IMG/VR virus record: IMGVR_UViG_3300036770_006429
Location: 1 to 64,000 of that record
Length of the DNA: 64,000 bases
Strand: one strand, 5' to 3'
Source: a virus
Positions 1-64,000 of the stretch are shown in pieces. Made by a program: the position numbers and the translations under genes. A model generated the notes under the pieces. The model was not told the DNA's origin. It made no database searches and saw only the letters and a list, made by a program, of their open reading frames with translations. Each line of letters starts with the position of its first letter. Position 1 is the stretch's first letter.

Positions 1-13
1 TTGAAATTATCTA

Positions 14-586
14 TCATATTATTTCATTATTTCTTATGAAATTTAAAATATCATCTTGTTTTCCCAAATTAGATGGCATATTTTTAACCACATCAAGAAC
101 TCTGGATGTAATGGCGATTATTAGTCCACCATTTCTCTCGCCATTGGTTTTTTCAATGCACATGGAAACATCCAGTTTATTAAATGCCTCCCAGATATCG
201 GAAACTAGCTTTTTGTCCGTGGATAAAAAGGTGAATCGAGCCTCATCCCAAGCACCAAATAATATGCTATCTTTCATGTGATATTTAATAAATGATTTAT
301 GAAATGTTTCTTTTGTTGGAGTTGAGAAAAGAGCAATGCCATATATTTTATTGCCGCTTAATGTGAACCCTTTCAGATTTGCTCTGAGCATTGTTTCACC
401 ATTTTCATGGAGGGGAAAGCTCTTGATTCGGAAATCTGGAGGGTTGATATGGAACATGATGTTGATTGCCTTTATGCCCTGTTCATGCTCATAGTAGTCA
501 TCAGCACCAAGATTGATGGCTACTACCCTTCCCTTTTCATCCCTCCAAACTGATTGATTCTGTCCTACTTTCATGTAACTAACCAT
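14..586 (-). CDS. Hypothetical protein, 190 aa
   Basis: I do not recognise this protein. It is soluble-looking with mixed alpha/beta composition, no signal peptide and no membrane segment. A second Met at residue 5 is an equally plausible start. It lies one base downstream of the 57-codon ORF at 588-761, so the two are probably co-transcribed. The stop codon lies 14 bases from the window edge, so any downstream partner is out of view. No catalytic motif is visible. Confidence 0.6.
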   Translation of the reverse strand: MVSYMKVGQNQSVWRDEKGRVVAINLGADDYYEHEQGIKAINIMFHINPPDFRIKSFPLHENGETMLRANLKGFTLSGNKIYGIALFSTPTKETFHKSFIKYHMKDSILFGAWDEARFTFLSTDKKLVSDIWEAFNKLDVSMCIEKTNGERNGGLIIAITSRVLDVVKNMPSNLGKQDDILNFIRNNEII

Positions 587-587
587 T

Positions 588-761
588 TTATTGCTTTTTA
601 AACACTTCTGGTGTGCCCCAGAGATAGTTTTTCACAAAATCCCTTATTATCTCCTTGACAAATTCAGAATTTTCATTGCTGAATTTACCCACAAGATTTT
701 CGGCGTGAAAATCTTCTATGAGGATTTTTAAGGCGTCATCATTAATTTGTGGTAATTTCAT
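588..761 (-). CDS. Small hypothetical protein, 57 aa
   Basis: This short acidic ORF begins MKLPQINDDALKILIEDF and ends EVFKKQ. Its stop is one base from the start of the next gene downstream (586), the tight spacing typical of this phage. An A-rich stretch precedes the ATG, as at other starts here. Predicted content is mostly helical. No family recognised; it is supported only by position, spacing and codon usage. Confidence 0.5.
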   Translation of the reverse strand: MKLPQINDDALKILIEDFHAENLVGKFSNENSEFVKEIIRDFVKNYLWGTPEVFKKQ

Positions 762-810
762 TTTTTTTAATGTTTTAGATTCATTTGAATATATGTTATT
801 GTTAAGTTAG

Positions 811-887
811 TACTGCTGGAGGGACTTGAACCCACATGTGACCAGTTACCCTTTCTACAAGATATAAGCTTGAGGGGATACAGCAGC
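811..887 (-). tRNA. Atypical tRNA-like gene, 77 nt
   Basis: The minus strand reads a 7-bp acceptor stem (GCTGCTG with CAGCAGT, one G-U) and a T arm with the canonical loop TTCAAGT. Between them no normal D arm plus anticodon arm can be folded. The best hairpin is CAAG-CTTATAT-CTTG, which would give a UAU anticodon. It directly follows the acceptor stem, with about 20 unpaired bases before the T arm. A host-type promoter lies just upstream (914-942). It may be a D-armless, degenerate or intron-containing tRNA; identity is not assigned. Confidence 0.45.
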
Positions 888-913
888 ATTTTTGCTATTC
901 TTTTATAACGCGA

Positions 914-942
914 CAAAGATAAAAAGAATCTTTGATAATCAA
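914..942 (-). promoter_or_regulatory. Bacteroidota-type promoter for tRNA-like gene
   Basis: On the minus strand TTG is followed after 18 bases by TATCTTTG, matching the Bacteroidota -33/-7 consensus (TTG, TAnnTTTG). It points at the tRNA-like gene starting at 887, about 27 bases away. Confidence 0.6.
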
Positions 943-1071
943 AAATTTTTTTAAAAAAATCCATTTTAAAGTATAAATGTTGATACGAAAGATGAATCTT
1001 TTTGTTTTATTTTTTGTGGGTGGGAAATTAAAATTTTAATATTTATATATAGATTAAAACTATTTAATAAT

Positions 1072-1671
1072 ATGGAACTACGCAAATTTATTGCTACCAC
1101 AATTAGAGAATATCTTAATGAACAAGAAACTATCAAGGATTATAATAAGTTTCCATTAAATTCATTAGTTAAATTTGCAAAACAATTCGATGATTTTAAA
1201 GAGTTTTCAAGGTGGTATTCTATTGAACTAAATCACGGATATTATTGGCACATAACAGATAATAAGGATTTTAAAATAAGCGATAAAATTTCACCAAGAG
1301 ATATGTCTTCAGTGGCTTATGGAACTAACAGCGAAAATTATGGTGATTTAATGGTAACTGGTGATTTAGAATATTGGGATAATTACTATAACACAAATCC
1401 AAGAACTTGGAAAAAAGAAATAAAAAGAAATTATGTTGCTTTATTTGATGCAAGTGAATTAAACCCAAAATCATTAAGACAGGTTTCAAGAGGATTTGGT
1501 AATGAAATTTATTTAGATAAATCAGAGGCAAATAGATTAAAATTAATTGGTGTTTATAATAGAGAATATGCAAGGAAATTAAATAATAAATTCCATAAAA
1601 TGATTCCACAATCTGAAAATGAATTATTAAATTTGTGGAATTATGCACATAAAAATGTGGGTAAAAAATAA
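1072..1671 (+). CDS. Leader-bearing protein, possible ADP-ribosyltransferase-like fold
   Basis: 199 aa, one of the few plus-strand genes in this part. Residues 1-18 (MELRKFIATTIREYLNEQ) form the short amphipathic leader seen on many proteins in this window. After it come a GYYWHITD segment (about 56-63), a central strand-rich region and an NEIYLDKSEANRLKLIGVYN segment near 145-165. This layout resembles small ART-like domains (His or Arg after an early strand, an E-containing strand late), but no clear R-S-E triad can be assigned. An AATATTTATA box lies 25 bases upstream. Function is inferred weakly; the leader is seen directly. Confidence 0.55.
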   Translation: MELRKFIATTIREYLNEQETIKDYNKFPLNSLVKFAKQFDDFKEFSRWYSIELNHGYYWHITDNKDFKISDKISPRDMSSVAYGTNSENYGDLMVTGDLEYWDNYYNTNPRTWKKEIKRNYVALFDASELNPKSLRQVSRGFGNEIYLDKSEANRLKLIGVYNREYARKLNNKFHKMIPQSENELLNLWNYAHKNVGKK

Positions 1672-1973
1672 AACAAAAAGATTATAACCACAAAACTTAA
1701 TACGAAGTAGAAACGTAGCATTGCATATAACTACTGTATTAGCGAACCCCAACAAAGTAAAACCCTAAATATTTCACCCTTACTTTGTTGCTTATTATTT
1801 CGCTTATATCCCTTATCTGCGGGGTTTACCCTTTGATTCACTCGTTTTACCCTCACTTCGCCCAAATAAGTAAAGCCGAAACAAAGGCTTTCCACTACAG
1901 AACGATGAAGCATCACCCCTTTTGCCCCGTCAAGCAATAGAAGAGTTTGAATATGTAACAGAAAATTATTAAC
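1672..1973. other. Intergenic region with no convincing gene
   Basis: About 300 bases with a higher GC content than the surroundings. A 68-codon minus-strand ORF (1731-1937) is open but looks unlike its neighbours. A plus-strand frame reads QNDEASPLLPRQAIEEFEYVTENY up to a stop near 1971, which resembles a protein C-terminus, but the frame is closed just upstream. It may be a decayed gene remnant. No RNA structure other than the terminator that follows was recognised. Confidence 0.3.
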
Positions 1974-2001
1974 AAAAAAGGGGGGACTTTCGTCACCCCC
2001 T
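1974..2001 (-). terminator. Rho-independent terminator
   Basis: The minus strand reads GGGGG-T-GAC, a GAAA tetraloop, GTC-CCCCC, then six T. This is an 8-bp stem with one bulged T and a U tract. It lies about 20 bases after the stop of the small exported protein at 2021-2263 and ends that minus-strand unit. Confidence 0.85.
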
Positions 2002-2020
2002 CAAATTATATTAACCTAAT

Positions 2021-2263
2021 TCAACGTTTTCTCGGCCTCTTCCAACTGTAACATCTCTGGTAGCTTCTCTTCTTTGGTTTTCTGGGTGAACCGCAATATT
2101 GCCCAGAGAAATCTTTGAAAAGCCATTTTGCGTTTTGTGGCCATATCTCAACTGCCGCTCCGCACTTCACACCACGACGATTAACCACATATGTGCCTTG
2201 CGAAAAAATGCTTGTGGAAATTAGGCAAACGATAATAAAGAGTAATGTTTTTTTGTTAATCAT
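2021..2263 (-). CDS. Small exported basic protein
   Basis: 80 aa. Residues 1-22 are a clear signal peptide (MINKKTLLFIIVCLISTSIFSQ), with the SQ end common in Bacteroidota. The mature part is small, has two Cys, and ends in a very basic tail (PRKPKKRSYQRCYSWKRPRKR region). Its start overlaps the stop of the upstream gene by 8 bases. A strong terminator follows. Function unknown; it would act in the periplasm or outside the cell. Confidence 0.65.
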   Translation of the reverse strand: MINKKTLLFIIVCLISTSIFSQGTYVVNRRGVKCGAAVEIWPQNAKWLFKDFSGQYCGSPRKPKKRSYQRCYSWKRPRKR

Positions 2264-2555
2264 TTTTGTTGTTTTTCAAATATTCAAACAGTTCCTCAAT
2301 ATTTTTGAAATAAATAAATCCCCGAAGATTGGGGTTGGTTCTTCCGTAATCACAGTCATAAATGAAGTAATAAATTTGACTTATTTGCTCTTCATTATAA
2401 TTGGTCTTCAAAAAGAAATCGACCCAAGTTTCAAAGTCATTTGTTGCTTGTTCAAGATTCTTTTCCATTTCTTCCAATTGCAAACCAATTGAATCCAAGT
2501 TTTTCCTCGATACCTTGTGATTATCAATAATCATTTTAAAATTTTCAAGATTCAT
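2256..2555 (-). CDS. Hypothetical protein, 99 aa
   Basis: Acidic, mostly helical protein; the first 45 residues look like a short coiled coil (LEEMEKNLEQATNDFETWVDFF). It has no signal peptide and no recognised family. It overlaps the following exported protein by 8 bases, so the two are translationally linked. Confidence 0.6.
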   Translation of the reverse strand: MNLENFKMIIDNHKVSRKNLDSIGLQLEEMEKNLEQATNDFETWVDFFLKTNYNEEQISQIYYFIYDCDYGRTNPNLRGFIYFKNIEELFEYLKNNKND

Positions 2556-2577
2556 GTTAATCTGTTTTTGTTGTTAG

Positions 2578-2769
2578 TTAAAACGTTTCTCCAAACGTAT
2601 TCTTACAAATTAACTCGTAACAATCTTTTTTGTTCGAGCATATTACAACATTTCCTCCTATTTCATCAATAGAAGAATCTAACGTTCCATGCAAAGGCAT
2701 GGATCCAGCATAAGGAATATAGTAAAAACCTGTCCTGTCATTATCAATAATGTAAACATATTCTATCAT
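2578..2769 (-). CDS. Small hypothetical protein, 63 aa
   Basis: Begins MIEYVYIIDNDRTGFYYIP; strand-rich, with two Cys near the C-terminus. It lies in a tight minus-strand run of small genes (10 bases after the upstream gene, 22 before the next). No family recognised. Confidence 0.55.
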   Translation of the reverse strand: MIEYVYIIDNDRTGFYYIPYAGSMPLHGTLDSSIDEIGGNVVICSNKKDCYELICKNTFGETF

Positions 2770-2779
2770 TTTAAATTTG

Positions 2780-3070
2780 TTATTTTATTGCCAATGACAT
2801 TTTAATATCTGCAACCTGTTTGTTTACATCTACCTCACAAGTTACCCAAAGTGGATTGTAGTTGATGGGCCAAAAGAAATCACCAATTTCAAAACCAATT
2901 GGGTCAAATCTGATAATTTCATTTCCATCAAAATCTGAGATATTCTTAATGATGGAATTTTTAATCATTGATGCAACAAACATTTTAAAAACATCTTCTC
3001 TCAACAAATTGCAGGTGGAACTTTCGCCTACTTTCTCATGATATGGACATTCATAACAGTTATTTGCCAT
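2780..3070 (-). CDS. Small Cys-rich hypothetical protein
   Basis: 96 aa from the ATG at 3070 (MANNCYECPYHEKVGESS). A longer open frame extends upstream, but it would overlap the next gene by over 100 bases, so the internal Met is preferred. The N-terminus has CYEC plus a third Cys at about residue 20, possibly a zinc-binding site. The C-terminal part is strand-rich (GFEIGDFFWPI). It begins one base after the crAss001_48-like gene ends. Function unknown. Confidence 0.6.
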   Translation of the reverse strand: MANNCYECPYHEKVGESSTCNLLREDVFKMFVASMIKNSIIKNISDFDGNEIIRFDPIGFEIGDFFWPINYNPLWVTCEVDVNKQVADIKMSLAIK

Positions 3071-3071
3071 G

Positions 3072-3452
3072 TTATATGTTTTTAATATAATGTTCACCAT
3101 TTTTAACAACCCAACCATTCTCAACCATATACCCCAACCATTCCCTCGCAATATCATATCTGATATCAGTCTCAAAAGCATTGGAAATCATATCCAACAA
3201 TCGGGTTTCATTGCATCTCTGGTCTTTAATTAAAACACCCAAAACGGATTTTAAATGTTTATCTTTGATATGTCCATAACGCTCAGAAAGGCATTTTGAG
3301 TAAGTCTCCATCGCGGACAACTGAATGGTCAATAAGCTCTTTTGCGTTTCATCCAGCTCGTTGTATGGCTGCGTGTTGATGTAATTTCTCAACTTGTAAA
3401 CCTTGTTTTTTAAATCAAGTTGTTCTTCATGCAATCTGTCCAAAAAATTCAT
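3072..3452 (-). CDS. crAss001_48-related protein
   Basis: 126 aa. The first 65 residues (MNFLDRLHEEQLDLKNKVYK, then a Gln-rich helix ending in MxxYxxxL) match the helical-hairpin family often annotated as crAss001_48-related, a small domain scattered through phages of Bacteroidota. The C-terminal half looks like a winged-helix-like segment (YDIAREWLGYMVENGWVVKNG). Biochemical role is not established. It sits in a run of small minus-strand genes. Confidence 0.65.
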   Translation of the reverse strand: MNFLDRLHEEQLDLKNKVYKLRNYINTQPYNELDETQKSLLTIQLSAMETYSKCLSERYGHIKDKHLKSVLGVLIKDQRCNETRLLDMISNAFETDIRYDIAREWLGYMVENGWVVKNGEHYIKNI

Positions 3453-3462
3453 GCTTTTATTT

Positions 3463-3645
3463 TTAAAGTGTTGAAGATAAAGGCAAAATGCCTTGTGATA
3501 TATTTAAAATAACAATTCTTTGCTTCTCTTTGTTCAAAATATCAAATGCTTTCTTTATAACATCTTTTGATGGTGATGGATTTGTCGCGTCCTTTTGATG
3601 GAGAAGATAGTTGTCCATAACTTTAAGTGCCTCTTGAATGCTCAT
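3463..3645 (-). CDS. Small hypothetical protein, 60 aa
   Basis: Begins MSIQEALKVMDNYLLHQKD, with one or two helices. Its start overlaps the stop of the upstream gene by 4 bases (ATGA type), supporting co-translation. No family recognised. Confidence 0.55.
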   Translation of the reverse strand: MSIQEALKVMDNYLLHQKDATNPSPSKDVIKKAFDILNKEKQRIVILNISQGILPLSSTL

Positions 3646-4049
3646 AATGAAATATTTAACAAATTTCTGCTATATCCTTTTTTCCAAATTAAAAATCGTG
3701 AATCAATATCAATGGATGTTACTCCAGAAGAACCAACGCAATCACCATTCCAATCATTATTTTCCTCATCAAATGTTGGCTTGTTTACAAAGAATGAAAC
3801 ATTTCCAACATCATCAATGGTGCAAAAGTTGGATTCACCCGGCAAATTATTTTCCGGTATGGGGCATTCAAGAAGGAAAGGGGGGTGAGCAAAGAAAACC
3901 TCAAAGGTTTCATGCTTATCATCATATTTTATTTGCTCTCTTTTAATCAAATCAAGAATATCTTCCCTACTTGGATTTGCTTCCAATGTTGCATGAAAAA
4001 TATAATCATCTTCTGTTTTTCTCTTGATGCGAATTAAGTAATTTGCCAT
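3642..4049 (-). CDS. Hypothetical protein, 135 aa
   Basis: Soluble mixed alpha/beta protein beginning MANYLIRIKRKTEDDYIFHA. It contains a Pro-rich central segment (FFAHPPFLLECPIPENNLPG). No known motif. It is followed by a 4-base overlap with the 60-aa gene, indicating one operon. Confidence 0.6.
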   Translation of the reverse strand: MANYLIRIKRKTEDDYIFHATLEANPSREDILDLIKREQIKYDDKHETFEVFFAHPPFLLECPIPENNLPGESNFCTIDDVGNVSFFVNKPTFDEENNDWNGDCVGSSGVTSIDIDSRFLIWKKGYSRNLLNISL

Positions 4050-4139
4050 ATTGTTTTAAGTTCTTATCCACAAACATTTTACATCATCATCTTTCATGAT
4101 TCTTGCTTCTTTGAATGATTTGTCTTTCATTTTTTTTAA

Positions 4140-4613
4140 TTAAAAATATTCCTTAAATGTTGCTTCAATATTTTTCAAATCATCTTTATGCTTATTGTTC
4201 TTATCGGAGTATGAAATCTTAGCCATGATTGCATAATTTACATTCTGAATGCGAATTTCACGACCAAGAAAGCGCACCTTTGAATGCTGCAATTCTTCAG
4301 TTGAAACCTTGAAGCAGCAAGTTTTAACGCCAGCAATTATTGCGCCAGTGCGTTGAATTGAATCTCCGTTTACGTCTGTGACAGTATCCGACAATATTTT
4401 TCCGTTAGCTTCTTGAATAAATCCGTTTTCGCTTAAACTATCAGTCCGATGGAAAAACAAATCGATATCAGATATTTTTCTTTTAATTAAACCCACCGCA
4501 TTTAAAGCTATTGAACCACCAAAAACAGCAGTTGGTACATTTTTGATAATAATATCAATTGCATTTAACATTTCATCGGAAAGAATCTCTTTATCCTCCA
4601 AGTTATTTTTCAT
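4140..4613 (-). CDS. Nucleotidyltransferase-fold protein
   Basis: 157 aa. The segment VFGGSIALNAVGLIKRKISD followed by IDLFF (about residues 30-54) is the GGS...DxD signature of the DNA polymerase beta-type nucleotidyltransferase superfamily, as in small MNT/AbiEii-like enzymes. The C-terminal AIMAKISYSDKNNKHKDDL is the helical segment usual in this group. The substrate cannot be read from sequence. No HEPN partner is adjacent, so a MNT/HEPN toxin-antitoxin pair is not supported. It is transcribed with the surrounding small genes. Confidence 0.65.
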   Translation of the reverse strand: MKNNLEDKEILSDEMLNAIDIIIKNVPTAVFGGSIALNAVGLIKRKISDIDLFFHRTDSLSENGFIQEANGKILSDTVTDVNGDSIQRTGAIIAGVKTCCFKVSTEELQHSKVRFLGREIRIQNVNYAIMAKISYSDKNNKHKDDLKNIEATFKEYF

Positions 4614-4656
4614 TTGTTATTACTTTTGTTAAAATGTTTATCCTGATTTCAATATT

Positions 4657-5016
4657 TTAATCGGGTCGTTTCCAAATATACATTTGACAGCCTGCTAATT
4701 TTTGTCCGTAATGGCAATAATATCTTTTACCTCCCTCTTCAGAAAACCAAATTCCCTTAATTTTCATACTACTATACACCAAAAACTTAGGTTTATCTTT
4801 CCAAAAATAAACACCACCATCATAATCAACAGTGCAATAATTTTCATCGTCCTTCCATTTTTCTATGTCGATTGGACATTTTTTACCAAATTCATTTACT
4901 AAGTAACGTTTGTCGTCCGCAGTGCAATCAAGTTGATAAGCTAACTTTCCTCTTGAGTAGAGGTAGATGTTATATATAATAGCAAGCGAAATTGTTAAAA
5001 TTATTATTTCAACCAT
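4657..5016 (-). CDS. Membrane-anchored member of the GKCxW paralogue family
   Basis: 119 aa. Residues 1-20 are a hydrophobic N-terminal anchor (MVEIIILTISLAIIYNIYLY). The rest matches five neighbours: NEFGKKCPIDIEKW, a central IKGIWFSEE, and a C-terminal MYIWKRPD corresponding to their GKC-I-W-RP ending. It is the most diverged member. It would expose the domain on the other side of the inner membrane or anchor it there. Role unknown; the next gene, also of the family, ends 7 bases upstream. Confidence 0.6.
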   Translation of the reverse strand: MVEIIILTISLAIIYNIYLYSRGKLAYQLDCTADDKRYLVNEFGKKCPIDIEKWKDDENYCTVDYDGGVYFWKDKPKFLVYSSMKIKGIWFSEEGGKRYYCHYGQKLAGCQMYIWKRPD

Positions 5017-5022
5017 GGGTAT

Positions 5023-5559
5023 TTATATTTTTATCGAACAACGGATAATTTTTGTGTATTTATCTTCTACACCATCCTCCATTTTTAATTGAAATATTTT
5101 GTTTAATTCATCCATAGGCATTTCTTGAATAATTTTTTTTGCAACCTCCCGATATAAATTATCAACACCAACAGCCGAAATATCAAATGTACTAAGCTTC
5201 AGATAACTATCGTAAGTGGTTAATTTTTGCGATGGAACTTCCCAGATACATTTACCAAAAAACGGCTCATATCCGTTATTGATAACAGATAATGCAACTT
5301 GTAAAAAATCACCTTCAATTACTACTTCATAACAGCTCTTATAATCAGAGGACCATCGAATTTCATCTATTCTTATGCACGGACGATTTCTCGTGCTTAC
5401 AAAAGAATAAGGCTTATCTACAAAATATTGCATAAGAATCTTTGATGCACTAACTCCGCTTCCCTCGCCAAGTTCAGCAGTAATAAACCTTACTCCATCT
5501 GGAATAGTTTCTAAAGCAATTGGGCATTTATAGCCCCAATTGTTTTCAAAATATGTCAT
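5023..5559 (-). CDS. GKCxW paralogue with C-terminal extension
   Basis: 178 aa from the ATG at 5559 (MTYFENNWGYKCPIALETIP). An upstream Met at 5637 is in frame but lies inside the disrupted zinc-ribbon gene, and the internal ATG overlaps that gene's stop, as expected for coupling. The family domain spans residues 1-115 and ends FFGKCIWEVPS. About 60 extra helical residues follow. Function unknown. Confidence 0.6.
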   Translation of the reverse strand: MTYFENNWGYKCPIALETIPDGVRFITAELGEGSGVSASKILMQYFVDKPYSFVSTRNRPCIRIDEIRWSSDYKSCYEVVIEGDFLQVALSVINNGYEPFFGKCIWEVPSQKLTTYDSYLKLSTFDISAVGVDNLYREVAKKIIQEMPMDELNKIFQLKMEDGVEDKYTKIIRCSIKI

Positions 5560-5779
5560 TGTGTTTGTTTTTGCGCGTTTTTGTATAGCCATATATCTTC
5601 TGCAATTCGGGGGTAATCCTTTTTGGCTCGCATTCACCGCAGAATTTTAAAGTGTGTGCAACTCCTTTATATAAAAACTGCCGAAAACCCAACCATCTTC
5701 AGTGGTTGGGTAGTTCACATTGAACCAACCATTCGCTTGTAGCTTTTTTGCCACAATCATCGCATTTTCCCCGCATCAT
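5546..5779 (-). pseudogene. Zinc-ribbon gene interrupted by a 48-bp transposon scar
   Basis: The minus-strand frame from 5779 reads MMRGKCDDCGKKATSEWLVQ and then enters a 48-bp element (5671-5718) that brings an in-frame TGA. Removing exactly that element gives a continuous frame YKGVAHTLKFCGECEPKR... ending at 5546, about 62 aa, with two CxxC knuckles (CDDC and CGEC). The restored stop overlaps the next gene's ATG. The intact gene would be a small zinc-ribbon protein. The element's boundaries were set independently from three copies, which makes this reading strong. Confidence 0.75.
5671..5718 (+). mobile_element. Non-autonomous IS200/IS605-type element (PATE-like), copy 1
   Basis: 48 bp preceded by TTTAT (5666-5670). 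It starts ATAAAAACTGCCGAAAA, holds the hairpin CCCAACCA-TCTTCAG-TGGTTGGG, and ends TAGTTCAC. Left and right ends match those of the TnpB element at 31482-32831, with one hairpin instead of two. It carries no gene. It interrupts a zinc-ribbon gene on the other strand. Probably moved in trans by an IS605-type TnpA, which is absent from the window. Confidence 0.85.
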
Positions 5780-5780
5780 A

Positions 5781-5999
5781 TCAATCAATTATTAATTTAC
5801 CTATTAAGTTCCTATGCGTGTTCATGAAAGAATCAGTTGCAGCATCGCGCCTCATAAGCATGAAGTCAGAGTAAATTTCCATGAAATCAACATACAACAT
5901 ATCAATATTGCCATTTTCATTCCAATGAACCCCTTCAACATTTTTAACTCCAAAATCTTCTCCGTGAATATTAACAATATGAATTTTTGGCCTTTTCAT
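5781..5999 (-). CDS. Small hypothetical protein, 72 aa
   Basis: Begins MKRPKIHIVNIHGEDFGVKN; strand-rich with an acidic centre. Its start overlaps the stop of the upstream GKCxW paralogue by 4 bases, and its stop is one base before the zinc-ribbon start, so all are in one operon. No family recognised. Confidence 0.55.
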   Translation of the reverse strand: MKRPKIHIVNIHGEDFGVKNVEGVHWNENGNIDMLYVDFMEIYSDFMLMRRDAATDSFMNTHRNLIGKLIID

Positions 6000-6346
6000 T
6001 TTTTTTGTTTTTTAATTCGCCAAACACATTTTCCAAAACTAACATCTGAAATATCCTTAACATTTGGATGTAATTCCGATATGAATTTACTAAATTCAAC
6101 ATTATAGTCATTTATGACATTAACTACTAATTTTGTATCGTCTGAAAACCATTGCAGGTCTTTTAAAAGACTATTACCAGCATATGGTTTCTTCTTATGG
6201 GCCATAATGAATATACTATGAATAATTCCGTTTAGTTTAACACATTCTGCCGTAATATATTTAAATTTAAAATTTATTTTAGAATCACTTAAAATTTCAT
6301 CAACATTAAGCGAAAAATTGTAATCAAATTCATTTTTGAGTTCCAT
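5996..6346 (-). CDS. GKCxW paralogue family member
   Basis: 116 aa. It starts MELKNEFDYNFSLNVDEIL, parallel to the FxYExPISWDxIP opening of its relatives. It has a central LLKDLQWFSDD (their IxWxSD) and ends SFGKCVWRIKKQKK. No signal peptide, so probably cytoplasmic. It is the first gene downstream of tRNA-Ser in the minus direction. Function unknown. Confidence 0.6.
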   Translation of the reverse strand: MELKNEFDYNFSLNVDEILSDSKINFKFKYITAECVKLNGIIHSIFIMAHKKKPYAGNSLLKDLQWFSDDTKLVVNVINDYNVEFSKFISELHPNVKDISDVSFGKCVWRIKKQKK

Positions 6347-6401
6347 ATTAATCTAATTAAAAACGGTTATCTAATCAGGTTGGGTGTGGCTAACAAAAAA
6401 G

Positions 6402-6489
6402 CGGAAGAGGAGGGATTCGAACCCCCGGTACCTTTTACAGTACAACAGTTTTCAAGACTGCCGCAATAAACCAGCTCTGCCACTCTTCC
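6402..6489 (-). tRNA. tRNA-Ser(UGA)
   Basis: 88-nt class II tRNA. The acceptor stem is GGAAGAG with CTCTTCC and discriminator G. The D stem is GCA/TGC. The anticodon arm is GCAGT-CTTGAAA-ACTGT with anticodon TGA. The long variable arm closes with GTAC, and the T loop is TTCGAAT. No CCA is encoded. This is the only tRNA in the window that folds fully canonically by eye. Confidence 0.93.
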
Positions 6490-6584
6490 GGATGTTTACA
6501 AAAATTACATATACAAGTCTTTTTTTTAATGATTAATAATAAGGCTGTTTTCCCCCGATCACATTTAACACCACTTACACGCCC

Positions 6585-6636
6585 CCTTGTGGAGACGCAG
6601 GATTCGAACCTTATGGTGATGCACCTTTTATGTTTG
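6585..6636 (-). other. Second tRNA-like 3' end fragment
   Basis: Downstream of the interrupted tRNA-like gene, the minus strand shows another GGTTCGAATCC T-loop signature followed by TGCGTCTCCAC, plus a short hairpin GGTG-CAT-CACC before it. The T stem pairs poorly and no good 5' acceptor partner was found nearby. It may be a tRNA remnant, or the 3' part of an RNA that overlaps its neighbour. Confidence 0.3.
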
Positions 6637-6823
6637 TAGCCAGAGCTGGATTCGAACCAGCAAACTCCACTTAACTTCGGTTGAGTTAACAAACGCTCAC
6701 TCCATAAGCGGACCCAGCCATTTAAGGCGAGTAGCTTCTTCCGTTAACAAATCCTCTTACTTCTGCGGAGGCATAAATGCTGACCAGCCTTTGCTGCGCG
6801 TCTGCCGTTTTCGCTATCTGGCT
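6637..6823 (-). tRNA. Interrupted tRNA-Leu-like gene, 187 nt
   Basis: The 5' part has acceptor AGCCAGA, then TA and a D arm GCG-AAAACGGCAGA-CGC, typical of tRNA-Leu. The 3' part has a 5-bp T stem GCTGG/CCAGC with loop TTCGAAT, acceptor TCTGGCT and discriminator A, fully complementary to the 5' end. About 115 bases lie between, where an anticodon and variable arm of about 40 bases is expected. The insert contains two related segments ending TTTGTTAAC. A CTTAAAT stretch could be a UAA anticodon loop. It may be an intron-bearing or rearranged tRNA. Coordinates rest on the acceptor pairing. Confidence 0.45.
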
Positions 6824-6842
6824 ATATTTTTTTAATGTTATT

Positions 6843-7151
6843 TTAGATTTTGAGTTTAATCATTTTACAAATCATATCAAATTCATTCATAGTATTACAT
6901 TCACCATTAAACTTAACAGAATGATTTGGCCCGTCTTGATTAAATCCATTATCTGTTGTTGTAAGTATTACTGTGTATGTGTTGAGTGAATAATTTTTAC
7001 CGTCCGTTTCATATTCAGTTTTTTTTGTTTCTAAATATAAAAAGGCACCTTGTCCATCGTCTTTCCATATATCACCTTTTTCAAAGTTCATTACGTTGCC
7101 AAACTCATAACTAAATCTCCAACCCCTTTGTTCAAAATCTTCTTTTTTCAT
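6843..7151 (-). CDS. Hypothetical protein, 102 aa
   Basis: Begins MKKEDFEQRGWRFSYEFGNV; strand-rich, Tyr/Thr-rich with a regular alternating pattern, suggesting a small beta-sheet domain. It resembles small uncharacterised phage proteins of the type that start with a helix and then GWxF..., but I cannot name a family. It lies between two tRNA-type genes. Confidence 0.6.
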   Translation of the reverse strand: MKKEDFEQRGWRFSYEFGNVMNFEKGDIWKDDGQGAFLYLETKKTEYETDGKNYSLNTYTVILTTTDNGFNQDGPNHSVKFNGECNTMNEFDMICKMIKLKI

Positions 7152-7192
7152 ATGTTCTTCTTTTACATCGTAAAATATACATTATTTTAGGG

Positions 7193-7291
7193 GTCGGCAG
7201 GGGACTCGAACCCCTAACAGTGTTATACATTCCTGTTTCCCCTATGATTGGGAGCGCCTATGCTTTATAAGGCCATTTCGCCAACCGACCC
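7193..7291 (-). tRNA. Atypical class II tRNA-like gene
   Basis: About 99 nt on the minus strand. The acceptor is GGTCGGT with GCCGACC, the T stem is AGGGG/CCCCT with loop TTCGAGT, and the variable arm is AACAG...CTGTT. The D region GCG-AAATGG...TAG-GCGC matches tRNA-Leu but carries about 12 extra bases (CCTTATAAAGCA) in the loop. The anticodon arm is poor: TCCC-AATCATA-GGGG gives no U at position 33. Identity is left open (CAU or UCA depending on frame). The T arm and acceptor are unambiguous. Confidence 0.6.
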
Positions 7292-7307
7292 CCAAAAATA
7301 ACTTATA

Positions 7308-7637
7308 TTATGGCCTTTGCCATATAGCTTTCCCAAATTCAATTTTTCGACCCCCAGTGTGCTTCAGGACTCGCAATCTAATCTCTTCTTCTTGTTCCGG
7401 TTCAAATGCAATGTGATGTTCGTAATTTTTATCTGGGTCATCGCTTAACCACTTGATTTCATTGTACGGTTCTGCGACAAAAGGAAATGGCATTCCTTTG
7501 AATGCGCTCACAATATATATTAAACCCATTTCTGCGCCCCGAATATAATGGTTGCGCTTATTTAAAGCCACCCACTTGTATTCTTTTGGAATTAAATCCC
7601 AGCTCAAAGGCATTTCGTAATCAAAGTGGTTTTTCAT
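7308..7637 (-). CDS. GKCxW paralogue family member, compact form
   Basis: 109 aa and close to the minimal domain. It begins MKNHFDYEMPLSWDLIPKEY, has KGMPFPF and NEIKWLSDD in the middle, and ends EFGKAIWQRP. It is most like the 207-aa protein at 8004-8627. No signal peptide, so cytoplasmic. The Cys of the ending is Ala here, so that Cys is not essential to the family. Function unknown. Confidence 0.65.
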   Translation of the reverse strand: MKNHFDYEMPLSWDLIPKEYKWVALNKRNHYIRGAEMGLIYIVSAFKGMPFPFVAEPYNEIKWLSDDPDKNYEHHIAFEPEQEEEIRLRVLKHTGGRKIEFGKAIWQRP

Positions 7638-7648
7638 GGCTTTGTGTT

Positions 7649-7858
7649 TTATTTTAAAGTTTTAATATAATCTTTCACCAAATCACCGCAGTAAAAAGTG
7701 CTAACCAACAAATCATCTCCATTTTCGATAATGGAATATTTTTGGCGATTTTGTTTTGCGAATTCGACGAAATCAGATTTAACAAATCTTTTTTCATCTT
7801 TACGCATGTCGGAAACTTGCTCATGTCGCTCACCTACCCAATTTACCGAATGTTGCAT
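7649..7858 (-). CDS. Small hypothetical protein, 69 aa
   Basis: Begins MQHSVNWVGERHEQVSDMRK; Met 18 is an alternative start. It is a mixed alpha/beta protein without known motif. It is the first gene after a well-formed host-type promoter (7895-7925) and is followed 11 bases later by a GKCxW paralogue. Confidence 0.55.
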   Translation of the reverse strand: MQHSVNWVGERHEQVSDMRKDEKRFVKSDFVEFAKQNRQKYSIIENGDDLLVSTFYCGDLVKDYIKTLK

Positions 7859-7894
7859 ACTTTAATGTTTTATGGTTTCGTAAAAATAACACCA

Positions 7895-7925
7895 CAAAGA
7901 TACGGCGTTTTTTTGGATAGTGCAA
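7895..7925 (-). promoter_or_regulatory. Bacteroidota-type promoter
   Basis: On the minus strand TTG, 20 bases, TATCTTTG. This is the exact Bacteroidota housekeeping-sigma arrangement. It points at the genes starting at 7858 and downstream. Confidence 0.75.
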
Positions 7926-7956
7926 TTTTTTTTGAAAAATTTTATGCTTTTTTTAT

Positions 7957-8003
7957 ATAAAAGAGCGTAAACCCCAACCATCTTCAGTGGTTGGGTAGTT
8001 CAC
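7957..8003 (+). mobile_element. Non-autonomous IS200/IS605-type element (PATE-like), copy 2
   Basis: 47 bp preceded by TTTAT (7952-7956). It starts ATAAAAGAGCGTAAA, has the same hairpin CCCAACCA...TGGTTGGG, and ends TAGTTCAC. Its right edge abuts the stop codon of the minus-strand gene 8004-8627 without altering it. The first 15 bases are more diverged than in copy 1. Confidence 0.85.
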
Positions 8004-8627
8004 TTATGAAATTTCTGAATTGCGCTTGTTTTCATCCAAATCCTTATCTAAAGGAAAATTTTTACTTTCAACTTTTGGTAGGTTTTCAAATTCTTCATTT
8101 GTGTAAAGTTTGTAACCATCTGATTTTAACAAGTCAAATCTTTTAGCAGCATATTTTAGTGCGTTATTGTAGAAAGCCATTGTTGAGTTTGGCTTATTCA
8201 GAGTTGGTTTAAATATATCGGACATAGTGTCTATGCTATCTAACAATCGCCACAATTGTTCCGCAATCTCCCTCATAGAGGGGCTATCGCCATTATATGG
8301 CCTTTGCCACAAAGATTTTCCAATATCAATTTGATTTGCATCCAAATGTTGAAGAATATGCTTTCTAATTCTCACAGAATCAGAAAAATCAAATCTAATT
8401 TCATATTCATTTGACTCTTGTTCATCACTGACCCAAATTATCTCATCATCAAACAATGGATATGGCATCTTTTTAAAGCCATTTAAAACATAACTCACTC
8501 TAATTTCCCCTATCATATATTCTTTTCCTTCTGGAAAATCGTAGGTAATATTCAAAGCAACCCACTTATATTCTTCTGGAATATCATCCCAACTTATTGG
8601 CAACTCGTAATTGAAATCGTTTTTCAT
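8004..8627 (-). CDS. GKCxW paralogue fused to a helical C-terminal domain
   Basis: 207 aa from the ATG at 8627 (MKNDFNYELPISWDDIPEEY); a longer frame upstream lacks family similarity. Residues 1-110 are the family domain, ending DIGKSLWQRP. Residues 115-190 form a second domain (REIAEQLWRLLDSIDTMSDI, then RFDLLKSDGYKLY) that I have seen in other phage proteins of unknown role. The stop codon is exactly at the edge of transposon scar copy 2. Confidence 0.65.
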   Translation of the reverse strand: MKNDFNYELPISWDDIPEEYKWVALNITYDFPEGKEYMIGEIRVSYVLNGFKKMPYPLFDDEIIWVSDEQESNEYEIRFDFSDSVRIRKHILQHLDANQIDIGKSLWQRPYNGDSPSMREIAEQLWRLLDSIDTMSDIFKPTLNKPNSTMAFYNNALKYAAKRFDLLKSDGYKLYTNEEFENLPKVESKNFPLDKDLDENKRNSEIS

Positions 8628-8637
8628 TGTTTTATTT

Positions 8638-9045
8638 TTATGGGCGTTTCCAGATACATTTTCTAACATCAATTACCGTGTCTTGGGTATGGCGGATTGT
8701 GTGGTTTTCGAGAATCTCATATTTGTAATCAACAAATTCATGTCTGTGATTTTCGTTGTTTTTGATATCCCAAATGAAACCAACATTTTTTGTGAATAAT
8801 GAATCCGGCATCTCCTTTGTATTGTTGACGACAAGCATCACTTTTGTAACCACCTTATCCGTTTCGTTATCATATTCCTGATATTCTTCTCGGTGCATGG
8901 TGATGAATTTGTATCTCTTTGGAATTTCATTCCAAATCAATGGACAAATGTAACCATGTTCATTTCTAACTTCTTTTGTTGGTTCTTGTTCGCAACCAAA
9001 CAAAAGTAGAGCAATTGTACAAAAAGTTAATGTTGTTGTTCTCAT
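8638..9045 (-). CDS. Lipoprotein member of the GKCxW paralogue family
   Basis: 135 aa. Residues 1-18 are a lipoprotein signal peptide with a lipobox-like LLLFGC (Cys 18). The mature domain reads NEHGYICPLIWNEIPKRYKF and ends DVRKCIWKRP, like the cytoplasmic paralogues. A lipid-anchored copy beside cytoplasmic copies is unusual and suggests the same domain works in different compartments. It lies 10 bases upstream of the 8004-8627 gene. Function unknown. Confidence 0.7.
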   Translation of the reverse strand: MRTTTLTFCTIALLLFGCEQEPTKEVRNEHGYICPLIWNEIPKRYKFITMHREEYQEYDNETDKVVTKVMLVVNNTKEMPDSLFTKNVGFIWDIKNNENHRHEFVDYKYEILENHTIRHTQDTVIDVRKCIWKRP

Positions 9046-9047
9046 TG

Positions 9048-9248
9048 TTAATCAATTTTTGGAACTCCGCATTCGTTGCAGGTTCTGATAATTATGAAAT
9101 AATTTCCTTGATTATATAATTCCTTATCTTCTGGATTTTTGTTCCTCCAATCGGTTTTAACATATTTGGTTGGCCTGAGAATTGTTCTTTCAACATGCTT
9201 TACATTGTGACAAAAATCACAAACATCCATCTCAATTTCTCCGCTCAT
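9048..9248 (-). CDS. Small zinc-ribbon protein
   Basis: 66 aa from the ATG at 9248 (MSGEIEMDVCDFCHNVKHVE). A longer frame upstream runs through the tRNA gene and is rejected. Two Cys pairs, CDFC near residue 10 and CNEC near the C-terminus, form a likely zinc ribbon. It is similar in plan to the disrupted zinc-ribbon gene at 5546-5779. Partner unknown. It ends 2 bases before the lipoprotein gene. Confidence 0.65.
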   Translation of the reverse strand: MSGEIEMDVCDFCHNVKHVERTILRPTKYVKTDWRNKNPEDKELYNQGNYFIIIRTCNECGVPKID

Positions 9249-9262
9249 ATTAGTATTTTTTG

Positions 9263-9345
9263 ATGCCGAGAGTGGAATCGAACCACCTACCTTTGTCTCT
9301 TGCAAATAAACGCTCACCAACGCGCTACCAATGCGCCACTCGGCT
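9263..9345 (-). tRNA. Atypical tRNA, possibly Ala(UGC)
   Basis: The 5' end AGCCGAG pairs with CTCGGCA (1-72 mismatched), followed by TG and a perfect D arm GCGC-ATTGGTA-GCGC. The T stem is GGTGG/CCACT with loop TTCGATT. The stretch between D and T arms is about 11 bases too long. TTGCAA could place UGC as anticodon, with an imperfect stem GTTTA/GAGAC. The insert repeats the D-arm sequence (GCGTTGGTGAGCG), suggesting a small duplication. A CDS ends inside its 5' end. Confidence 0.6.
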
Positions 9346-9645
9346 ATTTTTAATCTCTTTTTCTATTCTTTCGAAATGTGCTACTAACTTTGTTATATTT
9401 TCATTGCATTCCGATATCCGCTCTACTTCGTCGGAAATTTTTATCTCCAAGTTTCTAATCAGCTTTTTTGCGGCATCTCCAAATGTTTTAAAAAAAAGGA
9501 CATCAATTGATTGTTTTGGACATTTTTTGATTTTTCCATCTTTAAATTTAAAACAAGCAAGACCAGTATCACAATTTTCAAGTAACTCAACCTCATCAAC
9601 ATTATATGTTTTAGTGTTTGGGTAATAATATGTTTTATTAAACAT
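9325..9645 (-). CDS. Hypothetical protein, 106 aa
   Basis: N-terminal strand-rich part (MFNKTYYYPNTKTYNVDEVE) and a C-terminal coiled-coil-like helix with many Glu/Lys. Three Cys occur in the first half. The last seven codons and stop overlap the first 21 bases of the tRNA gene at 9263-9345, so the end of the protein and the acceptor/D region share sequence. No family recognised. Confidence 0.6.
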   Translation of the reverse strand: MFNKTYYYPNTKTYNVDEVELLENCDTGLACFKFKDGKIKKCPKQSIDVLFFKTFGDAAKKLIRNLEIKISDEVERISECNENITKLVAHFERIEKEIKNSRVAHW

Positions 9646-9652
9646 TTGTTGT

Positions 9653-10075
9653 TTATTTTTGAGAAATGAAAATCTTTAATGTTCTTCCTTCATCCTGAAA
9701 TTGCAATTCAACCCTGTTATTTGGTTTCCAATTGGTATAACTGCGCCCATGTTCATCAATAACCTCTACTCTTGTAACTTTATCCGTGGGTGAATGCGAA
9801 AGTTCACGCGCCACTTCACTTACGATTTTTTTTCCCGTTAAATCAATCATGAAATTCTGAAGCTCAACTTTCAGTCCCGTTATATCAAGCATATCAGATT
9901 CATTGCTGTTCAAAACCTCAAATCTCATTTCCGTGTCATCATTTGAATGTTTATACACGAAAACGTGATATTCTGATTTTAACAAACCATTCACTTTGTC
10001 ATATAACTTGATTACTAATTCATTCTCCCATTCTTGGGGAACTTTAACAAGAACAATAGGTTTTGCTGTGCTCAT
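9653..10075 (-). CDS. Hypothetical protein, 140 aa
   Basis: Begins MSTAKPIVLVKVPQEWENEL; mixed alpha/beta, with a C-terminal strand pair (VEVIDEHGRSYTNWKPNNRV). No signal peptide or membrane segment. A host-type promoter (10099-10129) lies 24 bases upstream and probably starts a transcript with the next minus-strand genes. Family not recognised. Confidence 0.6.
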   Translation of the reverse strand: MSTAKPIVLVKVPQEWENELVIKLYDKVNGLLKSEYHVFVYKHSNDDTEMRFEVLNSNESDMLDITGLKVELQNFMIDLTGKKIVSEVARELSHSPTDKVTRVEVIDEHGRSYTNWKPNNRVELQFQDEGRTLKIFISQK

Positions 10076-10098
10076 TTTGTTGATTTTAAATTTTCTAC

Positions 10099-10129
10099 AA
10101 AGATAAGCAACAATTTCATATTATGCAAG
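10099..10129 (-). promoter_or_regulatory. Bacteroidota-type promoter
   Basis: On the minus strand TTG, 20 bases, TATCTTTG. The -33 element overlaps the end of the upstream ART-like gene. It drives the gene starting at 10075. Confidence 0.75.
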
Positions 10130-10663
10130 CAAATCAATAGATAATATTTTTATGTTCGAATCATCTATTATTACAATTTCATTTTCCAACCATTGTGTGC
10201 TTCTCTCCCATAAAGTTCTTTTCATGTCTATATTGTCTTTGGTTGTTTGCCCCTTAACCATATAAACTACACCATCTTTATTTTTAAATGGTTTTAAATA
10301 ATCCAACATATCAAAAAATCCAACCATATTGATTTGATTCGGATTCGAAAACCAACTTTTACCTAATTTATTTCTATTCAAATCTTTTATATCTTTTAAT
10401 CTAATTAAACGATATATTATTGGTTTTTTAGGTATATTACCCAATTCAAAAGGATAAGGTTTTGATAAAAACAACTTAAAATCATCAACAGCACATTTTA
10501 TGGCATCTTCAATTTTTTCAGCATCGTCCCAGCAAGCACTTGTCGAGTATTCACCTTCCAAACCCCATTTTGCAATATGATATAAATCAATATCACTTAT
10601 TAAGATTTTATTCTCGTTAATATATTCTTTTACAATATTTTTTATGATTTTTTTAATGTTCAT
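10121..10663 (-). CDS. Leader-bearing ADP-ribosyltransferase-like protein
   Basis: 180 aa. Residues 1-20 are the recurrent amphipathic leader (MNIKKIIKNIVKEYINENKI). The rest fits a mono-ADP-ribosyltransferase of the R-S-E type: Arg in PIIYRLIR (R85), the S-x-S strand SWFSNP (103-107), and ENEIVI with Glu 160 and 162 as the ExE pair. Such enzymes transfer ADP-ribose from NAD to proteins; T4 carries Alt, ModA and ModB for host takeover. With the leader it could be packaged and injected. Target unknown; the triad is my reading. Confidence 0.6.
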   Translation of the reverse strand: MNIKKIIKNIVKEYINENKILISDIDLYHIAKWGLEGEYSTSACWDDAEKIEDAIKCAVDDFKLFLSKPYPFELGNIPKKPIIYRLIRLKDIKDLNRNKLGKSWFSNPNQINMVGFFDMLDYLKPFKNKDGVVYMVKGQTTKDNIDMKRTLWERSTQWLENEIVIIDDSNIKILSIDLLA

Positions 10664-10694
10664 ATTATTAAATTATATCACAATACTAAAAATA

Positions 10695-10815
10695 AGATTG
10701 AGGCAGGATTTCCACCTGCAAGGGGACTGATTAATGACTAACCCTCCATTAGTTTTTACGGTATTTCGCCGACGAGCAAAGCCCCCGCATCTGCGTTTAG
10801 TTCCGCCACTCAACC
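10695..10815 (-). tRNA. Atypical tRNA-Leu-like RNA, 121 nt
   Basis: The acceptor GGTTGAG pairs with CTCAATC (one G-U). TG and a D stem GCG/CGC follow, but the D loop GAACTAAA lacks the GG that contacts the T loop. The T stem GCAGG/CCTGC holds TGGAAAT instead of TTCRANY. A perfect 5-bp hairpin ACTAA-TGGAGGG-TTAGT could be an anticodon arm with GAG (Leu) but has G, not U, at position 33. About 40 extra bases lie before it. Both tertiary-contact loops are altered together, so it may be a decayed tRNA or a tRNA-mimic. Confidence 0.45.
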
Positions 10816-10839
10816 TTATTTCGTCCGTATATAAGATAA

Positions 10840-11745
10840 TTATTTGATATATTTGTCAAATTCACCATCTCTTTTCATCTGCATGAACTTTTTTATTTGC
10901 TTGGGGAAAAAACCAGAATTTTTTAAATCATATTCATTCACATGGAACTCCAAGAAACTCGCCAACCAACTACTTTCATAATCCCCACGAAAATATTTTT
11001 GGACAAACTCATCGAAATCAAACTCATCATTAGGGAAATATCTTAAATTTCTGCTTCTTTCGGCATCAATTTTTAATTTTTTTATAAATTCTTTCCTGCT
11101 CATTCTCACCCAGTCGCCATTTATCCTTCTATCTTTGTGTAAAACTTCGTTGTACCACACAGCTTTTATCATATTCGGATTCAAATCACCAATATATAAT
11201 GCTTGCTTTTCTGGATTATCAAATATTGTATCAGCCAATTCTGGTCTATCTGATTTTGAGATGAAATCATATGGCGATTGTCCGGCTCTCTGCCTATTGA
11301 TTAATCTTTGCTGCTCTCTTTCTTCCAAATTTTTAAATGAATGGGCATATTCGCCTTGAATAAAATAACTCCTACCGCCAACCCAAACTGGTGCTTCCAA
11401 ATCACTAACCTTTGTCGAAAATTCAATTATAACGCCACTATGAGCAAAACCACCACGTTTAATTACATTAAAATCTACTGTAACAAATAATCCATAAGGA
11501 TTATTCCCCATTTCATATGAGTAAATCCTTTTCGCCCTTTCTTTTCCTGATAGTCCGTTCTTTAAAACATCAACCGCATCATCAAACTTATTGAAGCCAT
11601 GATAAACTCTAATTGTTTCAGTATCTTTTAAAGGCGTTTCCTTATGAATGTCTTTGCTTTTGATATATCTGACTTCATTAAATAGGTCGCTTTCCCTCAA
11701 AACATCCCTCACCGTAGCTCTAACAAATTCTCTCAAATTCTTCAT
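10840..11745 (-). CDS. Leader-bearing ADP-ribosyltransferase-like protein, 301 aa
   Basis: Residues 1-20 (MKNLREFVRATVRDVLRESD) are the shared leader. TIRVYHGFN (45-52) gives the Arg/His-Gly start of an ART-like fold. YGLFVTVDF (84-92) and GVIIEFS follow, and EKQALYIGDLNPNMIKAVWYN near residue 185 resembles the ExE-bearing strand region of toxin-like ARTs. A C-terminal 90 residues are helical. An ATATTTATG box lies 14 bases upstream of the ATG. Likely acts in the host cytoplasm if injected; the catalytic assignment is tentative. Confidence 0.6.
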   Translation of the reverse strand: MKNLREFVRATVRDVLRESDLFNEVRYIKSKDIHKETPLKDTETIRVYHGFNKFDDAVDVLKNGLSGKERAKRIYSYEMGNNPYGLFVTVDFNVIKRGGFAHSGVIIEFSTKVSDLEAPVWVGGRSYFIQGEYAHSFKNLEEREQQRLINRQRAGQSPYDFISKSDRPELADTIFDNPEKQALYIGDLNPNMIKAVWYNEVLHKDRRINGDWVRMSRKEFIKKLKIDAERSRNLRYFPNDEFDFDEFVQKYFRGDYESSWLASFLEFHVNEYDLKNSGFFPKQIKKFMQMKRDGEFDKYIK

Positions 11746-11782
11746 TATGCGAACTTTAACATAAATATTATGTCACAATCTT

Positions 11783-12115
11783 TTACATCCAATCAATATC
11801 AATCTTTCGCATCCAATATTTGTGAAATTTTATAAAACTTTTGTTGTGGTTGAAATATCTTTCCCCGGTAATAATCCACCTCAGCATAACAAACAAAGCG
11901 GTTAAAATCACATAAGGCACAATCAAAGGAATGGTGAGCCTCCACAAGAGGCCACCATTTTCACTTTTTTCTTCCTTAAAAATATAATATTCGCTTTCAT
12001 TCGGAAAATTATCATTTTGCATTTTGTTAATAACCGAATGATCCAAGTCATATTCCTTAATTACATAATTTCTGAACTCGTAAGGATGCGCTTTTTTTAA
12101 ATTTATTAATTTCAT
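11783..12115 (-). CDS. Small membrane protein, 110 aa
   Basis: One central transmembrane helix (about residues 58-82, LTIPLIVPYVILTALFVMLR) between a charged N-terminal half and a basic C-terminal tail. No signal peptide. It lies 15 bases after the RNA ligase gene and may be in the same transcript. Function unknown. Confidence 0.65.
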   Translation of the reverse strand: MKLINLKKAHPYEFRNYVIKEYDLDHSVINKMQNDNFPNESEYYIFKEEKSENGGLLWRLTIPLIVPYVILTALFVMLRWIITGERYFNHNKSFIKFHKYWMRKIDIDWM

Positions 12116-12130
12116 AATTCACATTTTTAA

Positions 12131-13150
12131 TCAAAAAGAAAGTTTTTCAAAATCGGGCTTTATCATATTCCAAATTTTGCCTGAATAATCTTTGCCATCC
12201 AACATTGAAAACAACAAAGAAGCACAATTTGGAAAAGTAGTGTTCGCCGAATTCGCAAAAGTTTTTCTATCGGGACAATCCCTCAAAGACTCGAACGCAT
12301 CAAGTGCGCCCGCCTCTATAACGGAATATTGCGTAAGCAAATCTTCTTTCACCTTTCTTACCGAATCGTAAAACTCATCAGGAACATTGTTCAATATTTC
12401 ATCAAATGGCAAACCATCCTTCAGGTATTCCCATATGGTTAAAGTCGAAACATTGGTCAATATCCGGTGCAAGCGAACATATTCATCGCCTTTGATTTTA
12501 ACCCTAAAACCATTTGAGAAACGAACAACATAACCTTCTCTGTTGGATTCTATTGCAGATGTATTCAATAGTTCCTTCAAGTTCTTATTGTTATGCTTTT
12601 CAACGGTCCTGAAGCCTTTTGGCCACTCAGAATATGGCATTTCATAACCATCAGATGTTCTTATCACTCCGATTAAAACCATATCCTCGAAATCGTATCG
12701 GCAGACAATTACGTTCTCATCGTATATGATTTCAAACATATAGGTATAAGCAGGGTCAAACTTGTGATACAAGTTCAAAGAATCCAACATGGCTTTACCT
12801 CTTATCGCTTGTTCGGATTTGAAGGAACCTCTGGTTGCCAAGTGCCAATCACCAGAATAATAAAACAATATGCCAGCCGAGCCATCCATTTTTTCAAAAA
12901 CCTCGAATGGCAAATTGGGTATTTCTTCTGGTCTATGCTCAGAGAAGTTAAAGAACTTCGGAAATGGACGCGCAACAATGACATCACCAGACATTACCAA
13001 ACCCCTGCATGTTAATGTAACATTATCCCAAAACTTTTCATATTGAGTTTTGGGGGTATAATTGTAAATGGACAAATCAAGATTTTCATGGGTTTGAAAA
13101 TCTATTAAACCATTATCCACATACCGCATTAATATATCCTTGGTTATCAT
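12131..13150 (-). CDS. T4 Rnl1-type RNA ligase
   Basis: 339 aa, the usual size of the family. The nucleotidyltransferase lysine is in EKMDGS (Lys 87, KxDG motif). CRGLVM (48-53), ATRGSF, TYMFEII, EGYVVRF and RVKIKGDEYVRLH supply the other conserved ligase motifs in order. It seals 5'-phosphate and 3'-OH RNA ends through an adenylylated enzyme. Its start overlaps the kinase gene's stop by 4 bases, and a metallophosphoesterase lies further upstream. The three together form an RNA-repair operon comparable to T4 Pnkp plus Rnl1. Confidence 0.9.
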   Translation of the reverse strand: MITKDILMRYVDNGLIDFQTHENLDLSIYNYTPKTQYEKFWDNVTLTCRGLVMSGDVIVARPFPKFFNFSEHRPEEIPNLPFEVFEKMDGSAGILFYYSGDWHLATRGSFKSEQAIRGKAMLDSLNLYHKFDPAYTYMFEIIYDENVIVCRYDFEDMVLIGVIRTSDGYEMPYSEWPKGFRTVEKHNNKNLKELLNTSAIESNREGYVVRFSNGFRVKIKGDEYVRLHRILTNVSTLTIWEYLKDGLPFDEILNNVPDEFYDSVRKVKEDLLTQYSVIEAGALDAFESLRDCPDRKTFANSANTTFPNCASLLFSMLDGKDYSGKIWNMIKPDFEKLSF

Positions 13151-13530
13151 AGCATTATTTCGAATCTGCTTTTCATTTTTGTTAATACATCATCAGGTAC
13201 ATTATGTTCGTTAATTCCACCATGCCTATTCTCAACAATGATTGAGAAAACTATGTAGTTATGTTCTTTCGCAAGCTCAATATAATTTTTAAATTCCCAT
13301 TTGCGAGTAAACGTGTTTGAAACTGCAACTTTTTCATTGCCATCAATCATCGCATTCATGACTTGGTTATAGCACCAATCGTGAGCATCGCGTATTTTTT
13401 CTGGAACAAAGTTATATCCATTTTCGGTTGTAAAAAACATATCTGCTTCGAAATGTGGGCAATCCAAACTTTTCGCAAATGTGCTTTTTCCAGAACCGGG
13501 TAAACCTCTGACAATATATAATATTTTCAT
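13147..13530 (-). CDS. P-loop polynucleotide kinase-like protein
   Basis: 127 aa. GLPGSGKST (residues 9-17) is a Walker A motif. FEADMFF shortly after supplies the Asp expected in the polynucleotide kinase/AAA_33 group, and VSNTFTRKWEF matches the segment after the second strand. It is only the kinase module, without the phosphatase domain that T4 Pnkp carries. The flanking metallophosphoesterase probably provides that activity. Expected role: phosphorylation of 5'-OH RNA ends before ligation. It overlaps both neighbours by 4 bases. Confidence 0.8.
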   Translation of the reverse strand: MKILYIVRGLPGSGKSTFAKSLDCPHFEADMFFTTENGYNFVPEKIRDAHDWCYNQVMNAMIDGNEKVAVSNTFTRKWEFKNYIELAKEHNYIVFSIIVENRHGGINEHNVPDDVLTKMKSRFEIML

Positions 13531-14156
13531 ATGTGGTGATCTTTTGGTAATATAAGGTTTTTAATTTTGTTATATCTAAGCATCTCAAAAACATCATCTA
13601 GCAATATGGGTTTCAAATCGTTCCCGTCAATTCCAACATCCATATACCGACCATCAGAAACTCTTAATTCTTTTGATAGGTGAGTATGCCCATGCAAATG
13701 GAAAACCCCCCGACCCATGCTAGGCCAAGAGAAAACTGGAAGGTGCGAAATGAAAAATTGATAAGTTTTTCCTTCGAACTTCCTTTCCAAAACCATGCTT
13801 TCACTCACATCCGAGAACAAATTTCTAATGCCTTCCTTATTATTCTCAATATGGTGGTCGTGGTTTCCGAGAATCAAATATATATTTTGGCAATTTATCT
13901 GTTCTCGGAATTTTCTGATATTTTCAAAGCCACCAAAAGAGAAATCACCAAGATGGATTAATATATCATCAGTGCCAACCATGCTGTTGATATTGTTGAG
14001 GATATGGTCATTCATCTCATCCAAAGTTTGGAAATTTCTGGTAATATCCAAAATTTCCCATGTGGATGTTCCCCTGCAAATATTTGCATGCCCAAAATGT
14101 GTATCGGAACATAACCAAATCTTTCTATCTGCTTCAAATTTTGTTACCCTGTTCAT
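13527..14156 (-). CDS. Calcineurin-like metallophosphoesterase of RNA-repair operon
   Basis: 209 aa with all five phosphoesterase motifs: DTHFGH (18-23), GDFSFGG, GNHDH, SHLPV and HGHTH. It belongs to the group of small YfcE/MJ0936-like enzymes. It is first in the operon with kinase and RNA ligase. Bacterial Pnkp proteins fuse kinase, metallophosphoesterase and ligase in one chain, so this gene most likely removes 2',3'-cyclic or 3'-phosphate ends. Substrate is inferred from context. A host-type promoter lies about 20 bases upstream. Confidence 0.8.
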   Translation of the reverse strand: MNRVTKFEADRKIWLCSDTHFGHANICRGTSTWEILDITRNFQTLDEMNDHILNNINSMVGTDDILIHLGDFSFGGFENIRKFREQINCQNIYLILGNHDHHIENNKEGIRNLFSDVSESMVLERKFEGKTYQFFISHLPVFSWPSMGRGVFHLHGHTHLSKELRVSDGRYMDVGIDGNDLKPILLDDVFEMLRYNKIKNLILPKDHHI

Positions 14157-14175
14157 TTTATTTTGTTTTGTGCGA

Positions 14176-14206
14176 CAAAGATATGAACCATTTTTGGTTT
14201 GAGCAA
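14176..14206 (-). promoter_or_regulatory. Bacteroidota-type promoter of the RNA-repair operon
   Basis: On the minus strand TTG, 20 bases, TATCTTTG, ending 20 bases upstream of the metallophosphoesterase start at 14156. It implies expression by the host RNA polymerase, hence probably early. Confidence 0.75.
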
Positions 14207-14392
14207 CAATTAAAGCAATTTAATTTGATTGTTCTTATATTTTTCCTTTATGATAAGGGAAATGATGAAGATGAAAAATAAGAAGAGAAAACCAAAGATT
14301 AACCGCAATGCAATAACCATATTATTTTTTGATTAACATATTAAATATTTAAGAAAAAAATATAGTTATGATAATGTAAATTAGAAGAACAA

Positions 14393-14674
14393 ATGAAGCT
14401 ATATCTGATTATTTTCCTCAGTCAAGCACTTTTTAACATTTTTAAAACATATGAAATTAAATTTACCTATGAAAACAAAATCAATCATTTGTTGCTAAAC
14501 TCCATTTGGATTAATTTGATTTCATTGGCATTGGCTTATTATTCTCTGGATAGCTTATTCAAAGGTGATTATTTTGTGATTCCTTTCTATTTGCTTGGGG
14601 GATTGGTTGGCAAATATATATCCATGAAGGGAATGAAAAATATTATATCAACTTTTGCTAAGTTGCGAAAGTGA
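14393..14674 (+). CDS. Small integral membrane protein
   Basis: 93 aa with three predicted membrane helices (residues 1-15, 36-52, 60-78) and a basic C-terminus. It resembles small membrane proteins in other phages of Bacteroidota that begin MKLYLIIFLSQxLFNIFK; their function is unknown. It is followed directly by a host-type promoter for the next small gene. Confidence 0.65.
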   Translation: MKLYLIIFLSQALFNIFKTYEIKFTYENKINHLLLNSIWINLISLALAYYSLDSLFKGDYFVIPFYLLGGLVGKYISMKGMKNIISTFAKLRK

Positions 14675-14693
14675 AAAAACGTTTATATCTTTG
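14663..14693 (+). promoter_or_regulatory. Bacteroidota-type promoter
   Basis: Plus strand TTG, 20 bases, TATCTTTG, overlapping the end of the membrane protein gene. The ATG of the 50-aa gene is 15 bases downstream. Confidence 0.75.
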
Positions 14694-14708
14694 TGAAAAA
14701 TATTTAAC

Positions 14709-14861
14709 ATGAAAATTTCAAACAAACATTTCTTCCCAAAAAGAATCAAGAAAAAAGTTAAAACCAAAAAACAATTGAGGGAAGAATATGATAGGGCTGT
14801 TTTGCTGATGGAGCATGTGGAAGCCGAAATAACTGATAGAAATGGTTGTGAGATGTTTTAG
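14709..14861 (+). CDS. Small very basic protein, 50 aa
   Basis: MKISNKHFFPKRIKKKVKTK followed by an acidic helix ending DRNGCEMF. It has its own strong host-type promoter 15 bases upstream, which supports a real small protein, possibly a nucleic-acid binder or inhibitor of a host factor. Its stop overlaps the convergent gene 14858-15424 by 4 bases. Function unknown. Confidence 0.6.
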   Translation: MKISNKHFFPKRIKKKVKTKKQLREEYDRAVLLMEHVEAEITDRNGCEMF

Positions 14862-15424
14862 TTGTTATTTTGCAAACAATCAATTATATCTGATCTCATC
14901 AATCCACTATAATCTTTGGTTTTAAACGGTAAAAATTTATTAATTATATCTTTTTGCACATATAATTCATTATTATTTGAATTTATATGTTTTTCGATAT
15001 AATATTTGTAAAATCTATCTTTTTTATCGAATTTGTCCCCCATTGCCTCATATCTTAATTCAACAACGTTTGGTTCTTTTTCGAGAACATCGGAAATAAT
15101 TTTCATAACCGTTGCCATTATTAAAAATGGTTTGTTTAAATTGGTTACGTTAACGGTCCACAAGTTTTCATATTTTGCAGTTCTAAAAGATATTTCCAAA
15201 CCGCTTAATCCATCCAAGCACGGAGAATTCTCTGAAATGTTTTTGATGTAATCAAGGTCAACCTTCATTCTATCAATTATTTCTCCTTCTTCATTTTCTA
15301 TAGTGAAATATGCAACATAACCATCTGAAGTTTTCTTTAACTCATATGGAAGTGGATTGCTTGCTTCAATCAAAATATGTTGAGAAATATTTCCAAATTG
15401 CTTCTCAGTTATTAATATTTTCAT
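14858..15424 (-). CDS. Leader-bearing hypothetical protein, 188 aa
   Basis: It begins MKILITEKQFGNISQHILIE, the same MKILITE leader as the two genes upstream. Its start overlaps the preceding gene's stop by 4 bases. The rest is mixed alpha/beta with a run of strands (residues 30-60, 75-95) and long helices. No enzyme motif seen. As third gene of the MKILITE operon it is a candidate packaged protein. Confidence 0.6.
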   Translation of the reverse strand: MKILITEKQFGNISQHILIEASNPLPYELKKTSDGYVAYFTIENEEGEIIDRMKVDLDYIKNISENSPCLDGLSGLEISFRTAKYENLWTVNVTNLNKPFLIMATVMKIISDVLEKEPNVVELRYEAMGDKFDKKDRFYKYYIEKHINSNNNELYVQKDIINKFLPFKTKDYSGLMRSDIIDCLQNNN

Positions 15425-16872
15425 ATTACAAATTTGTACCTAAGTTTGGGATATTTTTCACCTAACTCTCCAGATTTAAACTGTGATTCCAATGGGGTAT
15501 TTTTTATATATATGCTTTTTTCTACATTATCAAGTTTACCCAAATTTTTTAGCGAAGTACAATCCCTCACATCTACATATTTCGCGGATTCAAGATTATC
15601 CAAACTAATTAGTGATGTGCAACCCCTCAAATGTATCAAATCACCAACTCTTTTAAGTTTCCCCAAATTTGTTAATGAAATACAATCTCCCAAGTAAAAA
15701 TCTTTACCGACTTCTTCAAGTTCCCCCAAATCATTTAATTCTGGGCAGTTACTCGCATCTAAGTTTCTATCAACTCTCTCAAGAAAACTAAATGTTTTTA
15801 AAAGTGGACAATTGCTTGCTATTAAATCAACACCAACAGTCTTTAATTTACCAAAATCTATCAATAGTTTAGAGCTTGATATCTCTAATGTTTTTTCAAT
15901 TTCTTGTAATTCACCCAAATTTGTTAAAGAGCAACCACGCAAATTCAAATTCCCAGTAGAACCATTTGAAATATATATATTTAATTTTTCTTCTTGTTCT
16001 TCTATTAATATATAATCCAAATCTCCTTCTTCCATCATCTTATATAACTTCCAATATTGTATATCCAAAAACTTATCTACATCAGATGCACCAACTTTTC
16101 GCATGGTTTTAGCCAAAAGAGTTAGAAAAGCCCAATATTTATCATTTTCATACATCAGGCTTATGATACGTTTAAAATTTTTTCTATAAACGCTATTATT
16201 TTTATAAAAAAGCAACAAACGATCGTACAAAACTTTTTTATTTATAAATTTTAACCAATGTAAATTTTTGTTAGTAATATAAAAAATTGAAAGGAAAGAA
16301 ATTAAGTTATCCTCTAATATATTTCCTTTAACATTTTCAGGATAATCAGGGGTCTGTAATGTTATTTCTTTTTCAGCTTTCTTTTCATCACCTTTAACGT
16401 AATCCCTTTTATATTCAAAAAAATAAATTGGAATATTAAGATTGGTCGCCAATCTATAGATTTCACTATTATATTTTCTATATTTAGCAGCAAAAACGTC
16501 AATTCTGGTGATATAATCAGATGCAACCAAATAAGCCTCATTCATCAAAATTCTTTCCTCATGTTCAGTCGATTTTTTCTCACCAAAAAAGTTAATTGGT
16601 ATAACTTTGTATTTCTGTTTTATTTTTGAATAATCCAAGTAAATCCGACAATCGTACCCCAAAAAAACAAATTCTTTAACTCTCGTTGTTGATAAGAAAA
16701 ACATTCTACCCTTGCTGAAATATTTCTCAGACCAATCAACCAATGATGCCCTTATTTTATTCGTTTGCAAAATATTCACTAAAGATTCTTTGGAACCATA
16801 ATGATATAAAACACTATCCCTTCCCTCATATATTAACCATCTTAATTGATCCTCAGTTATTAATATTTTCAT
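15421..16872 (-). CDS. Leader, ART-like domain and leucine-rich repeat protein
   Basis: 483 aa. Residues 1-20 are the leader (MKILITEDQLRWLIYEGRDS). Residues 20-150 carry VLYHYGSKESLVNIL, MFFLSTTRVKEF and EHEERILM, a pattern common in phage proteins that may be an ART/DarT-like fold. About residues 190-300 are helical. Residues 305-475 are repeats of the form L-x-N-L-G-x-L-x-x-V-x-x, spaced roughly 20-22, an LRR solenoid. It is a tandem paralogue of 16869-18182 and overlaps it by 4 bases. Enzymatic role is inferred weakly. Confidence 0.65.
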   Translation of the reverse strand: MKILITEDQLRWLIYEGRDSVLYHYGSKESLVNILQTNKIRASLVDWSEKYFSKGRMFFLSTTRVKEFVFLGYDCRIYLDYSKIKQKYKVIPINFFGEKKSTEHEERILMNEAYLVASDYITRIDVFAAKYRKYNSEIYRLATNLNIPIYFFEYKRDYVKGDEKKAEKEITLQTPDYPENVKGNILEDNLISFLSIFYITNKNLHWLKFINKKVLYDRLLLFYKNNSVYRKNFKRIISLMYENDKYWAFLTLLAKTMRKVGASDVDKFLDIQYWKLYKMMEEGDLDYILIEEQEEKLNIYISNGSTGNLNLRGCSLTNLGELQEIEKTLEISSSKLLIDFGKLKTVGVDLIASNCPLLKTFSFLERVDRNLDASNCPELNDLGELEEVGKDFYLGDCISLTNLGKLKRVGDLIHLRGCTSLISLDNLESAKYVDVRDCTSLKNLGKLDNVEKSIYIKNTPLESQFKSGELGEKYPKLRYKFVI

Positions 16873-18182
16873 ATTTCAAATTTTCCTTTAAATTGTGGAT
16901 ATAACTTTTCAAGTTCACCGGATTTAAGCAATTCTTCTAGTTTTGGTGTTTGTTTTATGATTATCTTCCCACCTACCTCTTTTAATGAACCCAAATCATT
17001 TAATGCGTTGCATTTCCCTAAAAGCAAGGAGCCACCAACCCTTTCCAAATTCCCCAAACTCTTTAATTGCGGACAATTCCATATGGTTAACTCTTCATCA
17101 ACTTCCTTTAAACTACCCAAATCAACTAATTTATTAAGCCAACGCAAAACCAATGAACCATCTTTTACTTTTTCAAGCGAACCTAACGTTTTTACATGCT
17201 TTTCATTCAAAGAAAGGTCGCCAACAGAGCCTTTCAAAATGTAAGATTTAATGATGTTTGGTACGTCTCCATAATTAATTATATTTTTTGAATATAAATT
17301 TATATCATTAATAATATTACCACCATTCACCATTTCAATCAGTTTTGAATACTCTTTGTTTATAAATTCATATATACTATTACTTCCACTTTTTCTAATT
17401 GTTTTTCCAAGAAAACTCAAAAGAGGTAAGTATTCTTTATTTCCTTGCATATATTTTAAAACTTCTAAAAACGCTTCTTCGTATTGTGTTTTATATTCGT
17501 AAAAATATTTTAATTTCATTCCTAACTCTTCCTTATCTATATGTTTAAACCAATGCAAATCACTTTGGCTTATATAAAAAATAGAAAAAAATAAAATTAA
17601 ATCATCTTCACTTACCCTATATTTAACAATTCGGTTATTAAAAGATACAGAATCGAAATCAAGTTCAATAGATTTTTTTTCATCTCCTTGTTGATAAAAG
17701 TACCTATTATCAAAAAAATAAACCGGAATATTAATTTTTTTAGATAATTTAAGAATTTCTACCCCATAATCATAAGAGCGCTCATTTTCAATAAGAACAT
17801 CAATTCTGGTGATGTAATCAGATGCCACCAAATATGGGTCATCCATTAAAATTCTTTCCTCATGTTCAACCTTATATTTCTGTCTCCCACCAAAGTAACT
17901 AACCGGAACAATTTTGTATCTTTGTTTTAGCTTTTCAGCATCCAAATATATTCTGCAACCTTTACCACCAAAAACGTATTCTTTAATTCTAGTGGTGGAT
18001 ACGAAAAATAACCTTTTTTTACTAAATTTAATCTCAGCCTTAGTAGCTGATGATGATGCTCTAATCCTATTCGTTTCTAATATATCTATTAGTGAAATTT
18101 TAGTGCGATAATAATATAAAACATTACCCCTTCCCTCGGATATCAACCATCTTAATTGATCTTCGGTTATTAATATTTTCAT
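16869..18182 (-). CDS. Leader, ART-like domain and leucine-rich repeat protein, paralogue
   Basis: 437 aa from the ATG at 18182 (MKILITEDQLRWLISEGRGN). The frame stays open 28 codons further upstream, but the leader match to the neighbour fixes the start. It has the same order as the 483-aa protein: leader, LFFVSTTRIKEY and VEHEERILMDDPY domain, helical middle, then a shorter LRR part. It is first gene of the MKILITE operon, with an ATATTTATT box about 17 bases upstream. Divergence from the paralogue is greatest in the repeats, as expected for a binding surface. Confidence 0.65.
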   Translation of the reverse strand: MKILITEDQLRWLISEGRGNVLYYYRTKISLIDILETNRIRASSSATKAEIKFSKKRLFFVSTTRIKEYVFGGKGCRIYLDAEKLKQRYKIVPVSYFGGRQKYKVEHEERILMDDPYLVASDYITRIDVLIENERSYDYGVEILKLSKKINIPVYFFDNRYFYQQGDEKKSIELDFDSVSFNNRIVKYRVSEDDLILFFSIFYISQSDLHWFKHIDKEELGMKLKYFYEYKTQYEEAFLEVLKYMQGNKEYLPLLSFLGKTIRKSGSNSIYEFINKEYSKLIEMVNGGNIINDINLYSKNIINYGDVPNIIKSYILKGSVGDLSLNEKHVKTLGSLEKVKDGSLVLRWLNKLVDLGSLKEVDEELTIWNCPQLKSLGNLERVGGSLLLGKCNALNDLGSLKEVGGKIIIKQTPKLEELLKSGELEKLYPQFKGKFEI

Positions 18183-18258
18183 CCAATTTCTTTTCACCAA
18201 TAAATATATCAAAATTAAACATTTTTTTGTGGAAATCATATATTTATAAATAAAAATC

Positions 18259-18876
18259 ATGCCCAAAATAACGTTAAAAGAATTCTCCCAATGGCTTGAT
18301 TTTGACCCAAGTGATGTTAAGTTAGCATTATCTGAGGTTGAAAAATCAAACCCGGACGATGCTTATAAAATTTTAAGAGAATCAAAAAAACATGATGCGG
18401 CAAGGGTTGTTAGCATTATATATTTTGATTATGGTTCTCTAAAAGAAACTCTTAAAAAATACAATAAGTCAATTCTTTCGGAACAAGCCCAACCACAATT
18501 GGGCAGACCAGAACGACTTGTATTTTCAGATTTCAAAATATATGACAGAAATACCAGAGAACTATTAACCAAAAAAGAAATGGTCTCAAAACTAAATTAC
18601 TATTATCCAAAACAAGATAGGGCAACCATTGAAATCATCATTGACATATTCTTAAACGGAAGCGATGAATTGAAACGTATTACCGATATCTATTCCAAAA
18701 TGAGCAATGACATCGCAAGACAATTTTTTATAAAACTCATCAAGAAACCGAAAGATTACTCTTATGCTCCACCAGACCCACAAATGCAATATGCCCAAAA
18801 GGCAATGGAGAAAAAGAAATTCAACAAATATGCCTTACCACCCAGCAAGAGGATTTACCATCCCGGAAAAATGTGA
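18259..18876 (+). CDS. Hypothetical protein, 205 aa
   Basis: Begins MPKITLKEFSQWLDFDPSDV, largely helical, Lys-rich, with a Pro/Tyr-rich tail (KDYSYAPPDPQMQYAQKAME). No leader of the MKILITE type and no recognised domain. An ATATTTATA box lies 10-20 bases upstream. Its stop lies 2 bases before the GH16 gene's ATG, so the two form a plus-strand pair; a virion role is possible. Confidence 0.6.
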   Translation: MPKITLKEFSQWLDFDPSDVKLALSEVEKSNPDDAYKILRESKKHDAARVVSIIYFDYGSLKETLKKYNKSILSEQAQPQLGRPERLVFSDFKIYDRNTRELLTKKEMVSKLNYYYPKQDRATIEIIIDIFLNGSDELKRITDIYSKMSNDIARQFFIKLIKKPKDYSYAPPDPQMQYAQKAMEKKKFNKYALPPSKRIYHPGKM

Positions 18877-18878
18877 TT

Positions 18879-19592
18879 ATGAAAGAGTTTCAATGGTGCG
18901 GATATAACTGGATAACTCAAGAAAGATGGGGGGAAATACATCCAGAAAAATCCCATTGGTGGTACGATTCATCCCAAGTAGAAATAGGCGAAACATTGAA
19001 ACTAAAAACAGACCTTAATCCAAAGTTTTTTCGAGAATTGAACCTCACCTCCAACATTGGAGTTGGGCTTGTTTCTTGCACAAATGAATTTTCCTATGGG
19101 ACTTTTGAAATTGAAGCCAAACTTCCAACAGGATTAAACTTATGGCCAGCATTTTGGATGTACTCATGGTATTCTTGGCCTCCAGAAATTGATATTTTAG
19201 AAGGATATTCTGATAATAGTCCAAGATTCATAACAAGAAGAGGATTTTTTAATTTCATCAATCCCCAATATGATGTCCAAACAAATTTACATTATAGAGA
19301 AAATGATATCAACAAATATATTGGTGGACAAAGAACAAATTTAAGAAAAGATGTAACAAGAAATTTCATAAAATATAAATGCGATTGGCAAAAAGATTAT
19401 ATTAGATTTTATTATGACGATATTCTGGTAAGGGAAATTCTGGATAAAGATATATTATCAAAATTCGATGGACATAAAATGAATGTAATCATCAATAATG
19501 GTGTTACATCTTTTGTGAACAAAAATAACCCACCCAAGTCTACATTTGAAATAAAATATTTCTCTTACAAAAAGGAAAGCCCCACCATATAG
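18879..19592 (+). CDS. Glycoside hydrolase family 16 endoglucanase-like protein
   Basis: 237 aa. The GH16 core is clear: SYGTFEIEAKLPTG (72-85), LWPAFWMYSW and the catalytic E-x-D-x-x-E as EIDILE (Glu 103 nucleophile, Asp 105, Glu 108 acid/base). The family hydrolyses beta-1,3/1,4-glucans, laminarin, agars and related polymers. No signal peptide, so it is either a virion depolymerase or acts after lysis. A GTG two codons upstream is open, but the ATG is preferred. Substrate cannot be told from sequence. Confidence 0.85.
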   Translation: MKEFQWCGYNWITQERWGEIHPEKSHWWYDSSQVEIGETLKLKTDLNPKFFRELNLTSNIGVGLVSCTNEFSYGTFEIEAKLPTGLNLWPAFWMYSWYSWPPEIDILEGYSDNSPRFITRRGFFNFINPQYDVQTNLHYRENDINKYIGGQRTNLRKDVTRNFIKYKCDWQKDYIRFYYDDILVREILDKDILSKFDGHKMNVIINNGVTSFVNKNNPPKSTFEIKYFSYKKESPTI

Positions 19593-19625
19593 GCAGGGCT
19601 CTCAAAAACTCTCACTAACAATATC

Positions 19626-20543
19626 TTAAATTACTGGAATCTTCGATAATTCCGCAATTGCGCTTCCGTAAATCGGACTCGGATATCTCATCATATCAAT
19701 ATTGAAATGAATATCATCATATTCAACATTCTCAGGATAATTTTCAACATCAATCTTGTCAATCAAAAAATGAATTTTTCCCAATGAGAACCCGCATTCG
19801 TAAGCAATAACTTTTAGAACCAATGAATACAAGGTGAAAGCAAAAGAAAAGAAAACCAACCCTTCCATCCTTTGTGCCTTTACCGTCAAGTCCAATTTTG
19901 TTGACCCATCTTTCTTCCGCTTATTAAATGCCAATTGACAATTAAAAACATTCGGCAAAGAACTATCAAAGTTCGCAATATTCATGGAAGACTCGCTTTT
20001 GAATTTCAGTTCATCCACAACCTTTTTGACTTGGTTGTTCACATTATTTTCAAAAACATATCCATGATTGGACATAAATCTTTGGTCCTTCAAGATATTC
20101 GCACAAAACTCTTTGTAAGTCAATCTCTTTTCGTTTGTAACATCCCATTCAAACTTATTGTTCCCCAGTTGTCGTATCTTGCTTTCAAGATGTGACAAAT
20201 ACTTGTTGTACATAAGGGTTGGTACGAAATCCAAATCAGATTTAATAAATGCGTTAACATAACTCTCCCCTTTAAGTAACCAAGTAGCACAATACACCAC
20301 ATCGAAAACTGTATATTTCCCGATGGTGGGATAAAACTTTGAAAGTTTATCCATGGAAATGGTTTTCATAAAAGCCGCCTTTGATTCCTTGCTTTCCACT
20401 TTTGCTGTGCCATTGAGATAATCAAAGTACAAAGATTTTTTGTAACCGATAATCAATGGCAAACCATTCTTTCCGAGATTATAAGAAATCTTAACATTCT
20501 TTTTCCCTTCAAGAATCTTTTGAATTTTTTTGGAAATCTTCAT
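19626..20543 (-). CDS. Divergent thymidylate-synthase-fold protein
   Basis: 305 aa. The C-terminal 130 residues align by eye with ThyA/dNMP hydroxymethylases: SSLPNVFNCQLAF at the position of LPPCHxxFQF, KAQRMEG for YQRSxDxxLG, then a hydrophobic helix pair, GKIHFLIDKIDVENYP for the GDxHxYxNH segment, and a final AxIPVI-like end. The catalytic Cys of PCH is not in place (the only nearby Cys is three residues later). It may be inactive, a structural relative, or act on an unusual nucleotide. A separate ThyX is encoded 1 kb away. Confidence 0.6.
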   Translation of the reverse strand: MKISKKIQKILEGKKNVKISYNLGKNGLPLIIGYKKSLYFDYLNGTAKVESKESKAAFMKTISMDKLSKFYPTIGKYTVFDVVYCATWLLKGESYVNAFIKSDLDFVPTLMYNKYLSHLESKIRQLGNNKFEWDVTNEKRLTYKEFCANILKDQRFMSNHGYVFENNVNNQVKKVVDELKFKSESSMNIANFDSSLPNVFNCQLAFNKRKKDGSTKLDLTVKAQRMEGLVFFSFAFTLYSLVLKVIAYECGFSLGKIHFLIDKIDVENYPENVEYDDIHFNIDMMRYPSPIYGSAIAELSKIPVI

Positions 20544-20556
20544 TTTAATATTTTTT

Positions 20557-21480
20557 TCAGTTAGGAAATGTTGACCTCAACTTCCAGTATTCCCTGCTTA
20601 TAGCAGCTCTTCTTGACCAGTTATTCGCTGTGTGATAACCTGAACGGTATAAACACTTGCAAATTTCCCCGGCGTACTTGTACGTTTTGCAATCAGCATA
20701 TCTTTCGTTGTTAAAAACAGAAGACCAGCCGTTCACCATATCATTATAAGTCTCATACACAGCAAAATCACAAAGAATTGGTTGGCCTGTTTTATTGTAG
20801 CAATCGTCATATTTTTTGGCCTTCTTTCCAACCCCCCTGAATTTAACACCACCCGGATTCATATAGTTTCGCATCAAATCAGATTCCACGCCTTGAACCG
20901 TAGCCTCCATTATAAAATAACAATATATAATGGATATTGGCAATTCCGTTTTGTAATGTACGTCCCAGAAGAATTGGTCGTAGCTATATGCCAACCATAT
21001 CCTTCTAATCATACCAGTGGAATATTTATCAAGATTGTTGAAACCCAAAGATTCCATGTAATCTATAAGTTCATTTCTTGTTAAATTTTTCATTTGGTAT
21101 CCAGCATTTTTTATGAATGGAACATTCAATGGTCTCAACCCACCGCCTTCACTTTCAATGAACACATCATTTTCCTCGATTTCTCTTGTTACAACGCTTG
21201 GGTCATAATTTTGTCTCATTTTATCAAGTTCAGCAATCCTTTCATATAACCCATTAAAGTTTTCCTCTGGAATATCTGGAGGGTTATTTAAAACGGCATA
21301 TATGTCAATATATTCCTCCCTATATTCTTCAGGTAACTCCGAAGCATTTCTTGCAATTTCTGTGCTTGCCAAGTCTTCCGGACTTGGATACAAAGTATCA
21401 ATAGTCCTAACCCCTTTCTTAGAAGAAATAAAGAAATAAAACAAACAAGTCGAACAAACAGCATACAAAACCCTATTCAT
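20557..21480 (-). CDS. GH73-like peptidoglycan hydrolase with N-terminal anchor
   Basis: 307 aa. The N-terminus has a short hydrophobic stretch (MNRVLYAVCSTCLFYFFISS). The C-terminal 170 residues match bacterial glucosaminidases: LPISIIYCYFIMEATVQG with the expected catalytic Glu in MEATVQG, then NPGGVKFRG, FAVYETYNDMVNGWSSVFN and YRSGYHTANNW. Cleaves GlcNAc-MurNAc linkages in the family. Many Cys (at least 8) suggest disulfides outside the cytoplasm. It has its own host-type promoter (21497-21527). Endolysin or tail-associated lysozyme cannot be separated. Confidence 0.75.
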   Translation of the reverse strand: MNRVLYAVCSTCLFYFFISSKKGVRTIDTLYPSPEDLASTEIARNASELPEEYREEYIDIYAVLNNPPDIPEENFNGLYERIAELDKMRQNYDPSVVTREIEENDVFIESEGGGLRPLNVPFIKNAGYQMKNLTRNELIDYMESLGFNNLDKYSTGMIRRIWLAYSYDQFFWDVHYKTELPISIIYCYFIMEATVQGVESDLMRNYMNPGGVKFRGVGKKAKKYDDCYNKTGQPILCDFAVYETYNDMVNGWSSVFNNERYADCKTYKYAGEICKCLYRSGYHTANNWSRRAAISREYWKLRSTFPN

Positions 21481-21496
21481 AACAAAAAATTTTCCA

Positions 21497-21527
21497 CAAA
21501 GATATGATATGCCTACCTTTTTTCCAA
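21497..21527 (-). promoter_or_regulatory. Bacteroidota-type promoter
   Basis: On the minus strand TTG, 20 bases, TATCTTTG, about 17 bases before the glucosaminidase start. On the opposite strand a TACCTTTG (21536-21543) without a good TTG partner faces ThyX, making this a probable divergent promoter region. Confidence 0.7.
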
Positions 21528-21556
21528 AAAAAACTTACCTTTGTAGTAAAAAAAAT

Positions 21557-22222
21557 ATGAAAGCAGAATTAATTGATTATTTCGGGGACGATTTGAGGGT
21601 TTGTGATGTTGCCAGAGTTTCTTATGATAAATTGGCATCAACATACACCAATGAGCAAAATCAGAAACTCATCAAATATTTGGCATCCCACAAGCACACA
21701 AGCCCTTTCAGACATCCACAATTATCTTATAGGATTACTTGCCCCATATATGTGGAAAGGCAGCTCAGGAAGCACGAGGTAGGGTTAGAGGTGGAAACAA
21801 TGGAAAATACAAGCGTAAATTCCATATCAGGAAGGTATGTTGATTTTTCCGATTCCTACACCAAAATTACCGAGTGGAGAAAACAATCAAAATCAAGCAA
21901 ACAAGGTAGCGAAGGTGTGGTCGAAAACCAACAAAGGTGTATCGAAATTGAAAATGAAATTATAGAACTTGCAAAAGTAAGATACGAAGAATTGATTGCT
22001 TTGGGTGTTAGTAAAGAACAAGCCAGAAGTATTTTACCACTAAACCTTAATACCACATTCGTTTGGACCGGATCTTTACTTGCTTTTTTTCATTTGTTCG
22101 AACTTAGACTGAAGCCTGATGCACAAAAAGAAACCAGAGATGTTGTACAATTAATGTTCGACCAGATTAAAAATTTAGACGGAAACCCATTCGCATGGAG
22201 TTTGGATGCTTTTGGCTTTTAA
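21557..22222 (+). CDS. thyX: FAD-dependent thymidylate synthase ThyX
   Basis: 221 aa from the ATG at 21557; the longer frame begins upstream of the promoter-like TACCTTTG. ThyX features: HTSPFRHPQLSYRI, RQLRKHEVG and the ENTSVNSISGRY version of the NExSxRY signature near residue 80, and later SILPLNLNTTFVWTG. It methylates dUMP using methylene-tetrahydrofolate, FAD and NADPH. It supplies dTMP for this AT-rich genome. It faces the ThyA-like gene across one intervening gene. Confidence 0.92.
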   Translation: MKAELIDYFGDDLRVCDVARVSYDKLASTYTNEQNQKLIKYLASHKHTSPFRHPQLSYRITCPIYVERQLRKHEVGLEVETMENTSVNSISGRYVDFSDSYTKITEWRKQSKSSKQGSEGVVENQQRCIEIENEIIELAKVRYEELIALGVSKEQARSILPLNLNTTFVWTGSLLAFFHLFELRLKPDAQKETRDVVQLMFDQIKNLDGNPFAWSLDAFGF

Positions 22223-22686
22223 ACCATATATTTTCTAATTATTTTAAGTGAGGTTGAATCTTTGAGCAATTTCTTTAATCCACTATGCTTTGGTTCGATT
22301 GAAAGAAGTTCTTCAAAATCAACCCACTTAAAATCCTGAGTTTCCCAGTTAATTTTTGGCGAAAATTCTTCTTCGATTATTCCCAAGTAATTGAAAAACG
22401 TTATATCTTTGCGTTCATTAATCAATAATGGAATTAACATGATTTTGCCGGAATATCCACTTTCTTCTTTTAATTCACGAATGGCCGCCTGTTTTGGTTG
22501 TTCATTTGAATCCACTTTTCCACCCCACAAGCACCAAGTGGAACCTTCAACAACATGCCTTGAACGAAGTGGAATGGAAGCTCGCTTTGTGGATAAGGCA
22601 ACTGGCAAAATTCCCGCACCTTCTTTTAATTCATTTATTTTATTTTGCTCAAGCAAAATTTTAAAACGATTAATGATTTCTCGCAT
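22219..22686 (-). CDS. Nudix hydrolase
   Basis: 155 aa. The Nudix box GGKVDSNEQPKQAAIRELKE-ES is complete (G-x5-E-x7-REL-xEE). Preceded by the N-terminal helix MREIINRFKILLEQNKINEL, which resembles the leader-type helices of this phage. Nudix enzymes remove pyrophosphate from NDP-X compounds such as dNTPs, ADP-ribose, NAD or capped RNA; substrate unknown. It overlaps the convergent ThyX stop by 4 bases. Confidence 0.88.
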   Translation of the reverse strand: MREIINRFKILLEQNKINELKEGAGILPVALSTKRASIPLRSRHVVEGSTWCLWGGKVDSNEQPKQAAIRELKEESGYSGKIMLIPLLINERKDITFFNYLGIIEEEFSPKINWETQDFKWVDFEELLSIEPKHSGLKKLLKDSTSLKIIRKYMV

Positions 22687-22733
22687 ATCTTTTTAAGTAA
22701 ATATATTCAAAAATTCAAACAATATAAACAATT

Positions 22734-22967
22734 ATGAGCCAAGAAATTTATGTTTTAGAAATTTTTAAAAAGTTTAAGGGACAATTTAAATCGCACTTTA
22801 AAGATGAATTCAATAGTCAACGAGAAGGCGTTCAAAACTTCAAAGATTATTTCTCCAAATATGGGTTAAATGAAACAGCCATCGAAAAATACAACAAAAA
22901 TGATGAATTTATATGGCGTTTCAAAAACGATGATTCATTGATTGTTCTTAGAAAAGAAATGAAATGA
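22734..22967 (+). CDS. Hypothetical protein, 77 aa
   Basis: Charged, helical protein (MSQEIYVLEIFKKFKGQFKS). First of five plus-strand genes that overlap by 4 bases each, indicating an operon. No family recognised. Confidence 0.6.
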   Translation: MSQEIYVLEIFKKFKGQFKSHFKDEFNSQREGVQNFKDYFSKYGLNETAIEKYNKNDEFIWRFKNDDSLIVLRKEMK

Positions 22968-23476
22968 TTTATTACTACGACGTACATTCCGAAGCGGGTA
23001 ACAAAGCCCAGCTAATCGGGGAGAATAAAATAGACGAGCTATCAAAGAAAATTCAAAGGGGCTTTTTCTTTATAAAAGATGAAAAAGATAAAGACATAAC
23101 TCCACTTTCTTTTGATGGGTTCATATGCAAAAGCCACATTGTTGTTGCCATGTTCGAAGTCAGGACAAGAAAAGGACACGTCTATAAAGATGGAATTGTG
23201 TTCAGGGGAAGGAAATATCCCACATATATGATAACAAAGAAAAAGTTGGATAAATGTGCAGAATATTCAAAATACTTGAACTTGCCATTCGTTTTGTTTG
23301 TTTATTTTGAACTTAATAACTCTTTTTTGGTATATAAAATATCAGATAAACGTGGCAATTTTTTAATAGATTTTGAAACCCAAAAAACCAAAAGCCAATA
23401 CTCAGTTAATGGCGGTGTGGCTTATAGGGAAAATGCTTTTATTGATGTCGCAAAAGGAACAATTATTAAAATATGA
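22964..23476 (+). CDS. PD-(D/E)XK-like nuclease-fold protein
   Basis: 170 aa. The centre has DGFICKSHIVVAMFEVRTRK followed by YPTYMITKKKLDKCAEYSKY and LPFVLFVYFE, the usual order of beta strand with ExK, then helix, then strand in PD-(D/E)XK proteins. Here the ExK reads E-V-R, so the catalytic Lys may be replaced or shifted. Possible roles: nuclease against host DNA, a Holliday-junction or inhibitor protein. Second in the five-gene operon. Fold assignment is by eye. Confidence 0.5.
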   Translation: MIYYYDVHSEAGNKAQLIGENKIDELSKKIQRGFFFIKDEKDKDITPLSFDGFICKSHIVVAMFEVRTRKGHVYKDGIVFRGRKYPTYMITKKKLDKCAEYSKYLNLPFVLFVYFELNNSFLVYKISDKRGNFLIDFETQKTKSQYSVNGGVAYRENAFIDVAKGTIIKI

Positions 23477-23694
23477 TTGATGAAGATTACAAAGAAACCG
23501 TAACATTGATTGAAAGATATTCATGGAGAATATTATCACTAATATCCATGATTGAACATAATGAATCTTTCTATTCAAAATTTAAAGACACCAAAGAAGC
23601 CGATGAAGCGTTCGGAAAAAACGAAAAATATAAAGAAAACATAATCACGCTTAACAAACAATTATTAGAACAACTTAAAAATTTAAAGCCATGA
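23473..23694 (+). CDS. Small helical hypothetical protein, 73 aa
   Basis: All-helical, coiled-coil-like (IERYSWRILSLISMIEHNES). Overlaps both neighbours by 4 bases in the plus-strand operon. No family recognised. Confidence 0.6.
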   Translation: MIDEDYKETVTLIERYSWRILSLISMIEHNESFYSKFKDTKEADEAFGKNEKYKENIITLNKQLLEQLKNLKP

Positions 23695-24230
23695 TTAATT
23701 TTAGGAACTTTTTTTCTGATTCTCATGATAGAGAACTTTTCATCAAAATTGCCAAATGGTGCGAACAAAATTATATCGAAGAGAATGGTAAAACATTTTC
23801 CAAATATAACCAAGTTTTTGAACGCTCTTTGCGAATTATTTGGAGGTTATATCGCTATCAACCTTCGGTTATTTCAGGCGCAAGCATCGGAAAAGATAAC
23901 ATAGAATACCAGAACGTCGCAAAACATATCCATGATAATCTAAACCCTATTATTGATTTAAATGATGCTCATGAAATTCTTGATGCTTTCATTAATATCG
24001 GGTTATTAAACGTAACAGAAAAAGAAGAAGAATATCAACTCGAAGATTACAAATTCGGTATTAAACAATTTTTCTGCAAGTTTAATGCTTTTGAAATTTA
24101 TGATTTTGAGGAGTTTAAGACGGATTTGGAATTTAAGGATATCAATGATTCCGAAGAAAATTTGAAAGAGCTATACTATAATTATATTTTTAGAATCATG
24201 AAAGGCGGATTTAAAACCACAATAAGTTGA
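23691..24230 (+). CDS. Hypothetical protein, 179 aa
   Basis: Helical protein with acidic C-terminal third; a winged-helix-like part is possible in residues 20-100 (LFIKIAKWCEQNYIEENG). Its stop TGA overlaps the TTG start of the following small membrane protein. No family recognised. Confidence 0.6.
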   Translation: MINFRNFFSDSHDRELFIKIAKWCEQNYIEENGKTFSKYNQVFERSLRIIWRLYRYQPSVISGASIGKDNIEYQNVAKHIHDNLNPIIDLNDAHEILDAFINIGLLNVTEKEEEYQLEDYKFGIKQFFCKFNAFEIYDFEEFKTDLEFKDINDSEENLKELYYNYIFRIMKGGFKTTIS

Positions 24231-24400
24231 ACAACGAGATTATATTCATTGGCAAATTGCTCGTTGGAATTGCCGTTCTGGTTGTTGTTTGCCTGAGCGT
24301 TGAAAAAGCCTTTCCGAGAAAAGGAGATGATATTTACATTATGGTTTTGATTGGCATTTTTTTGATATTATTTGGCGAATATCGCAAAAGCAAAAAATAA
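24227..24400 (+). CDS. Small two-helix membrane protein with TTG start
   Basis: 57 aa beginning TTG (24227), which overlaps the stop of the upstream gene in a TTGA arrangement. Two membrane helices: IIFIGKLLVGIAVLVVVCLS and IYIMVLIGIFLILFG, joined by a basic loop, with a KSKK tail. Last gene of the plus-strand operon. Holin-like topology, but it is far from the lysis cluster; function unknown. Confidence 0.55.
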   Translation: MNNEIIFIGKLLVGIAVLVVVCLSVEKAFPRKGDDIYIMVLIGIFLILFGEYRKSKK

Positions 24401-24402
24401 TA

Positions 24403-24594
24403 TCAATCCGATATTTTTTTTAGATTCGGAAGGTCAAAACCAAACATCATGGTGAACTTATCATCTTCTTGTTCCTTAATTTGTTCAAATGCCATTTTGA
24501 CTCCAGCAAAAAAAGCTTCTCTAATATTGGCTTCTTTGTTTTCTTTTAACCAATCTTCAAAAGACATATTTAATTTTTCTTTCGATGCGTTCAT
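24403..24594 (-). CDS. Small hypothetical protein, 63 aa
   Basis: Begins MNASKEKLNMSFEDWLKENK; helical and acidic. Met 10 is an alternative start. It follows the three tandem exported paralogues by 2 bases and is probably co-transcribed with them. Convergent with the plus-strand operon that ends at 24400. Confidence 0.55.
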   Translation of the reverse strand: MNASKEKLNMSFEDWLKENKEANIREAFFAGVKMAFEQIKEQEDDKFTMMFGFDLPNLKKISD

Positions 24595-24596
24595 TC

Positions 24597-25508
24597 TTAA
24601 TATATTGAGTAAAAATTATTGATACTATTGTTCATTCCTCTTATAACCGAGCTCTTATTGGAGCCATATAAAATTACCTCTTGTAGTGTTCCTGAAATTC
24701 CATTAAGAGATGACGTCGTGGAACTACTGGCTCCGATAATTCCAGAATTATAAAGCGGTGTCCACTCGAAATTGTTATCCCATATCCTATAAAATTGCGC
24801 TCCATTAGTGCCTGCTCCACTCCATGTGCCCGCATAAATTCTATAAGTCGTAAGCGGTACAGGTACATTGTTAATGTTGATTCCCGTTGACCCGCCCCTT
24901 GTGCTGTTTGGTGAAGCGGCAACCAACAGCCTTCCATAGCTTACGTCGTTGTGCATTATGGCGATATACATACTAGTTGCCGCAGATGGATTTCCAATGT
25001 CAAGATAATTTTGATACTGAGGTAAAGAATCCCTTTTCGTAACAATAAAATGTGTTGCAGCGGTAAGGCTAATCTCCGCAAATTCAAGCCTGTCGTTGAT
25101 GCCATCCCATTTCAACGCGACTTTAGACCCCTGCTTAATCAATGCGCCTGAAGCAATAATCTGCGGCTGATTTGCATCTGTCGTCATTGTGGCGTTCCTG
25201 CCGTTGCCGGATTGGTCAAACCACACGCGCACAAAGCAATTATTCGCCCCGCAAAACGTTTTCATCGTCGCGGTATCGAGATAGTCGTTCACGAACCCTA
25301 TCGTGTCAAGTGCATTGTCATTGCTTCGTCTAACAACAACGCAACTGTCGCCGTAATCCTTGTCAAGTTTTCTTAGCGAAAAAGCCACCTCTGCACTTGG
25401 GTATTCATCTAAAAAAAGTATATCATAAAACCTATCAACATAAATTTGACCAAAAATATCGGATGCCAAAATAAAAAAAAAGAAAAATAAAAAATATCTT
25501 ATATTCAT
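24597..25508 (-). CDS. Exported arabinofuranosidase-B-like protein, paralogue 1
   Basis: 303 aa from the ATG at 25508. Residues 1-20 are a signal peptide (MNIRYFLFFFFFILASDIFG, then Q). The mature part starts with a short segment (LDEYPSAEVAFSLRKLDKDY). It continues with VRVWFDQSGNGRNATMTTDA and a jelly-roll-like region with ALKWDGINDRLEF, resembling the alpha-L-arabinofuranosidase B catalytic/lectin-like family. In phages such domains are usually fibre-tip or adhesin modules. Two tandem paralogues lie upstream. Catalytic residues were not checked. Confidence 0.7.
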   Translation of the reverse strand: MNIRYFLFFFFFILASDIFGQIYVDRFYDILFLDEYPSAEVAFSLRKLDKDYGDSCVVVRRSNDNALDTIGFVNDYLDTATMKTFCGANNCFVRVWFDQSGNGRNATMTTDANQPQIIASGALIKQGSKVALKWDGINDRLEFAEISLTAATHFIVTKRDSLPQYQNYLDIGNPSAATSMYIAIMHNDVSYGRLLVAASPNSTRGGSTGININNVPVPLTTYRIYAGTWSGAGTNGAQFYRIWDNNFEWTPLYNSGIIGASSSTTSSLNGISGTLQEVILYGSNKSSVIRGMNNSINNFYSIY

Positions 25509-25512
25509 GTTG

Positions 25513-26463
25513 TTAATATATTGAGTAAGCTCTATTAATATTGTCATTTATCGCGCTGCGATTTGACGTTTGATCGCTTTTATATATAATAATTTCCTGT
25601 ACTTTTCCATTAATAAAATTGACTGAACGGCTGTGGTCGTACATTATACCTTTTAAACTTGTTGGTTCTGTTGTAGAACCCCATCCGCCAAAGGAACTAT
25701 TGGTAAGTGTTTTGAGTTCATTATTTCGATATAATGACGGCGCAGCGTTAGGGAAAATAAATGAATACAAATTATTAGATGCCGCTATGTTTTCGCTTGT
25801 TTCGCCGTATCCCCTTACGGTTACATCCTGCAATGTAAGAATAGAAATTCTTTCATTCGTTAATGTTGCGGTCCAGTTTCCACCAAAACCAACGGATAAA
25901 AATGCGTTTTCATTTCCTGAAATGCCAGTGAAAAAAGCTCCAGTAATGCTTGTGTTATTGATTTCATTTGTATTTCGAAAAACAAAAAACCAAGAAAAAG
26001 CATTGCCATTAAATAATACCGCGCTATCCATTACAAGTCGGTCGTTGGTTCCGTCAAATACCATCGTAGCGTTACTGCCATCTTTTTCAAGTACGCCTGA
26101 AGTCAATATTCTTGGTTGATTAGCGTTAATTGTTGATGTTGTATTATTAGCATTTCCGCTCTGATCGAATACCCTTCTTACCCAGCAGCTATCTCCCGCG
26201 CCCGTACCGCAAAAGTTTTTTAAACTTATTGTGTCAAGATAATTATTCCTAAAACCTATATTGATTGTATCGCCATTAACTCTTCTAACAGTAACACAAA
26301 AACCAGTATAATCTTTGTCTAACTTGCGCAAGGAAACCGCTACCGCCGCCGAAGGAAATGAATCCAATAAAAGATCAGAATCAAACCTATCAAAATATAA
26401 TTGCCCAAAAATATCTGATGCCAAAATAAAAAAACAAAAAAATAAAAAATATCTTATATTCAT
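25513..26463 (-). CDS. Exported arabinofuranosidase-B-like protein, paralogue 2
   Basis: 316 aa from the ATG at 26463; the frame is open 20 codons upstream but the signal peptide (MNIRYFLFFCFFILASDIFG) fixes the start. It has the same order as its neighbours: SAAVAVSLRKLDKDY, an FCG-Cys pair, RVFDQSGNANNTTSTINANQ and MVFDGTNDRLVM. The N-terminal 60 residues are highly conserved among the three, while the C-terminal half varies, as in receptor-binding proteins. Confidence 0.7.
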   Translation of the reverse strand: MNIRYFLFFCFFILASDIFGQLYFDRFDSDLLLDSFPSAAVAVSLRKLDKDYTGFCVTVRRVNGDTINIGFRNNYLDTISLKNFCGTGAGDSCWVRRVFDQSGNANNTTSTINANQPRILTSGVLEKDGSNATMVFDGTNDRLVMDSAVLFNGNAFSWFFVFRNTNEINNTSITGAFFTGISGNENAFLSVGFGGNWTATLTNERISILTLQDVTVRGYGETSENIAASNNLYSFIFPNAAPSLYRNNELKTLTNSSFGGWGSTTEPTSLKGIMYDHSRSVNFINGKVQEIIIYKSDQTSNRSAINDNINRAYSIY

Positions 26464-26467
26464 TTTT

Positions 26468-27421
26468 TTAATATATCGAATAAAATGTATTAATGTTTGT
26501 TTGCATACCTGTTCTATCGCCACGTTTGTCAGAATTGTAAATAATAAGTTCTTTTATACCCCCGTTAAGGAAATTAGCTGAAGTTCCTACCGAACCGATA
26601 CCAAGGTTATTTGAAGCATTATTTGTTGTTGGAAGGGCAGTTCCCGCATTGTTTTTTATCGCGACTCCGTTATTAATGTAGTTTTCACTTCTATTTTCCG
26701 GAATTGAATTATCCGCATCCGTAAAACCAAAAATCAAAAAATGTTCAGAATTTATAAGTGGATTATCGTTGCTATAATTACCAACTGGAAATAAAAAAGG
26801 ATTTACAACCACCGAACCTAAGTTGTTAGGAATAGAGTTCGACTCCCAAAGAACAAACCCAATGTCACTCCCAGTTACCCGATTAGTACCAAAAAAAATC
26901 TGACCTTTTACCACATTTTTGTGAGCCACCAGCAAAAAAGTTGAAAAACTACCATTATGCATAAAGTTATAAATCGCAGTGCTATTATTCACACTCATAA
27001 GGTCATTAGTACCATCAAAATCAGCAATCACATATCCCTCATTGCGCACTATTGTTCCAGCATTTACAATGGTCGGCATATTTGCTTTAGTCTCCTGAAC
27101 AAAGTTCCTGCCATTACCAGTTTGATCGTACCATGTTCTAATACGACAACTATTGCTACCACAAAATCTTTTTAAAGCAACGGTATCTAAAAAATTACCA
27201 GCAAAACCAATATTGCTAGTTAAATCTCCGGTACTATCCTTCAATACTTCAACACATCGTCCAGAGTAACCGTCACGCAGTTTTCTAAATGAAATAGCCG
27301 TATGAGCATTGCCGAACTCATCTAAAAATAAACTAGGGTCAATACGATATATGTATGCTTGCCCAAAAATATCAGAAACAAAAATAAAAAAACAAAAAAA
27401 TATAAAATACCTTATATTCAT
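26468..27421 (-). CDS. Exported arabinofuranosidase-B-like protein, paralogue 3
   Basis: 317 aa with signal peptide MNIRYFIFFCFFIFVSDIFG. It contains AHTAISFRKLRDGYSGRCVE, FCGSNSCRIRTWYDQTGNGR and ADFDGTNDLMSVN. Position 4 bases upstream of paralogue 2 and 32 bases downstream of a fourth exported protein shows one operon. Probably a surface or virion sugar-binding protein; no enzymatic claim. Confidence 0.7.
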   Translation of the reverse strand: MNIRYFIFFCFFIFVSDIFGQAYIYRIDPSLFLDEFGNAHTAISFRKLRDGYSGRCVEVLKDSTGDLTSNIGFAGNFLDTVALKRFCGSNSCRIRTWYDQTGNGRNFVQETKANMPTIVNAGTIVRNEGYVIADFDGTNDLMSVNNSTAIYNFMHNGSFSTFLLVAHKNVVKGQIFFGTNRVTGSDIGFVLWESNSIPNNLGSVVVNPFLFPVGNYSNDNPLINSEHFLIFGFTDADNSIPENRSENYINNGVAIKNNAGTALPTTNNASNNLGIGSVGTSANFLNGGIKELIIYNSDKRGDRTGMQTNINTFYSIY

Positions 27422-27452
27422 TTTATTGCATTATTGAACAAAAATAATAACA

Positions 27453-27884
27453 TCATTCATTACCATTATCGGAAGGCGGTTTTATGTAACCATTTCTATA
27501 CATCCAAGCCTTTACAATTTCACCCCACAAACCACTTACATACGCATAAATCAACTCATCAGGCGTTTCAAGTTGCGCCCCCTGCGTAAGTGCCGCATTT
27601 GTGAATAAAGAAACAAAATAACGATTATCCCCCTCCGTCACAACAAGAGACGCAAAAATTTTTTCGTAGTACTTCTCCATTGTACTTTGATTAGTGGTAT
27701 CAACCAAAGCCTGACCAGCCCGAATATACATCGCAACACCAACCCTACTCCTAAATGTCTCATTGCGACTTAACTCAACAACAGTAGCAAAAGGAGTGTT
27801 AAACTGCGACAAGCTATCAACAGGCACTTGTGCAGATAAATTAGAAATAAAAAAAATAAAGAAAAACAAAAATAAAATCCTCAT
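27453..27884 (-). CDS. Exported hypothetical protein, 143 aa
   Basis: Signal peptide of 19 residues (MRILFLFFFIFFISNLSAQ). The mature protein is helical with RVGVAMYIRAGQALVDTTNQ in the middle, and ends PPSDNGNE. It lies between the 1013-aa fibre and the three lectin-like paralogues, in the same direction. Family not recognised; possibly a fibre-associated or periplasmic protein. Confidence 0.6.
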   Translation of the reverse strand: MRILFLFFFIFFISNLSAQVPVDSLSQFNTPFATVVELSRNETFRSRVGVAMYIRAGQALVDTTNQSTMEKYYEKIFASLVVTEGDNRYFVSLFTNAALTQGAQLETPDELIYAYVSGLWGEIVKAWMYRNGYIKPPSDNGNE

Positions 27885-27910
27885 TGATATATGTTTTAAT
27901 TTTATATTAC

Positions 27911-30900
27911 CTAATAACCAACCTCCGTTAAATATACCGTCGCAACAACACGAATAACCGTATTTGAAGCCGCGTCAAAAGGAGGAGTGAACTGAACCCT
28001 TAACGCCTCGTTCGTGTCATCCGCATCTATTGTAACCACGCACGTTTCCATCCCCAAATCACTTTGCGGGGTATGATCGGTTTGAACTGAACCTATTAAT
28101 GAAGTATTTGTCCCAATCCGCTTAATCCCAAGTGTGTAATTCCCGATAAAAGAAGAACCAGCAACAAGTGTGTCCGGTCCCGTACCAACCGTTACCACAG
28201 TAGCAACAATTTGTACACGAGCATTCCAAATTCTACCGCTTGTTGGCCCACTACCAGTTCCATAAGTAATCGGCAAAACAGCTCTAAGTGAACTTCCGTC
28301 AAGAAATAATTCAGTTTGACTTGTGCCAGTGATAGCCCGACGCAAACGCATATTAGATGTCTGCGCATCACTACTGCTAGCGATTGATCCACTTCCAATT
28401 GCCATAAAACCATATAAATCAGATCTGGCGCCGCCACCAAATGATACACTATGAGTGGTAGTCGCCAACGAACTTGAACCAGCCATAACAGCAGAGTTTA
28501 CACCGGATGCCGTGCTTGAGGTGCTCGCAATAATACCAGACACTGAACCAGATGCTGTGCATGCGGTACTACCAACAACAGAGCTATTTGCCCCACTAGC
28601 AGTCGATGTATTGCCTCCAACAACAGAGCTATTTGACCCACTAGCAGTCGATGAACTACCTCCAACTGTAACAGATTGAATTCCCTGTGCTTTATTTACT
28701 GTTCCACCTAAACACGCAGCATTTGTGCTACTTGCTGTATTGCTATCGCCACCTAATACGATTGATTGACTTGCCGTTGCGTAATTTACAGAACCACCAA
28801 CAACGGAAGATAAATCTGCGGTTGCTCTGCTATTTGATGCACCTAAAATAGCAGAACGATTACCGCTAGCAACATCTATATTTGACCCACCTAATTGTAA
28901 ATCGACTGCACCATTACCTCTAGCGTTTCCTGATTCTCTTGCCACAATAGCACCATTGCCCTTTGGTGCAATTGTAATTCCAATACTCCCATCAACACCA
29001 GCGGCAGCAATCGTTGCTGTTGCTTGAGTTGTCGCCGCTGTATTTCGCCCAATTTCAATTCTCCCATTGTCAAGCACTCTAAAATTATCTATGCCAGATA
29101 AATTTTCAACAACAAAAGTCTCATTAGTCGTAGTACCAATACCTCTAACGTGCAGTTTTGCTGATGGTGTGCTGTTGCCAACCGTTAATAACCCCTCCAA
29201 ATAATTGTTTGCTGAACCAGAACCATACAACCCAAACCCGCTATTGTTACTCCATTCTATAGACCTCCAGTCTGGCGCAGATGTTAGAGTAGGATTTAAA
29301 TACAAACCTCTTGTCACACCTACGGCATTTGATTGATTGACTATTGGAGCACCATACATAAGGTTAAAAGTGCCAGCACCAGACGTCGGAGCAAAAGATG
29401 TCTCAACACCAAGCGCAATGTATGTACCGCTAGAATTTGTAACCGTAATGGGTGGGATAGCACCTGAAGCACCCGCAACTATAATATCTTGACCAGACCC
29501 ATTCTTAACATTAAAAGCAGTTCCAGAGGCCGATCCTGTAATAGCCGTATTCCCCCCTAATGAACTTGTTCCGTTAACGTCTAATGTTGCTGTAGGAGAT
29601 GTTTTGTTAACACCTAATCTCTTGTTTGTGTAATCCCATGATAGCGAGTCATTTGCAACAGCACTCCCGGTTGAATCCGCATAAAAAACCCTTCCGTCGG
29701 TACCAGTTACACTACCACCTCCTCCAGTACTTGTTATTGTTAATGTGTTGCTATTTGCGGAAAAAGAAATACCCGAACCCGCACTCAAAACCACATCTGT
29801 CCCAGTACTGCTATTTAACGTCACGGGCGAAGATGTGCCCGAAAAAGATAAATCGGTACTGCCAGAATATTGCGGAATATTAAGTGTATCATTTGATAGA
29901 GTTGCCGCACCAGAATTATTGTTGGTGGTAAGTGTTATTTTCCCTTGATAATTAGCCAAACTATCTTTGACACTTTGAGATAAATCCGTATAAGAAACGC
30001 CACCATCAATTATCTTTGTGCTATCGATAGCGTTATTGGCAATATTGACCGTATTAATAATGCCAACATCTGATGCCTTTATGATTGAATCATTTTTCCA
30101 ATACAAAGAATCAGCCAAATATCTTATTGTTTGTCCATTTGTTGGTGAGGTAATCAATACATCGTGAAGCTCTTCGAGCTCATAACCATTCTGAATTTTA
30201 ACAAATATTGTACCATCGGTCGTGCTTGTAATGCAATAACCAACCAAAACTGCATGAAGAGGCGCATGAGGTTTTACATTCGTAAATTGTCCGGCAATGG
30301 TGTCCAACCAAAGAGCCTGACCCGGAGTATAACTACCCGTGTTTATGCCTCTAACATATCCGCTAACTGTAACAAACCCAGATTGCCCAGAGGTTATTGG
30401 TTCCGTTACAACCCCAAATGTAACGCTGCTGCCTATTTCAGTGTCAGATTCCGATCTTTGAACAGTCGGTCTTTGCCCAGATACACCATTTATATATACA
30501 ACAGTACCGACAGTTAAAGGTGTGCCAGTCTCGTTTCTAACATAATGCAACTCTTCTTGGCCAATCTGAAGGGTAACATTCCCACCCTTCATTCCAAGTA
30601 GCAAAGTGCCATCCGTGTCATTCCAAGCAAGCTCGCCCGTACTAACAATAGAATCATTGTCTGTGTTAAATATAATACTATCAACGGGCATTTTTAGATT
30701 GGCCAATATGTTTTTCCAAACCCCATCATCATAATGATATACTATATTTGAAGTAGTGTCCAAATACATCCAAGCATTATTAGTAGATGTGGGAGTGTAC
30801 ACAGGCGCACCAGACCCTCTATATACCAAGCCATCTCCGGTTGTTTGCCAAATTAACCTTAACTTATTCCCCGCAGGCATAGGGGTTATTTGGCCAAAAG

Positions 30901-30952
30901 AATTATAAGAAATAAAAAGTAAGCCTAAAATGATATAAATTGATGTTCGCAA
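27911..30952 (-). CDS. Large tail-fibre-like protein with signal peptide and YadA-type repeats
   Basis: 1013 aa with a TTG start at 30952. The N-terminus is a signal peptide (residues 1-21, ending NSFGQ). It continues with an N-terminal domain typical of phage fibres (WMYLDTTSNIVYHYDDGVWK) and repeated Thr/Ser/Gly-rich strands. Residues about 695-880 hold repeats like SSVVGGNTSTASGANSSVVG, the left-handed roll of YadA-head adhesins. A C-terminal beta domain follows. An ATATTTATG box is 17 bases upstream. Likely receptor binding; the signal peptide on a fibre is unusual. Confidence 0.8.
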   Translation of the reverse strand: MRTSIYIILGLLFISYNSFGQITPMPAGNKLRLIWQTTGDGLVYRGSGAPVYTPTSTNNAWMYLDTTSNIVYHYDDGVWKNILANLKMPVDSIIFNTDNDSIVSTGELAWNDTDGTLLLGMKGGNVTLQIGQEELHYVRNETGTPLTVGTVVYINGVSGQRPTVQRSESDTEIGSSVTFGVVTEPITSGQSGFVTVSGYVRGINTGSYTPGQALWLDTIAGQFTNVKPHAPLHAVLVGYCITSTTDGTIFVKIQNGYELEELHDVLITSPTNGQTIRYLADSLYWKNDSIIKASDVGIINTVNIANNAIDSTKIIDGGVSYTDLSQSVKDSLANYQGKITLTTNNNSGAATLSNDTLNIPQYSGSTDLSFSGTSSPVTLNSSTGTDVVLSAGSGISFSANSNTLTITSTGGGGSVTGTDGRVFYADSTGSAVANDSLSWDYTNKRLGVNKTSPTATLDVNGTSSLGGNTAITGSASGTAFNVKNGSGQDIIVAGASGAIPPITVTNSSGTYIALGVETSFAPTSGAGTFNLMYGAPIVNQSNAVGVTRGLYLNPTLTSAPDWRSIEWSNNSGFGLYGSGSANNYLEGLLTVGNSTPSAKLHVRGIGTTTNETFVVENLSGIDNFRVLDNGRIEIGRNTAATTQATATIAAAGVDGSIGITIAPKGNGAIVARESGNARGNGAVDLQLGGSNIDVASGNRSAILGASNSRATADLSSVVGGSVNYATASQSIVLGGDSNTASSTNAACLGGTVNKAQGIQSVTVGGSSSTASGSNSSVVGGNTSTASGANSSVVGSTACTASGSVSGIIASTSSTASGVNSAVMAGSSSLATTTHSVSFGGGARSDLYGFMAIGSGSIASSSDAQTSNMRLRRAITGTSQTELFLDGSSLRAVLPITYGTGSGPTSGRIWNARVQIVATVVTVGTGPDTLVAGSSFIGNYTLGIKRIGTNTSLIGSVQTDHTPQSDLGMETCVVTIDADDTNEALRVQFTPPFDAASNTVIRVVATVYLTEVGY

Positions 30953-31003
30953 TTTATGAATATTTACCCATAAATATATCGAACTTCAAAAAAAAATAAA
31001 GCC

Positions 31004-31246
31004 TCATATGATAATTGCACAAGTTAAATCACAATCGGATTTAAAAAAATATTTGGTGCATTTTTCATGACCAGATATATGTTCAAAGATGAATTTAAAA
31101 TCTTTTGAATTTCCGCTTTCACTCAATATCGAAAAATTTCTTTTTGAAAAAGTAATATCTCCACTAACTTTAATCAAATCCGAAGCCGATGCTATTAATC
31201 TATTTTTTTCTCTGTGATATTGGAAAAGATTTCCCGGATATATCAT
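31004..31246 (-). CDS. Hypothetical protein, 80 aa
   Basis: Begins MIYPGNLFQYHREKNRLIAS; strand-rich with three Cys toward the C-terminus (HEKCTKYFFKSDCDLTCAII). Its start overlaps the stop of the interrupted metalloprotease gene by 4 bases, so the two were once coupled. No family recognised. Confidence 0.55.
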   Translation of the reverse strand: MIYPGNLFQYHREKNRLIASASDLIKVSGDITFSKRNFSILSESGNSKDFKFIFEHISGHEKCTKYFFKSDCDLTCAIII

Positions 31247-31481
31247 TTAATTCTGAAATTTTTTCTGACTTCCTTCCAGCAATCTTTATATAGAGTTAAC
31301 TCATTATTAATTGCCTCAGCCTCATAAGGATTATCTCTCCATGGTAAATTGCGATATTTGTTATATTTTGTTTTTATCGGTTGCAGTGTGTGGGTATATT
31401 CGTGAATGATTGTTTGAACGAAATCTCTTATGTATTCATTATTTTTAACGTAAATCGTCATTTTGTTTTTATAAGGCTCAT

Positions 31482-32831
31482 GTGAACTACCCAACCACTG
31501 AAGATGGTTGGGCTTCCAGATTATAAGTATCTGGAACTTTGGAAGTTTCATCGGTTGTGCCAACTGGTGTTGGTCTTATTTCACCTCCACTTCTGTAATC
31601 GGATGTCCCGTCCGATATTATTTTACATCCTTCTTTGAGGATATTTATGCTTGCGTTCAAATCTCTATCCAAATTTGTATTGCAGGATGGACAAGTCCAT
31701 TCCCTCATATCCAATTTTAGATTTTGATTTATATATCCACAACAATTGCATGTTTTGGAACTCGGAAAAAATCTATCAATCTTGACAATTTCTTTATCAT
31801 TCCATTCTGCTTTGTAAGTCAAAAGTTCTATGAACTTTGACCAACTAACATCGGCAATGTGTTTTGAAAGTTTATGATTTTTCATTAATCCCTTAACGTT
31901 CAAATCTTCCAATATGATTTTATCATATTTTCTGATTAACTCTGTGGATATTTTGTGCAAATTATCTACACGAGAATTGGTTATTTTCTTGTGTAGCTTT
32001 GCAACTTTCAATCTTTGTTTTTCGTATCTTTTTGAGCCTTTCTTCTTTCTGCTCAGATGTTTCTGAGCATTTTTGAGTAAAGTCTGATATGTTCTTGTGT
32101 ATCTATTGTTTTTATACCTATATCCGTCACTGGTTATAACAAAATCTTTTATGCCCAAATCGATTCCAACAATTTTCCCTGTTTTCGGGAGTTTTTTATG
32201 TTCCGTTTCAACAAGAATTGAGACAAAATATTCATTTGTCGGGGTTTTTGAAATTGTGCATTGCTTAATGGTTCCAGTAAATTTTCTGCTTAGGATTAAA
32301 TCAATTGGTTCTTTAAACTTAGGTATTACTAATTTTCCATTCTCTAATTTCACTGACTGTGGAACAGAAAATGAACTCCTGTTTCGTTTTGATTTGAACT
32401 TTGGAAATCCTTTTTTAAATTTAAAAAAGTTTTTATATGCGGTTTCCAAATTTTTCAACGCAGTTTGTAGTGATTGCGAATTGATTTCGTTTAACCAATA
32501 ATAGTTTTCTTGTTTTTTTAATTCCGTTAATGCTTTTGCATTATCATAATAGTTAATAGTATTTTTGTTATCTTCATATTCCTTTTTTCTTTCATTAAGA
32601 AAAAAGTTATAAACAAATCTAATGGAACCCAGATGCTTATTCAAAAGCACCTTTTGTTCATCATTAGGTTTAAGTTTATATTTATATGCTTTTAACATTT
32701 ATCAGAAATTCATTATATATGATAAATACATTTTAATTTATTAAAAGTTCATATTTATTAAAAATTTAACAATTATTTAACAACCTTTCATCCCAACCAC
32801 TGAAGATGGTTGGGTTTTCGGTTGTTTTTAT
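31482..32831 (-). mobile_element. TnpB-only IS200/IS605-type element (1350 bp)
   Basis: The left end (32831 on the minus strand) follows TTTAT and reads ATAAAAACAACCGAAAA plus the hairpin CCCAACCA...TGGTTGGG (about 32792-32815). The right end repeats the hairpin (31491-31513) and stops at TAGTTCAC. Edges are defined by comparison with the two 47-48 bp scars and by restoration of the host gene. Only tnpB is present; the Y1 transposase TnpA is missing from the window. The reRNA/omegaRNA is expected over the tnpB 3' end, with its guide starting at 31481. Confidence 0.9.
31487..32698 (-). CDS. tnpB: TnpB RNA-guided nuclease
   Basis: 403 aa, usual TnpB length. The N-terminal OrfB helix-turn-helix part (MLKAYKYKLKPNDEQKVLLN) is followed by the split RuvC domain: GIDLGIKDF (Asp), ILEDLN (Glu), zinc ribbon CNCCGY...CPSC, and DRDLNASINIL (Asp). 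All catalytic residues are present, so it should cleave. TnpB uses an RNA from the right end as guide and needs a short motif, here probably TTTAT. The last codons (QPSSVVG) and the stop lie in the right-end hairpin. Its likely target is the empty donor site, promoting element retention. Confidence 0.93.
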   Translation of the reverse strand: MLKAYKYKLKPNDEQKVLLNKHLGSIRFVYNFFLNERKKEYEDNKNTINYYDNAKALTELKKQENYYWLNEINSQSLQTALKNLETAYKNFFKFKKGFPKFKSKRNRSSFSVPQSVKLENGKLVIPKFKEPIDLILSRKFTGTIKQCTISKTPTNEYFVSILVETEHKKLPKTGKIVGIDLGIKDFVITSDGYRYKNNRYTRTYQTLLKNAQKHLSRKKKGSKRYEKQRLKVAKLHKKITNSRVDNLHKISTELIRKYDKIILEDLNVKGLMKNHKLSKHIADVSWSKFIELLTYKAEWNDKEIVKIDRFFPSSKTCNCCGYINQNLKLDMREWTCPSCNTNLDRDLNASINILKEGCKIISDGTSDYRSGGEIRPTPVGTTDETSKVPDTYNLEAQPSSVVG

Positions 32832-32995
32832 ATAAACCCATGAAAGCAGAAATATCGTTTGTTATGCACAAGCTCTGCCTTATCTTGTGCCTTTTGTTGA
32901 CGCCCAAATTATTCTCAAGCCAAAACAACGTATGTTTTGCAATATCCAAAAGCTCGTCAAGAGTTAAAGTTTCGGTTTTTCGAATCAATGAATAC

Positions 32996-33187
32996 TTATG
33001 GCGCATGGTTTTTTCTTTTATATTCAACAAATGGTGCAACCAACAAAATCAATAAAGTTATTACAAAAGGAATCGGCCTTGATATCACTATCAAAGCCCT
33101 GTCTTTAACAAAAAATACATCCGCAACAGCAAATGCAAATATCAAACAAATAATCAAATATGATACATATATAAATATTCTGAACAT
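32996..33187 (-). CDS. Small membrane protein, 63 aa
   Basis: The start at 33187 (MFRIFIYVSYLIICLIFAFA) is preferred; the frame is open 13 codons more but would then overlap the upstream gene. Two membrane helices (residues 1-22, 36-54) and a basic end YKRKNHAP. It overlaps the start of the interrupted metalloprotease gene by 11 bases. Function unknown. Confidence 0.6.
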   Translation of the reverse strand: MFRIFIYVSYLIICLIFAFAVADVFFVKDRALIVISRPIPFVITLLILLVAPFVEYKRKNHAP

Positions 33188-33206
33188 CTCATAATTTTTT
33201 TTTCTT

Positions 33207-33368
33207 TTACTTTTTGTGGCTACCAAATCTTATGTGAATGCTAACCAACAACAATGCTATCGAAAAAAGATAACGTTTATGGGAATGGAGTGAGGTTTCC
33301 ATGAAAGAAATCCCCACTTCCAGCCACCATAGCTCATCATCAAAACCGTGCCAAACAACCTCGATCAT
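33207..33368 (-). CDS. Small Trp-rich protein coupled to the TerD-like gene
   Basis: 53 aa, MIEVVWHGFDDELWWLEVGI..., ending GSHKK. Its ATG overlaps the stop of the 716-aa TerD-like gene (ATGA), a strong sign of translational coupling. A hydrophobic stretch (YLFSIALLLVSIHI) could be one membrane helix. No family recognised. Confidence 0.5.
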   Translation of the reverse strand: MIEVVWHGFDDELWWLEVGISFMETSLHSHKRYLFSIALLLVSIHIRFGSHKK

Positions 33369-35515
33369 TTTATGCCCATATATTGAGCAGTCTTCTCGTA
33401 ACTTTCGAGGAAGTCATTGAACTCAAAAATCTTTTCAGCGTCCTCTTTGTTCACAACTTGAATGCCCCTTGCGGAAACATGAAGCCTTAGCAAATCATAC
33501 AAACTGAATTTCGGAGGCGTAATAAACTGGGTTATCGCATCCATGATGTTTCGGCTATCGCCGCTTGCCCAAGTTGCACCATCTGAATCAACATCCAAAA
33601 CAATGTATTCCCTTGTCTCCAAATCAAGAACGCAAACATAAGTGTTTGATTTCTCCGATGTAAGAACGTATGCACTCGAAATGGTTTCAGGGACCCAAAT
33701 GGGGTTCGCTTCAGGAAATTCCCTTTCCATGAAACCAAATGATGGTTTCATGCTTTTAAGTGACCCACCATTGTAATTTCTCACATCCACAAGGCAATAT
33801 TTGTAACCCATAGAGACAACATCAGCGATATCAATATCGATATATTCGGCGCAAGCACCTCTTCGATGCCTAACATCACCAGAGTGAACGCTATAACGAC
33901 CAACCTGCTTATTGTGATAGCTTATATTGGCTCTCTTGTCATCACCAACAAATGTTGCACTCAGGTCAATATCAATGTTACCTCTCTCATCAAACCAATG
34001 TACATAAGCCCTAATAACCTTTGTGTCCTTATTACCAAAAGGAAACCTTGTTCCCCTAACCATCGGACGTGTCGACGCGCTCATGTCGCGCATATTCGAT
34101 GGCAAAGGAATCTTCTTCAATTCCGGATCAATCCAGCATTTGCCCAAACCATCCTCTTTTTTGAACTTGTTGTACAACACATCATAAATCAATAATGTCA
34201 AATCCTCAACAACGAAAATCGGTAGCGGATTAAGAGTCGGAAGCGTTTTTCGACTTCTTTTTCCCTTAATCATAACGGAACGGTTTGCAGATTTATCTGA
34301 ACGTTTTTCAAAGTGATTTGCCAATTCAAAAAGCACTTTATTGCTAATCTTGTCTGCGACACTCTGAAATTCACCCAAAATGTACTTGTATTTATTGATA
34401 TTTTTGCGCACCAACGAATCCAATTTTCTGGCAAATTCTCCCGGTTTTTGCCGCAAAATTGAAATTTGCTTCACCAAAGACTCCTTTCTCGCCTTTTCAA
34501 GTTTTGCATTCCAAGTTTCAATTTTTCCATTGCGCAACTTATTAAAAGCATCAAATGCCTTTGGATAACGCTTTGCAAATTCTCCCGGATGGATTTTTTC
34601 GCCAAGACGGAGCCACCTTTCGCGATGTGTAGCCATATCGGAAATGTCGAGATTGTTATTTTCAAACATTTCCAACAATGTCCTTCTCTCCGCACGGGTG
34701 AAGTTCTTGAACTTAAATGCGTCACGGGTTGGTTGTGCTGAAGTTTGAAACCATGAAGTCATCCCTGTGTGACTGATATTGGCATATTTATATTCACCCC
34801 TTTTTTTCTGCTCTTTGGGGACAGCAGGAAGTGATACATCCCCACCGGACATATAAACTGCAACCCTCAGAATATCCGTAACGCTTTTGATGTTCACACC
34901 TTTAACACCAGACGCAACCAACATGCACAATGTTTCCTTGAAAGGAATTTCATTGGGTAGCTTGAGTTCAATACCAGAATTGATAAACCACTCCACAATT
35001 GACTTATCTTGTGGTGTCAAGCTGGTATTAATCCCACAAAGCGTTGTGAATATGTTATTGAACTCCTTCGCACGAGCCAATTTCAAAATAGTATATTTGG
35101 CACCCTTTTCCAACTTATATGGTCGAAGCTGTTCTACGCTTTCTGGGACGAAATCACCATTTGTCATGTAATGAAGGATTGCATTGATGAAAAATTCGCA
35201 ATCACTCATCTCCATCACTTCTCTCGGAAAGTTCTTATAAATTGGCTGGTAGTTACGGTCATCGCCAATAACAGATTTGATGTGATTAACAATAGACTCG
35301 TTCAGTTCAAACAAATAATCAAATGGCGCAAAAGACAGTTCGTCAATAACTTCTTTATCAAACATATATCCATATCTCAGGATATTTGCTTGAATGGTTG
35401 CGATTAACCTTGGATTGTCAGCGACCAAGTTGACATAGTTTTTCTTGTGGAAAGTTTGGCATGTCTTAGGATGGAGAACATACCCTTTTAATAGAGCCAC
35501 AACATGAATGTTCAT
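33365..35515 (-). CDS. TerD-like domain protein, 716 aa
   Basis: The C-terminal third (about residues 465-690) has FPFGNKDTKVIRAYVHWFDE, DIDLSATFVGDD, SGDVRHRRGACAEYIDIDIA and YKYCLVDVRNYNGGS. This matches TerD-related proteins, in which DIDLSA-type loops bind calcium. The N-terminal 460 residues are helical and basic, with no family I can name. Ter proteins are linked to tellurite resistance, phage inhibition and stress; homologues occur in some large phages. It is led by a perfect host-type promoter (35548-35578) and coupled to a 53-aa ORF. Confidence 0.7.
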   Translation of the reverse strand: MNIHVVALLKGYVLHPKTCQTFHKKNYVNLVADNPRLIATIQANILRYGYMFDKEVIDELSFAPFDYLFELNESIVNHIKSVIGDDRNYQPIYKNFPREVMEMSDCEFFINAILHYMTNGDFVPESVEQLRPYKLEKGAKYTILKLARAKEFNNIFTTLCGINTSLTPQDKSIVEWFINSGIELKLPNEIPFKETLCMLVASGVKGVNIKSVTDILRVAVYMSGGDVSLPAVPKEQKKRGEYKYANISHTGMTSWFQTSAQPTRDAFKFKNFTRAERRTLLEMFENNNLDISDMATHRERWLRLGEKIHPGEFAKRYPKAFDAFNKLRNGKIETWNAKLEKARKESLVKQISILRQKPGEFARKLDSLVRKNINKYKYILGEFQSVADKISNKVLFELANHFEKRSDKSANRSVMIKGKRSRKTLPTLNPLPIFVVEDLTLLIYDVLYNKFKKEDGLGKCWIDPELKKIPLPSNMRDMSASTRPMVRGTRFPFGNKDTKVIRAYVHWFDERGNIDIDLSATFVGDDKRANISYHNKQVGRYSVHSGDVRHRRGACAEYIDIDIADVVSMGYKYCLVDVRNYNGGSLKSMKPSFGFMEREFPEANPIWVPETISSAYVLTSEKSNTYVCVLDLETREYIVLDVDSDGATWASGDSRNIMDAITQFITPPKFSLYDLLRLHVSARGIQVVNKEDAEKIFEFNDFLESYEKTAQYMGIK

Positions 35516-35547
35516 AATAAAAAATTTAAGCGTTAAAAAATCTACGC

Positions 35548-35578
35548 AAAGATAAGTTATTTTGGTTTAGCTTGCAAG
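35548..35578 (-). promoter_or_regulatory. Bacteroidota-type promoter of the TerD-like gene
   Basis: On the minus strand TTG, 20 bases, TATCTTTG, ending 32 bases before the ATG at 35515. The -33 element lies within the 3' end of the preceding gene. Confidence 0.75.
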
Positions 35579-35910
35579 GATTTTTCAAAAGAATTTCCAT
35601 TTATTTTTGAAAACCCCGCATGATTGAATTTGGTGGGCAATGCACTTGTCCAATAACCATTTGTTAGTTTCGGTTTTTGGAAGTGCCACCTCCATGTTCC
35701 ATTTTGGTCTTGTGCGACATATTTTGCCCATTCGGGAGCCTTTGACCAATCGGGCAAACGTTCTTTCTTTAAATTCAGGATAAGATTTTTTTGAAACCTA
35801 AAAAACGAAAAAAGCACTTTTGGTTTAAAAAACATCAAATACAAAGAAAGCGAAACAAAGCCCATGAAGAAATAGAACTCCCAGCTTGAAAAAATTTGTT
35901 TGATTGACAT
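35557..35910 (-). CDS. Membrane-anchored hypothetical protein, 117 aa
   Basis: One transmembrane helix near the N-terminus (residues 10-32, WEFYFFMGFVSLSLYLMFF), then a basic linker and a soluble Trp-rich part (WSKAPEWAKYVAQDQNGTWR). Probably N-in or N-out single-pass. It lies upstream of the TerD-like gene and overlaps its promoter. Function unknown. Confidence 0.6.
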   Translation of the reverse strand: MSIKQIFSSWEFYFFMGFVSLSLYLMFFKPKVLFSFFRFQKNLILNLKKERLPDWSKAPEWAKYVAQDQNGTWRWHFQKPKLTNGYWTSALPTKFNHAGFSKINGNSFEKSLQAKPK

Positions 35911-35925
35911 ATGAAAAATTTTAAG

Positions 35926-36339
35926 TTAAAAAATCTCTGTAACCGATAATGCACAATTCTCAAAATTGGCTATGCGCCAACTCAAGGTGTAAGTACCCGA
36001 ATCCGTAACAATAATTAACTCCAAATCGGATTCTGTCATATGTGTCTCACTAACAGATATTTGATAGTTAACATTAGTTATTTTTCCGGGCAATTTAACA
36101 CCTTCGCTACCTATTATCTCCCACAGCCCACCAGAACAAGAAGGGGATATTGATATTCTTTTTTTATTGCTAACAAATATGAACCTGTTCTTGGCTTGTG
36201 GCTCAAAATGAGTTATTTCGAGACCAATCAAATCCGCAATCGATAGATTTTTGGCCATTTTCCTTCTCACATAAGCACCCAAATCCATGTCATTTGGTGT
36301 GTTAAAAACCTCGTTCTCCGTTATTTCTATCCTTTTCAT
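35926..36339 (-). CDS. Hypothetical protein, 137 aa
   Basis: Begins MKRIEITENEVFNTPNDMDL; the C-terminal half is strand-rich (DLELIIVTDSGTYTLSWRIA), suggesting a small beta domain. No signal peptide. Located 15 bases upstream of the membrane protein gene. No family recognised. Confidence 0.6.
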   Translation of the reverse strand: MKRIEITENEVFNTPNDMDLGAYVRRKMAKNLSIADLIGLEITHFEPQAKNRFIFVSNKKRISISPSCSGGLWEIIGSEGVKLPGKITNVNYQISVSETHMTESDLELIIVTDSGTYTLSWRIANFENCALSVTEIF

Positions 36340-36469
36340 ATTTTTATTTTAAAAGGGGGACGTCGGCCAAAATGTCCAACGCCCCGTCTCCACCATCTTG
36401 TTTTAACGAAACAAGAAAAACGAAATGCAAATATATATAATTAATATCAGAAAAACAAATTTTTTGTAA

Positions 36470-36814
36470 ATGAATTTTTTATTAAATAACCACCAATTTT
36501 TCGGGAAAGTCGCAAAAACCAAAAAAGACATTCGAAATGGTATGATGTTTAAAACATTTAACTCCCCTCATAATGCAATGATATTTATGATGGATAATGG
36601 AAAGCATTGCTTCTGGATGAAAAATTGCATTATTCCTTTGGATATTGTTTTTATCAAAAACAAAACGGTAGTTAAAATACATAGCAATTGCCAACCATGC
36701 GTTTCACTTAAATGTGATTCTTATTGCGGTCATGGCGATATGGTTATAGAATTCGAAGGTGGGACTTGCATGGATAAAAATATAATAGAAGGTGATATTT
36801 TGGAATTCATTTAA
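36470..36814 (+). CDS. DUF192 family protein
   Basis: 114 aa. The family pattern is evident: an NGMMF opening segment, MMDNGKHCFWMKNCIIPLDI and VFIKNKTVV, then an end with GD-type residues (IIEGDILEF). DUF192 proteins are small beta-barrels found in many bacteria, often exported; here no signal peptide is seen. Extra Cys residues (CQPCVSLKCDSYCGHG) are unusual and could bind metal. Role unknown. Confidence 0.75.
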   Translation: MNFLLNNHQFFGKVAKTKKDIRNGMMFKTFNSPHNAMIFMMDNGKHCFWMKNCIIPLDIVFIKNKTVVKIHSNCQPCVSLKCDSYCGHGDMVIEFEGGTCMDKNIIEGDILEFI

Positions 36815-36869
36815 AAAAATATTTACATTTCTTTTTAAACTCATATTTATATAAAAAAAAAATCAAATT

Positions 36870-37025
36870 ATGGGATGTTCTTGCAAAGGAAATAACAGTG
36901 AGACACAAAAACCTCAGACAACAACACAGAATCAAACAACTAATCAAAATACCGTTATGGAATCACTGGCCACAAAAGTCAAAAAAACGGTTGAGAAATA
37001 CTACAACACAAACAAAACAAACTAA
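36870..37025 (+). CDS. Small MGCSCK protein, 51 aa
   Basis: MGCSCKGNNSETQKPQTTTQ, a Gln/Thr/Asn-rich low-complexity linker, then a basic helix (LATKVKKTVEKYY). Small proteins beginning MGC-x-C-K occur beside structural genes in related phages. An ATATTTATA box lies 19 bases upstream. It precedes the 215-aa gene by 13 bases. Function unknown. Confidence 0.6.
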   Translation: MGCSCKGNNSETQKPQTTTQNQTTNQNTVMESLATKVKKTVEKYYNTNKTN

Positions 37026-37038
37026 TCATTAATATCAT

Positions 37039-37686
37039 ATGGTGTTAAGCGGCGAGTTGACGAGACAGCGCACTGTCAATCTATTGTCTGATTTTATCGT
37101 TAGAAAAATAGGACACAAATCAAAAATACAAATTGCAAGTGTAAGGAATTTTTATCTTGTTTCTGGGGAAACTGATTATCCAGACCCAATTCCGATGAGT
37201 GATATTCTGGAAGAGTTTAATGAAAAATATCCTGTGTTCGATAAAATATTAAACTCAATGGATTGCATAAACTATATTGAAAATATTGAAACCCCAATAA
37301 GTATATCTGCAATATTACACAACAGCATAAACCCATTATATTCTCACAAACAAATTATGAGAATAAGCGATAAAAAATCCTTTGACCATAATTTATTTGA
37401 AATTTCAGACGATATTCCCATCATAACATCTTTTTTCCCTTATGGGTATTCAAACGATATGGGCAAAACCATGCTTAATCATCTCGTGAAAATATTCAAT
37501 GAAATAGAAAAAAACAACATAAAAAGTTTGGGCGTTTCATTTAATATTGAAACGCCCGAATTTCATGTTTTTGAAATATCCACAAATAAATGGAACATTG
37601 AACTTTCAGATGAATTTATGAAATACCATAAAGAAATGGAAATGTGCAATAATATTTCAGCTATAGAAAGTCTTTTATTATTTTGA
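37039..37686 (+). CDS. Hypothetical protein, 215 aa
   Basis: Begins MVLSGELTRQRTVNLLSDFI; alpha/beta, with a middle segment YSHKQIMRISDKKSFDHNLF and an acidic C-terminal helix. The opening superficially recalls the N-terminal domain of S-adenosylmethionine synthetases but lacks the motifs, so I do not assign it. It probably forms a pair with the MGCSCK gene. Its end overlaps the convergent glutaredoxin by 26 bases. Confidence 0.6.
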   Translation: MVLSGELTRQRTVNLLSDFIVRKIGHKSKIQIASVRNFYLVSGETDYPDPIPMSDILEEFNEKYPVFDKILNSMDCINYIENIETPISISAILHNSINPLYSHKQIMRISDKKSFDHNLFEISDDIPIITSFFPYGYSNDMGKTMLNHLVKIFNEIEKNNIKSLGVSFNIETPEFHVFEISTNKWNIELSDEFMKYHKEMEMCNNISAIESLLLF

Positions 37687-37936
37687 CACCTTCATTTAAG
37701 TGATTAAAATCTTTTGTCGGCGCATAACACAAAATTTTGTCCTCATCAGATTCTTCATTATAAAGCATAAAAGCTGGAATATAATCTATTTCGGTTGTGC
37801 GAACAAAATAGTCAAAAGCTTCTGGTTCTTCATTAATGTCATACTCCAAAAACAATATGTTCTCTTCCGTTAACATTTTTTTAAAAACCTGACAATGAGG
37901 ACACCCTTTCATCGTGAAAACTGCAACTCCTTTCAT
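37661..37936 (-). CDS. Glutaredoxin-like protein
   Basis: 91 aa with the active site CPHC at residues 12-15 after a beta strand (VAVFTMKG), a cis-Pro in IDYIPAFML, and overall glutaredoxin length. It would reduce disulfides or ribonucleotide reductase. T4-like phages commonly carry one. No reductase partner lies in this window. Confidence 0.85.
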   Translation of the reverse strand: MKGVAVFTMKGCPHCQVFKKMLTEENILFLEYDINEEPEAFDYFVRTTEIDYIPAFMLYNEESDEDKILCYAPTKDFNHLNEGVKIIKDFL

Positions 37937-37937
37937 A

Positions 37938-38192
37938 TTAATTTAAACATATTTCTCCGTATTCTGTCTTTATTATGGGTCCACTATTATTTATCCTTTC
38001 ACAAATAAAGGATATTTGATTGTCATAAAGTTCGGCGTGGCCATAATTTTTTAAATTCTGCATGGAAATTTTTTCAAGTTCCTCAAAAAATAATTCCTTC
38101 TTTTCCAAAGGAATAAGATTGCGCAAATCCTCTGGATTGGCTTCAAAAAAATTTTTGATTTTGTTAATGTAGATTTTGATTTCAACATCCAT
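37938..38192 (-). CDS. Hypothetical protein, 84 aa
   Basis: Begins MDVEIKIYINKIKNFFEANP; helical N-terminal 55 residues with LIPLEKKELFFEELEKISMQ and a C-terminal strand pair. Ends one base before the glutaredoxin start, so co-transcribed. A TATCTTTG element (38226-38233) lies upstream without a well-spaced TTG. Function unknown. Confidence 0.6.
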   Translation of the reverse strand: MDVEIKIYINKIKNFFEANPEDLRNLIPLEKKELFFEELEKISMQNLKNYGHAELYDNQISFICERINNSGPIIKTEYGEICLN

Positions 38193-38248
38193 GTGAAATT
38201 GTTTTTGTTATTTTTAATAATTTAGCAAAGATATGAAAAAAGTAAACA

Positions 38249-38737
38249 TTAATAAACCAAAATACATCTATCTGGTCGCAATGTTGCTGTGATATCTGCC
38301 AAGACATCTGAATTATACGCCAAAGAACCAAAGTTAACATTTGTCAACATGGTATTGACCAAAATCCATTTTTCCACAACAACACCAGTAGGGTCTAGCA
38401 TTTCCAAATCTACATTCCTCTTATAACCAGCCGCATAACCCATACGACCAGTAACAGATTCTGCATGAAGACGAACCCACTCCATAAGGGCTTGTGATGC
38501 AGATGGGCCAATGGGATCTCTAAATTTAACGCTTATTGCTTCCCAAGTGAATCTTCCAGCAACCCAAGTGGAAGTATTAAGGAAAGGAATTTCTGTCTCG
38601 CCAATTTTTATTGTTGGTCTGCTTGCCGTTTCAACAAACCATTCATTAATACCCAAATCCGAAGGAAACCGAAGGATGAACCTATTTTGGCGTTTAGGTT
38701 CATAGGGTATTGGCATTTTATTTAGTAAATCGCTCAT
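38249..38737 (-). CDS. Tail tube protein, T4 gp19-like
   Basis: 162 aa, the size of T4 gp19. It begins MSDLLNKMPIPYEPKRQNRF and contains RFPSDLGINEWFVETASRP, then EIPFLNTSTWVAGRF, WEAISVKFRDPIGPSASQAL, and a C-terminal strand set, the usual order of contractile-tail tube subunits. It forms the hexameric inner tube. Its presence indicates a myovirus-type contractile tail. A TATAAATAT box (38788-38796) lies about 50 bases upstream. Confidence 0.85.
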   Translation of the reverse strand: MSDLLNKMPIPYEPKRQNRFILRFPSDLGINEWFVETASRPTIKIGETEIPFLNTSTWVAGRFTWEAISVKFRDPIGPSASQALMEWVRLHAESVTGRMGYAAGYKRNVDLEMLDPTGVVVEKWILVNTMLTNVNFGSLAYNSDVLADITATLRPDRCILVY

Positions 38738-38824
38738 ATGTTTTTTGTTTTTTTTTAATTAACCCTTTAAAAAATATTACTTTTTAATATAAATATTATG
38801 AAGTGTATTTTTAAATGAATTAAC

Positions 38825-38965
38825 ATGGAAAATTGCAAAGAGTGTAAACAAAAAAATAGTGCGAAAGGCCAATTTTGGCTTGTCGCACTATCAATATATG
38901 TTTTCTTTTCAACAGTGTATATGAGCGTACATCTAATCCAACTCCTCTTCCACATGTTTTTTTAG
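38825..38965 (+). CDS. Small membrane protein, 46 aa
   Basis: MENCKECKQKNSAKGQFWLV followed by a long hydrophobic helix (ALSIYVFFSTVYMSVHLIQL). The CKECK motif before the membrane segment resembles small single-pass proteins of other Bacteroidota phages. It stands alone on the plus strand between minus-strand structural genes. Function unknown. Confidence 0.5.
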   Translation: MENCKECKQKNSAKGQFWLVALSIYVFFSTVYMSVHLIQLLFHMFF

Positions 38966-38978
38966 AGAATAATGTGAA

Positions 38979-39479
38979 TTACTCGAAGTAAATCATATCA
39001 TCGTCACCAATTGCGAGTGTAACCCCGCCCAACTTCTGTGCTGCTGACATAAGTTTTTCTTCTGTCTCGTCATTATCATACATTCTTTCAGCAAAACCCG
39101 CATCAGCTATGTTTCTGCTCAACCAAATATCAAAACCCAAATTTCTCAATTTTTGATCCGTGATATCATCATAATCATTGGTCAAATAATCCATCACGGC
39201 ATCTTCGCCAGCAAGTTCAAGGAATTTTTTGATGTCCATATATTGCTGAATTCTACTATCGAGGTCAACATCATCAATAGTAAAATCTTCTGGGTTAAAT
39301 TTTGCTTTTTTGCCCGGAATAATGTTGCCCTGTGGAACAAGATTCCTTTCCTCTTGTTGAAGGGCAAAATCAATATAACCATTTAAAATTTGGCGCAAGT
39401 CCTTCTCTTTTAAAAAGTAAGTGTTTAAATCCAACTCCTCTTTGAGAATTTGCTTTAATATTTCTTTAAAATTGCTCAT
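38979..39479 (-). CDS. Leader-bearing hypothetical protein, 166 aa
   Basis: Residues 1-19 (MSNFKEILKQILKEELDLNT) form the shared amphipathic leader. The rest is helical and acidic, with YLTNDYDDITDQKLRNLGFD and a C-terminal GDDDMIYFE. Last of three leader-bearing genes that overlap by 4 bases each, immediately beside the tail tube gene. A virion-packaged protein is possible. Confidence 0.6.
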   Translation of the reverse strand: MSNFKEILKQILKEELDLNTYFLKEKDLRQILNGYIDFALQQEERNLVPQGNIIPGKKAKFNPEDFTIDDVDLDSRIQQYMDIKKFLELAGEDAVMDYLTNDYDDITDQKLRNLGFDIWLSRNIADAGFAERMYDNDETEEKLMSAAQKLGGVTLAIGDDDMIYFE

Positions 39480-39937
39480 ATATCATATTCGTTTGGTGCA
39501 TCGCTTTGATGCCTATATTCTTGCCAACCTTCAATATCTGGATCTTCTTCTTCCTCCTCATCCCAACCTTCAACATCTGAACTTTCACGGCTTTCCATGA
39601 AATCCCCCCAAGACTTGAGGTGAAATTCTTTTTCTTGGGTATCGTATATAACGGTGCGGGCATAAGTATCGCCCATGTCAATATATAATGCAATTACGTC
39701 ACCCAAATATTTGTCATTTTCTTTACCTCTCAAGGCTTCAATCCCAAAGCCACCCATTCTATCATTCAAGATTTCCATAATCTCATCAACCATATCAGGG
39801 TTAATGAGATTCTTGTGGACATTAAGATTATTAACCACATCTTGAAGTTTTTTTCCCTCAAATTCTGATTGTTCCTTTATAACAGATTTGATAACCAGCC
39901 TTAATTCGTTCAAACTTAATTTTACAATTTTTTTCAT
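39476..39937 (-). CDS. Leader-bearing hypothetical protein, 153 aa
   Basis: Residues 1-23 (MKKIVKLSLNELRLVIKSVI, then KEQ) are the leader in its 'IKLsxxEL...IxxVIKE' form. The protein ends in a very acidic tail (WDEEEEEDPDIEGWQEYRHQ). The centre (MGGFGIEALRGKENDKYLGD) parallels the next gene's IGGIGVEFLRPTEK, so the two are paralogues. Confidence 0.65.
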   Translation of the reverse strand: MKKIVKLSLNELRLVIKSVIKEQSEFEGKKLQDVVNNLNVHKNLINPDMVDEIMEILNDRMGGFGIEALRGKENDKYLGDVIALYIDMGDTYARTVIYDTQEKEFHLKSWGDFMESRESSDVEGWDEEEEEDPDIEGWQEYRHQSDAPNEYDI

Positions 39938-40302
39938 TTCATTTCTTTTTTTTCAAGCCAATTCAAATAAAAATCTTGATATGAAATTACCTTATATTCA
40001 TTTTTAGATAAATCATAAAGAACAGTATCTTCTTTGTTTTTTGGCAATTTAACATAAATAGCTATGGGCTGACGAAAAAAACCTTTAGAATATTTTTCAG
40101 TTGGCCTCAAAAATTCAACTCCAATGCCACCAATTTTATCAGAAACCAATTCAAGCCTTTCTAAAATCTTATCAATATCTCTGTCGGGATTGCGATTCCA
40201 ATTTGATAGCATCATCTTAACATCATCAGAAAGTTCCACTTCCTTTATAACGGCCTTAATAATATTTGCAAGCTCATTTAGCTTAATCCTTCTAACCGAC
40301 AT
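39934..40302 (-). CDS. Leader-bearing hypothetical protein, 122 aa
   Basis: Leader at residues 1-22 (MSVRRIKLNELANIIKAVIK, then EV), followed by a helix and the segment IGGIGVEFLRPTEKYSKGFF shared with the adjacent paralogue. An ATATTTATG box lies 12 bases before the ATG. First gene of the three-gene leader operon. Function unknown. Confidence 0.65.
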   Translation of the reverse strand: MSVRRIKLNELANIIKAVIKEVELSDDVKMMLSNWNRNPDRDIDKILERLELVSDKIGGIGVEFLRPTEKYSKGFFRQPIAIYVKLPKNKEDTVLYDLSKNEYKVISYQDFYLNWLEKKEMK

Positions 40303-40334
40303 ATTAATTTTACCATAAATATCCGCAATTTTAA

Positions 40335-41198
40335 TTATTTTTCCACCAAGATATCCAATTTAACAAAAAAATCGCCATTATTAAAACCTTTACCTCTAAC
40401 TCGCAATGGATTATTTGTGCTATATTTATCTGGCAGTTTTATCTTTAATGTTCCTGTTGGATGTGGAACATCAATAAACTCATCGTAAATATTTATCGAC
40501 GATATAATTTTTTCATATATCAAACTATTACCATCCCTTTTAAAATCATCATCCAAAACAGTGATTATAAGGATTAAATTCCCAGAATATGAACTTCCAA
40601 TATTACCATATCCGCTTATTTGCAAAAAGTTATTAGTATTAATTCCATGTGGAATATTAACATCAATAACTTCATTTTTGATTATATGCCTTTTGCCATT
40701 GCAGCTTCCGCATGTTGTTTTTAAAGTGTAGCCATTGCCACCACAAACTGGACAACTCATTCTAAACATCTGAGAAAAAAACGAATTGCCCAAATTCTGG
40801 GTCACGTGGCCAATACCATTGCAATTTCTACAAACATCTTGTTCGCCACCAAACCCATTGCAGCTCGAACATTGTTGTTTTCTATTATATCTTATCTTTT
40901 TAACGTTTCCAAGAAAAGATTCCGTTACCGTTATATCAACTTTAACCATCAAATCCAATGATTCGTCTCTTCTTTCGAAAATATTAGCAGAACCAAACCT
41001 TCTGCTCACATCATATTGCTCTCGCTTTTTTTCATCCGATAATGTTTGATAGGCTTCGTTAATTTCCTTAAATTTTTCTTCACCATCACTATTTACATCT
41101 GGATGATATTCCTTACTTAATTTACGATAAGCCTTCTTGATTTCATCAATGGTGGCATATTCGTTAACCCCCAAAATAGAATAATAATCTTTCATCAT
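40335..41198 (-). CDS. dnaJ: DnaJ (Hsp40) co-chaperone
   Basis: 287 aa. The J domain contains [16 protein letters not shown] with the HPD motif. Four zinc-binding repeats follow ([32 protein letters not shown]), then the C-terminal substrate domain. It lacks a long Gly/Phe linker. It would stimulate host DnaK, for example for capsid or tail folding; T4-like phages use host or own chaperones. No phage DnaK or GrpE is seen. Met 2 is an alternative start. Confidence 0.92.
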
Positions 41199-41847
41199 GT
41201 ACAGCGGAAATTATGTAATCGCTCTCTTTAAAGATAACAAACATAAAAAAGTTATCAAGAGCTTTGTTAGAAAAAAGGCAGCATTAAAGCATTTTGATAA
41301 ATTAATGCAAAAGTCTGATAAAGTTTTATTCGAAAAGAAATTTGAAACAAGCTGGCCCTGCAAATATGAACTCTGCATCGTGCAAAAGAAGACAGGTAAA
41401 GAAGATATTTTATATTTCAAAGACGATATGGGAAGAAATATAAAAGCCGTTTTGGATGATGAGCATTATTGCTTTTTGAAAGTTGCCCCTTATCGGAAAG
41501 AAGAAAAGATATTTGATATTCAAGAAGATAAACGTATTACCGTTCAGGAATTTATTGATAAGTATCTTTCAAAAAATTCAATCAACATGATTTCTGGATT
41601 AAACCACAAAATAATTGTTCAAAATTATGATGAAATATATCTGTTTTCGTTAAAAACAATGAGCGAATCAAAAAGATTCTTGGACTTTATACAAGAATAT
41701 TCAATGAACGAAAAAAATATGATAAACTTAATTGTCAAAGATATAAGCATCGCACAAAGAAGTTATCTGTATGATTTATTGGTTAAAAGTGGATATGATA
41801 AAAAGGCATTATACAAGCAATATACTAATTATCCGGGCTCAAAATGA
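41197..41847 (+). CDS. Hypothetical protein, 216 aa
   Basis: Begins [20 protein letters not shown]; the N-terminal third is strand-rich with Lys-rich helices and looks like a two-domain alpha/beta protein. Its start overlaps the divergent dnaJ start by 2 bases, so the two promoters must lie in each other's coding region. No family with known role recognised. Confidence 0.6.
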
Positions 41848-42031
41848 AAACAAATTCCGTCTTATCCATTTTAACAGAAAACTTATTAAACCCCTTATCA
41901 ACATCTCTAAATGAAGATTGCGCCTTTGTGTATTCTTCTTTCCCAAGTTCTATCAATACTATGACATCTGAATTTGGGTACAAATCTTCCAAAGCCTCCG
42001 AAACATAACCCAGCTTTTCTACATTCTCCAT
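41825..42031 (-). CDS. Small hypothetical protein, 68 aa
   Basis: Begins MENVEKLGYVSEALEDLYPN; alpha/beta. Its 3' end overlaps the convergent 216-aa gene by 23 bases and its start overlaps the 57-aa gene upstream by 13 bases. No family recognised. Confidence 0.5.
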   Translation of the reverse strand: MENVEKLGYVSEALEDLYPNSDVIVLIELGKEEYTKAQSSFRDVDKGFNKFSVKMDKTEFVFILSPDN

Positions 42032-42192
42032 AAAATAAATCTAATTTTTTCCCAAAAACTAACCTTTCGTTTTTTAACAATATCTTCTTTCTTCAAGTTT
42101 TTGATTTGATTCGCAAAATCATTCTTGCTTTTTTCAATTTCCTTCTTGTCCCTCTCCACTTCCTTCTCCAACCATTTTATCATCTTCTCCAT
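42019..42192 (-). CDS. Small coiled-coil protein, 57 aa
   Basis: MEKMIKWLEKEVERDKKEIE continues as a long charged helix, then VKKRKVSFWEKIRFILWRM. Its plan (coiled coil, KK linker, LWxKI-like amphipathic end) matches small proteins found next to the 143-aa neighbour in related phages. It overlaps that neighbour's 3' end by 59 bases in another frame. Function unknown. Confidence 0.5.
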   Translation of the reverse strand: MEKMIKWLEKEVERDKKEIEKSKNDFANQIKNLKKEDIVKKRKVSFWEKIRFILWRM

Positions 42193-42565
42193 CGAATGTG
42201 ATTTTTATGTTTGATAACTCTTCCAAAGAACGGTTCATGAATATCTTTTTCAGGGCCTTTGCGCTTTCCATAAACAGTTCTTCCTTTCTTGCTAGTTCAA
42301 GATTATAATTTATAAACTCAATTGCCTTTGATTCGGTGTCTGATACATCTTTCTCTGAGAACTCACAAACAAGCCTAATCAAAGTATTTCTTTCACCATT
42401 ATCCGAAACCTCTTCACCAAAGTTAATGTAACCCACAAGATCTGAAACGCTTTCAGGGATAACCCAGTGAACAGGAAATTTAAAATCAAACCAAATATAA
42501 CCATTTATGATGCTCACCTTAAACAAATAAGGTGATAATGGCTCCAAAGCAGAAAATAATTTCAT
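42134..42565 (-). CDS. Conserved phage hypothetical protein, 143 aa
   Basis: Begins MKLFSALEPLSPYLFKVSII; an N-terminal strand domain (WFDFKFPVHWVIPESVSDLV) and a C-terminal helix (AIEFINYNLELARKEELFME) followed by LKKIFMNRSLEELSNIKITF and an acidic Gly-rich tail. Similar proteins accompany a short coiled-coil partner in other Bacteroidota phages. Function unknown. Its start overlaps the next gene's stop by 4 bases. Confidence 0.65.
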   Translation of the reverse strand: MKLFSALEPLSPYLFKVSIINGYIWFDFKFPVHWVIPESVSDLVGYINFGEEVSDNGERNTLIRLVCEFSEKDVSDTESKAIEFINYNLELARKEELFMESAKALKKIFMNRSLEELSNIKITFDGEDDKMVGEGSGEGQEGN

Positions 42566-42780
42566 AACATTACAATATATGACACAACATAACTCAAAGA
42601 TAAACCAAAAAACAACAAATCATATTTCCCATTGAGTATTGGTCTTGGCGTTGGAGATGTCAAAGACAAAATAAAACTCAAAACAACCCATAAGACGTAC
42701 AAGCAACAAAAAACAAAAAGATAAAAAATTGCGAACTCAAATAACATGAGATATTTTTTTATCAAAATCAACATTTTCAA
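42562..42780 (-). CDS. Small membrane protein, 72 aa
   Basis: Two membrane helices (residues 10-40, LFEFAIFYLFVFCCLYVLWV; and 54-72, LLFFGLSLSYVVSYIVML) separated by a Pro-rich turn (TSPTPRPILNGK). It overlaps the upstream gene by 44 bases. Function unknown. Confidence 0.55.
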   Translation of the reverse strand: MKMLILIKKYLMLFEFAIFYLFVFCCLYVLWVVLSFILSLTSPTPRPILNGKYDLLFFGLSLSYVVSYIVML

Positions 42781-43225
42781 CCATCATTTTGTACATTTCA
42801 TTTAATATTTCCAAATCTGCACTTGTTTGCATATTATCGATATTAAAAATGGCATTAAAGAAAAACTCTATGGATTCCCTAATGCCACTTTCTTTTTGAT
42901 TGTAAAAACTGTCATAAAAGAACAATTTCAAATATTCTTTATGACTGCCTTCTTTTGTGATGTAAACACCTTCTTGTTCAAAATTAAATAACAGTTTATT
43001 CCAACACCATTCAAAGTGATTCTCATTATCTTCCTCTGAATAATCAATGCCATCATAACCAGTTCCGTGGGTACCCAAATAGGTGTCTTCAATAATCTTG
43101 TGAAGCGACATAAAGATATCCAAAAAAAGCTCCGTTTTCTGAAGATTAATGTCGTTAGACTCAATGTATTTGTTAATATCTTGTTGACTTAATGGTTTCA
43201 CTAGCCACCTAATAAATTTATTCAT
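42737..43225 (-). CDS. Conserved phage hypothetical protein, 162 aa
   Basis: The start at 43225 (MNKFIRWLVKPLSQQDINKY) is preferred over 43276 because a transcription terminator (43226-43261) lies directly before it. Helical throughout; FLDIFMSLHKIIEDTYLGTH resembles a segment of uncharacterised proteins of large Bacteroidota phages. Function unknown. Confidence 0.65.
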   Translation of the reverse strand: MNKFIRWLVKPLSQQDINKYIESNDINLQKTELFLDIFMSLHKIIEDTYLGTHGTGYDGIDYSEEDNENHFEWCWNKLLFNFEQEGVYITKEGSHKEYLKLFFYDSFYNQKESGIRESIEFFFNAIFNIDNMQTSADLEILNEMYKMMVENVDFDKKISHVI

Positions 43226-43261
43226 AAAAAAAACCTTCATAATTATGTTATGAAGGTTTTC
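43226..43261 (-). terminator. Rho-independent terminator
   Basis: The minus strand reads AACCTTCATAA, loop CATAA, TTATGAAGGTT, then eight T. The 11-bp stem and U tract lie after the stop of the 609-aa gene and immediately before the next ATG at 43225. Confidence 0.85.
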
Positions 43262-43285
43262 ACAAAAGTAAACCAAAAAATTAAT

Positions 43286-45115
43286 TTATTGTGTTTTTTT
43301 GTTATATCCAACCAAATGATTCATCTTTTTTATTTCTTCACTAATCATCGAATTATTCAATTTGGTAGATTCATTCTCCTTAAAAATGGTGTCTAATCCA
43401 CCTTTGGTCTTATCCTTCCCTGTATAATCAATAATCGTCTGGGGATATCTATTATATGACCTATCTTTTTCTTTTTTATATAAATTTTTCTTTCTTTTTT
43501 CATTCATTTTATCACCAAGTTCGGTTTCTTCGGCATTAGCCCATTTGGGGTTATTACCAGTCATGGAAGAGCCTTTAATGTTTTTTTCAACCCACTCTTC
43601 GTTCGGATATATTTGGTCGTAATCAATATTTTCTAATCCGACCGAACCAAAATTTGCAATATATTCATCTACCGCATCTGATGCCTCATAAGCATGTCTA
43701 TCACCACCATTTCTCTGTGGAAATTTTGTGGGATTTTCTTCGTATTTCTCCCCAACGTATGCTTTCATTTTCTTTCCAACATCGGCAAGACTTTTCTTAT
43801 TTTCTTTTCCGCTAATACCGAGCATCCTGTTTGTAACCCTCAAACCTTCTGGCTCCCTATCTCTTCTGCTTGTTTTTTTTTCCTCGATTAGTGCTTCGTA
43901 AATCATATCCACCAATTCACTTTCCGTAATGCGTTGCACATTTTCTTTCAATGAACCCACATTAAGCGCAAAATTAACTTGCTTGAGCAATCTTGAATCA
44001 GCAGCACTTAGCTTCTTATCTCCTTCAGCTTTTGCACTCAACTGTTTTTTGAGTTTAATTAGCTTCGATTTGGGAATCTTTTCGCCCTCTGGAATACCAA
44101 AGTGCTTATGCAAAGCACCGGGACGCTTCACAGCTTTTTGAATCCACTTTTCCTCCTTTTTGGCTTCATCCATTTCACCAAAAAATTCTGCCCTTCTATC
44201 AAGTGCTTCTTTTGTTTCGTCTTTTTTATGCTTTGATTTCCTTAGCATTTTGAAATCTTGAGCATCGAGTTCATTATTCTTATTTTTATCAAGTTTCTTC
44301 TGATTTCCAACAAGTTTTTCCTTAATTGTGCGTTCCGTCATTTCCTCTGATTTCTTGGAAATCTCCTCAGAAATAACATCATCAATAAATTTATCCAAAT
44401 CCATATCTAAACCTTTACTATAAATATCTGAATTATCGTTTCTCATGGATTCCAAGAACATATATCTAATATCATCAGCATCAATGTTATATTTTTCGGA
44501 TATCTCTTCTATTTTGCCCTCATATATTTTGAGAGCCTTTATATCTCCCTGATTGCAATATGGATATGTCTTGCATTCCTTTTTAACCTTAACAAACTTG
44601 CCACCCGGATACATCGGTTTTTTCCCACCTCTCCATTCTTTGCTATTTTTTGCCCAAGCTACTGGAGTTTCATATGCCCCAACTGACCCGGTATCAGTTG
44701 CCTCTTTGGTTTCCATTTTGGAAAATAGCGGGGCGGAGTATTGCCCAGAAGAAGCTGTTGTTGTCGCCTCTTGAGCTTCCATCTTTTTCAATTTGCTATA
44801 ATAAGATGGGTCTTCATACAAGTGATCCATCGCAATTTCTCTCGCTTTTTTAATATCTTCGGTATGCTCCTTTTCAGTGGTCATACCCATCTTCAATTGC
44901 TTCTTCAATTTTTCATATGTTGCTTCAACATCTCCACCTTTTTTGGTGTGGTGTTTTGCCAAACCTCTTAGGGTCATTTTATCAGAAAGACCACCTTTTA
45001 GTTTTTCAGTCTCACCAACCATTGACTTATATTTTAGCAAATCTTTATGTGCTTCTGGATGTTTTGAATATGCACTATCCAGCGAATCTTTAAATGTTTG
45101 ACTTGGGTCTGGCAT
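43286..45115 (-). CDS. Multi-module virion-associated protein with DUF5661-like segment
   Basis: 609 aa, very charged and modular. Residues 45-115 (LRGLAKHHTKKGGDVEATYE ... DHLYEDPSYYSKLKKMEAQE) match DUF5661. Residues 268-285 hold LDKNKNNELDAQDFKMLRKS, an EF-hand-like motif. AVKRPGALHKHFGIPEGEKI follows near 325. Residues about 390-410 (VQRITESELVDMIYEALIEE) repeat the leader seen at other N-termini. It ends EEIKKMNHLVGYNKKTQ, a tail common in phage head proteins. It looks like a concatenation of virion-targeting modules, perhaps a packaged or scaffold protein. Confidence 0.6.
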   Translation of the reverse strand: MPDPSQTFKDSLDSAYSKHPEAHKDLLKYKSMVGETEKLKGGLSDKMTLRGLAKHHTKKGGDVEATYEKLKKQLKMGMTTEKEHTEDIKKAREIAMDHLYEDPSYYSKLKKMEAQEATTTASSGQYSAPLFSKMETKEATDTGSVGAYETPVAWAKNSKEWRGGKKPMYPGGKFVKVKKECKTYPYCNQGDIKALKIYEGKIEEISEKYNIDADDIRYMFLESMRNDNSDIYSKGLDMDLDKFIDDVISEEISKKSEEMTERTIKEKLVGNQKKLDKNKNNELDAQDFKMLRKSKHKKDETKEALDRRAEFFGEMDEAKKEEKWIQKAVKRPGALHKHFGIPEGEKIPKSKLIKLKKQLSAKAEGDKKLSAADSRLLKQVNFALNVGSLKENVQRITESELVDMIYEALIEEKKTSRRDREPEGLRVTNRMLGISGKENKKSLADVGKKMKAYVGEKYEENPTKFPQRNGGDRHAYEASDAVDEYIANFGSVGLENIDYDQIYPNEEWVEKNIKGSSMTGNNPKWANAEETELGDKMNEKRKKNLYKKEKDRSYNRYPQTIIDYTGKDKTKGGLDTIFKENESTKLNNSMISEEIKKMNHLVGYNKKTQ

Positions 45116-45125
45116 TTTTTATATT

Positions 45126-45368
45126 TTAATTTCGTAGTTTACTTTCTATGTACGAGTAATTCATGTACATATTCTCATAAAATTTCTTGAACAACTTCAA
45201 CATCACATCCTTAACATCACCAGATATTTTCCCGCTTTTAACTTCTTTTTGGATTCTTTCAACAAGTTTATCCTCAAGCTGTTTAACGGTATTGGACCCC
45301 AAGAATGATTTTATCTCATTCTTTATGATGCTCTCAATTTCTCGTTTATCCGATGATGTAAGTGACAT
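45126..45368 (-). CDS. Conserved small phage protein, 80 aa
   Basis: MSLTSSDKREIESIIKNEIK then a long amphipathic helix and KLFKKFYENMYMNYSYIESK. I recognise the plan from many T4-like phages of aquatic Bacteroidota, where it neighbours structural genes; function there is unknown. All-helical, soluble. It lies 10 bases upstream of the 609-aa gene. Confidence 0.65.
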   Translation of the reverse strand: MSLTSSDKREIESIIKNEIKSFLGSNTVKQLEDKLVERIQKEVKSGKISGDVKDVMLKLFKKFYENMYMNYSYIESKLRN

Positions 45369-45379
45369 AAAGTGTCTTT

Positions 45380-45784
45380 TTATTTAAATATCGCAAGCAA
45401 CGCAAATATAACACCTGTGGCTATGCCAAAATTTGTTATTTTTTTCCTTTCCCTCAATAATTGATTTTCTGCTATATCAAGTTCTCTCGAAACTATTGCA
45501 TTATTCTCATGCAAAGCGTCAATCATATCAAGATTATTCAAGTCCTTTATTGTTAGATTAACAATCACACTATCCTTAATATTAACGAGAGTGTGCATAT
45601 CTTCTATCTGACTATTCGCTACTTTGAGTTGAGCAATAGCTGAATCACCTCTTAACAAATCTTTGCTTACCGCCCTTAATATTCTGACTGGCAAGCACAT
45701 CAAACTATCTTTCTGTGTAACGATCTGTGAAAAAGCGCATAAGCTCATCAACAGAAATGGTGTCAATAGCAGAAATCTTTTCAT
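45380..45784 (-). CDS. Putative spanin-complex component with signal peptide
   Basis: 134 aa. Signal peptide of about 19 residues (MKRFLLLTPFLLMSLCAFSQ), periplasmic helix/coiled coil (residues 45-115), and a C-terminal membrane helix (FGIATGVIFALLAIF). Its start lies inside the upstream gene in another frame (80-base overlap), an arrangement typical of spanin pairs. No canonical lipobox is seen, so it is not a classic o-spanin. It sits at the edge of the lysis cluster. Confidence 0.5.
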   Translation of the reverse strand: MKRFLLLTPFLLMSLCAFSQIVTQKDSLMCLPVRILRAVSKDLLRGDSAIAQLKVANSQIEDMHTLVNIKDSVIVNLTIKDLNNLDMIDALHENNAIVSRELDIAENQLLRERKKITNFGIATGVIFALLAIFK

Positions 45785-46043
45785 GATAATAATTTTTAAT
45801 GATGACTTTTTGGGTCTCGTGATTTTGGATTTTTTCGGTTAAAGAATCACCAACAATCTTGAAATTATCAATCTTTTCTCGCAAACCATTTTGCTTTTTG
45901 ATAATTTCATTAATTTTGGAATTATCTGGCTTTGGTATTTCTTTGGTTTGAGTCGCCATTTTGAAAGCTATAACGAACAAAACAATCGTAAAAAATATAT
46001 TTAAAATCCAAAGCACATTTTTAGTTTTCTCTAAAATATTCAT
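45705..46043 (-). CDS. Putative inner-membrane spanin-like protein
   Basis: 112 aa. N-terminal membrane helix (residues 12-30, VLWILNIFFTIVLFVIAFKM) followed by a periplasmic coiled coil with a long helix (INEIIKKQNGLREKIDNFKI). This is i-spanin topology. Its 3' end overlaps the signal-peptide protein by 80 bases in a different frame. Inferred role: disruption of the outer membrane at lysis together with its partner. Confidence 0.5.
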   Translation of the reverse strand: MNILEKTKNVLWILNIFFTIVLFVIAFKMATQTKEIPKPDNSKINEIIKKQNGLREKIDNFKIVGDSLTEKIQNHETQKVIIKNYYHEKISAIDTISVDELMRFFTDRYTER

Positions 46044-46092
46044 ATTTATTTTTTTACTGATTCAGTAAACCACCCAAATCTAGAAGATTTCA

Positions 46093-46878
46093 CTAAGCAA
46101 AAACAACTTCGCCCATCGTAGCTAACTGGAAAAATACATCAGCATCGTCGGAATCATACTCATCCATAACAATATTTTCATATCTCTCCTTATAATTTCT
46201 CCTCATTATTTGAATTGCATCCAAAAGCGAATCCATATTCACATAACCTAATGGATCTGGTTTATTTGAATATATATTCAAATCACCCTCTTCATAGTCA
46301 ACATGCACATCATCAAGCTCTTCTTTATCATAAATCGTTAATTCCCCGCCTTGTAAAACATATTTTCCACAAGCCTCTGAAAAAGCTAAACCCTCTTGTT
46401 TGGTCATATATGTTATCTCTTTAGGAACATCTAAAATATAATACCAGTAATTCGAACCACCCTCAAGAGCAGTCACAAAAACATCTATTATTTGTTCTCT
46501 ACTTATTTTAGCCGTTTTAACTTTTTCGTTCCTTTGTTCTTGTTCCCTTTCTATCGCCATTTGTTGTTTATAACCAATAATAAATTGATTGATTATTTTA
46601 CTTCTATAATCTTCAGGATTAGGTAACTTATCCAATTCATATCTAACATTCTTTGAAAGAATATCGTACTGAGAATCATCAATGACACCATCCTTATGTG
46701 CTTTCTCAAATTTTTTATGTAGTTCTTCTTTTTCAAATTTTGTTTTCTGGAGATTGGCGATTTCTTCATCTGCTCGTGCCTCAATTGAACGCATAACATC
46801 TTCAGGTATTTGTTCCTCGTTCTCTATCAAAAATTTCGTTAATAGATTTAACTGAGATTCTGTGATTATAATTTTCAT
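46093..46878 (-). CDS. Leader-bearing hypothetical protein, 261 aa
   Basis: Leader at residues 1-20 (MKIIITESQLNLLTKFLIEN). Residues 25-115 are a long coiled coil rich in Glu/Lys. The C-terminal 130 residues are alpha/beta and acidic (YWYYILDVPKEITYMTKQEG, VDYEEGDLNIYSNKPDPLGY). No enzyme motif recognised. It separates the spanin-like pair from the amidase operon. Confidence 0.6.
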   Translation of the reverse strand: MKIIITESQLNLLTKFLIENEEQIPEDVMRSIEARADEEIANLQKTKFEKEELHKKFEKAHKDGVIDDSQYDILSKNVRYELDKLPNPEDYRSKIINQFIIGYKQQMAIEREQEQRNEKVKTAKISREQIIDVFVTALEGGSNYWYYILDVPKEITYMTKQEGLAFSEACGKYVLQGGELTIYDKEELDDVHVDYEEGDLNIYSNKPDPLGYVNMDSLLDAIQIMRRNYKERYENIVMDEYDSDDADVFFQLATMGEVVFA

Positions 46879-46890
46879 ATATAACTGTAA

Positions 46891-47403
46891 TTACTTCCTT
46901 GCCGCCAAAACATCGCCCCATTTGGATTTGAACTTATTGAAATAAGTCATCAATTTTTGCAGAAACTCAATTGTGTTTTGATCCAATTTAACCAAGTTGA
47001 CATTGTTTTCAGCGCTTTCTGTGTTGATATAAACACCAAAATTTTCGCTTATGGTGAAAATAAAATTTATGTTATATTCCGTTAATTTTCCAGACCACTC
47101 CACATTATCTTCATATACATTAAGCTCATTGAACTCAACCAAATCTGTAACATCATTTTGAAACTCCTTTATGGTTTCAATAAAGGCATTCTTTTCCAAA
47201 TCTGTTATTTGGGTTTCTTGATTGTCACTGCCATATATTGCCAATATTTTATTGGATATTCTATATTTTTTTCGCTTATTTGCAGGTTCTTTTTCTGTGT
47301 CATCTTCTATTTTATTCTCAATATCTTTGTCAATATTAATCCTACCATCCATCTGTTCTCGGATGATGTTGAGGAGTTTTTTCATTTCATCGTATCTATT
47401 CAT
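46891..47403 (-). CDS. Leader-type hypothetical protein, 170 aa
   Basis: The N-terminus MNRYDEMKKLLNIIREQMDG is a leader-like helix, followed by a charged linker (KDIENKIEDDTEKEPANKRK) and an alpha/beta domain with WSGKLTEYNINFIFTISENF. Its start overlaps the amidase stop by 4 bases. The function is unknown; the position inside the cell-wall cluster may be incidental. Confidence 0.6.
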   Translation of the reverse strand: MNRYDEMKKLLNIIREQMDGRINIDKDIENKIEDDTEKEPANKRKKYRISNKILAIYGSDNQETQITDLEKNAFIETIKEFQNDVTDLVEFNELNVYEDNVEWSGKLTEYNINFIFTISENFGVYINTESAENNVNLVKLDQNTIEFLQKLMTYFNKFKSKWGDVLAARK

Positions 47404-47945
47404 CGCAATTCATTTTTAAAATAGCCAAAATCAAAAGAAGGGTTTAAATCCGTGTGTGAAGCACTAAAATTGCTTCTTGTTATAATTCCCCTAAAGTATT
47501 CAATATCTTTTGTTTTGGTGTTATGTCCTATAAATATCTTTGGAATATCGTTTTGTTCACATAACTCTGAACACAAGCCAACTAATTTTTCCATTTGAAT
47601 GTCTGTGTATGGGTCCCAATAGCTAAAACCTCGCCAAGTTCTCATGAATGGTTCGAGTTTTGGTTCTTCTCCCTTCCAGTTTAAGAACGTATCACCATCC
47701 TCTTTTAGATAACCAAGATTTTCAAGAACAATCGAAATAAAATTTTTGTGTACACCAGAGCTCTTGAATATGTTTGTTTTTTGATTAACATCCAACAATT
47801 TCTCGATATTTCCCATTTTATCTATGAAATAATGGGGCTTCTTATCGTATTTTGAATTAAACCTAAAAGAAAGGGAAGCCAAGTAACCATTGGCCTCCCT
47901 ATATGTGTGCGATAAAATAATGTGATTGAAATTTTCCTTCATCAT
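47400..47945 (-). CDS. N-acetylmuramoyl-L-alanine amidase-like protein
   Basis: 181 aa. FNHIILSHT (residues 6-14) is the first strand with a zinc His, ISIVLENLGYL is the buried strand of the Amidase_2 fold, and TRSNFSASHTDLNPSFDF near the C-terminus supplies the second His and the Asp next to the third ligand position. The family cleaves the bond between MurNAc and the stem peptide. It overlaps neighbours on both sides by 4 bases, with a multi-helix membrane protein upstream, consistent with endolysin plus holin. Confidence 0.7.
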   Translation of the reverse strand: MMKENFNHIILSHTYREANGYLASLSFRFNSKYDKKPHYFIDKMGNIEKLLDVNQKTNIFKSSGVHKNFISIVLENLGYLKEDGDTFLNWKGEEPKLEPFMRTWRGFSYWDPYTDIQMEKLVGLCSELCEQNDIPKIFIGHNTKTKDIEYFRGIITRSNFSASHTDLNPSFDFGYFKNELR

Positions 47946-48688
47946 TTTGTGTAGTGTAACCTATTTGGTTTTGCCTCCTTTACTTCTTCTTGCGGTTGTT
48001 CAACCTCCTCTTGTTTTACTTCCTCTACGATAGGTTCTTCTTCAATAATTTCAGAAACTTCTGCTTCATTCTTTTCCAGTATTTCCTCCAAATCTTCTTG
48101 AGTTATCACGTAATCTTCTTCTTTATGTTCCTCTTCATTCGGAATAACTGCTTCATATTCACTATCAGTAGTTTCCACTATCTCGTTAATTGGTTCAATC
48201 GGATTTTCTTGAAAAATCTCCTTTTTATCCTTATCATCATGACCCATCTCTTCTATTTTCATCAACAAGTGCATGAAAAATAATGATATTGCCGGAAGAA
48301 ACCCACCTTCCAGAACAGCTAGTAGTCGCTTATGGGCTGACATATCCGTTGGCTCAACACCCATCATATAAAATAGTGGTGAAGTTAACTCAACCCAGTC
48401 TTTGAACAATTCACCATCAACATCAATAAATTGAAAATTATAAAATACATTCCCAATGAATTGAATGATGGTTACCAAAATCAATGGAGGATATAAGAAA
48501 CGCCCAAGTTTAATTGAAAACCCAGCCAATGCAGATAATGCCGCAATTTCCACACCAACGGACAAATATGTTGCCCACTTAATGGGGTTTGCAATACCAT
48601 ACCAAGTCGTGACGTGGCTAATGGAAACAAACGCAACCGCAATAATAGGAACCAAAAACGCAACAAATACTAATCTTCTAATATTCAT
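47942..48688 (-). CDS. Four-helix membrane protein with acidic tail, holin candidate
   Basis: 248 aa. Four membrane helices in residues 5-150 (LVFVAFLVPIIAVAFVSISH; YLSVGVEIAALSALAGFSIK; PPLILVTIIQFIGNVFYNF; VLEGGFLPAISLFFMHLLMK), then a 90-residue Glu-rich cytoplasmic tail ending KPNRLHYTK. Similar proteins with NPIxWAxYLxVxVE-type segments occur in large Bacteroidota phages. Coupling to the amidase gene makes a holin-like role plausible, but the long acidic tail is not typical. Confidence 0.6.
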   Translation of the reverse strand: MNIRRLVFVAFLVPIIAVAFVSISHVTTWYGIANPIKWATYLSVGVEIAALSALAGFSIKLGRFLYPPLILVTIIQFIGNVFYNFQFIDVDGELFKDWVELTSPLFYMMGVEPTDMSAHKRLLAVLEGGFLPAISLFFMHLLMKIEEMGHDDKDKKEIFQENPIEPINEIVETTDSEYEAVIPNEEEHKEEDYVITQEDLEEILEKNEAEVSEIIEEEPIVEEVKQEEVEQPQEEVKEAKPNRLHYTK

Positions 48689-48972
48689 TATCTCAATTTT
48701 TCTAATTCAGTATCAATTTCCGTTTGACGCTGAACATCTAACATTTTTCTGTCTGTGGATTGAATAAACCTCTTTTCTGTCTCCAAACTCATAATTTTGA
48801 GCTTCTTATCCAATTCTTGTTTTGTGTAAGTAGAATCTTTTATTGCTGAAATGTGCTTTTCAATCTTCTGAATGCTCCTTGCTCTGGAACAATCATTCAT
48901 AAATATGAAAAACATAAACACACACAAAATGACAAAAAAGTTTTTTTCCAAAAATTTTTTAAGACTTTCCAT
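48688..48972 (-). CDS. Small membrane-anchored coiled-coil protein
   Basis: 94 aa. One N-terminal membrane helix (residues 11-27, FFVILCVFMFFIFMND) and a periplasmic or cytoplasmic coiled coil with many Lys/Glu. The stop and the next gene's start share a base, so it belongs to the lysis operon. A second spanin-like or holin-accessory role is possible. Confidence 0.55.
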   Translation of the reverse strand: MESLKKFLEKNFFVILCVFMFFIFMNDCSRARSIQKIEKHISAIKDSTYTKQELDKKLKIMSLETEKRFIQSTDRKMLDVQRQTEIDTELEKLR

Positions 48973-48981
48973 AATATAATT

Positions 48982-49734
48982 TTAAATGTAATTAAATAAA
49001 GGTAAAATATTGTTTCGCAACTTTCTAATGGCGATTTCTTTTATCTGCCTCACCCTTTCTTTTGTTAAATCCATTTTTTCTCCAATCTCTTCCAAATTTA
49101 AGGGTTCACAATCGATGCCAAAATAATTAATAATTATTTCTTTTTCTCTTTCATCCAAAAGGTGCAAGGCGTTTATGAGCTCCCTTTTTAATTTCGCCGA
49201 GTCGCCATCACCCAAATCCATCTCAAAAATAAATATATCATTTGATGTTATTTCATCTTGAACATGGAGTGGGAGTTCAACTTTCTGGCGCATAATGTTC
49301 TTATCAGACAAATTATTATTTTGTTTTTTGTCATAGATAATATTTACCGGAAGCCTCACCGTTCTTGAATTTTCATTCAATAATTGAAGCACGGATTGCA
49401 TTATCCACCATTTGCCGTAAGATATAAATCTCACATTTTTCTTCCAGTCAAAATTATCAAATGCTTTAAGAAGCCCGTAATTGCCCTCAGATATCAAATC
49501 CTCCATGTCTATGCCCAAGTTCTGGTATTTCTTACATATCATCAATACAAACTTCAAATTCCCAACTATCATCTCTTTCTTCAGCTCTTCCACCTCTTTT
49601 TCCGATAATTTGCCTGATAACACCAGTTTTCCTATCTCTTTTTCTCTTTCTGGCGTCATCACGGCGTAATTCTTAATCTCATCCAAGTAAATGGAAGACC
49701 CAAAACATTCTATGTATTTCTTATTTCCAACCAT
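48982..49734 (-). CDS. Phage RNA polymerase sigma factor (sigma-70 family)
   Basis: 250 aa. Region 2 (KFVLMICKKYQNLGIDMEDL ISEGNYGLLKAFDNFDWKKNVRFISYGKWWIMQSV, spanning residues 55-110) and region 4 (EEIGEKMDLTKERVRQIKEI) are complete; region 1.2-like sequence precedes. No region 1.1. Compared with T4 gp55 it is a full sigma-70-type protein. It would direct host RNA polymerase to phage promoters, possibly late ones. It lies directly downstream (2 bases) of the gp46-like gene. Confidence 0.92.
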   Translation of the reverse strand: MVGNKKYIECFGSSIYLDEIKNYAVMTPEREKEIGKLVLSGKLSEKEVEELKKEMIVGNLKFVLMICKKYQNLGIDMEDLISEGNYGLLKAFDNFDWKKNVRFISYGKWWIMQSVLQLLNENSRTVRLPVNIIYDKKQNNNLSDKNIMRQKVELPLHVQDEITSNDIFIFEMDLGDGDSAKLKRELINALHLLDEREKEIIINYFGIDCEPLNLEEIGEKMDLTKERVRQIKEIAIRKLRNNILPLFNYI

Positions 49735-49736
49735 AG

Positions 49737-52061
49737 TTATTTAATAATTCTTGAAACGTTATCTGTTTTTTCAATTTGTAGAACGTGATCCGCCCAGTTA
49801 TTTAATATTGGATTAAACGATATAAGGAATATCTTATCAAAATATGTTGTTAATTTCTTAAGAAAAATAACCACATATTCAAGCGATTCTATTGCAACCT
49901 TTCCGAAAGTTTCATCTGCCACCCATATATTTGGCTTTGGTAGTGAACACACTTTGCTCAACACAGCTCTTAGTGCCATGCTTGCTATGGTGCGTTCAAA
50001 TCCAGAACCCGTTGACATAAGTTTTTCAACACCAGTTGTGTTGTCAATCATTATAAATTCAACCTCATTCTTATCGTTAATCCTAACATCCAATTTGAAG
50101 TTGCAAGAATCTTCCAACAGTATTTCCAGTTCACGATTAATATATGGCAACATGGTTCGCATAATAAGTTTTGATATACCATTTTTACCGAATATTTCAA
50201 GATAAAGTTTATAAATCCTTTCCTTTTCAAACTCTTCGTCAATCTTGGCTATCTTTGTTTTGTTGTCATCAATCTTTTCGTTAAAGTTGCTTATGTTGTT
50301 CTCATTCAAATGTATTTTTTTAGTCAAAACATTTTTATTCGTTGCAAGCTCATCAAGACGCATTCTTGCCTTCATCAGCTTTTCTTCCAATTGTGCATTT
50401 TTATTAATCTTCTCCTGAACGTCGTAGTATTTTTGTAACTTCTGATTTGCCGTTTCAATCTTCAAATCAATACTCTCAATACTCAAATTGAATTTAGCCT
50501 CAATCAGTTTATTTCGTTCATACAAATCAAATTCTTTCTTTGTATCAGTGAAAGTCTTCTCCAACAATTTTTGTTGGTTTAATTCATTCAAAATAGCCTC
50601 ATAATCTTTTTTAAAACCATCCAGACTATTGATTTTATTACGTGTAATCTCCGCTTCTTTGATGCTCAATCCGCAATGTTCGCATTTTATTCCAGAACTA
50701 TATTCTTTTATAAGAACCTGAATGTCAGAAATCTTAACGTTTAACTTAATCGAAGATTCTTCCAAAGCCTTTATACTGTCTTTTACCTTATCGTGCTCTT
50801 CCTCGTTATAAGTGTTTTGTGGCTTTCGCAAATCTATTAATGCAATCTTACCTTTAATTTCATTTTTCTCATATTTCATCCTTTCGATATCATTCGAAAT
50901 TTCATCTGGATTCAATCGCATTAAATCAGCATCGATATCATTGTATTTTTCTGAAAGCAAATTTTCTTTGTATTCCTCGCCAGTGGCAATCCTTTTATCT
51001 ATCTCATCAATCTCTGATTGAAATGATTCATTACTTTTTTTGAGTTCCTTTATTTGAAACTCAAAATCAAGTATTTCATTCCCCAACTTTTCTTTATTGT
51101 ACACATTGGAAAGCATGGTTTTGCCGTAAGCAGAATATATCTCTTTACCAAGTTCTTCTTTTTTCTTTAGATGCTCAAAGCCAAGAAATTTGCTGAATAT
51201 TTGCCCCCTCGCAGTAGGTTTTGATTCAAGCAAATCCTCCAAATTGGATGCTGTTGTAACAATGGTCATCAAGAAATCCTCGATTGTGCCAATAGACCGC
51301 CGAATAAAGGCTTCTGTCTCCCGCCTTTGCTCTCCACTCTCATTAACCAAATCACCATTAGGTAAACGTCTGTTAAAGTCAAGAGTGGATGTCACTTTCC
51401 AAGAACCCATTTTATATTCCCTTTTAAGGGTTCTTGTTATAATATATTCAATTCCATCAATCAATACTTCTCCTTGAACAAACACTCTGTCTTCATCCGT
51501 AAACGTATTGAAAATTTCTTCGGCTTTGCTCGATTTGGTTGTGGTGTTGAAAAACAAAAACAACAGCAAGTCAACCGTTAAAATTGTTTTACCACCCGTA
51601 TTCTGAGGATTAGATTCGACAACCACCAAACCATTATAATCATCGTAATTTAATTCTTGATTAGCCCCAAAAGATAAAAAGTTGCTGAATTTTATATTCT
51701 TAATATACCACTTTTTAAATGGTGCGACATCTACGCCACTTTGAATAACCTTTTCTTCAACAACGTTATCCAATTCTAATATGGCATTATAATCTGGTAA
51801 TTGTTGCTTTGTCTCCAAAAAACTCTCTATCAATTCTCGCTGAAAGGCCACATCCCTTATATCTGAAGAAACGTCAAGCACCAAATCATATTCATCCTTT
51901 GCCTTTGAACGAGTAAGTATGGTAATGTTATTGGTGTTATATTTCTTCTTGAAATATTCCTTTACCCTTGCCTTCCTTTCTTTTGAAAAATCTTCTTGAT
52001 AACCATCCCATATAACCTTTATATGGGGATTTTCATACCTTTCAATTTCCAATCGCTTATC
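49737..52061 (-). CDS. gp46-like recombination ATPase (Rad50/SbcC family)
   Basis: 774 aa from the ATG at 52061; the frame is open 10 codons further, but that start would sit in a terminator. Residues 1-120 are an extra N-terminal domain. Walker A SNPQNTGGKTIL occurs near residue 160, two long coiled coils flank a zinc hook (KCEHCG, near residue 450), then the signature STGSGFERTIASMALRA and Walker B IWVADE. With gp47 it resects DNA ends for recombination-dependent replication. The N-terminal extension is unlike T4 gp46. Confidence 0.92.
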   Translation of the reverse strand, partial: DKRLEIERYENPHIKVIWDGYQEDFSKERKARVKEYFKKKYNTNNITILTRSKAKDEYDLVLDVSSDIRDVAFQRELIESFLETKQQLPDYNAILELDNVVEEKVIQSGVDVAPFKKWYIKNIKFSNFLSFGANQELNYDDYNGLVVVESNPQNTGGKTILTVDLLLFLFFNTTTKSSKAEEIFNTFTDEDRVFVQGEVLIDGIEYIITRTLKREYKMGSWKVTSTLDFNRRLPNGDLVNESGEQRRETEAFIRRSIGTIEDFLMTIVTTASNLEDLLESKPTARGQIFSKFLGFEHLKKKEELGKEIYSAYGKTMLSNVYNKEKLGNEILDFEFQIKELKKSNESFQSEIDEIDKRIATGEEYKENLLSEKYNDIDADLMRLNPDEISNDIERMKYEKNEIKGKIALIDLRKPQNTYNEEEHDKVKDSIKALEESSIKLNVKISDIQVLIKEYSSGIKCEHCGLSIKEAEITRNKINSLDGFKKDYEAILNELNQQKLLEKTFTDTKKEFDLYERNKLIEAKFNLSIESIDLKIETANQKLQKYYDVQEKINKNAQLEEKLMKARMRLDELATNKNVLTKKIHLNENNISNFNEKIDDNKTKIAKIDEEFEKERIYKLYLEIFGKNGISKLIMRTMLPYINRELEILLEDSCNFKLDVRINDKNEVEFIMIDNTTGVEKLMSTGSGFERTIASMALRAVLSKVCSLPKPNIWVADETFGKVAIESLEYVVIFLKKLTTYFDKIFLISFNPILNNWADHVLQIEKTDNVSRIIK

Positions 52062-52068
52062 CATAATA

Positions 52069-52108
52069 AAAAATAAAAATGGCATAACCATAGATATGAT
52101 TATGCCAT
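52069..52108 (-). terminator. Rho-independent terminator
   Basis: The minus strand reads ATGGCATAA, a 12-base loop, TTATGCCAT, then TTTTTATTTTTT. The 9-bp stem sits between the 113-aa membrane protein and the gp46-like ATG at 52061. Confidence 0.75.
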
Positions 52109-52116
52109 ATGGTTAA

Positions 52117-52458
52117 TTAATTTTTTCCAATCCGTTCCAACATTTCAACAAAAGCATTCAAAGCCCATATGCTTCCTGCTGCAAACATGCCATCATAAAA
52201 CCAATGGATTTGTGGTGGGTAAAAGTGAAAGTAATAGTTTGATGGTGTGAAGAAAAACTCACCCAAAAAGAATCCCACCCATGTTCCGGTGCAAAGCATA
52301 CAAGACGTCAATCCTTTGAAAAAAGAACCGAAACTACGAACAAGTACATTCTCTTTTTTCGATAAGTCACAAAAAAATGTGCGCATCGGTTCAAAAATGG
52401 ACCCCCAAACAATGATGGATGTCATACCATACGCGATTAAAACCCAAATAAAAATCAT
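52117..52458 (-). CDS. Small membrane protein, 113 aa
   Basis: Three hydrophobic segments (residues 1-22, 48-66, 88-105) with a CMLCTG Cys pair between the first two. The plan resembles small membrane proteins of Bacteroidota phages with a TCxxCTGxWVGFF segment. It is co-transcribed with the recombination genes and ends just before a terminator. Function unknown. Confidence 0.6.
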   Translation of the reverse strand: MIFIWVLIAYGMTSIIVWGSIFEPMRTFFCDLSKKENVLVRSFGSFFKGLTSCMLCTGTWVGFFLGEFFFTPSNYYFHFYPPQIHWFYDGMFAAGSIWALNAFVEMLERIGKN

Positions 52459-52460
52459 AT

Positions 52461-52766
52461 CTAATTGTTTTTAAAGTTAGAAATTTCTTTTTTAAGATTG
52501 AAATTAGTTTCTTCCAACATTTTTCTTTTATTATTGCAATCATCTAATTTCTTTTCCAAATCCATTATTTTGTTCTCCAGATTTTTCAACTCTTCAGGGT
52601 CGGTTACTTCAATAACTTTTTCCTGATTGAGTAAACCATAACGTTCAATATTAAATCCAATGATATAACATTTTTTGGTAAACTCTAATATGCCTAAACC
52701 ATTTGCCAAACAAAAAGTTTCCAAATCTATCAATTCTTGCCGATTTAATGATAAATCCATATTCAA
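52461..52766 (-). CDS. Coiled-coil hypothetical protein, 101 aa
   Basis: N-terminal MNMDLSLNRQELIDLETFCL with a small globular part, then a coiled coil from residue 55 to the end. It overlaps the gp47-like stop by 4 bases, so it is translated together with the recombination nuclease. Similar small proteins sit at this site in related phages; a subunit or regulator of gp46/47 is possible. Confidence 0.6.
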   Translation of the reverse strand: MNMDLSLNRQELIDLETFCLANGLGILEFTKKCYIIGFNIERYGLLNQEKVIEVTDPEELKNLENKIMDLEKKLDDCNNKRKMLEETNFNLKKEISNFKNN

Positions 52767-53542
52767 TAATTTAACAAAACTTCTGTTTCATTTTCAATAT
52801 CTTCAATTGACGAAATGGAAAAGCTAATATAAGGCGATGGGTTAAAAACATCAACAAATTTATATTCAGATGTTTCGACATTATAAATGCCATATCCATG
52901 TTTAGTTATCGTCTCATCGTACTGTTGTTGAATAAGGCTCCCCACCATGTATCCTTTTTTGTTATTCGGAATGGTGAATTCCTGTCTCTTATGTATATCG
53001 CCGCACAATACCACATCAAGGCCAGAAAATTTTGACATATCAAAACCATCTTGAAAATTAAACCCCCTATCCGTTTTTAGTTTTTGAATTTGACCATGAA
53101 ACAATCCAATATTGTGATTTCCGTTTCGGACAATTTCTGGCGGCAGATTATTTTCAACCAAAGAATACACACACCAATTAACGTTTTCATCTACATACCA
53201 TCCCCTTTCTTTGTATAAAGTTATTCTGGGGTTGTCAAGCATTCCAAGAGAAACGGAAATAGCATCCATTCTATCAGGGTTGTTTTCCAAGAAATCATGG
53301 TTTCCAAGTATCAATACAGTAGGCGCAATATTTGCACATTCTTGCAAAAACCAAGACATAAAATTTATTTGCTCTGGACTAATCTGATTCTTTGTGTGAA
53401 GTAAATCTCCGGTAAAGGCTATCCTATCAACATCAAGACGCGACCATTCCTTAATCAACCCGCTTAAAATGTTACGATACAAATCGAGCATCTTATAGGT
53501 TTTAATGTGAAGGTCACTAAAATGTAATACCTTGTTTATCAT
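52763..53542 (-). CDS. gp47-like recombination nuclease (Mre11/SbcD family)
   Basis: 259 aa with the phosphoesterase motifs in order: FSDLHIK (residues 9-15), GDLLH, GNHDF, GLFHG and GDIHK. It forms the MR complex with the gp46-like ATPase 0.7 kb away. It lacks a long C-terminal capping domain. Its start overlaps the RecB-like nuclease gene stop by 4 bases. Confidence 0.92.
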   Translation of the reverse strand: MINKVLHFSDLHIKTYKMLDLYRNILSGLIKEWSRLDVDRIAFTGDLLHTKNQISPEQINFMSWFLQECANIAPTVLILGNHDFLENNPDRMDAISVSLGMLDNPRITLYKERGWYVDENVNWCVYSLVENNLPPEIVRNGNHNIGLFHGQIQKLKTDRGFNFQDGFDMSKFSGLDVVLCGDIHKRQEFTIPNNKKGYMVGSLIQQQYDETITKHGYGIYNVETSEYKFVDVFNPSPYISFSISSIEDIENETEVLLNY

Positions 53543-54309
53543 TTCTTTAAAAATTTAAGCATCTTTTCGAAATCATTTCTCAAATCTGCACATTTAAAAA
53601 TTTTGTATTCTTCATTAAGTTCATTAAACCATACAATATAAGTGTTTCCAATTTTCAAGTTCGTATTCTTCTCTATAATGTACTTGTATATCGACAACTG
53701 CAAAGAATAGGTGTTAAACTCACAAACATCCAAATGGGATATTGGTCTATCAAACCTATTGCCATAAGCATTTGAAAATTCTATTGCCTTGTTTGTCTTC
53801 CAGTCAAAAATTTGTAATTCATTGTATTTCTTGTTATAGAATAATTGATCTACAGTTCCAGATATATTGAAATCTTTATCCCCAACAATTAATTCAGAAC
53901 GAATCGGAACAAGTGTGTTTTTTGAATCCGCATGAAATTGCTTGAAAAGGGTAATCATCTTTTCAACATTCTTAAGCATGGAATCACCAAATTGTGCAAT
54001 TAAATCATCTTCATTATATTCAAATATTCGGTTGTAATACCAATTCTCGACAAATGAGTGAAGCGTTTTACCTTTTATGCTCGCATAATTTCTTGTATAT
54101 TCCCATGATTCCAAAACTTCCTCATATACCAAACCACGCTTTGTCGCATATTTTTCTGCTTCCTTTTCGCTATCAAATTTAGGTTTGAAATTACCAATAA
54201 AGGTTGTTACAGAAGTTTGTGGAATACCATCGTAATGGTATTGATGTGTAGAATCAATATACTTAATACCATTAAACTTGTTTAATTCATCGAACAACGA
54301 ATAATCCAT
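53539..54309 (-). CDS. RecB/Cas4-like PD-(D/E)XK exonuclease
   Basis: 256 aa. NISGTVDQLFYNKKYNELQI then FDWKTNK is the GxxDxxx...DWKT core (Asp, Asp, Lys), and TYSLQLSIYKYII is the QxxxY motif of RecB-type nucleases. His occurs early in IKGKTLHSFVE. No Cys cluster, so no iron-sulfur site as in Cas4. Probably a DNA exonuclease in recombination or host DNA breakdown. It is the first gene after the promoter at 54327-54357. Confidence 0.85.
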   Translation of the reverse strand: MDYSLFDELNKFNGIKYIDSTHQYHYDGIPQTSVTTFIGNFKPKFDSEKEAEKYATKRGLVYEEVLESWEYTRNYASIKGKTLHSFVENWYYNRIFEYNEDDLIAQFGDSMLKNVEKMITLFKQFHADSKNTLVPIRSELIVGDKDFNISGTVDQLFYNKKYNELQIFDWKTNKAIEFSNAYGNRFDRPISHLDVCEFNTYSLQLSIYKYIIEKNTNLKIGNTYIVWFNELNEEYKIFKCADLRNDFEKMLKFLKK

Positions 54310-54326
54310 GTTTATTTTTTAAAGCA

Positions 54327-54357
54327 CAAAGGTAATAAAATTATCTAACATTTTCAA
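54327..54357 (-). promoter_or_regulatory. Bacteroidota-type promoter of the recombination genes
   Basis: On the minus strand TTG, 20 bases, TACCTTTG, ending 18 bases before the nuclease start at 54309. The -33 end overlaps the last codons of the primase gene. Confidence 0.7.
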
Positions 54358-55234
54358 TATAGTCCATGATATCTCCTCGGAGAGAAGCGACATCGGAATC
54401 CTTTGGTAGATGTAATATTTTAACCCTTCCATATAATTTTCCCGCATTTATAGTATGATAAATTTTTTTGGCCTTCTTCCACATGTCCGCATCATAAGCA
54501 ATGATAATATCAGATTTCGCGTTTTCGTATAATGTTTTGGTCAAAAGTGGATACAAATCACAACCTAATGTCACAAGCGCATTACCAGCAAATATGCCAT
54601 CCAAAACCCCCTCTACAAGAAAAACGGGTTCTTCCCAGTTTATAAGAGGCTGATTGAAGATAACATTTTCTTTTGGGTTATCGCAGTTTAAATATTTTGG
54701 TTTCGCATTTGACCATGTGCGCCCAATAAAATAGTTCAAAACATCATTTTCGCAATAAGATGGGAAAATTATTCTATTGGCAAACATCCCCTTTGTGGTT
54801 AAACCGATATTATATTTTTTAATAACATCATCGGCTATATATCTACTTCTAAGATATTCGAGTGCCTGTCTATGTGGGGGGTAATTTAAATTAATATCAC
54901 AAAACTTTATGAAACCTTCAGGAAGCTCTACTTTCTTTACCCTCTTAAAAATTTGCGTTTTTGAGGGCGGTCTATGAAAAAGATATTCTTTGACCAGCCT
55001 TTCATTACCAAAATGCCTAAAAAATTTCAGAATAGAACCTTTGGTTTCCATGCTATCGTCACAAGACCAACAATGGTAAACATGGTTTTGAAGATTAAAT
55101 TCCATATTGCCCTTATTTCGACCATAGTCACATAATGGACAGTTAAAGGCATATTGAAGTTTCTCATCATTGGAACGAATTGGGTCGCCAATGACGTCAA
55201 TAATCATCTCAAGAATTATTTTGTTTTCATCCAT
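54341..55234 (-). CDS. DnaG-like DNA primase
   Basis: 297 aa. The N-terminal zinc finger is CPLC...YHCWSCDD (residues 28-60). The catalytic centre has the Toprim motifs VFLVEGVLDGIFAG (Glu) and IIAYDAD (DxD). It is shorter than bacterial DnaG and lacks the helicase-binding domain, as in T4 gp61-type primases. It makes RNA primers for lagging-strand synthesis; the partner helicase is not in the window. It has its own host-type promoter. Confidence 0.9.
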   Translation of the reverse strand: MDENKIILEMIIDVIGDPIRSNDEKLQYAFNCPLCDYGRNKGNMEFNLQNHVYHCWSCDDSMETKGSILKFFRHFGNERLVKEYLFHRPPSKTQIFKRVKKVELPEGFIKFCDINLNYPPHRQALEYLRSRYIADDVIKKYNIGLTTKGMFANRIIFPSYCENDVLNYFIGRTWSNAKPKYLNCDNPKENVIFNQPLINWEEPVFLVEGVLDGIFAGNALVTLGCDLYPLLTKTLYENAKSDIIIAYDADMWKKAKKIYHTINAGKLYGRVKILHLPKDSDVASLRGDIMDYIENVR

Positions 55235-55260
55235 GTTTTGTCACTTCTTTTGATGAAGTA

Positions 55261-55291
55261 CAAAAATAAAAAAACAAATTAAAACTACCAA
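55261..55291 (-). promoter_or_regulatory. Bacteroidota-type promoter of the primase gene
   Basis: On the minus strand TTG, 20 bases, TATTTTTG, ending 27 bases before the primase ATG. It overlaps the end of the RuvC-like gene. Confidence 0.65.
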
Positions 55292-55881
55292 ATTTTTTTC
55301 ATCTTCATGAATCCGAGAACGGCACAATACGCATCTGACATATCAAAGCACTCTTTTTTAAGCGTATTGTTTTTGGTGTATAACCAATTGATTTGTGGCT
55401 CTCTTTTTGCTACTAAGTCAAATATAACCCGCTTTTTATCGGTGTCCATAGGTAATCCCCCAAACAAAACAAATTTTCCTTTATTATTTTCTTGAATCAA
55501 ATGTGGGAAAGCGTTTTTCCTTGCGTTATATGTTGAAATAAATTCTGGTACAATCCCCAAATTATCATATACTTCCTTACATATGATGGTATTGAAACGC
55601 ATTAATGTCCCGACCGTATTGATATTGTTTGAGTTTAACAAAGGCTCCTCAATAACAACATTTTGCACACCCATATCTTTGTATGTGAGTATCTTTTCTT
55701 TGAAAATTGAACCCTTAATTAAGAGTTCCTCAATTTTGTTTTCCGATTTTTTCTTTGAAATCGGTGATACATGTGTTAGCTCCAATAATTTTCCTGAAGC
55801 AATATCAAACAATGCCACACCAATCGTTTTCGTTGATACATCCAACCCTATTACTTTGGGTGAATCTTTTTCAATTATCAT
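55285..55881 (-). CDS. RuvC-like Holliday junction resolvase
   Basis: 198 aa. RNase H fold with the acidic residues in VIGLDVSTKTIGVA (Asp 14), NVVIEEPLL (Glu) and DMSDAYCAVLGF (Asp pair) near the C-terminus, the RuvC order. It would cut branched DNA before packaging, in the place of T4 gp49. It begins one base after the tail gene's stop, at the border of the structural and replication clusters. Confidence 0.85.
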   Translation of the reverse strand: MIIEKDSPKVIGLDVSTKTIGVALFDIASGKLLELTHVSPISKKKSENKIEELLIKGSIFKEKILTYKDMGVQNVVIEEPLLNSNNINTVGTLMRFNTIICKEVYDNLGIVPEFISTYNARKNAFPHLIQENNKGKFVLFGGLPMDTDKKRVIFDLVAKREPQINWLYTKNNTLKKECFDMSDAYCAVLGFMKMKKIW

Positions 55882-55882
55882 A

Positions 55883-58066
55883 TTAAAAATCCATTTTTAT
55901 TAAAAACTGTTGTATGCCTTGCCTCCTCTGTGGAGATTGCAATTTCGATATTATCATAAGCTCTTTATCGGAATTGTAAAGACCAATTTCAGTTACATAT
56001 GGATTTTTATTCACATCCCAAGTCGGATTTGATGATAATGTGAATTGATTATTGTTTAATGTCACCAAATAACGCATTTCATATATGGTTGCGGCAATAT
56101 CTGTTTCGATATTTCCATAAAAAAAATATTCATCCCCAAAGTTTAGCAAATCCGATTCATTAGCTTGTGGGATATCCATATAATTTGACAGATTATATGT
56201 TGTTGCCGCAGAGTATTTTATCTCATCAATGATAAATGTATTTGAAGTTAAACCAGATGCTGTTATATGATTATTGATACTACTACCGCTTAGTTCAGAG
56301 GTATATTCCAATATCTTCCAATCAGTAGGTAATGGTTTTTCATTAATATCCGTTATCTGAAAAATTAAAAATAATTTATTCGCGGAAAAACCCGAAAATG
56401 GTGATGTTTTCAAGAAAGGAAATTCATTGCCAAATCGAACCGCAACATTTTGTGAAAAACCACTCGCCCCATCCACATAGCTATAATAATTGCAATGTAA
56501 TGAATTTGTAGAATCCGTTGAATCCAGTCTATATGTTACCCACAATCTTTGTGATGCACTATCCAATAATCCGGTTGATGAAGTATCAAAACACAAATTA
56601 GGCGGAACCATGTTCACCTTTGGTGCTGGCAATGTCCAATTCCTATTTGATTTGTAAGATAATGCGGCAACGACTTCTTCATCATCAATAACAATTAATT
56701 GTTGATCTGGGAATACTTTTCCGATTCTATTTAGATTGTTTGAAGCATCCGGATAATTATCCCATAACTGAAAATATCTTATTCCGGGATCATTCATATC
56801 ATCACTTACTGATGACCTTATATAGTATGGTTCACATAAATCATATCCTATTGGATCAATAGAAAAAGTCGCACCAACATCTGTTCCATTGGATTTGTGC
56901 CACATCAAATTCGGTATGTGCAATTTGAAATGCCTAGCCATCCCAGTTTCATCTGAAGGGTCATTTGCATCATATGGTATAGTTGCAAATTTTTCACCAT
57001 ATACATTATCAATTGATTGATTTGTATAATGAATTATCGCAATAGATTTTTGGTGTTTCGGAGGCACAACAATTTTTTCTTTATATGAATTATAATAATA
57101 CACCTGACCCGTATCAGTACCACCAGATGTGCTGTTATACCCCAATAATTCTTTTGTTCCAAGATATGATACAGATCCGTAATCCAAGTAATCCTCGTGA
57201 GTTGTAGAAAACACACCAGCAGGTGATTCAGACCAAGGAACATTCATGTTCCAAATTCTTCCAACATTGTTATTGTATAAATTGCATGTAGATTCAAAAT
57301 TTATAGCATCGTCGCTCCAATATGGAAATGGTGTTATACTATCATATAAGACAGTCATTCCAGATGGATATATCAAACACCTTGCATAATCCCCTGTAGT
57401 GGTATAAGCTGAATAGTTTGGTGCTCTTCTGTCCAAACCCACAACCCAAGAAGTTTGACCCGTTGTGCCCACAGAAGGAGTTAAACTTTGTATTTTATAA
57501 TTTAATAATGGTAAATTGTTTTTTAACTCCCCGCAATTGTTATTTACATCAACAAAAATAAACAAATAATCACCCACAGAAGGTGTTCCAGTAGTAGGAG
57601 AACAGGTATCAAGAGATATTGTTATTCCGGTCTGACCAGACAATGTAGATAAATCAACTCTATAATTTGAAGTTATTGTATATGCCGATGTTGTCTGTGC
57701 CGTCCAGCCCGCTGTTGACCCAGTGATGAAAAAACCCTTTGCAGTCGCAGTATTATATACCTCTTCTGATATAGAATCCATGAATGGGATTCCGTAGGTG
57801 TTGCCGCTAATAGCATCAAGATAATAAGGGTATTTAATGTTTTCTTTATTAGATTTAGGAATTCCGGTATCATTTTGTGCATTAAATGAAGGCAATAAAA
57901 TATTATTATTTGTAGGGACAAAATTAGACGAAATTTCGTAAAAAACCTCACTATCACCTATTTGAAAGTAAGAAATATTAAAGTTACCCTGCGAAATATA
58001 CTTTCTTCCAACATCAGTAATTCTGGTGTTTAATAAGCCTGATGTATTTTTTATTATATAACCCAT
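55883..58066 (-). CDS. Tail/baseplate structural protein, 727 aa
   Basis: The start at 58066 (MGYIIKNTSGLLNTRITDVG) fits phage baseplate or fibre-base proteins that open with xxKNTSGLLxTRxTDxGR. A long strand-rich body follows (VVAALSYKSNRNWTLPAPKV near 490). The C-terminus VTEIGLYNSDKELMIISKLQ then SPQRRQGIQQFLIKMDF is of the type found in T4-like baseplate wedge proteins. Structural role is likely; exact position in the baseplate is not assigned. Confidence 0.75.
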   Translation of the reverse strand: MGYIIKNTSGLLNTRITDVGRKYISQGNFNISYFQIGDSEVFYEISSNFVPTNNNILLPSFNAQNDTGIPKSNKENIKYPYYLDAISGNTYGIPFMDSISEEVYNTATAKGFFITGSTAGWTAQTTSAYTITSNYRVDLSTLSGQTGITISLDTCSPTTGTPSVGDYLFIFVDVNNNCGELKNNLPLLNYKIQSLTPSVGTTGQTSWVVGLDRRAPNYSAYTTTGDYARCLIYPSGMTVLYDSITPFPYWSDDAINFESTCNLYNNNVGRIWNMNVPWSESPAGVFSTTHEDYLDYGSVSYLGTKELLGYNSTSGGTDTGQVYYYNSYKEKIVVPPKHQKSIAIIHYTNQSIDNVYGEKFATIPYDANDPSDETGMARHFKLHIPNLMWHKSNGTDVGATFSIDPIGYDLCEPYYIRSSVSDDMNDPGIRYFQLWDNYPDASNNLNRIGKVFPDQQLIVIDDEEVVAALSYKSNRNWTLPAPKVNMVPPNLCFDTSSTGLLDSASQRLWVTYRLDSTDSTNSLHCNYYSYVDGASGFSQNVAVRFGNEFPFLKTSPFSGFSANKLFLIFQITDINEKPLPTDWKILEYTSELSGSSINNHITASGLTSNTFIIDEIKYSAATTYNLSNYMDIPQANESDLLNFGDEYFFYGNIETDIAATIYEMRYLVTLNNNQFTLSSNPTWDVNKNPYVTEIGLYNSDKELMIISKLQSPQRRQGIQQFLIKMDF

Positions 58067-58077
58067 ATCATATTTTT

Positions 58078-60852
58078 TCAACAAACACCTATCGGTGACC
58101 CCACAATACCATTGTTAGGATTCAAAATATAAATAGTATTGTTATATTTTATATATTGATATTCCAATAAAATATTATTATCAATCGTGTAAATTACACT
58201 GTTTGTTACAAAAAATGGTGTATTCATATAACCCGGTATAATGGTCGAAGAACATATATCGTTTAAATTATTGGAAACAGCAAAACTTATAGGATATTTG
58301 CTAAAAGTAGGTGGCGCAACCGTGCTAAGATAATTAAGATTGTGTTCATCTATCTTAACTGGTAAATTGTCCCAAATTACACTGCAACAAGAGCAACCAG
58401 AATATATAAGCGAAGACAAACTGATGTATGTTTCTTGGGAAACCAAAGTTGCACATCCATTAGGTGCCAATTGACCATTTATTATATTGATGTATGATGT
58501 TGTCATCCCAGAGATAACATCATTTGCACCCATAGTAATACCATAAGAGTTAACTTTTGTTCCCTGTATTATGTTATAAGGCACACAATTTGGTCTGACT
58601 GTTGTCACTTGATTTGTAAATGAATCAGTTGGGGCAACATAAACATTGTTTTTATATACATTAGTTGTTGATTCAGTAGTACCACTTCCCGGCTGATAAA
58701 TTTTAGATATCGAATTAGCATCTATGTTAAATGACAAATTTGTACCTACTTCAATCTTTGGGTCCACATCTATGACCCATTCTATTTGCTTGACCGTACT
58801 ACTTATCGAATTGAATTTTAAAATTTTTATGGATATGTTATATACGGTATTAGTATTATCATAAGTTATTGTAGTTAATTTATTATTTGTCTTGCCAGAA
58901 CTATCTATAACCGAAGCAACATATGTTCCCTGACACAAGTTTGTAAAGAAACTTGAAGACTTATAATTTAACCCACCATCAATAGAATACGCATAAGGCG
59001 CAGATCCACCTAAAACATCTATATTTATTGCGCCGTTACAATTATTTATATCATTGCACTTAGTATTTGTTTTTTGAATATTCAAAATCATTGGCGGAGT
59101 AGTACATGCTCCTTGTTGAACAAATACATCCGCAGTTGAACTGCCACCAGCAATAAACCAACCATTATCTGGTATAAGAGAATTTGTTTTTGAAACTAAT
59201 ATACCATCAAATACTGTTAAACCTCTAATTTCCCAACGGCTATTGTTTGAACTCCAATATATTTGATTTACACCACCATCATAAGACCAACGAGGTTTGT
59301 TGTTTTCGTAACCGTAAAAAATAAAAGCCCTTGTTATTGGTAGTAAATTATTACCAACCAAATAAAGACATAGATTTGGATATACGGTAGTAGGTGTCGG
59401 TGTATTTGTATTTGTAGGTGTTAACGTAGGTGTCGGCGTAGGTGCAATCAAAGTACAAGTTGTACTTGCCGAGAAGTCACCATAAAAATCAACAACCGTA
59501 ACACTATATTGACCAAAGTTTAAGTTATTTATAAAATCACTTCGTTGACCATTAGACCAATAAAAACTATAAGGCGGCGTCCCGCCCGTTACAACTAAGT
59601 TTAACGAACCATCAAAGGATGTTGATGTGGTCGGATTAGTTGGTATACATCTAACACCAAGAGGAAATAACGTGAAAAAATCACACTCATTTTTAGTTGT
59701 GTATGCTATACTTGGCGTTACAAATGGTGTTGGTGTTGGCGATATGCAATACGTACTGCCTGTAATATAACCATCTGGATCAACACCATAACAAATATTA
59801 TCTTTGACAAATCTAAATTCATTTGTCACAGCCCAGCTATTAGATACATCGTTTTGACAATTCGTCTGCCCTATAAAGTAACGCGCACCAATAGAACCAT
59901 TAAATGATGAATATCTGCCATAAATACCGCCAAAAGTCCCGACATTGCACACATAATCACAACCAAAATTATTTAAATCCCGCTTAACACTAAAAACTTG
60001 ACACCCAAATGGAGAAGCCGTCGGTGTAACAGTTCCCGTCATTGTTGGTGTTTTAGTTGTTGTTGGCGTATTAGTTTTTGTTATCGTATTTGTTGGTGTC
60101 TGGGTAATTGTGGGTGTATTCGTCGGTGTAATTGTGTTAGTAGGGGTCTGTGTGGGCGTAATAGTGTTAGATGGTGTAATAGTGGGTGTAGGTGTTAAAC
60201 CTACGGTATTACTTGGTGTCAATGTAATAGTATTAGATGGTGTAATCGTTGGCGTTGGTGTATTAGTGCTTGTTGGTGTCGCACTTAATCCAATAGTATT
60301 ACTTGGGGTCAGTGTAATAGTGTTAGATGGCGTAATCGTTGGCGTTGGCGTGGGAGTAGGTGTTGAAGTTTCTGTGGTCGTAGGTGTGACAGAACATACT
60401 GCCTCATTATTTAAAACACCAGAATTTCCCATCACAGACCATACTTTAACCCCGTCTGAATAATACCCATTCGGGGCAAAAGTGCTAAAACCAGAATCAC
60501 TATAAATTGTCACACCAGTTGATAAAGTGGTGTAAAATTGCGTGTAATATGTAGAACAATCAATGCAAGGAGGGCCGTATCCGTTACAAGCATCAGAGGC
60601 ACTAACATTGCTATAATTTAATATAAAGCTTTCATAACATAACCCTAAATCACTAAGCGTCGCTATTCCGGGTGGACTAATACTGACTGCATTTTCTTCG
60701 CAAGAACAAAAATTATAACTGTTCCCAGCAACAACTACATGGTCTATAATTGCACCGGAATCACAATTTTTATATTGTACGGTAACATTTTCTGATAGTG
60801 ACCCGTTTACTAACAAATACGATTTACAACTCTGACTACAACTTAATGGCAT
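58078..60852 (-). CDS. Large tail protein with Thr-Pro linker, 924 aa
   Basis: The N-terminal 165 residues are Cys-rich ([20 protein letters not shown]). A low-complexity linker from about 165 to 280 repeats units such as [19 protein letters not shown]. Further beta-domains are separated by short TPTPT linkers, e.g. [20 protein letters not shown], an SprB-like repeat seen in Bacteroidota adhesins. No signal peptide. Probably an extended fibre or baseplate-attached adhesin. The linker DNA is a degenerate tandem repeat and may recombine. Confidence 0.75.
60010..60375 (-). repeat. Tandem repeat coding for Thr-Pro-rich linker
   Basis: Degenerate 18-30 bp units on the plus strand of the type GGTGTAATAGTGTTAGATGG, encoding T-P-T/S-N-T-I on the minus strand. 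Several near-identical blocks (two copies of the [11 protein letters not shown] unit) show recent duplication. Confidence 0.8.
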
Positions 60853-60863
60853 ATATTATTTTT

Positions 60864-61082
60864 TTATTCGACATATGTTATGCCAGATATAATACTGTTA
60901 TTTGAATCTATAATTTTTAACATATAAGCATTGTACTTATCATTAGGCGACGGTATATAAAATTCATAATTTGCTACATCTATCCTATCTATATAAAAAC
61001 AATTTTCACCATTTATATCACAGACATAAACATCATAAGGGCTTTGCCCTGTTATAGATAATATATTTACAAGAGCACTCAT
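60864..61082 (-). CDS. Small structural-type protein, 72 aa
   Basis: The start at 61082 (MSALVNILSITGQSPYDVYV) is preferred; an upstream in-frame start would overlap the next gene. It contains CDINGENCFYIDRIDVANYE and ends GITYVE. Similar short proteins with GxSPYDVYVCD occur among the TP-repeat tail genes of related phages. A single beta-domain, maybe a fibre subunit. Its start overlaps the upstream stop region at one base distance. Confidence 0.65.
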   Translation of the reverse strand: MSALVNILSITGQSPYDVYVCDINGENCFYIDRIDVANYEFYIPSPNDKYNAYMLKIIDSNNSIISGITYVE

Positions 61083-61083
61083 A

Positions 61084-63051
61084 TTAACAACTATTACAAT
61101 TAAAATATATTGCAGAAGCAAACCCAGCAAAATAATTGCCCAAAAAATCTATTTGGGTTGCGCCAATAGGGTTAACATAAGATGCCGGATAAATACCAAT
61201 ATACTCCCAACAATTATTATAAGAATCTTTAACAACATTTCCAATAGTCAGCCCCGATACATAAGGTTCTGTTTGTTTAATATATATCAAATCTGTTTGC
61301 TCTGGTAATATAAAACAACTTTTAAAAACGTAAACCATATTCGAAGAAACAGACGGCGTAGGTGTTATTGTCGGTGTTAAGGAAGGTGTTATCGTTTGTG
61401 TCAAACTTGGCGTTTGGGTTGGTGTGACAGTACAAATTGAGCAATTACCATAAAAATCGATTACATTTTCTATATATGCGTTAGGACTAAAATCCAGAGT
61501 ATCACCAACATATTCCAAACAAAAAACATTAGAGTTTATTTCACATTTAACAACTTGACCAATTGTTATTCCAGATAAATTATAAACGATATTCTGACCA
61601 ATATAGTAAAGTTCATTTGTCGAACAATCGCGCATAACTTTAGATGATACCGAATCAAATGTTTTATCAAATAATGTGAAATTTACTGAGCCAGAAAATG
61701 AAACTGTTTTTGTTAAAGTCAATGAAGGTGTTGGCATAGGTGTTGTCTGTGTTGGCAATTCAGTAGAAACAATATTAAAATTAACACCAACAATTGGCAA
61801 TGGTGTGCTACTTAATGTAGGTGTCGGAGTATTAGTAGGTGTCTGGGTAATCGTTGACGTAACACTAGGCGTTGGGAGAAAGTCACATTCAAAAATTGCA
61901 TCAAAATCAACAACACTATAAGATGTTGGCGTAGGCGTTACTGTAGGACAAAGTCCACCAGAAAAAACCCCGCTATTGAAATCCGGACACGAACTTAAGC
62001 ATGGTGATGACCCTTTTATTAAACAAGAACCACCTAACGTGGAAGATAAACACCATTCAATACCATCAAAATATATAAATCCGTTTGAAATACCATTTCC
62101 CTGATAATAATTTCTATTATTATATGTGCCACCACTTACATAATCTCCAGAGTAATCTCTTAATAAATCAATGTTTGTCCTAAAACAATATTGACTCTGT
62201 TCGCAAATTGGAATAGTAGGCGTAACTGTAGGTGTTGCTGAAGGTGTTAATACTGGTGCTGACGGTATAGGAGTACAAAACGCACAATCTGCATAATCTG
62301 GTGTACCCAAATCTGGACCTCCGGGACCTGAAAATTCAATAAAAGAATAACAGTTACCCTGATAAATGTAAACAGCCCCCAAGAATGCAGTATCTTCATC
62401 GACAATAGCATAAAAAATAGAACTATCAGAACATTTTTGTAATAGCGCAGCTTTGCTACATGATTGATTACAAACATTCTGAGAAACGTTTATGCCGAAA
62501 TATTCCTTAGATGTATCAACGCAAGCGTATTCACCAACACTCGTACCATAAACAATGTCTCCGCAGTAATTATAATATGACCAACCAGTTGTCCCTGTAG
62601 TAACACCAGAATAAGATGGACACTGTAATTCTTCTGTGATTATTGCTGAAGAGCCATCATAAACATTCGGCAACTGTTCAAAAGGAATTAGTGTGGCAGA
62701 ACCAGTAAAAGAACCGCTGACTATATAATATACATTACCAACATCTAAAGTAGATGTCAATCCACTTAATATAAATTTATTCGTGCTATCATCACACTGT
62801 TGAAACGCATATAAAGAATCGCAACAACCTTCAAGACCGTATATAATAGATGGTGGCACAATCGGAGTGCCAATAGAGCAAATCGTAACAACATTTCCAG
62901 AACCCAAATCTTGAAAAATAGTAGAACTATCTACGCAAGAAGTATAACTAAATGTATCAGTTGTCACCCCTTCATTACTTAGGGCATACTTACAACAATT
63001 GGTTGAACAGAATGTCGTATTACAAGTTGGAGCTGGAATTCCTGATGCCAT
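61084..63051 (-). CDS. Cys-rich tail protein with Thr-Pro linkers, 655 aa
   Basis: It begins MASGIPAPTCNTTFCSTNCC. At least four repeated Cys-rich domains of roughly 70-80 residues (each with QC/KCSDS-type and YQGNCYSF-type segments) are divided by TPT linkers near 275, 375-440 and 540-565. It is paralogous in design to the 924-aa protein and the partial gene upstream. No signal peptide. Probable extended fibre or adhesin part. Confidence 0.7.
   Translation of the reverse strand: MASGIPAPTCNTTFCSTNCCKYALSNEGVTTDTFSYTSCVDSSTIFQDLGSGNVVTICSIGTPIVPPSIIYGLEGCCDSLYAFQQCDDSTNKFILSGLTSTLDVGNVYYIVSGSFTGSATLIPFEQLPNVYDGSSAIITEELQCPSYSGVTTGTTGWSYYNYCGDIVYGTSVGEYACVDTSKEYFGINVSQNVCNQSCSKAALLQKCSDSSIFYAIVDEDTAFLGAVYIYQGNCYSFIEFSGPGGPDLGTPDYADCAFCTPIPSAPVLTPSATPTVTPTIPICEQSQYCFRTNIDLLRDYSGDYVSGGTYNNRNYYQGNGISNGFIYFDGIEWCLSSTLGGSCLIKGSSPCLSSCPDFNSGVFSGGLCPTVTPTPTSYSVVDFDAIFECDFLPTPSVTSTITQTPTNTPTPTLSSTPLPIVGVNFNIVSTELPTQTTPMPTPSLTLTKTVSFSGSVNFTLFDKTFDSVSSKVMRDCSTNELYYIGQNIVYNLSGITIGQVVKCEINSNVFCLEYVGDTLDFSPNAYIENVIDFYGNCSICTVTPTQTPSLTQTITPSLTPTITPTPSVSSNMVYVFKSCFILPEQTDLIYIKQTEPYVSGLTIGNVVKDSYNNCWEYIGIYPASYVNPIGATQIDFLGNYFAGFASAIYFNCNSC
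61340..61430 (-). repeat. Thr-Pro linker repeat
   Basis: Degenerate tandem coding repeat (plus strand GGTGTTATTGTCGGTGTTAA-type) in the 655-aa gene; encodes TPTQTPSLTQTITPSLTPT. Confidence 0.7.
61720..61880 (-). repeat. Thr-Pro linker repeat
   Basis: Second TPT-coding repeat block in the 655-aa gene, encoding segments such as [20 protein letters not shown]. Confidence 0.7.
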
Positions 63052-63120
63052 GTTTTATTTAAACCCAATCATTTTTTTAACTATCCAAAAACTTAATATG
63101 GTCGAAGTTACGTTATATTT

Positions 63121-63129
63121 TATAAATAT
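63121..63129 (-). promoter_or_regulatory. ATATTTATA box, candidate phage promoter element
   Basis: The coding-strand sequence ATATTTATA lies in the gap between two tail genes, about 70 bases before the ATG at 63051. The same box recurs upstream of the genes at 1072, 11745, 18182, 18259, 30952, 36870, 38737 and 40302. Its role is inferred from repetition only. Confidence 0.35.
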
Positions 63130-63143
63130 AGTAGTTTATGAAA

Positions 63144-64000
63144 TCAAATGGGACATTTTAATTCAGCAATCCAAAATGTGCCGTCCAACGGAGCAGTGAC
63201 AGTTAATGTTGCCGTAGACGGTGAAGAAGTTGTTTTCGTAAAAGAAGCACTGCCTTCGGCCACCCCAGAAACATCTGGATATCCTAACGCATTTAAATCT
63301 GCATTGTATGTATCTGAACCCCTAAATCCAGTATCTATAACTGTATTGCCATTCCAAGAAACAACAAATTTATCTGGGATTGAAAAAGCATTATAATTTA
63401 AAACCACTTCGCCAGTATTTTGGCCCAAATCAATTGTCACGGTGAAAATACCTCTACCAGAACTACCTTCCCACGCATTTGTATCAATAATCTCATCGCA
63501 AGTAGTAGAACTAAAAAATAATGAAAATGGTGTGGCTGATGGTGTTACTGTATTCGTTGGTGTTATAGTGTTTGTTGGTGTTATTGTATTAGTAGGAGTT
63601 GCAGTAATCGATGGACTAATAGTGATAGATGGTGTTATAGTGTTTGTTGGAGTTAGTGTCGGCGTAATTGTCGGTGTAGGTGTAGATGTTTGCGTTATAG
63701 CACAAATAGTCGTACCAGTAATGTCCCCGTTCTGATTAACACCATAACATTTTTCATCATAACCAATGAATCTATAATCTGTGGTCCAATCAATTGCACT
63801 CGAAACACAAGAACTTTCATTTAGATATAGTCGTTTTGTGGGATCCCATTGTGGTGACTGAATCCAAACAGGTTCAGTTAAATTAGTTGTACTACATATT
63901 TCATCACAATTTTGGGTGATGAAGTTATTACTTACCTTTACAGTATATGTACTACAGAACACAGGTGTTTTTGTTGGCGTTACCGTATTCGTAGGCGTTA
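63144..64000 (-). CDS. Tail protein with Thr-Pro linker, partial (start beyond window)
   Basis: The frame is open through the window end. A GTG at 63962 could be read as a start, but the codons before it (TPTNTVTPTKTPV) are again TPT linker, so the gene continues upstream. The visible part has a Cys-containing domain (CDEICSTTNLTEPVWIQSPQ), a TPT linker (about 63535-63700), and a C-terminal jelly-roll-like domain with STTCDEIIDTNAWEGSSGRG and NGNTVIDTGFRGSDTYNADL. It is the third member of this tail family. Confidence 0.75.
   Translation of the reverse strand, partial: TPTNTVTPTKTPVFCSTYTVKVSNNFITQNCDEICSTTNLTEPVWIQSPQWDPTKRLYLNESSCVSSAIDWTTDYRFIGYDEKCYGVNQNGDITGTTICAITQTSTPTPTITPTLTPTNTITPSITISPSITATPTNTITPTNTITPTNTVTPSATPFSLFFSSTTCDEIIDTNAWEGSSGRGIFTVTIDLGQNTGEVVLNYNAFSIPDKFVVSWNGNTVIDTGFRGSDTYNADLNALGYPDVSGVAEGSASFTKTTSSPSTATLTVTAPLDGTFWIAELKCPI
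63530..63700 (-). repeat. Thr-Pro linker repeat
   Basis: Plus-strand units of the form GGTGTTATAGTGTTTGTTGG encode [20 protein letters not shown]. It is the cleanest tandem block of the window, with 18-bp periodicity. Confidence 0.75.

What the first reader, a model, noticed from the sequence alone, without database searches (positions are those of the whole stretch)
31243..33006. Exact excision of the TnpB element restores a metalloprotease reading frame
The 1350-bp element (31482-32831) sits between TTTAT and ATGAGCC. Joining these flanks gives GGT TTA TAT GAG CCT, in frame, and fuses the upstream 59-aa part to the HEYTH-containing part. The element therefore inserted into a functional phage gene, leaving no target duplication, as IS200/IS605 elements do. 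The TnpB active site is intact and its predicted guide (starting at 31481) reads the restored empty site next to TTTAT. A phage protease gene is switched off and could be switched on by excision, while TnpB would cut the empty copy.
Basis: partly seen in the sequence, partly recalled or inferred. Interest (0 to 1): 0.75.

Follow-up and report, generated by a model that had tools for sequence, protein, structure and literature searches.

The report
TnpB transposon splitting a phage protease
A small RNA-guided transposon (TnpB type, no transposase of its own) has landed precisely inside a metalloprotease-like gene of a bacterial virus, and two 47-48 base remnants of the same transposon sit elsewhere in that virus, one of them splitting a second gene; this is a clean case of a known kind of mobile element, with no evidence that it acts as a switch.

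Summary
A 1350-bp TnpB element (31482-32831, minus) lies 3' of TTTAT inside a 137-codon gene. Joining the flanks gives an open frame that matches 67 distinct uninterrupted phage homologues; in all 67, exactly 8 residues run from G57 to N64 across the joint. The gene encodes a small SprT-like HExxH metallopeptidase (putative). TnpB is intact in sequence (D180/E264/D346 align with the ISDra2 triad); the occupied right flank shows TTCAC instead of the TTTAT motif. The first splits a zinc-ribbon gene; two related phages have the empty site, gap-free, with TTTAT kept. Twelve more such solos occur in 11 IMG/VR contigs; none was found in bacterial genomes. The 'switch' part is not supported: no Y1 transposase (TnpA) in this contig or 24 related phage records, and no excision data. 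Best reading: a TnpB-only (IS1341-type) IS200/IS605 element, moved by TnpA in trans, retained or spread by TnpB cutting empty copies, with decay to solos as described in Haloquadratum (PATEs). New member of a known kind.

The parts
31482..32831 (-). Complete TnpB-only IS200/IS605 (IS1341-type) element, 1350 bp
   Evidence: Ends defined by uninterrupted homologues across the joint and by ends shared with related elements
31487..32698 (-). tnpB, 403 aa, RNA-guided nuclease; D180, E264, D346 align with ISDra2 TnpB D191, E278, D361; stop codon is the TAG of the terminal GTAGTTCAC
   Evidence: Pfam OrfB_IS605, Cas12f1-like_TNB, HTH_OrfB; PDB 8bf8/8h1j ISDra2 TnpB E 4e-84; residue mapping
32832..32836 (-). 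TTTAT, target / transposon-associated motif left of the element
   Evidence: Sequence; same motif left of relatives, of all but one solo (TTTAC in L024a) and of a bacterial TnpA+TnpB relative
32792..32814 (-). Left-end hairpin CCCAACCATCTTCAGTGGTTGGG
31490..31512 (-). Right-end hairpin, the same 23 bp as the left-end hairpin
31482..31486 (-). Right cleavage pentamer TTCAC
31466..31481 (-). Predicted guide portion of the omegaRNA (flanking gene DNA)
   Evidence: Inference from the ISDra2 rule (PMC8612924); not measured
32832..33006 (-). 5' part of the interrupted SprT-like metallopeptidase gene (58 codons + 1 base)
31243..31481 (-). 3' part of the same gene, with HEYTH and E112
5671..5718 (+). 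Solo (terminal-only) derivative 1, 48 bp: left end + one hairpin + right end; TTTAT at 5666-5670
5719..5779 (-). 5' part of a zinc-ribbon gene (first CxxC) split by solo 1
   Evidence: L054 (77%) and L055 (71%) are uninterrupted
5546..5670 (-). 3' part of the same zinc-ribbon gene (second CxxC)
7957..8003 (+). Solo derivative 2, 47 bp, abutting the stop codon of ORF 8004-8672; TTTAT at 7952-7956

Best explanation
A TnpB-only IS200/IS605-family element inserted once, precisely 3' of TTTAT, into a phage SprT-like metallopeptidase gene, using a Y1 transposase (TnpA) supplied in trans by the host or a co-resident element (inferred). Its TnpB, guided by an omegaRNA whose 3' end reads the right flank, would cut sister or co-infecting phage genomes that still have (or have regained) the empty TTTAT|ATGAGCC site, so that the element is retained and spread like a gene drive in the multi-copy phage pool (inferred from ISDra2 and plasmid work). 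The element's own right flank is preceded by TTCAC, not TTTAT, so it would be spared (sequence shown, effect inferred). Deletion between the two identical 23-bp hairpins yields 46-48 bp terminal-only solos; two are present here. Shown: anatomy, empty-site homologues for the full element and solo 1, intact TnpB residues, no TnpA found. Inferred: mobilisation in trans, omegaRNA, cleavage, drive, origin of the solos.
For: 67 of 67 homologues keep the exact spacing across the joint. The predicted fold of an intact homologue puts the joint in the beta-hairpin just before the HExxH helix, with SprT-like matches in BFVD. Solo 1 has gap-free empty sites in L054/L055 that retain TTTAT, with a syntenic neighbour gene. 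TnpB domains and triad. Related elements in other phages share TTTAT, hairpins and GTAGTTCA(N). A Bacteroidia genome has TnpA diverging from TnpB between the same kind of ends, TTTAT ... GTAGTTCAC, a plausible source of TnpA. The L016 element also interrupts an ORF (116 aa when joined). Precedents: PMC8612924, PMC11870625, PMC3119063.
Against: No expression, cleavage or excision data. No TnpA in the record or its relatives, so mobilisation in trans is unproven; records may be fragments. The outer left parts of the two solos differ from the full element (2 to about 7 bases), so they did not come by a simple deletion from this very copy.
Confidence: 0.8

Rival explanations
1. Reversible switch: excision turns the protease on and insertion turns it off, as a selected regulatory device.
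For: Both gene halves are free of stops and frameshifts; exact removal would restore a conserved ORF.
Against: No TnpA in the contig or in 24 related phage records; the 67 intact homologues show that the normal state is uninterrupted; a solo splits another gene too, so targets look incidental; open halves are equally expected from a recent insertion; TnpB would remove excised copies.
Confidence: 0.05
2. Passive passenger: the element is a recent, now immobile hit with no present activity; the gene is simply dead and will decay.
For: No TnpA; single full copy.
Against: TnpB is intact in sequence; two related solo copies in the same contig show that the family has moved in this lineage.
Confidence: 0.12
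3. About the solos (compatible with the main explanation): they are themselves mobile miniature elements (single-hairpin, PATE/REP-like) moved by TnpA in trans, rather than leftovers of full insertions.
For: Near-identical 46-bp solos at two sites in L024 and at further sites in L028, L031 and L033, after TTTAT or TTTAC; hairpin covariation with 22 two-sided changes, 0 of 500 shuffles as high; 9 of the 11 other solo-bearing records have no detectable TnpB of this kind.
Against: Repeated insertion of full elements followed by hairpin-repeat deletion gives the same picture; the Haloquadratum authors could not separate the two either. Records are partial.
Confidence: 0.4

Closest known systems
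ISDra2 (IS200/IS605) and its TnpB
   Same: TnpB domains and catalytic triad; insertion 3' of a pentanucleotide without duplication; subterminal hairpins; guide = right flank; motif read again as TAM (PMC8612924)
   Different: Motif TTTAT rather than TTGAT; no tnpA; phage-borne, inside a phage gene
IS1341-type (TnpB-only) IS605 elements
   Same: TnpB without adjacent TnpA, between IS605-type ends
   Different: Found here in a phage, with its nearest relatives in other phage contigs
PATEs / 52-bp terminal-only ISHwa23 of Haloquadratum walsbyi (PMC3119063)
   Same: About 50-bp product of a 1.4-1.5 kb TnpB element: two ends fused at one palindrome, no target duplication, several sites
   Different: Phages in IMG/VR rather than an archaeal chromosome; 46-48 bp; different sequence
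TnpB gene drive in plasmids (PMC11870625)
   Same: Multi-copy replicon in which TnpB cutting of IS-free copies would favour IS-bearing ones
   Different: Shown for plasmids; only inferred for this phage
SprT-like small phage metallopeptidases
   Same: HExxH helix; fold match to SprT-like phage proteins in BFVD, best E 3e-10 to 3e-9
   Different: Below Pfam/PHROG cut-offs or barely matched; activity unknown; interrupted here

Membership tests
IS200/IS605 family, TnpB-only (IS1341-type) group | TnpB with OrfB_IS605 and TNB zinc-ribbon/RuvC domains | tested here: met
   far above cut-offs; triad intact
IS200/IS605 family, TnpB-only (IS1341-type) group | Subterminal imperfect palindromes instead of terminal inverted repeats | tested here: met
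   The same 23-bp hairpin near both ends
IS200/IS605 family, TnpB-only (IS1341-type) group | Insertion 3' of a fixed 4-5 nt motif, no target duplication | tested here: met
   TTTAT kept; empty-site homologues align without gap
IS200/IS605 family, TnpB-only (IS1341-type) group | No tnpA in the element (a full IS605 would need it) | tested here: met
   PF01797 search of the whole record: none
IS200/IS605 family, TnpB-only (IS1341-type) group | omegaRNA from the right end with its guide in the flank | tested here: inconclusive
   Right-end 3' region conserved in related elements; no RNA data
PATE (terminal-only derivative) | Non-coding, palindrome(s) near the ends, no inverted terminal repeats, no target duplication | tested here: met
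   for solo 1; solo 2 has the anatomy but no empty-site relative was found
PATE (terminal-only derivative) | Mobilised by a transposase in trans | not testable with these tools
   Needs a TnpA assay
SprT-like/zincin metallopeptidase (interrupted gene) | HExxH zinc motif plus a conserved downstream acidic residue | tested here: met
   H85, E86, H89 and E112 invariant in 67 homologues; ligand role of E112 inferred
SprT-like/zincin metallopeptidase (interrupted gene) | Proteolytic activity | not testable with these tools
   No assay

The most novel reading that the evidence does not exclude
A phage-adapted branch of TnpB elements spreads among phages as an RNA-guided gene drive without its own transposase, and its 46-48 bp single-hairpin solos are independent mobile units confined to phages.
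Probability: 0.15. Interest if true: 0.65.

Novelty: new member of a known kind. Interest (0 to 1): 0.38.

Why it matters
It gives a sequence-complete, testable TnpB locus in a phage: one insertion whose empty site is fixed to the base by 67 homologues, with its own target and protected flank. Phages are multi-copy replicons with strong recombination, the setting in which TnpB drive was shown for plasmids, so this locus could test such drive in viruses. The 46-48 bp solos, seen here in phage contigs and, by one pattern, not in about 85,000 bacterial and archaeal species genomes, would be among the smallest mobile units if they move on their own.

Tried and rejected
Frame restoration as sole evidence: rejected, about one in three joints is open. 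Element ending at TTCA: rejected, would give a stop at the joint. Solo pattern in bacterial genomes: two hits, both chance (no proper hairpin, wrong lengths); covariance search of 296 genomes of the phylum of one of them: none (stricter filters, no positive control). Neighbouring 716-aa protein and ORF 8004-8672 as probes for near relatives: none. Protease and solos in named phages: no match or only chance matches. Protease profile in PDB by sequence: none; by fold only weak (selecase, PprI). Solo RNA as a guide for TnpB: considered and rejected, because solos lack the conserved right-end RNA region upstream of the hairpin. A second guide target in the window: none.

Full report
What is there. 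The window is 64,000 bases of a 65,248-base virus record of a tailed phage (tail tube, sigma factor, SbcC/SbcD-like proteins, primase, RNA ligase). On the minus strand a 1350-bp element, 31482-32831, carries tnpB (31487-32698). Its ends are TTTAT|ATAAAAACAACCGAAAA-CCCAACCATCTTCAGTGGTTGGG-ATG... and ...GAAG-CCCAACCATCTTCAGTGGTTGGG-TAGTTCAC|ATGAGCC. The two hairpins are the same.

Does exact removal restore a gene? Joining the flanks in a script gives a 137-aa ORF. Frame alone would be weak evidence: 143 of 441 nearby joints stay open. Homologues decide. Five loci found with the 3' part alone encode uninterrupted proteins that also match the 5' part. A profile search found 169 relatives, of which 80 loci were kept; 67 distinct intact ORFs of 100-220 aa all have exactly eight residues from G57 to N64, around the joint at Y59/E60; G57 is invariant, Y59 93%, N64 96%. 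If the element ended one base earlier (TTCA) the joint would read TCA TGA. So the right end is TTCAC and no bases were gained or lost.

What the gene is. H85-E86-x-x-H89, P110, E112 and A115 are invariant. An intact homologue (L095) was folded with 22 locus sequences: mean pLDDT 85, joint in a beta-hairpin (57-60/65-69) just before the HExxH helix 76-91. The best viral matches are small phage proteins, two of the top three named 'SprT-like', E 3e-10 to 3e-9; PDB matches are weak (selecase, PprI). Pfam matches are below cut-off and PHROG matches marginal. It is a putative SprT-like/zincin metallopeptidase; activity is untested. The 3' fragment keeps HEYTH but lacks the conserved N-terminal residues.

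What the element is. TnpB hits the OrfB_IS605, TNB and HTH_OrfB models and the ISDra2 TnpB chains (E 4e-84). D180, E264 and D346 align with positions 191, 278 and 361 of an ISDra2-like chain. Related phage elements (52-82% identity) share TTTAT, the hairpins and GTAGTTCA(N); among solos the last base C, T or A goes with the subfamily. The right-end RNA region (for example GTGGAG...AAATAAGACCA) is conserved, as expected for an omegaRNA. No Y1 transposase lies in this record or in 24 related records. In bacteria, one Bacteroidia genome has a TnpA diverging from a 53% identical TnpB, between TTTAT|AAAATGGAGCGTAAAACCC-hairpin and hairpin-GTAGTTCAC, the same kind of ends; so a TnpA for such ends exists in possible host lineages.

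Searching the record with the element gave hits at 5666-5710 and 7970-8003; the hairpin occurs four times in the window against 0.02 expected. Each solo is TTTAT + left end + one hairpin + TAGTTCAC, 48 and 47 bp. Solo 1 splits a CxxC...CxxC ORF; L054 and L055 (77% and 71% identity) are uninterrupted, align at the DNA level with no gap at the joint and keep TTTAT, and the next gene is syntenic. For solo 2 no relative was found. Twelve further solos lie in 11 IMG/VR contigs, with hairpin covariation (22 two-sided changes; 0 of 500 shuffles as high). The pattern gave only two chance matches in the genome collection. Records of L054-L056 hold no copy. Just such products, a 1500-bp TnpB element reduced to 52 bp by deletion between near-terminal palindromes, are described in Haloquadratum, where the authors also ask whether they move (PMC3119063).

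How it most likely works. Insertion 3' of TTTAT used a TnpA in trans (inferred). ISDra2 TnpB is guided by right-end RNA to cut DNA next to its motif, which is proposed to favour restoration of the element from the sister copy (PMC8612924), and in plasmids TnpB acts as a gene drive against IS-free copies (PMC11870625). The same logic fits a multi-copy phage genome. The occupied right flank reads TTCACATGAGCC, two mismatches from the target with its motif, so self-cutting would be avoided. None of this was measured here. A regulated on/off switch is not indicated: the gene is normally uninterrupted, other targets are hit as well (solo 1; the L016 element in a 116-aa joined ORF), and no transposase is at hand.

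Limits. The record and its relatives may be fragments; 'no TnpA' holds for what is on record. The solo census used one pattern, so it is a lower bound and biased to this subfamily. The protease homologues are about 30-40% identical, so the exact ancestral DNA at that joint is inferred from spacing and frame; for solo 1 it is seen at the DNA level. Whether solos move alone or derive from full insertions cannot be separated with these data.

Noticed in passing
window ORFs starting at 1072(+), 10663(-), 11745(-), 15424(-), 16872(-), 39479(-), 39937(-), 40302(-), 46878(-): Many otherwise different proteins begin with a similar short stretch (MKILITEDQLRWLI.EG, MKIIITESQLNLLT, M..L.E....I.KE..E), which recalls, from memory, T4 capsid-targeting sequences cleaved by the prohead protease.
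   Followed up: no
window 7308-9045: Tandem paralogous small proteins (7308-7637, 8004-8672, 8638-9045; about 26-42% identical) of unknown function, next to solo 2.
   Followed up: partly
window 24597-27421: Three consecutive paralogous secreted-looking proteins (MNIRYFLFF...DIFGQ).
   Followed up: no
window 58078-63962: Large structural-looking proteins with long threonine/proline repeats ([13 protein letters not shown]).
   Followed up: no
L029 465-517 (+) and L030 about 4600 (-): The same solo at the same site in two IMG/VR contigs with nearly identical flanks, so solos can be kept after insertion.
   Followed up: partly
L016: Another phage TnpB element (1366 bp) whose exact removal joins a 116-aa ORF with cysteine motifs.
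   Followed up: partly
window 6401-6489 and 9262-9345: tRNA-Ser(TGA) and tRNA-Ala(AGC) genes by ARAGORN; only the first is confirmed by Rfam.
   Followed up: no
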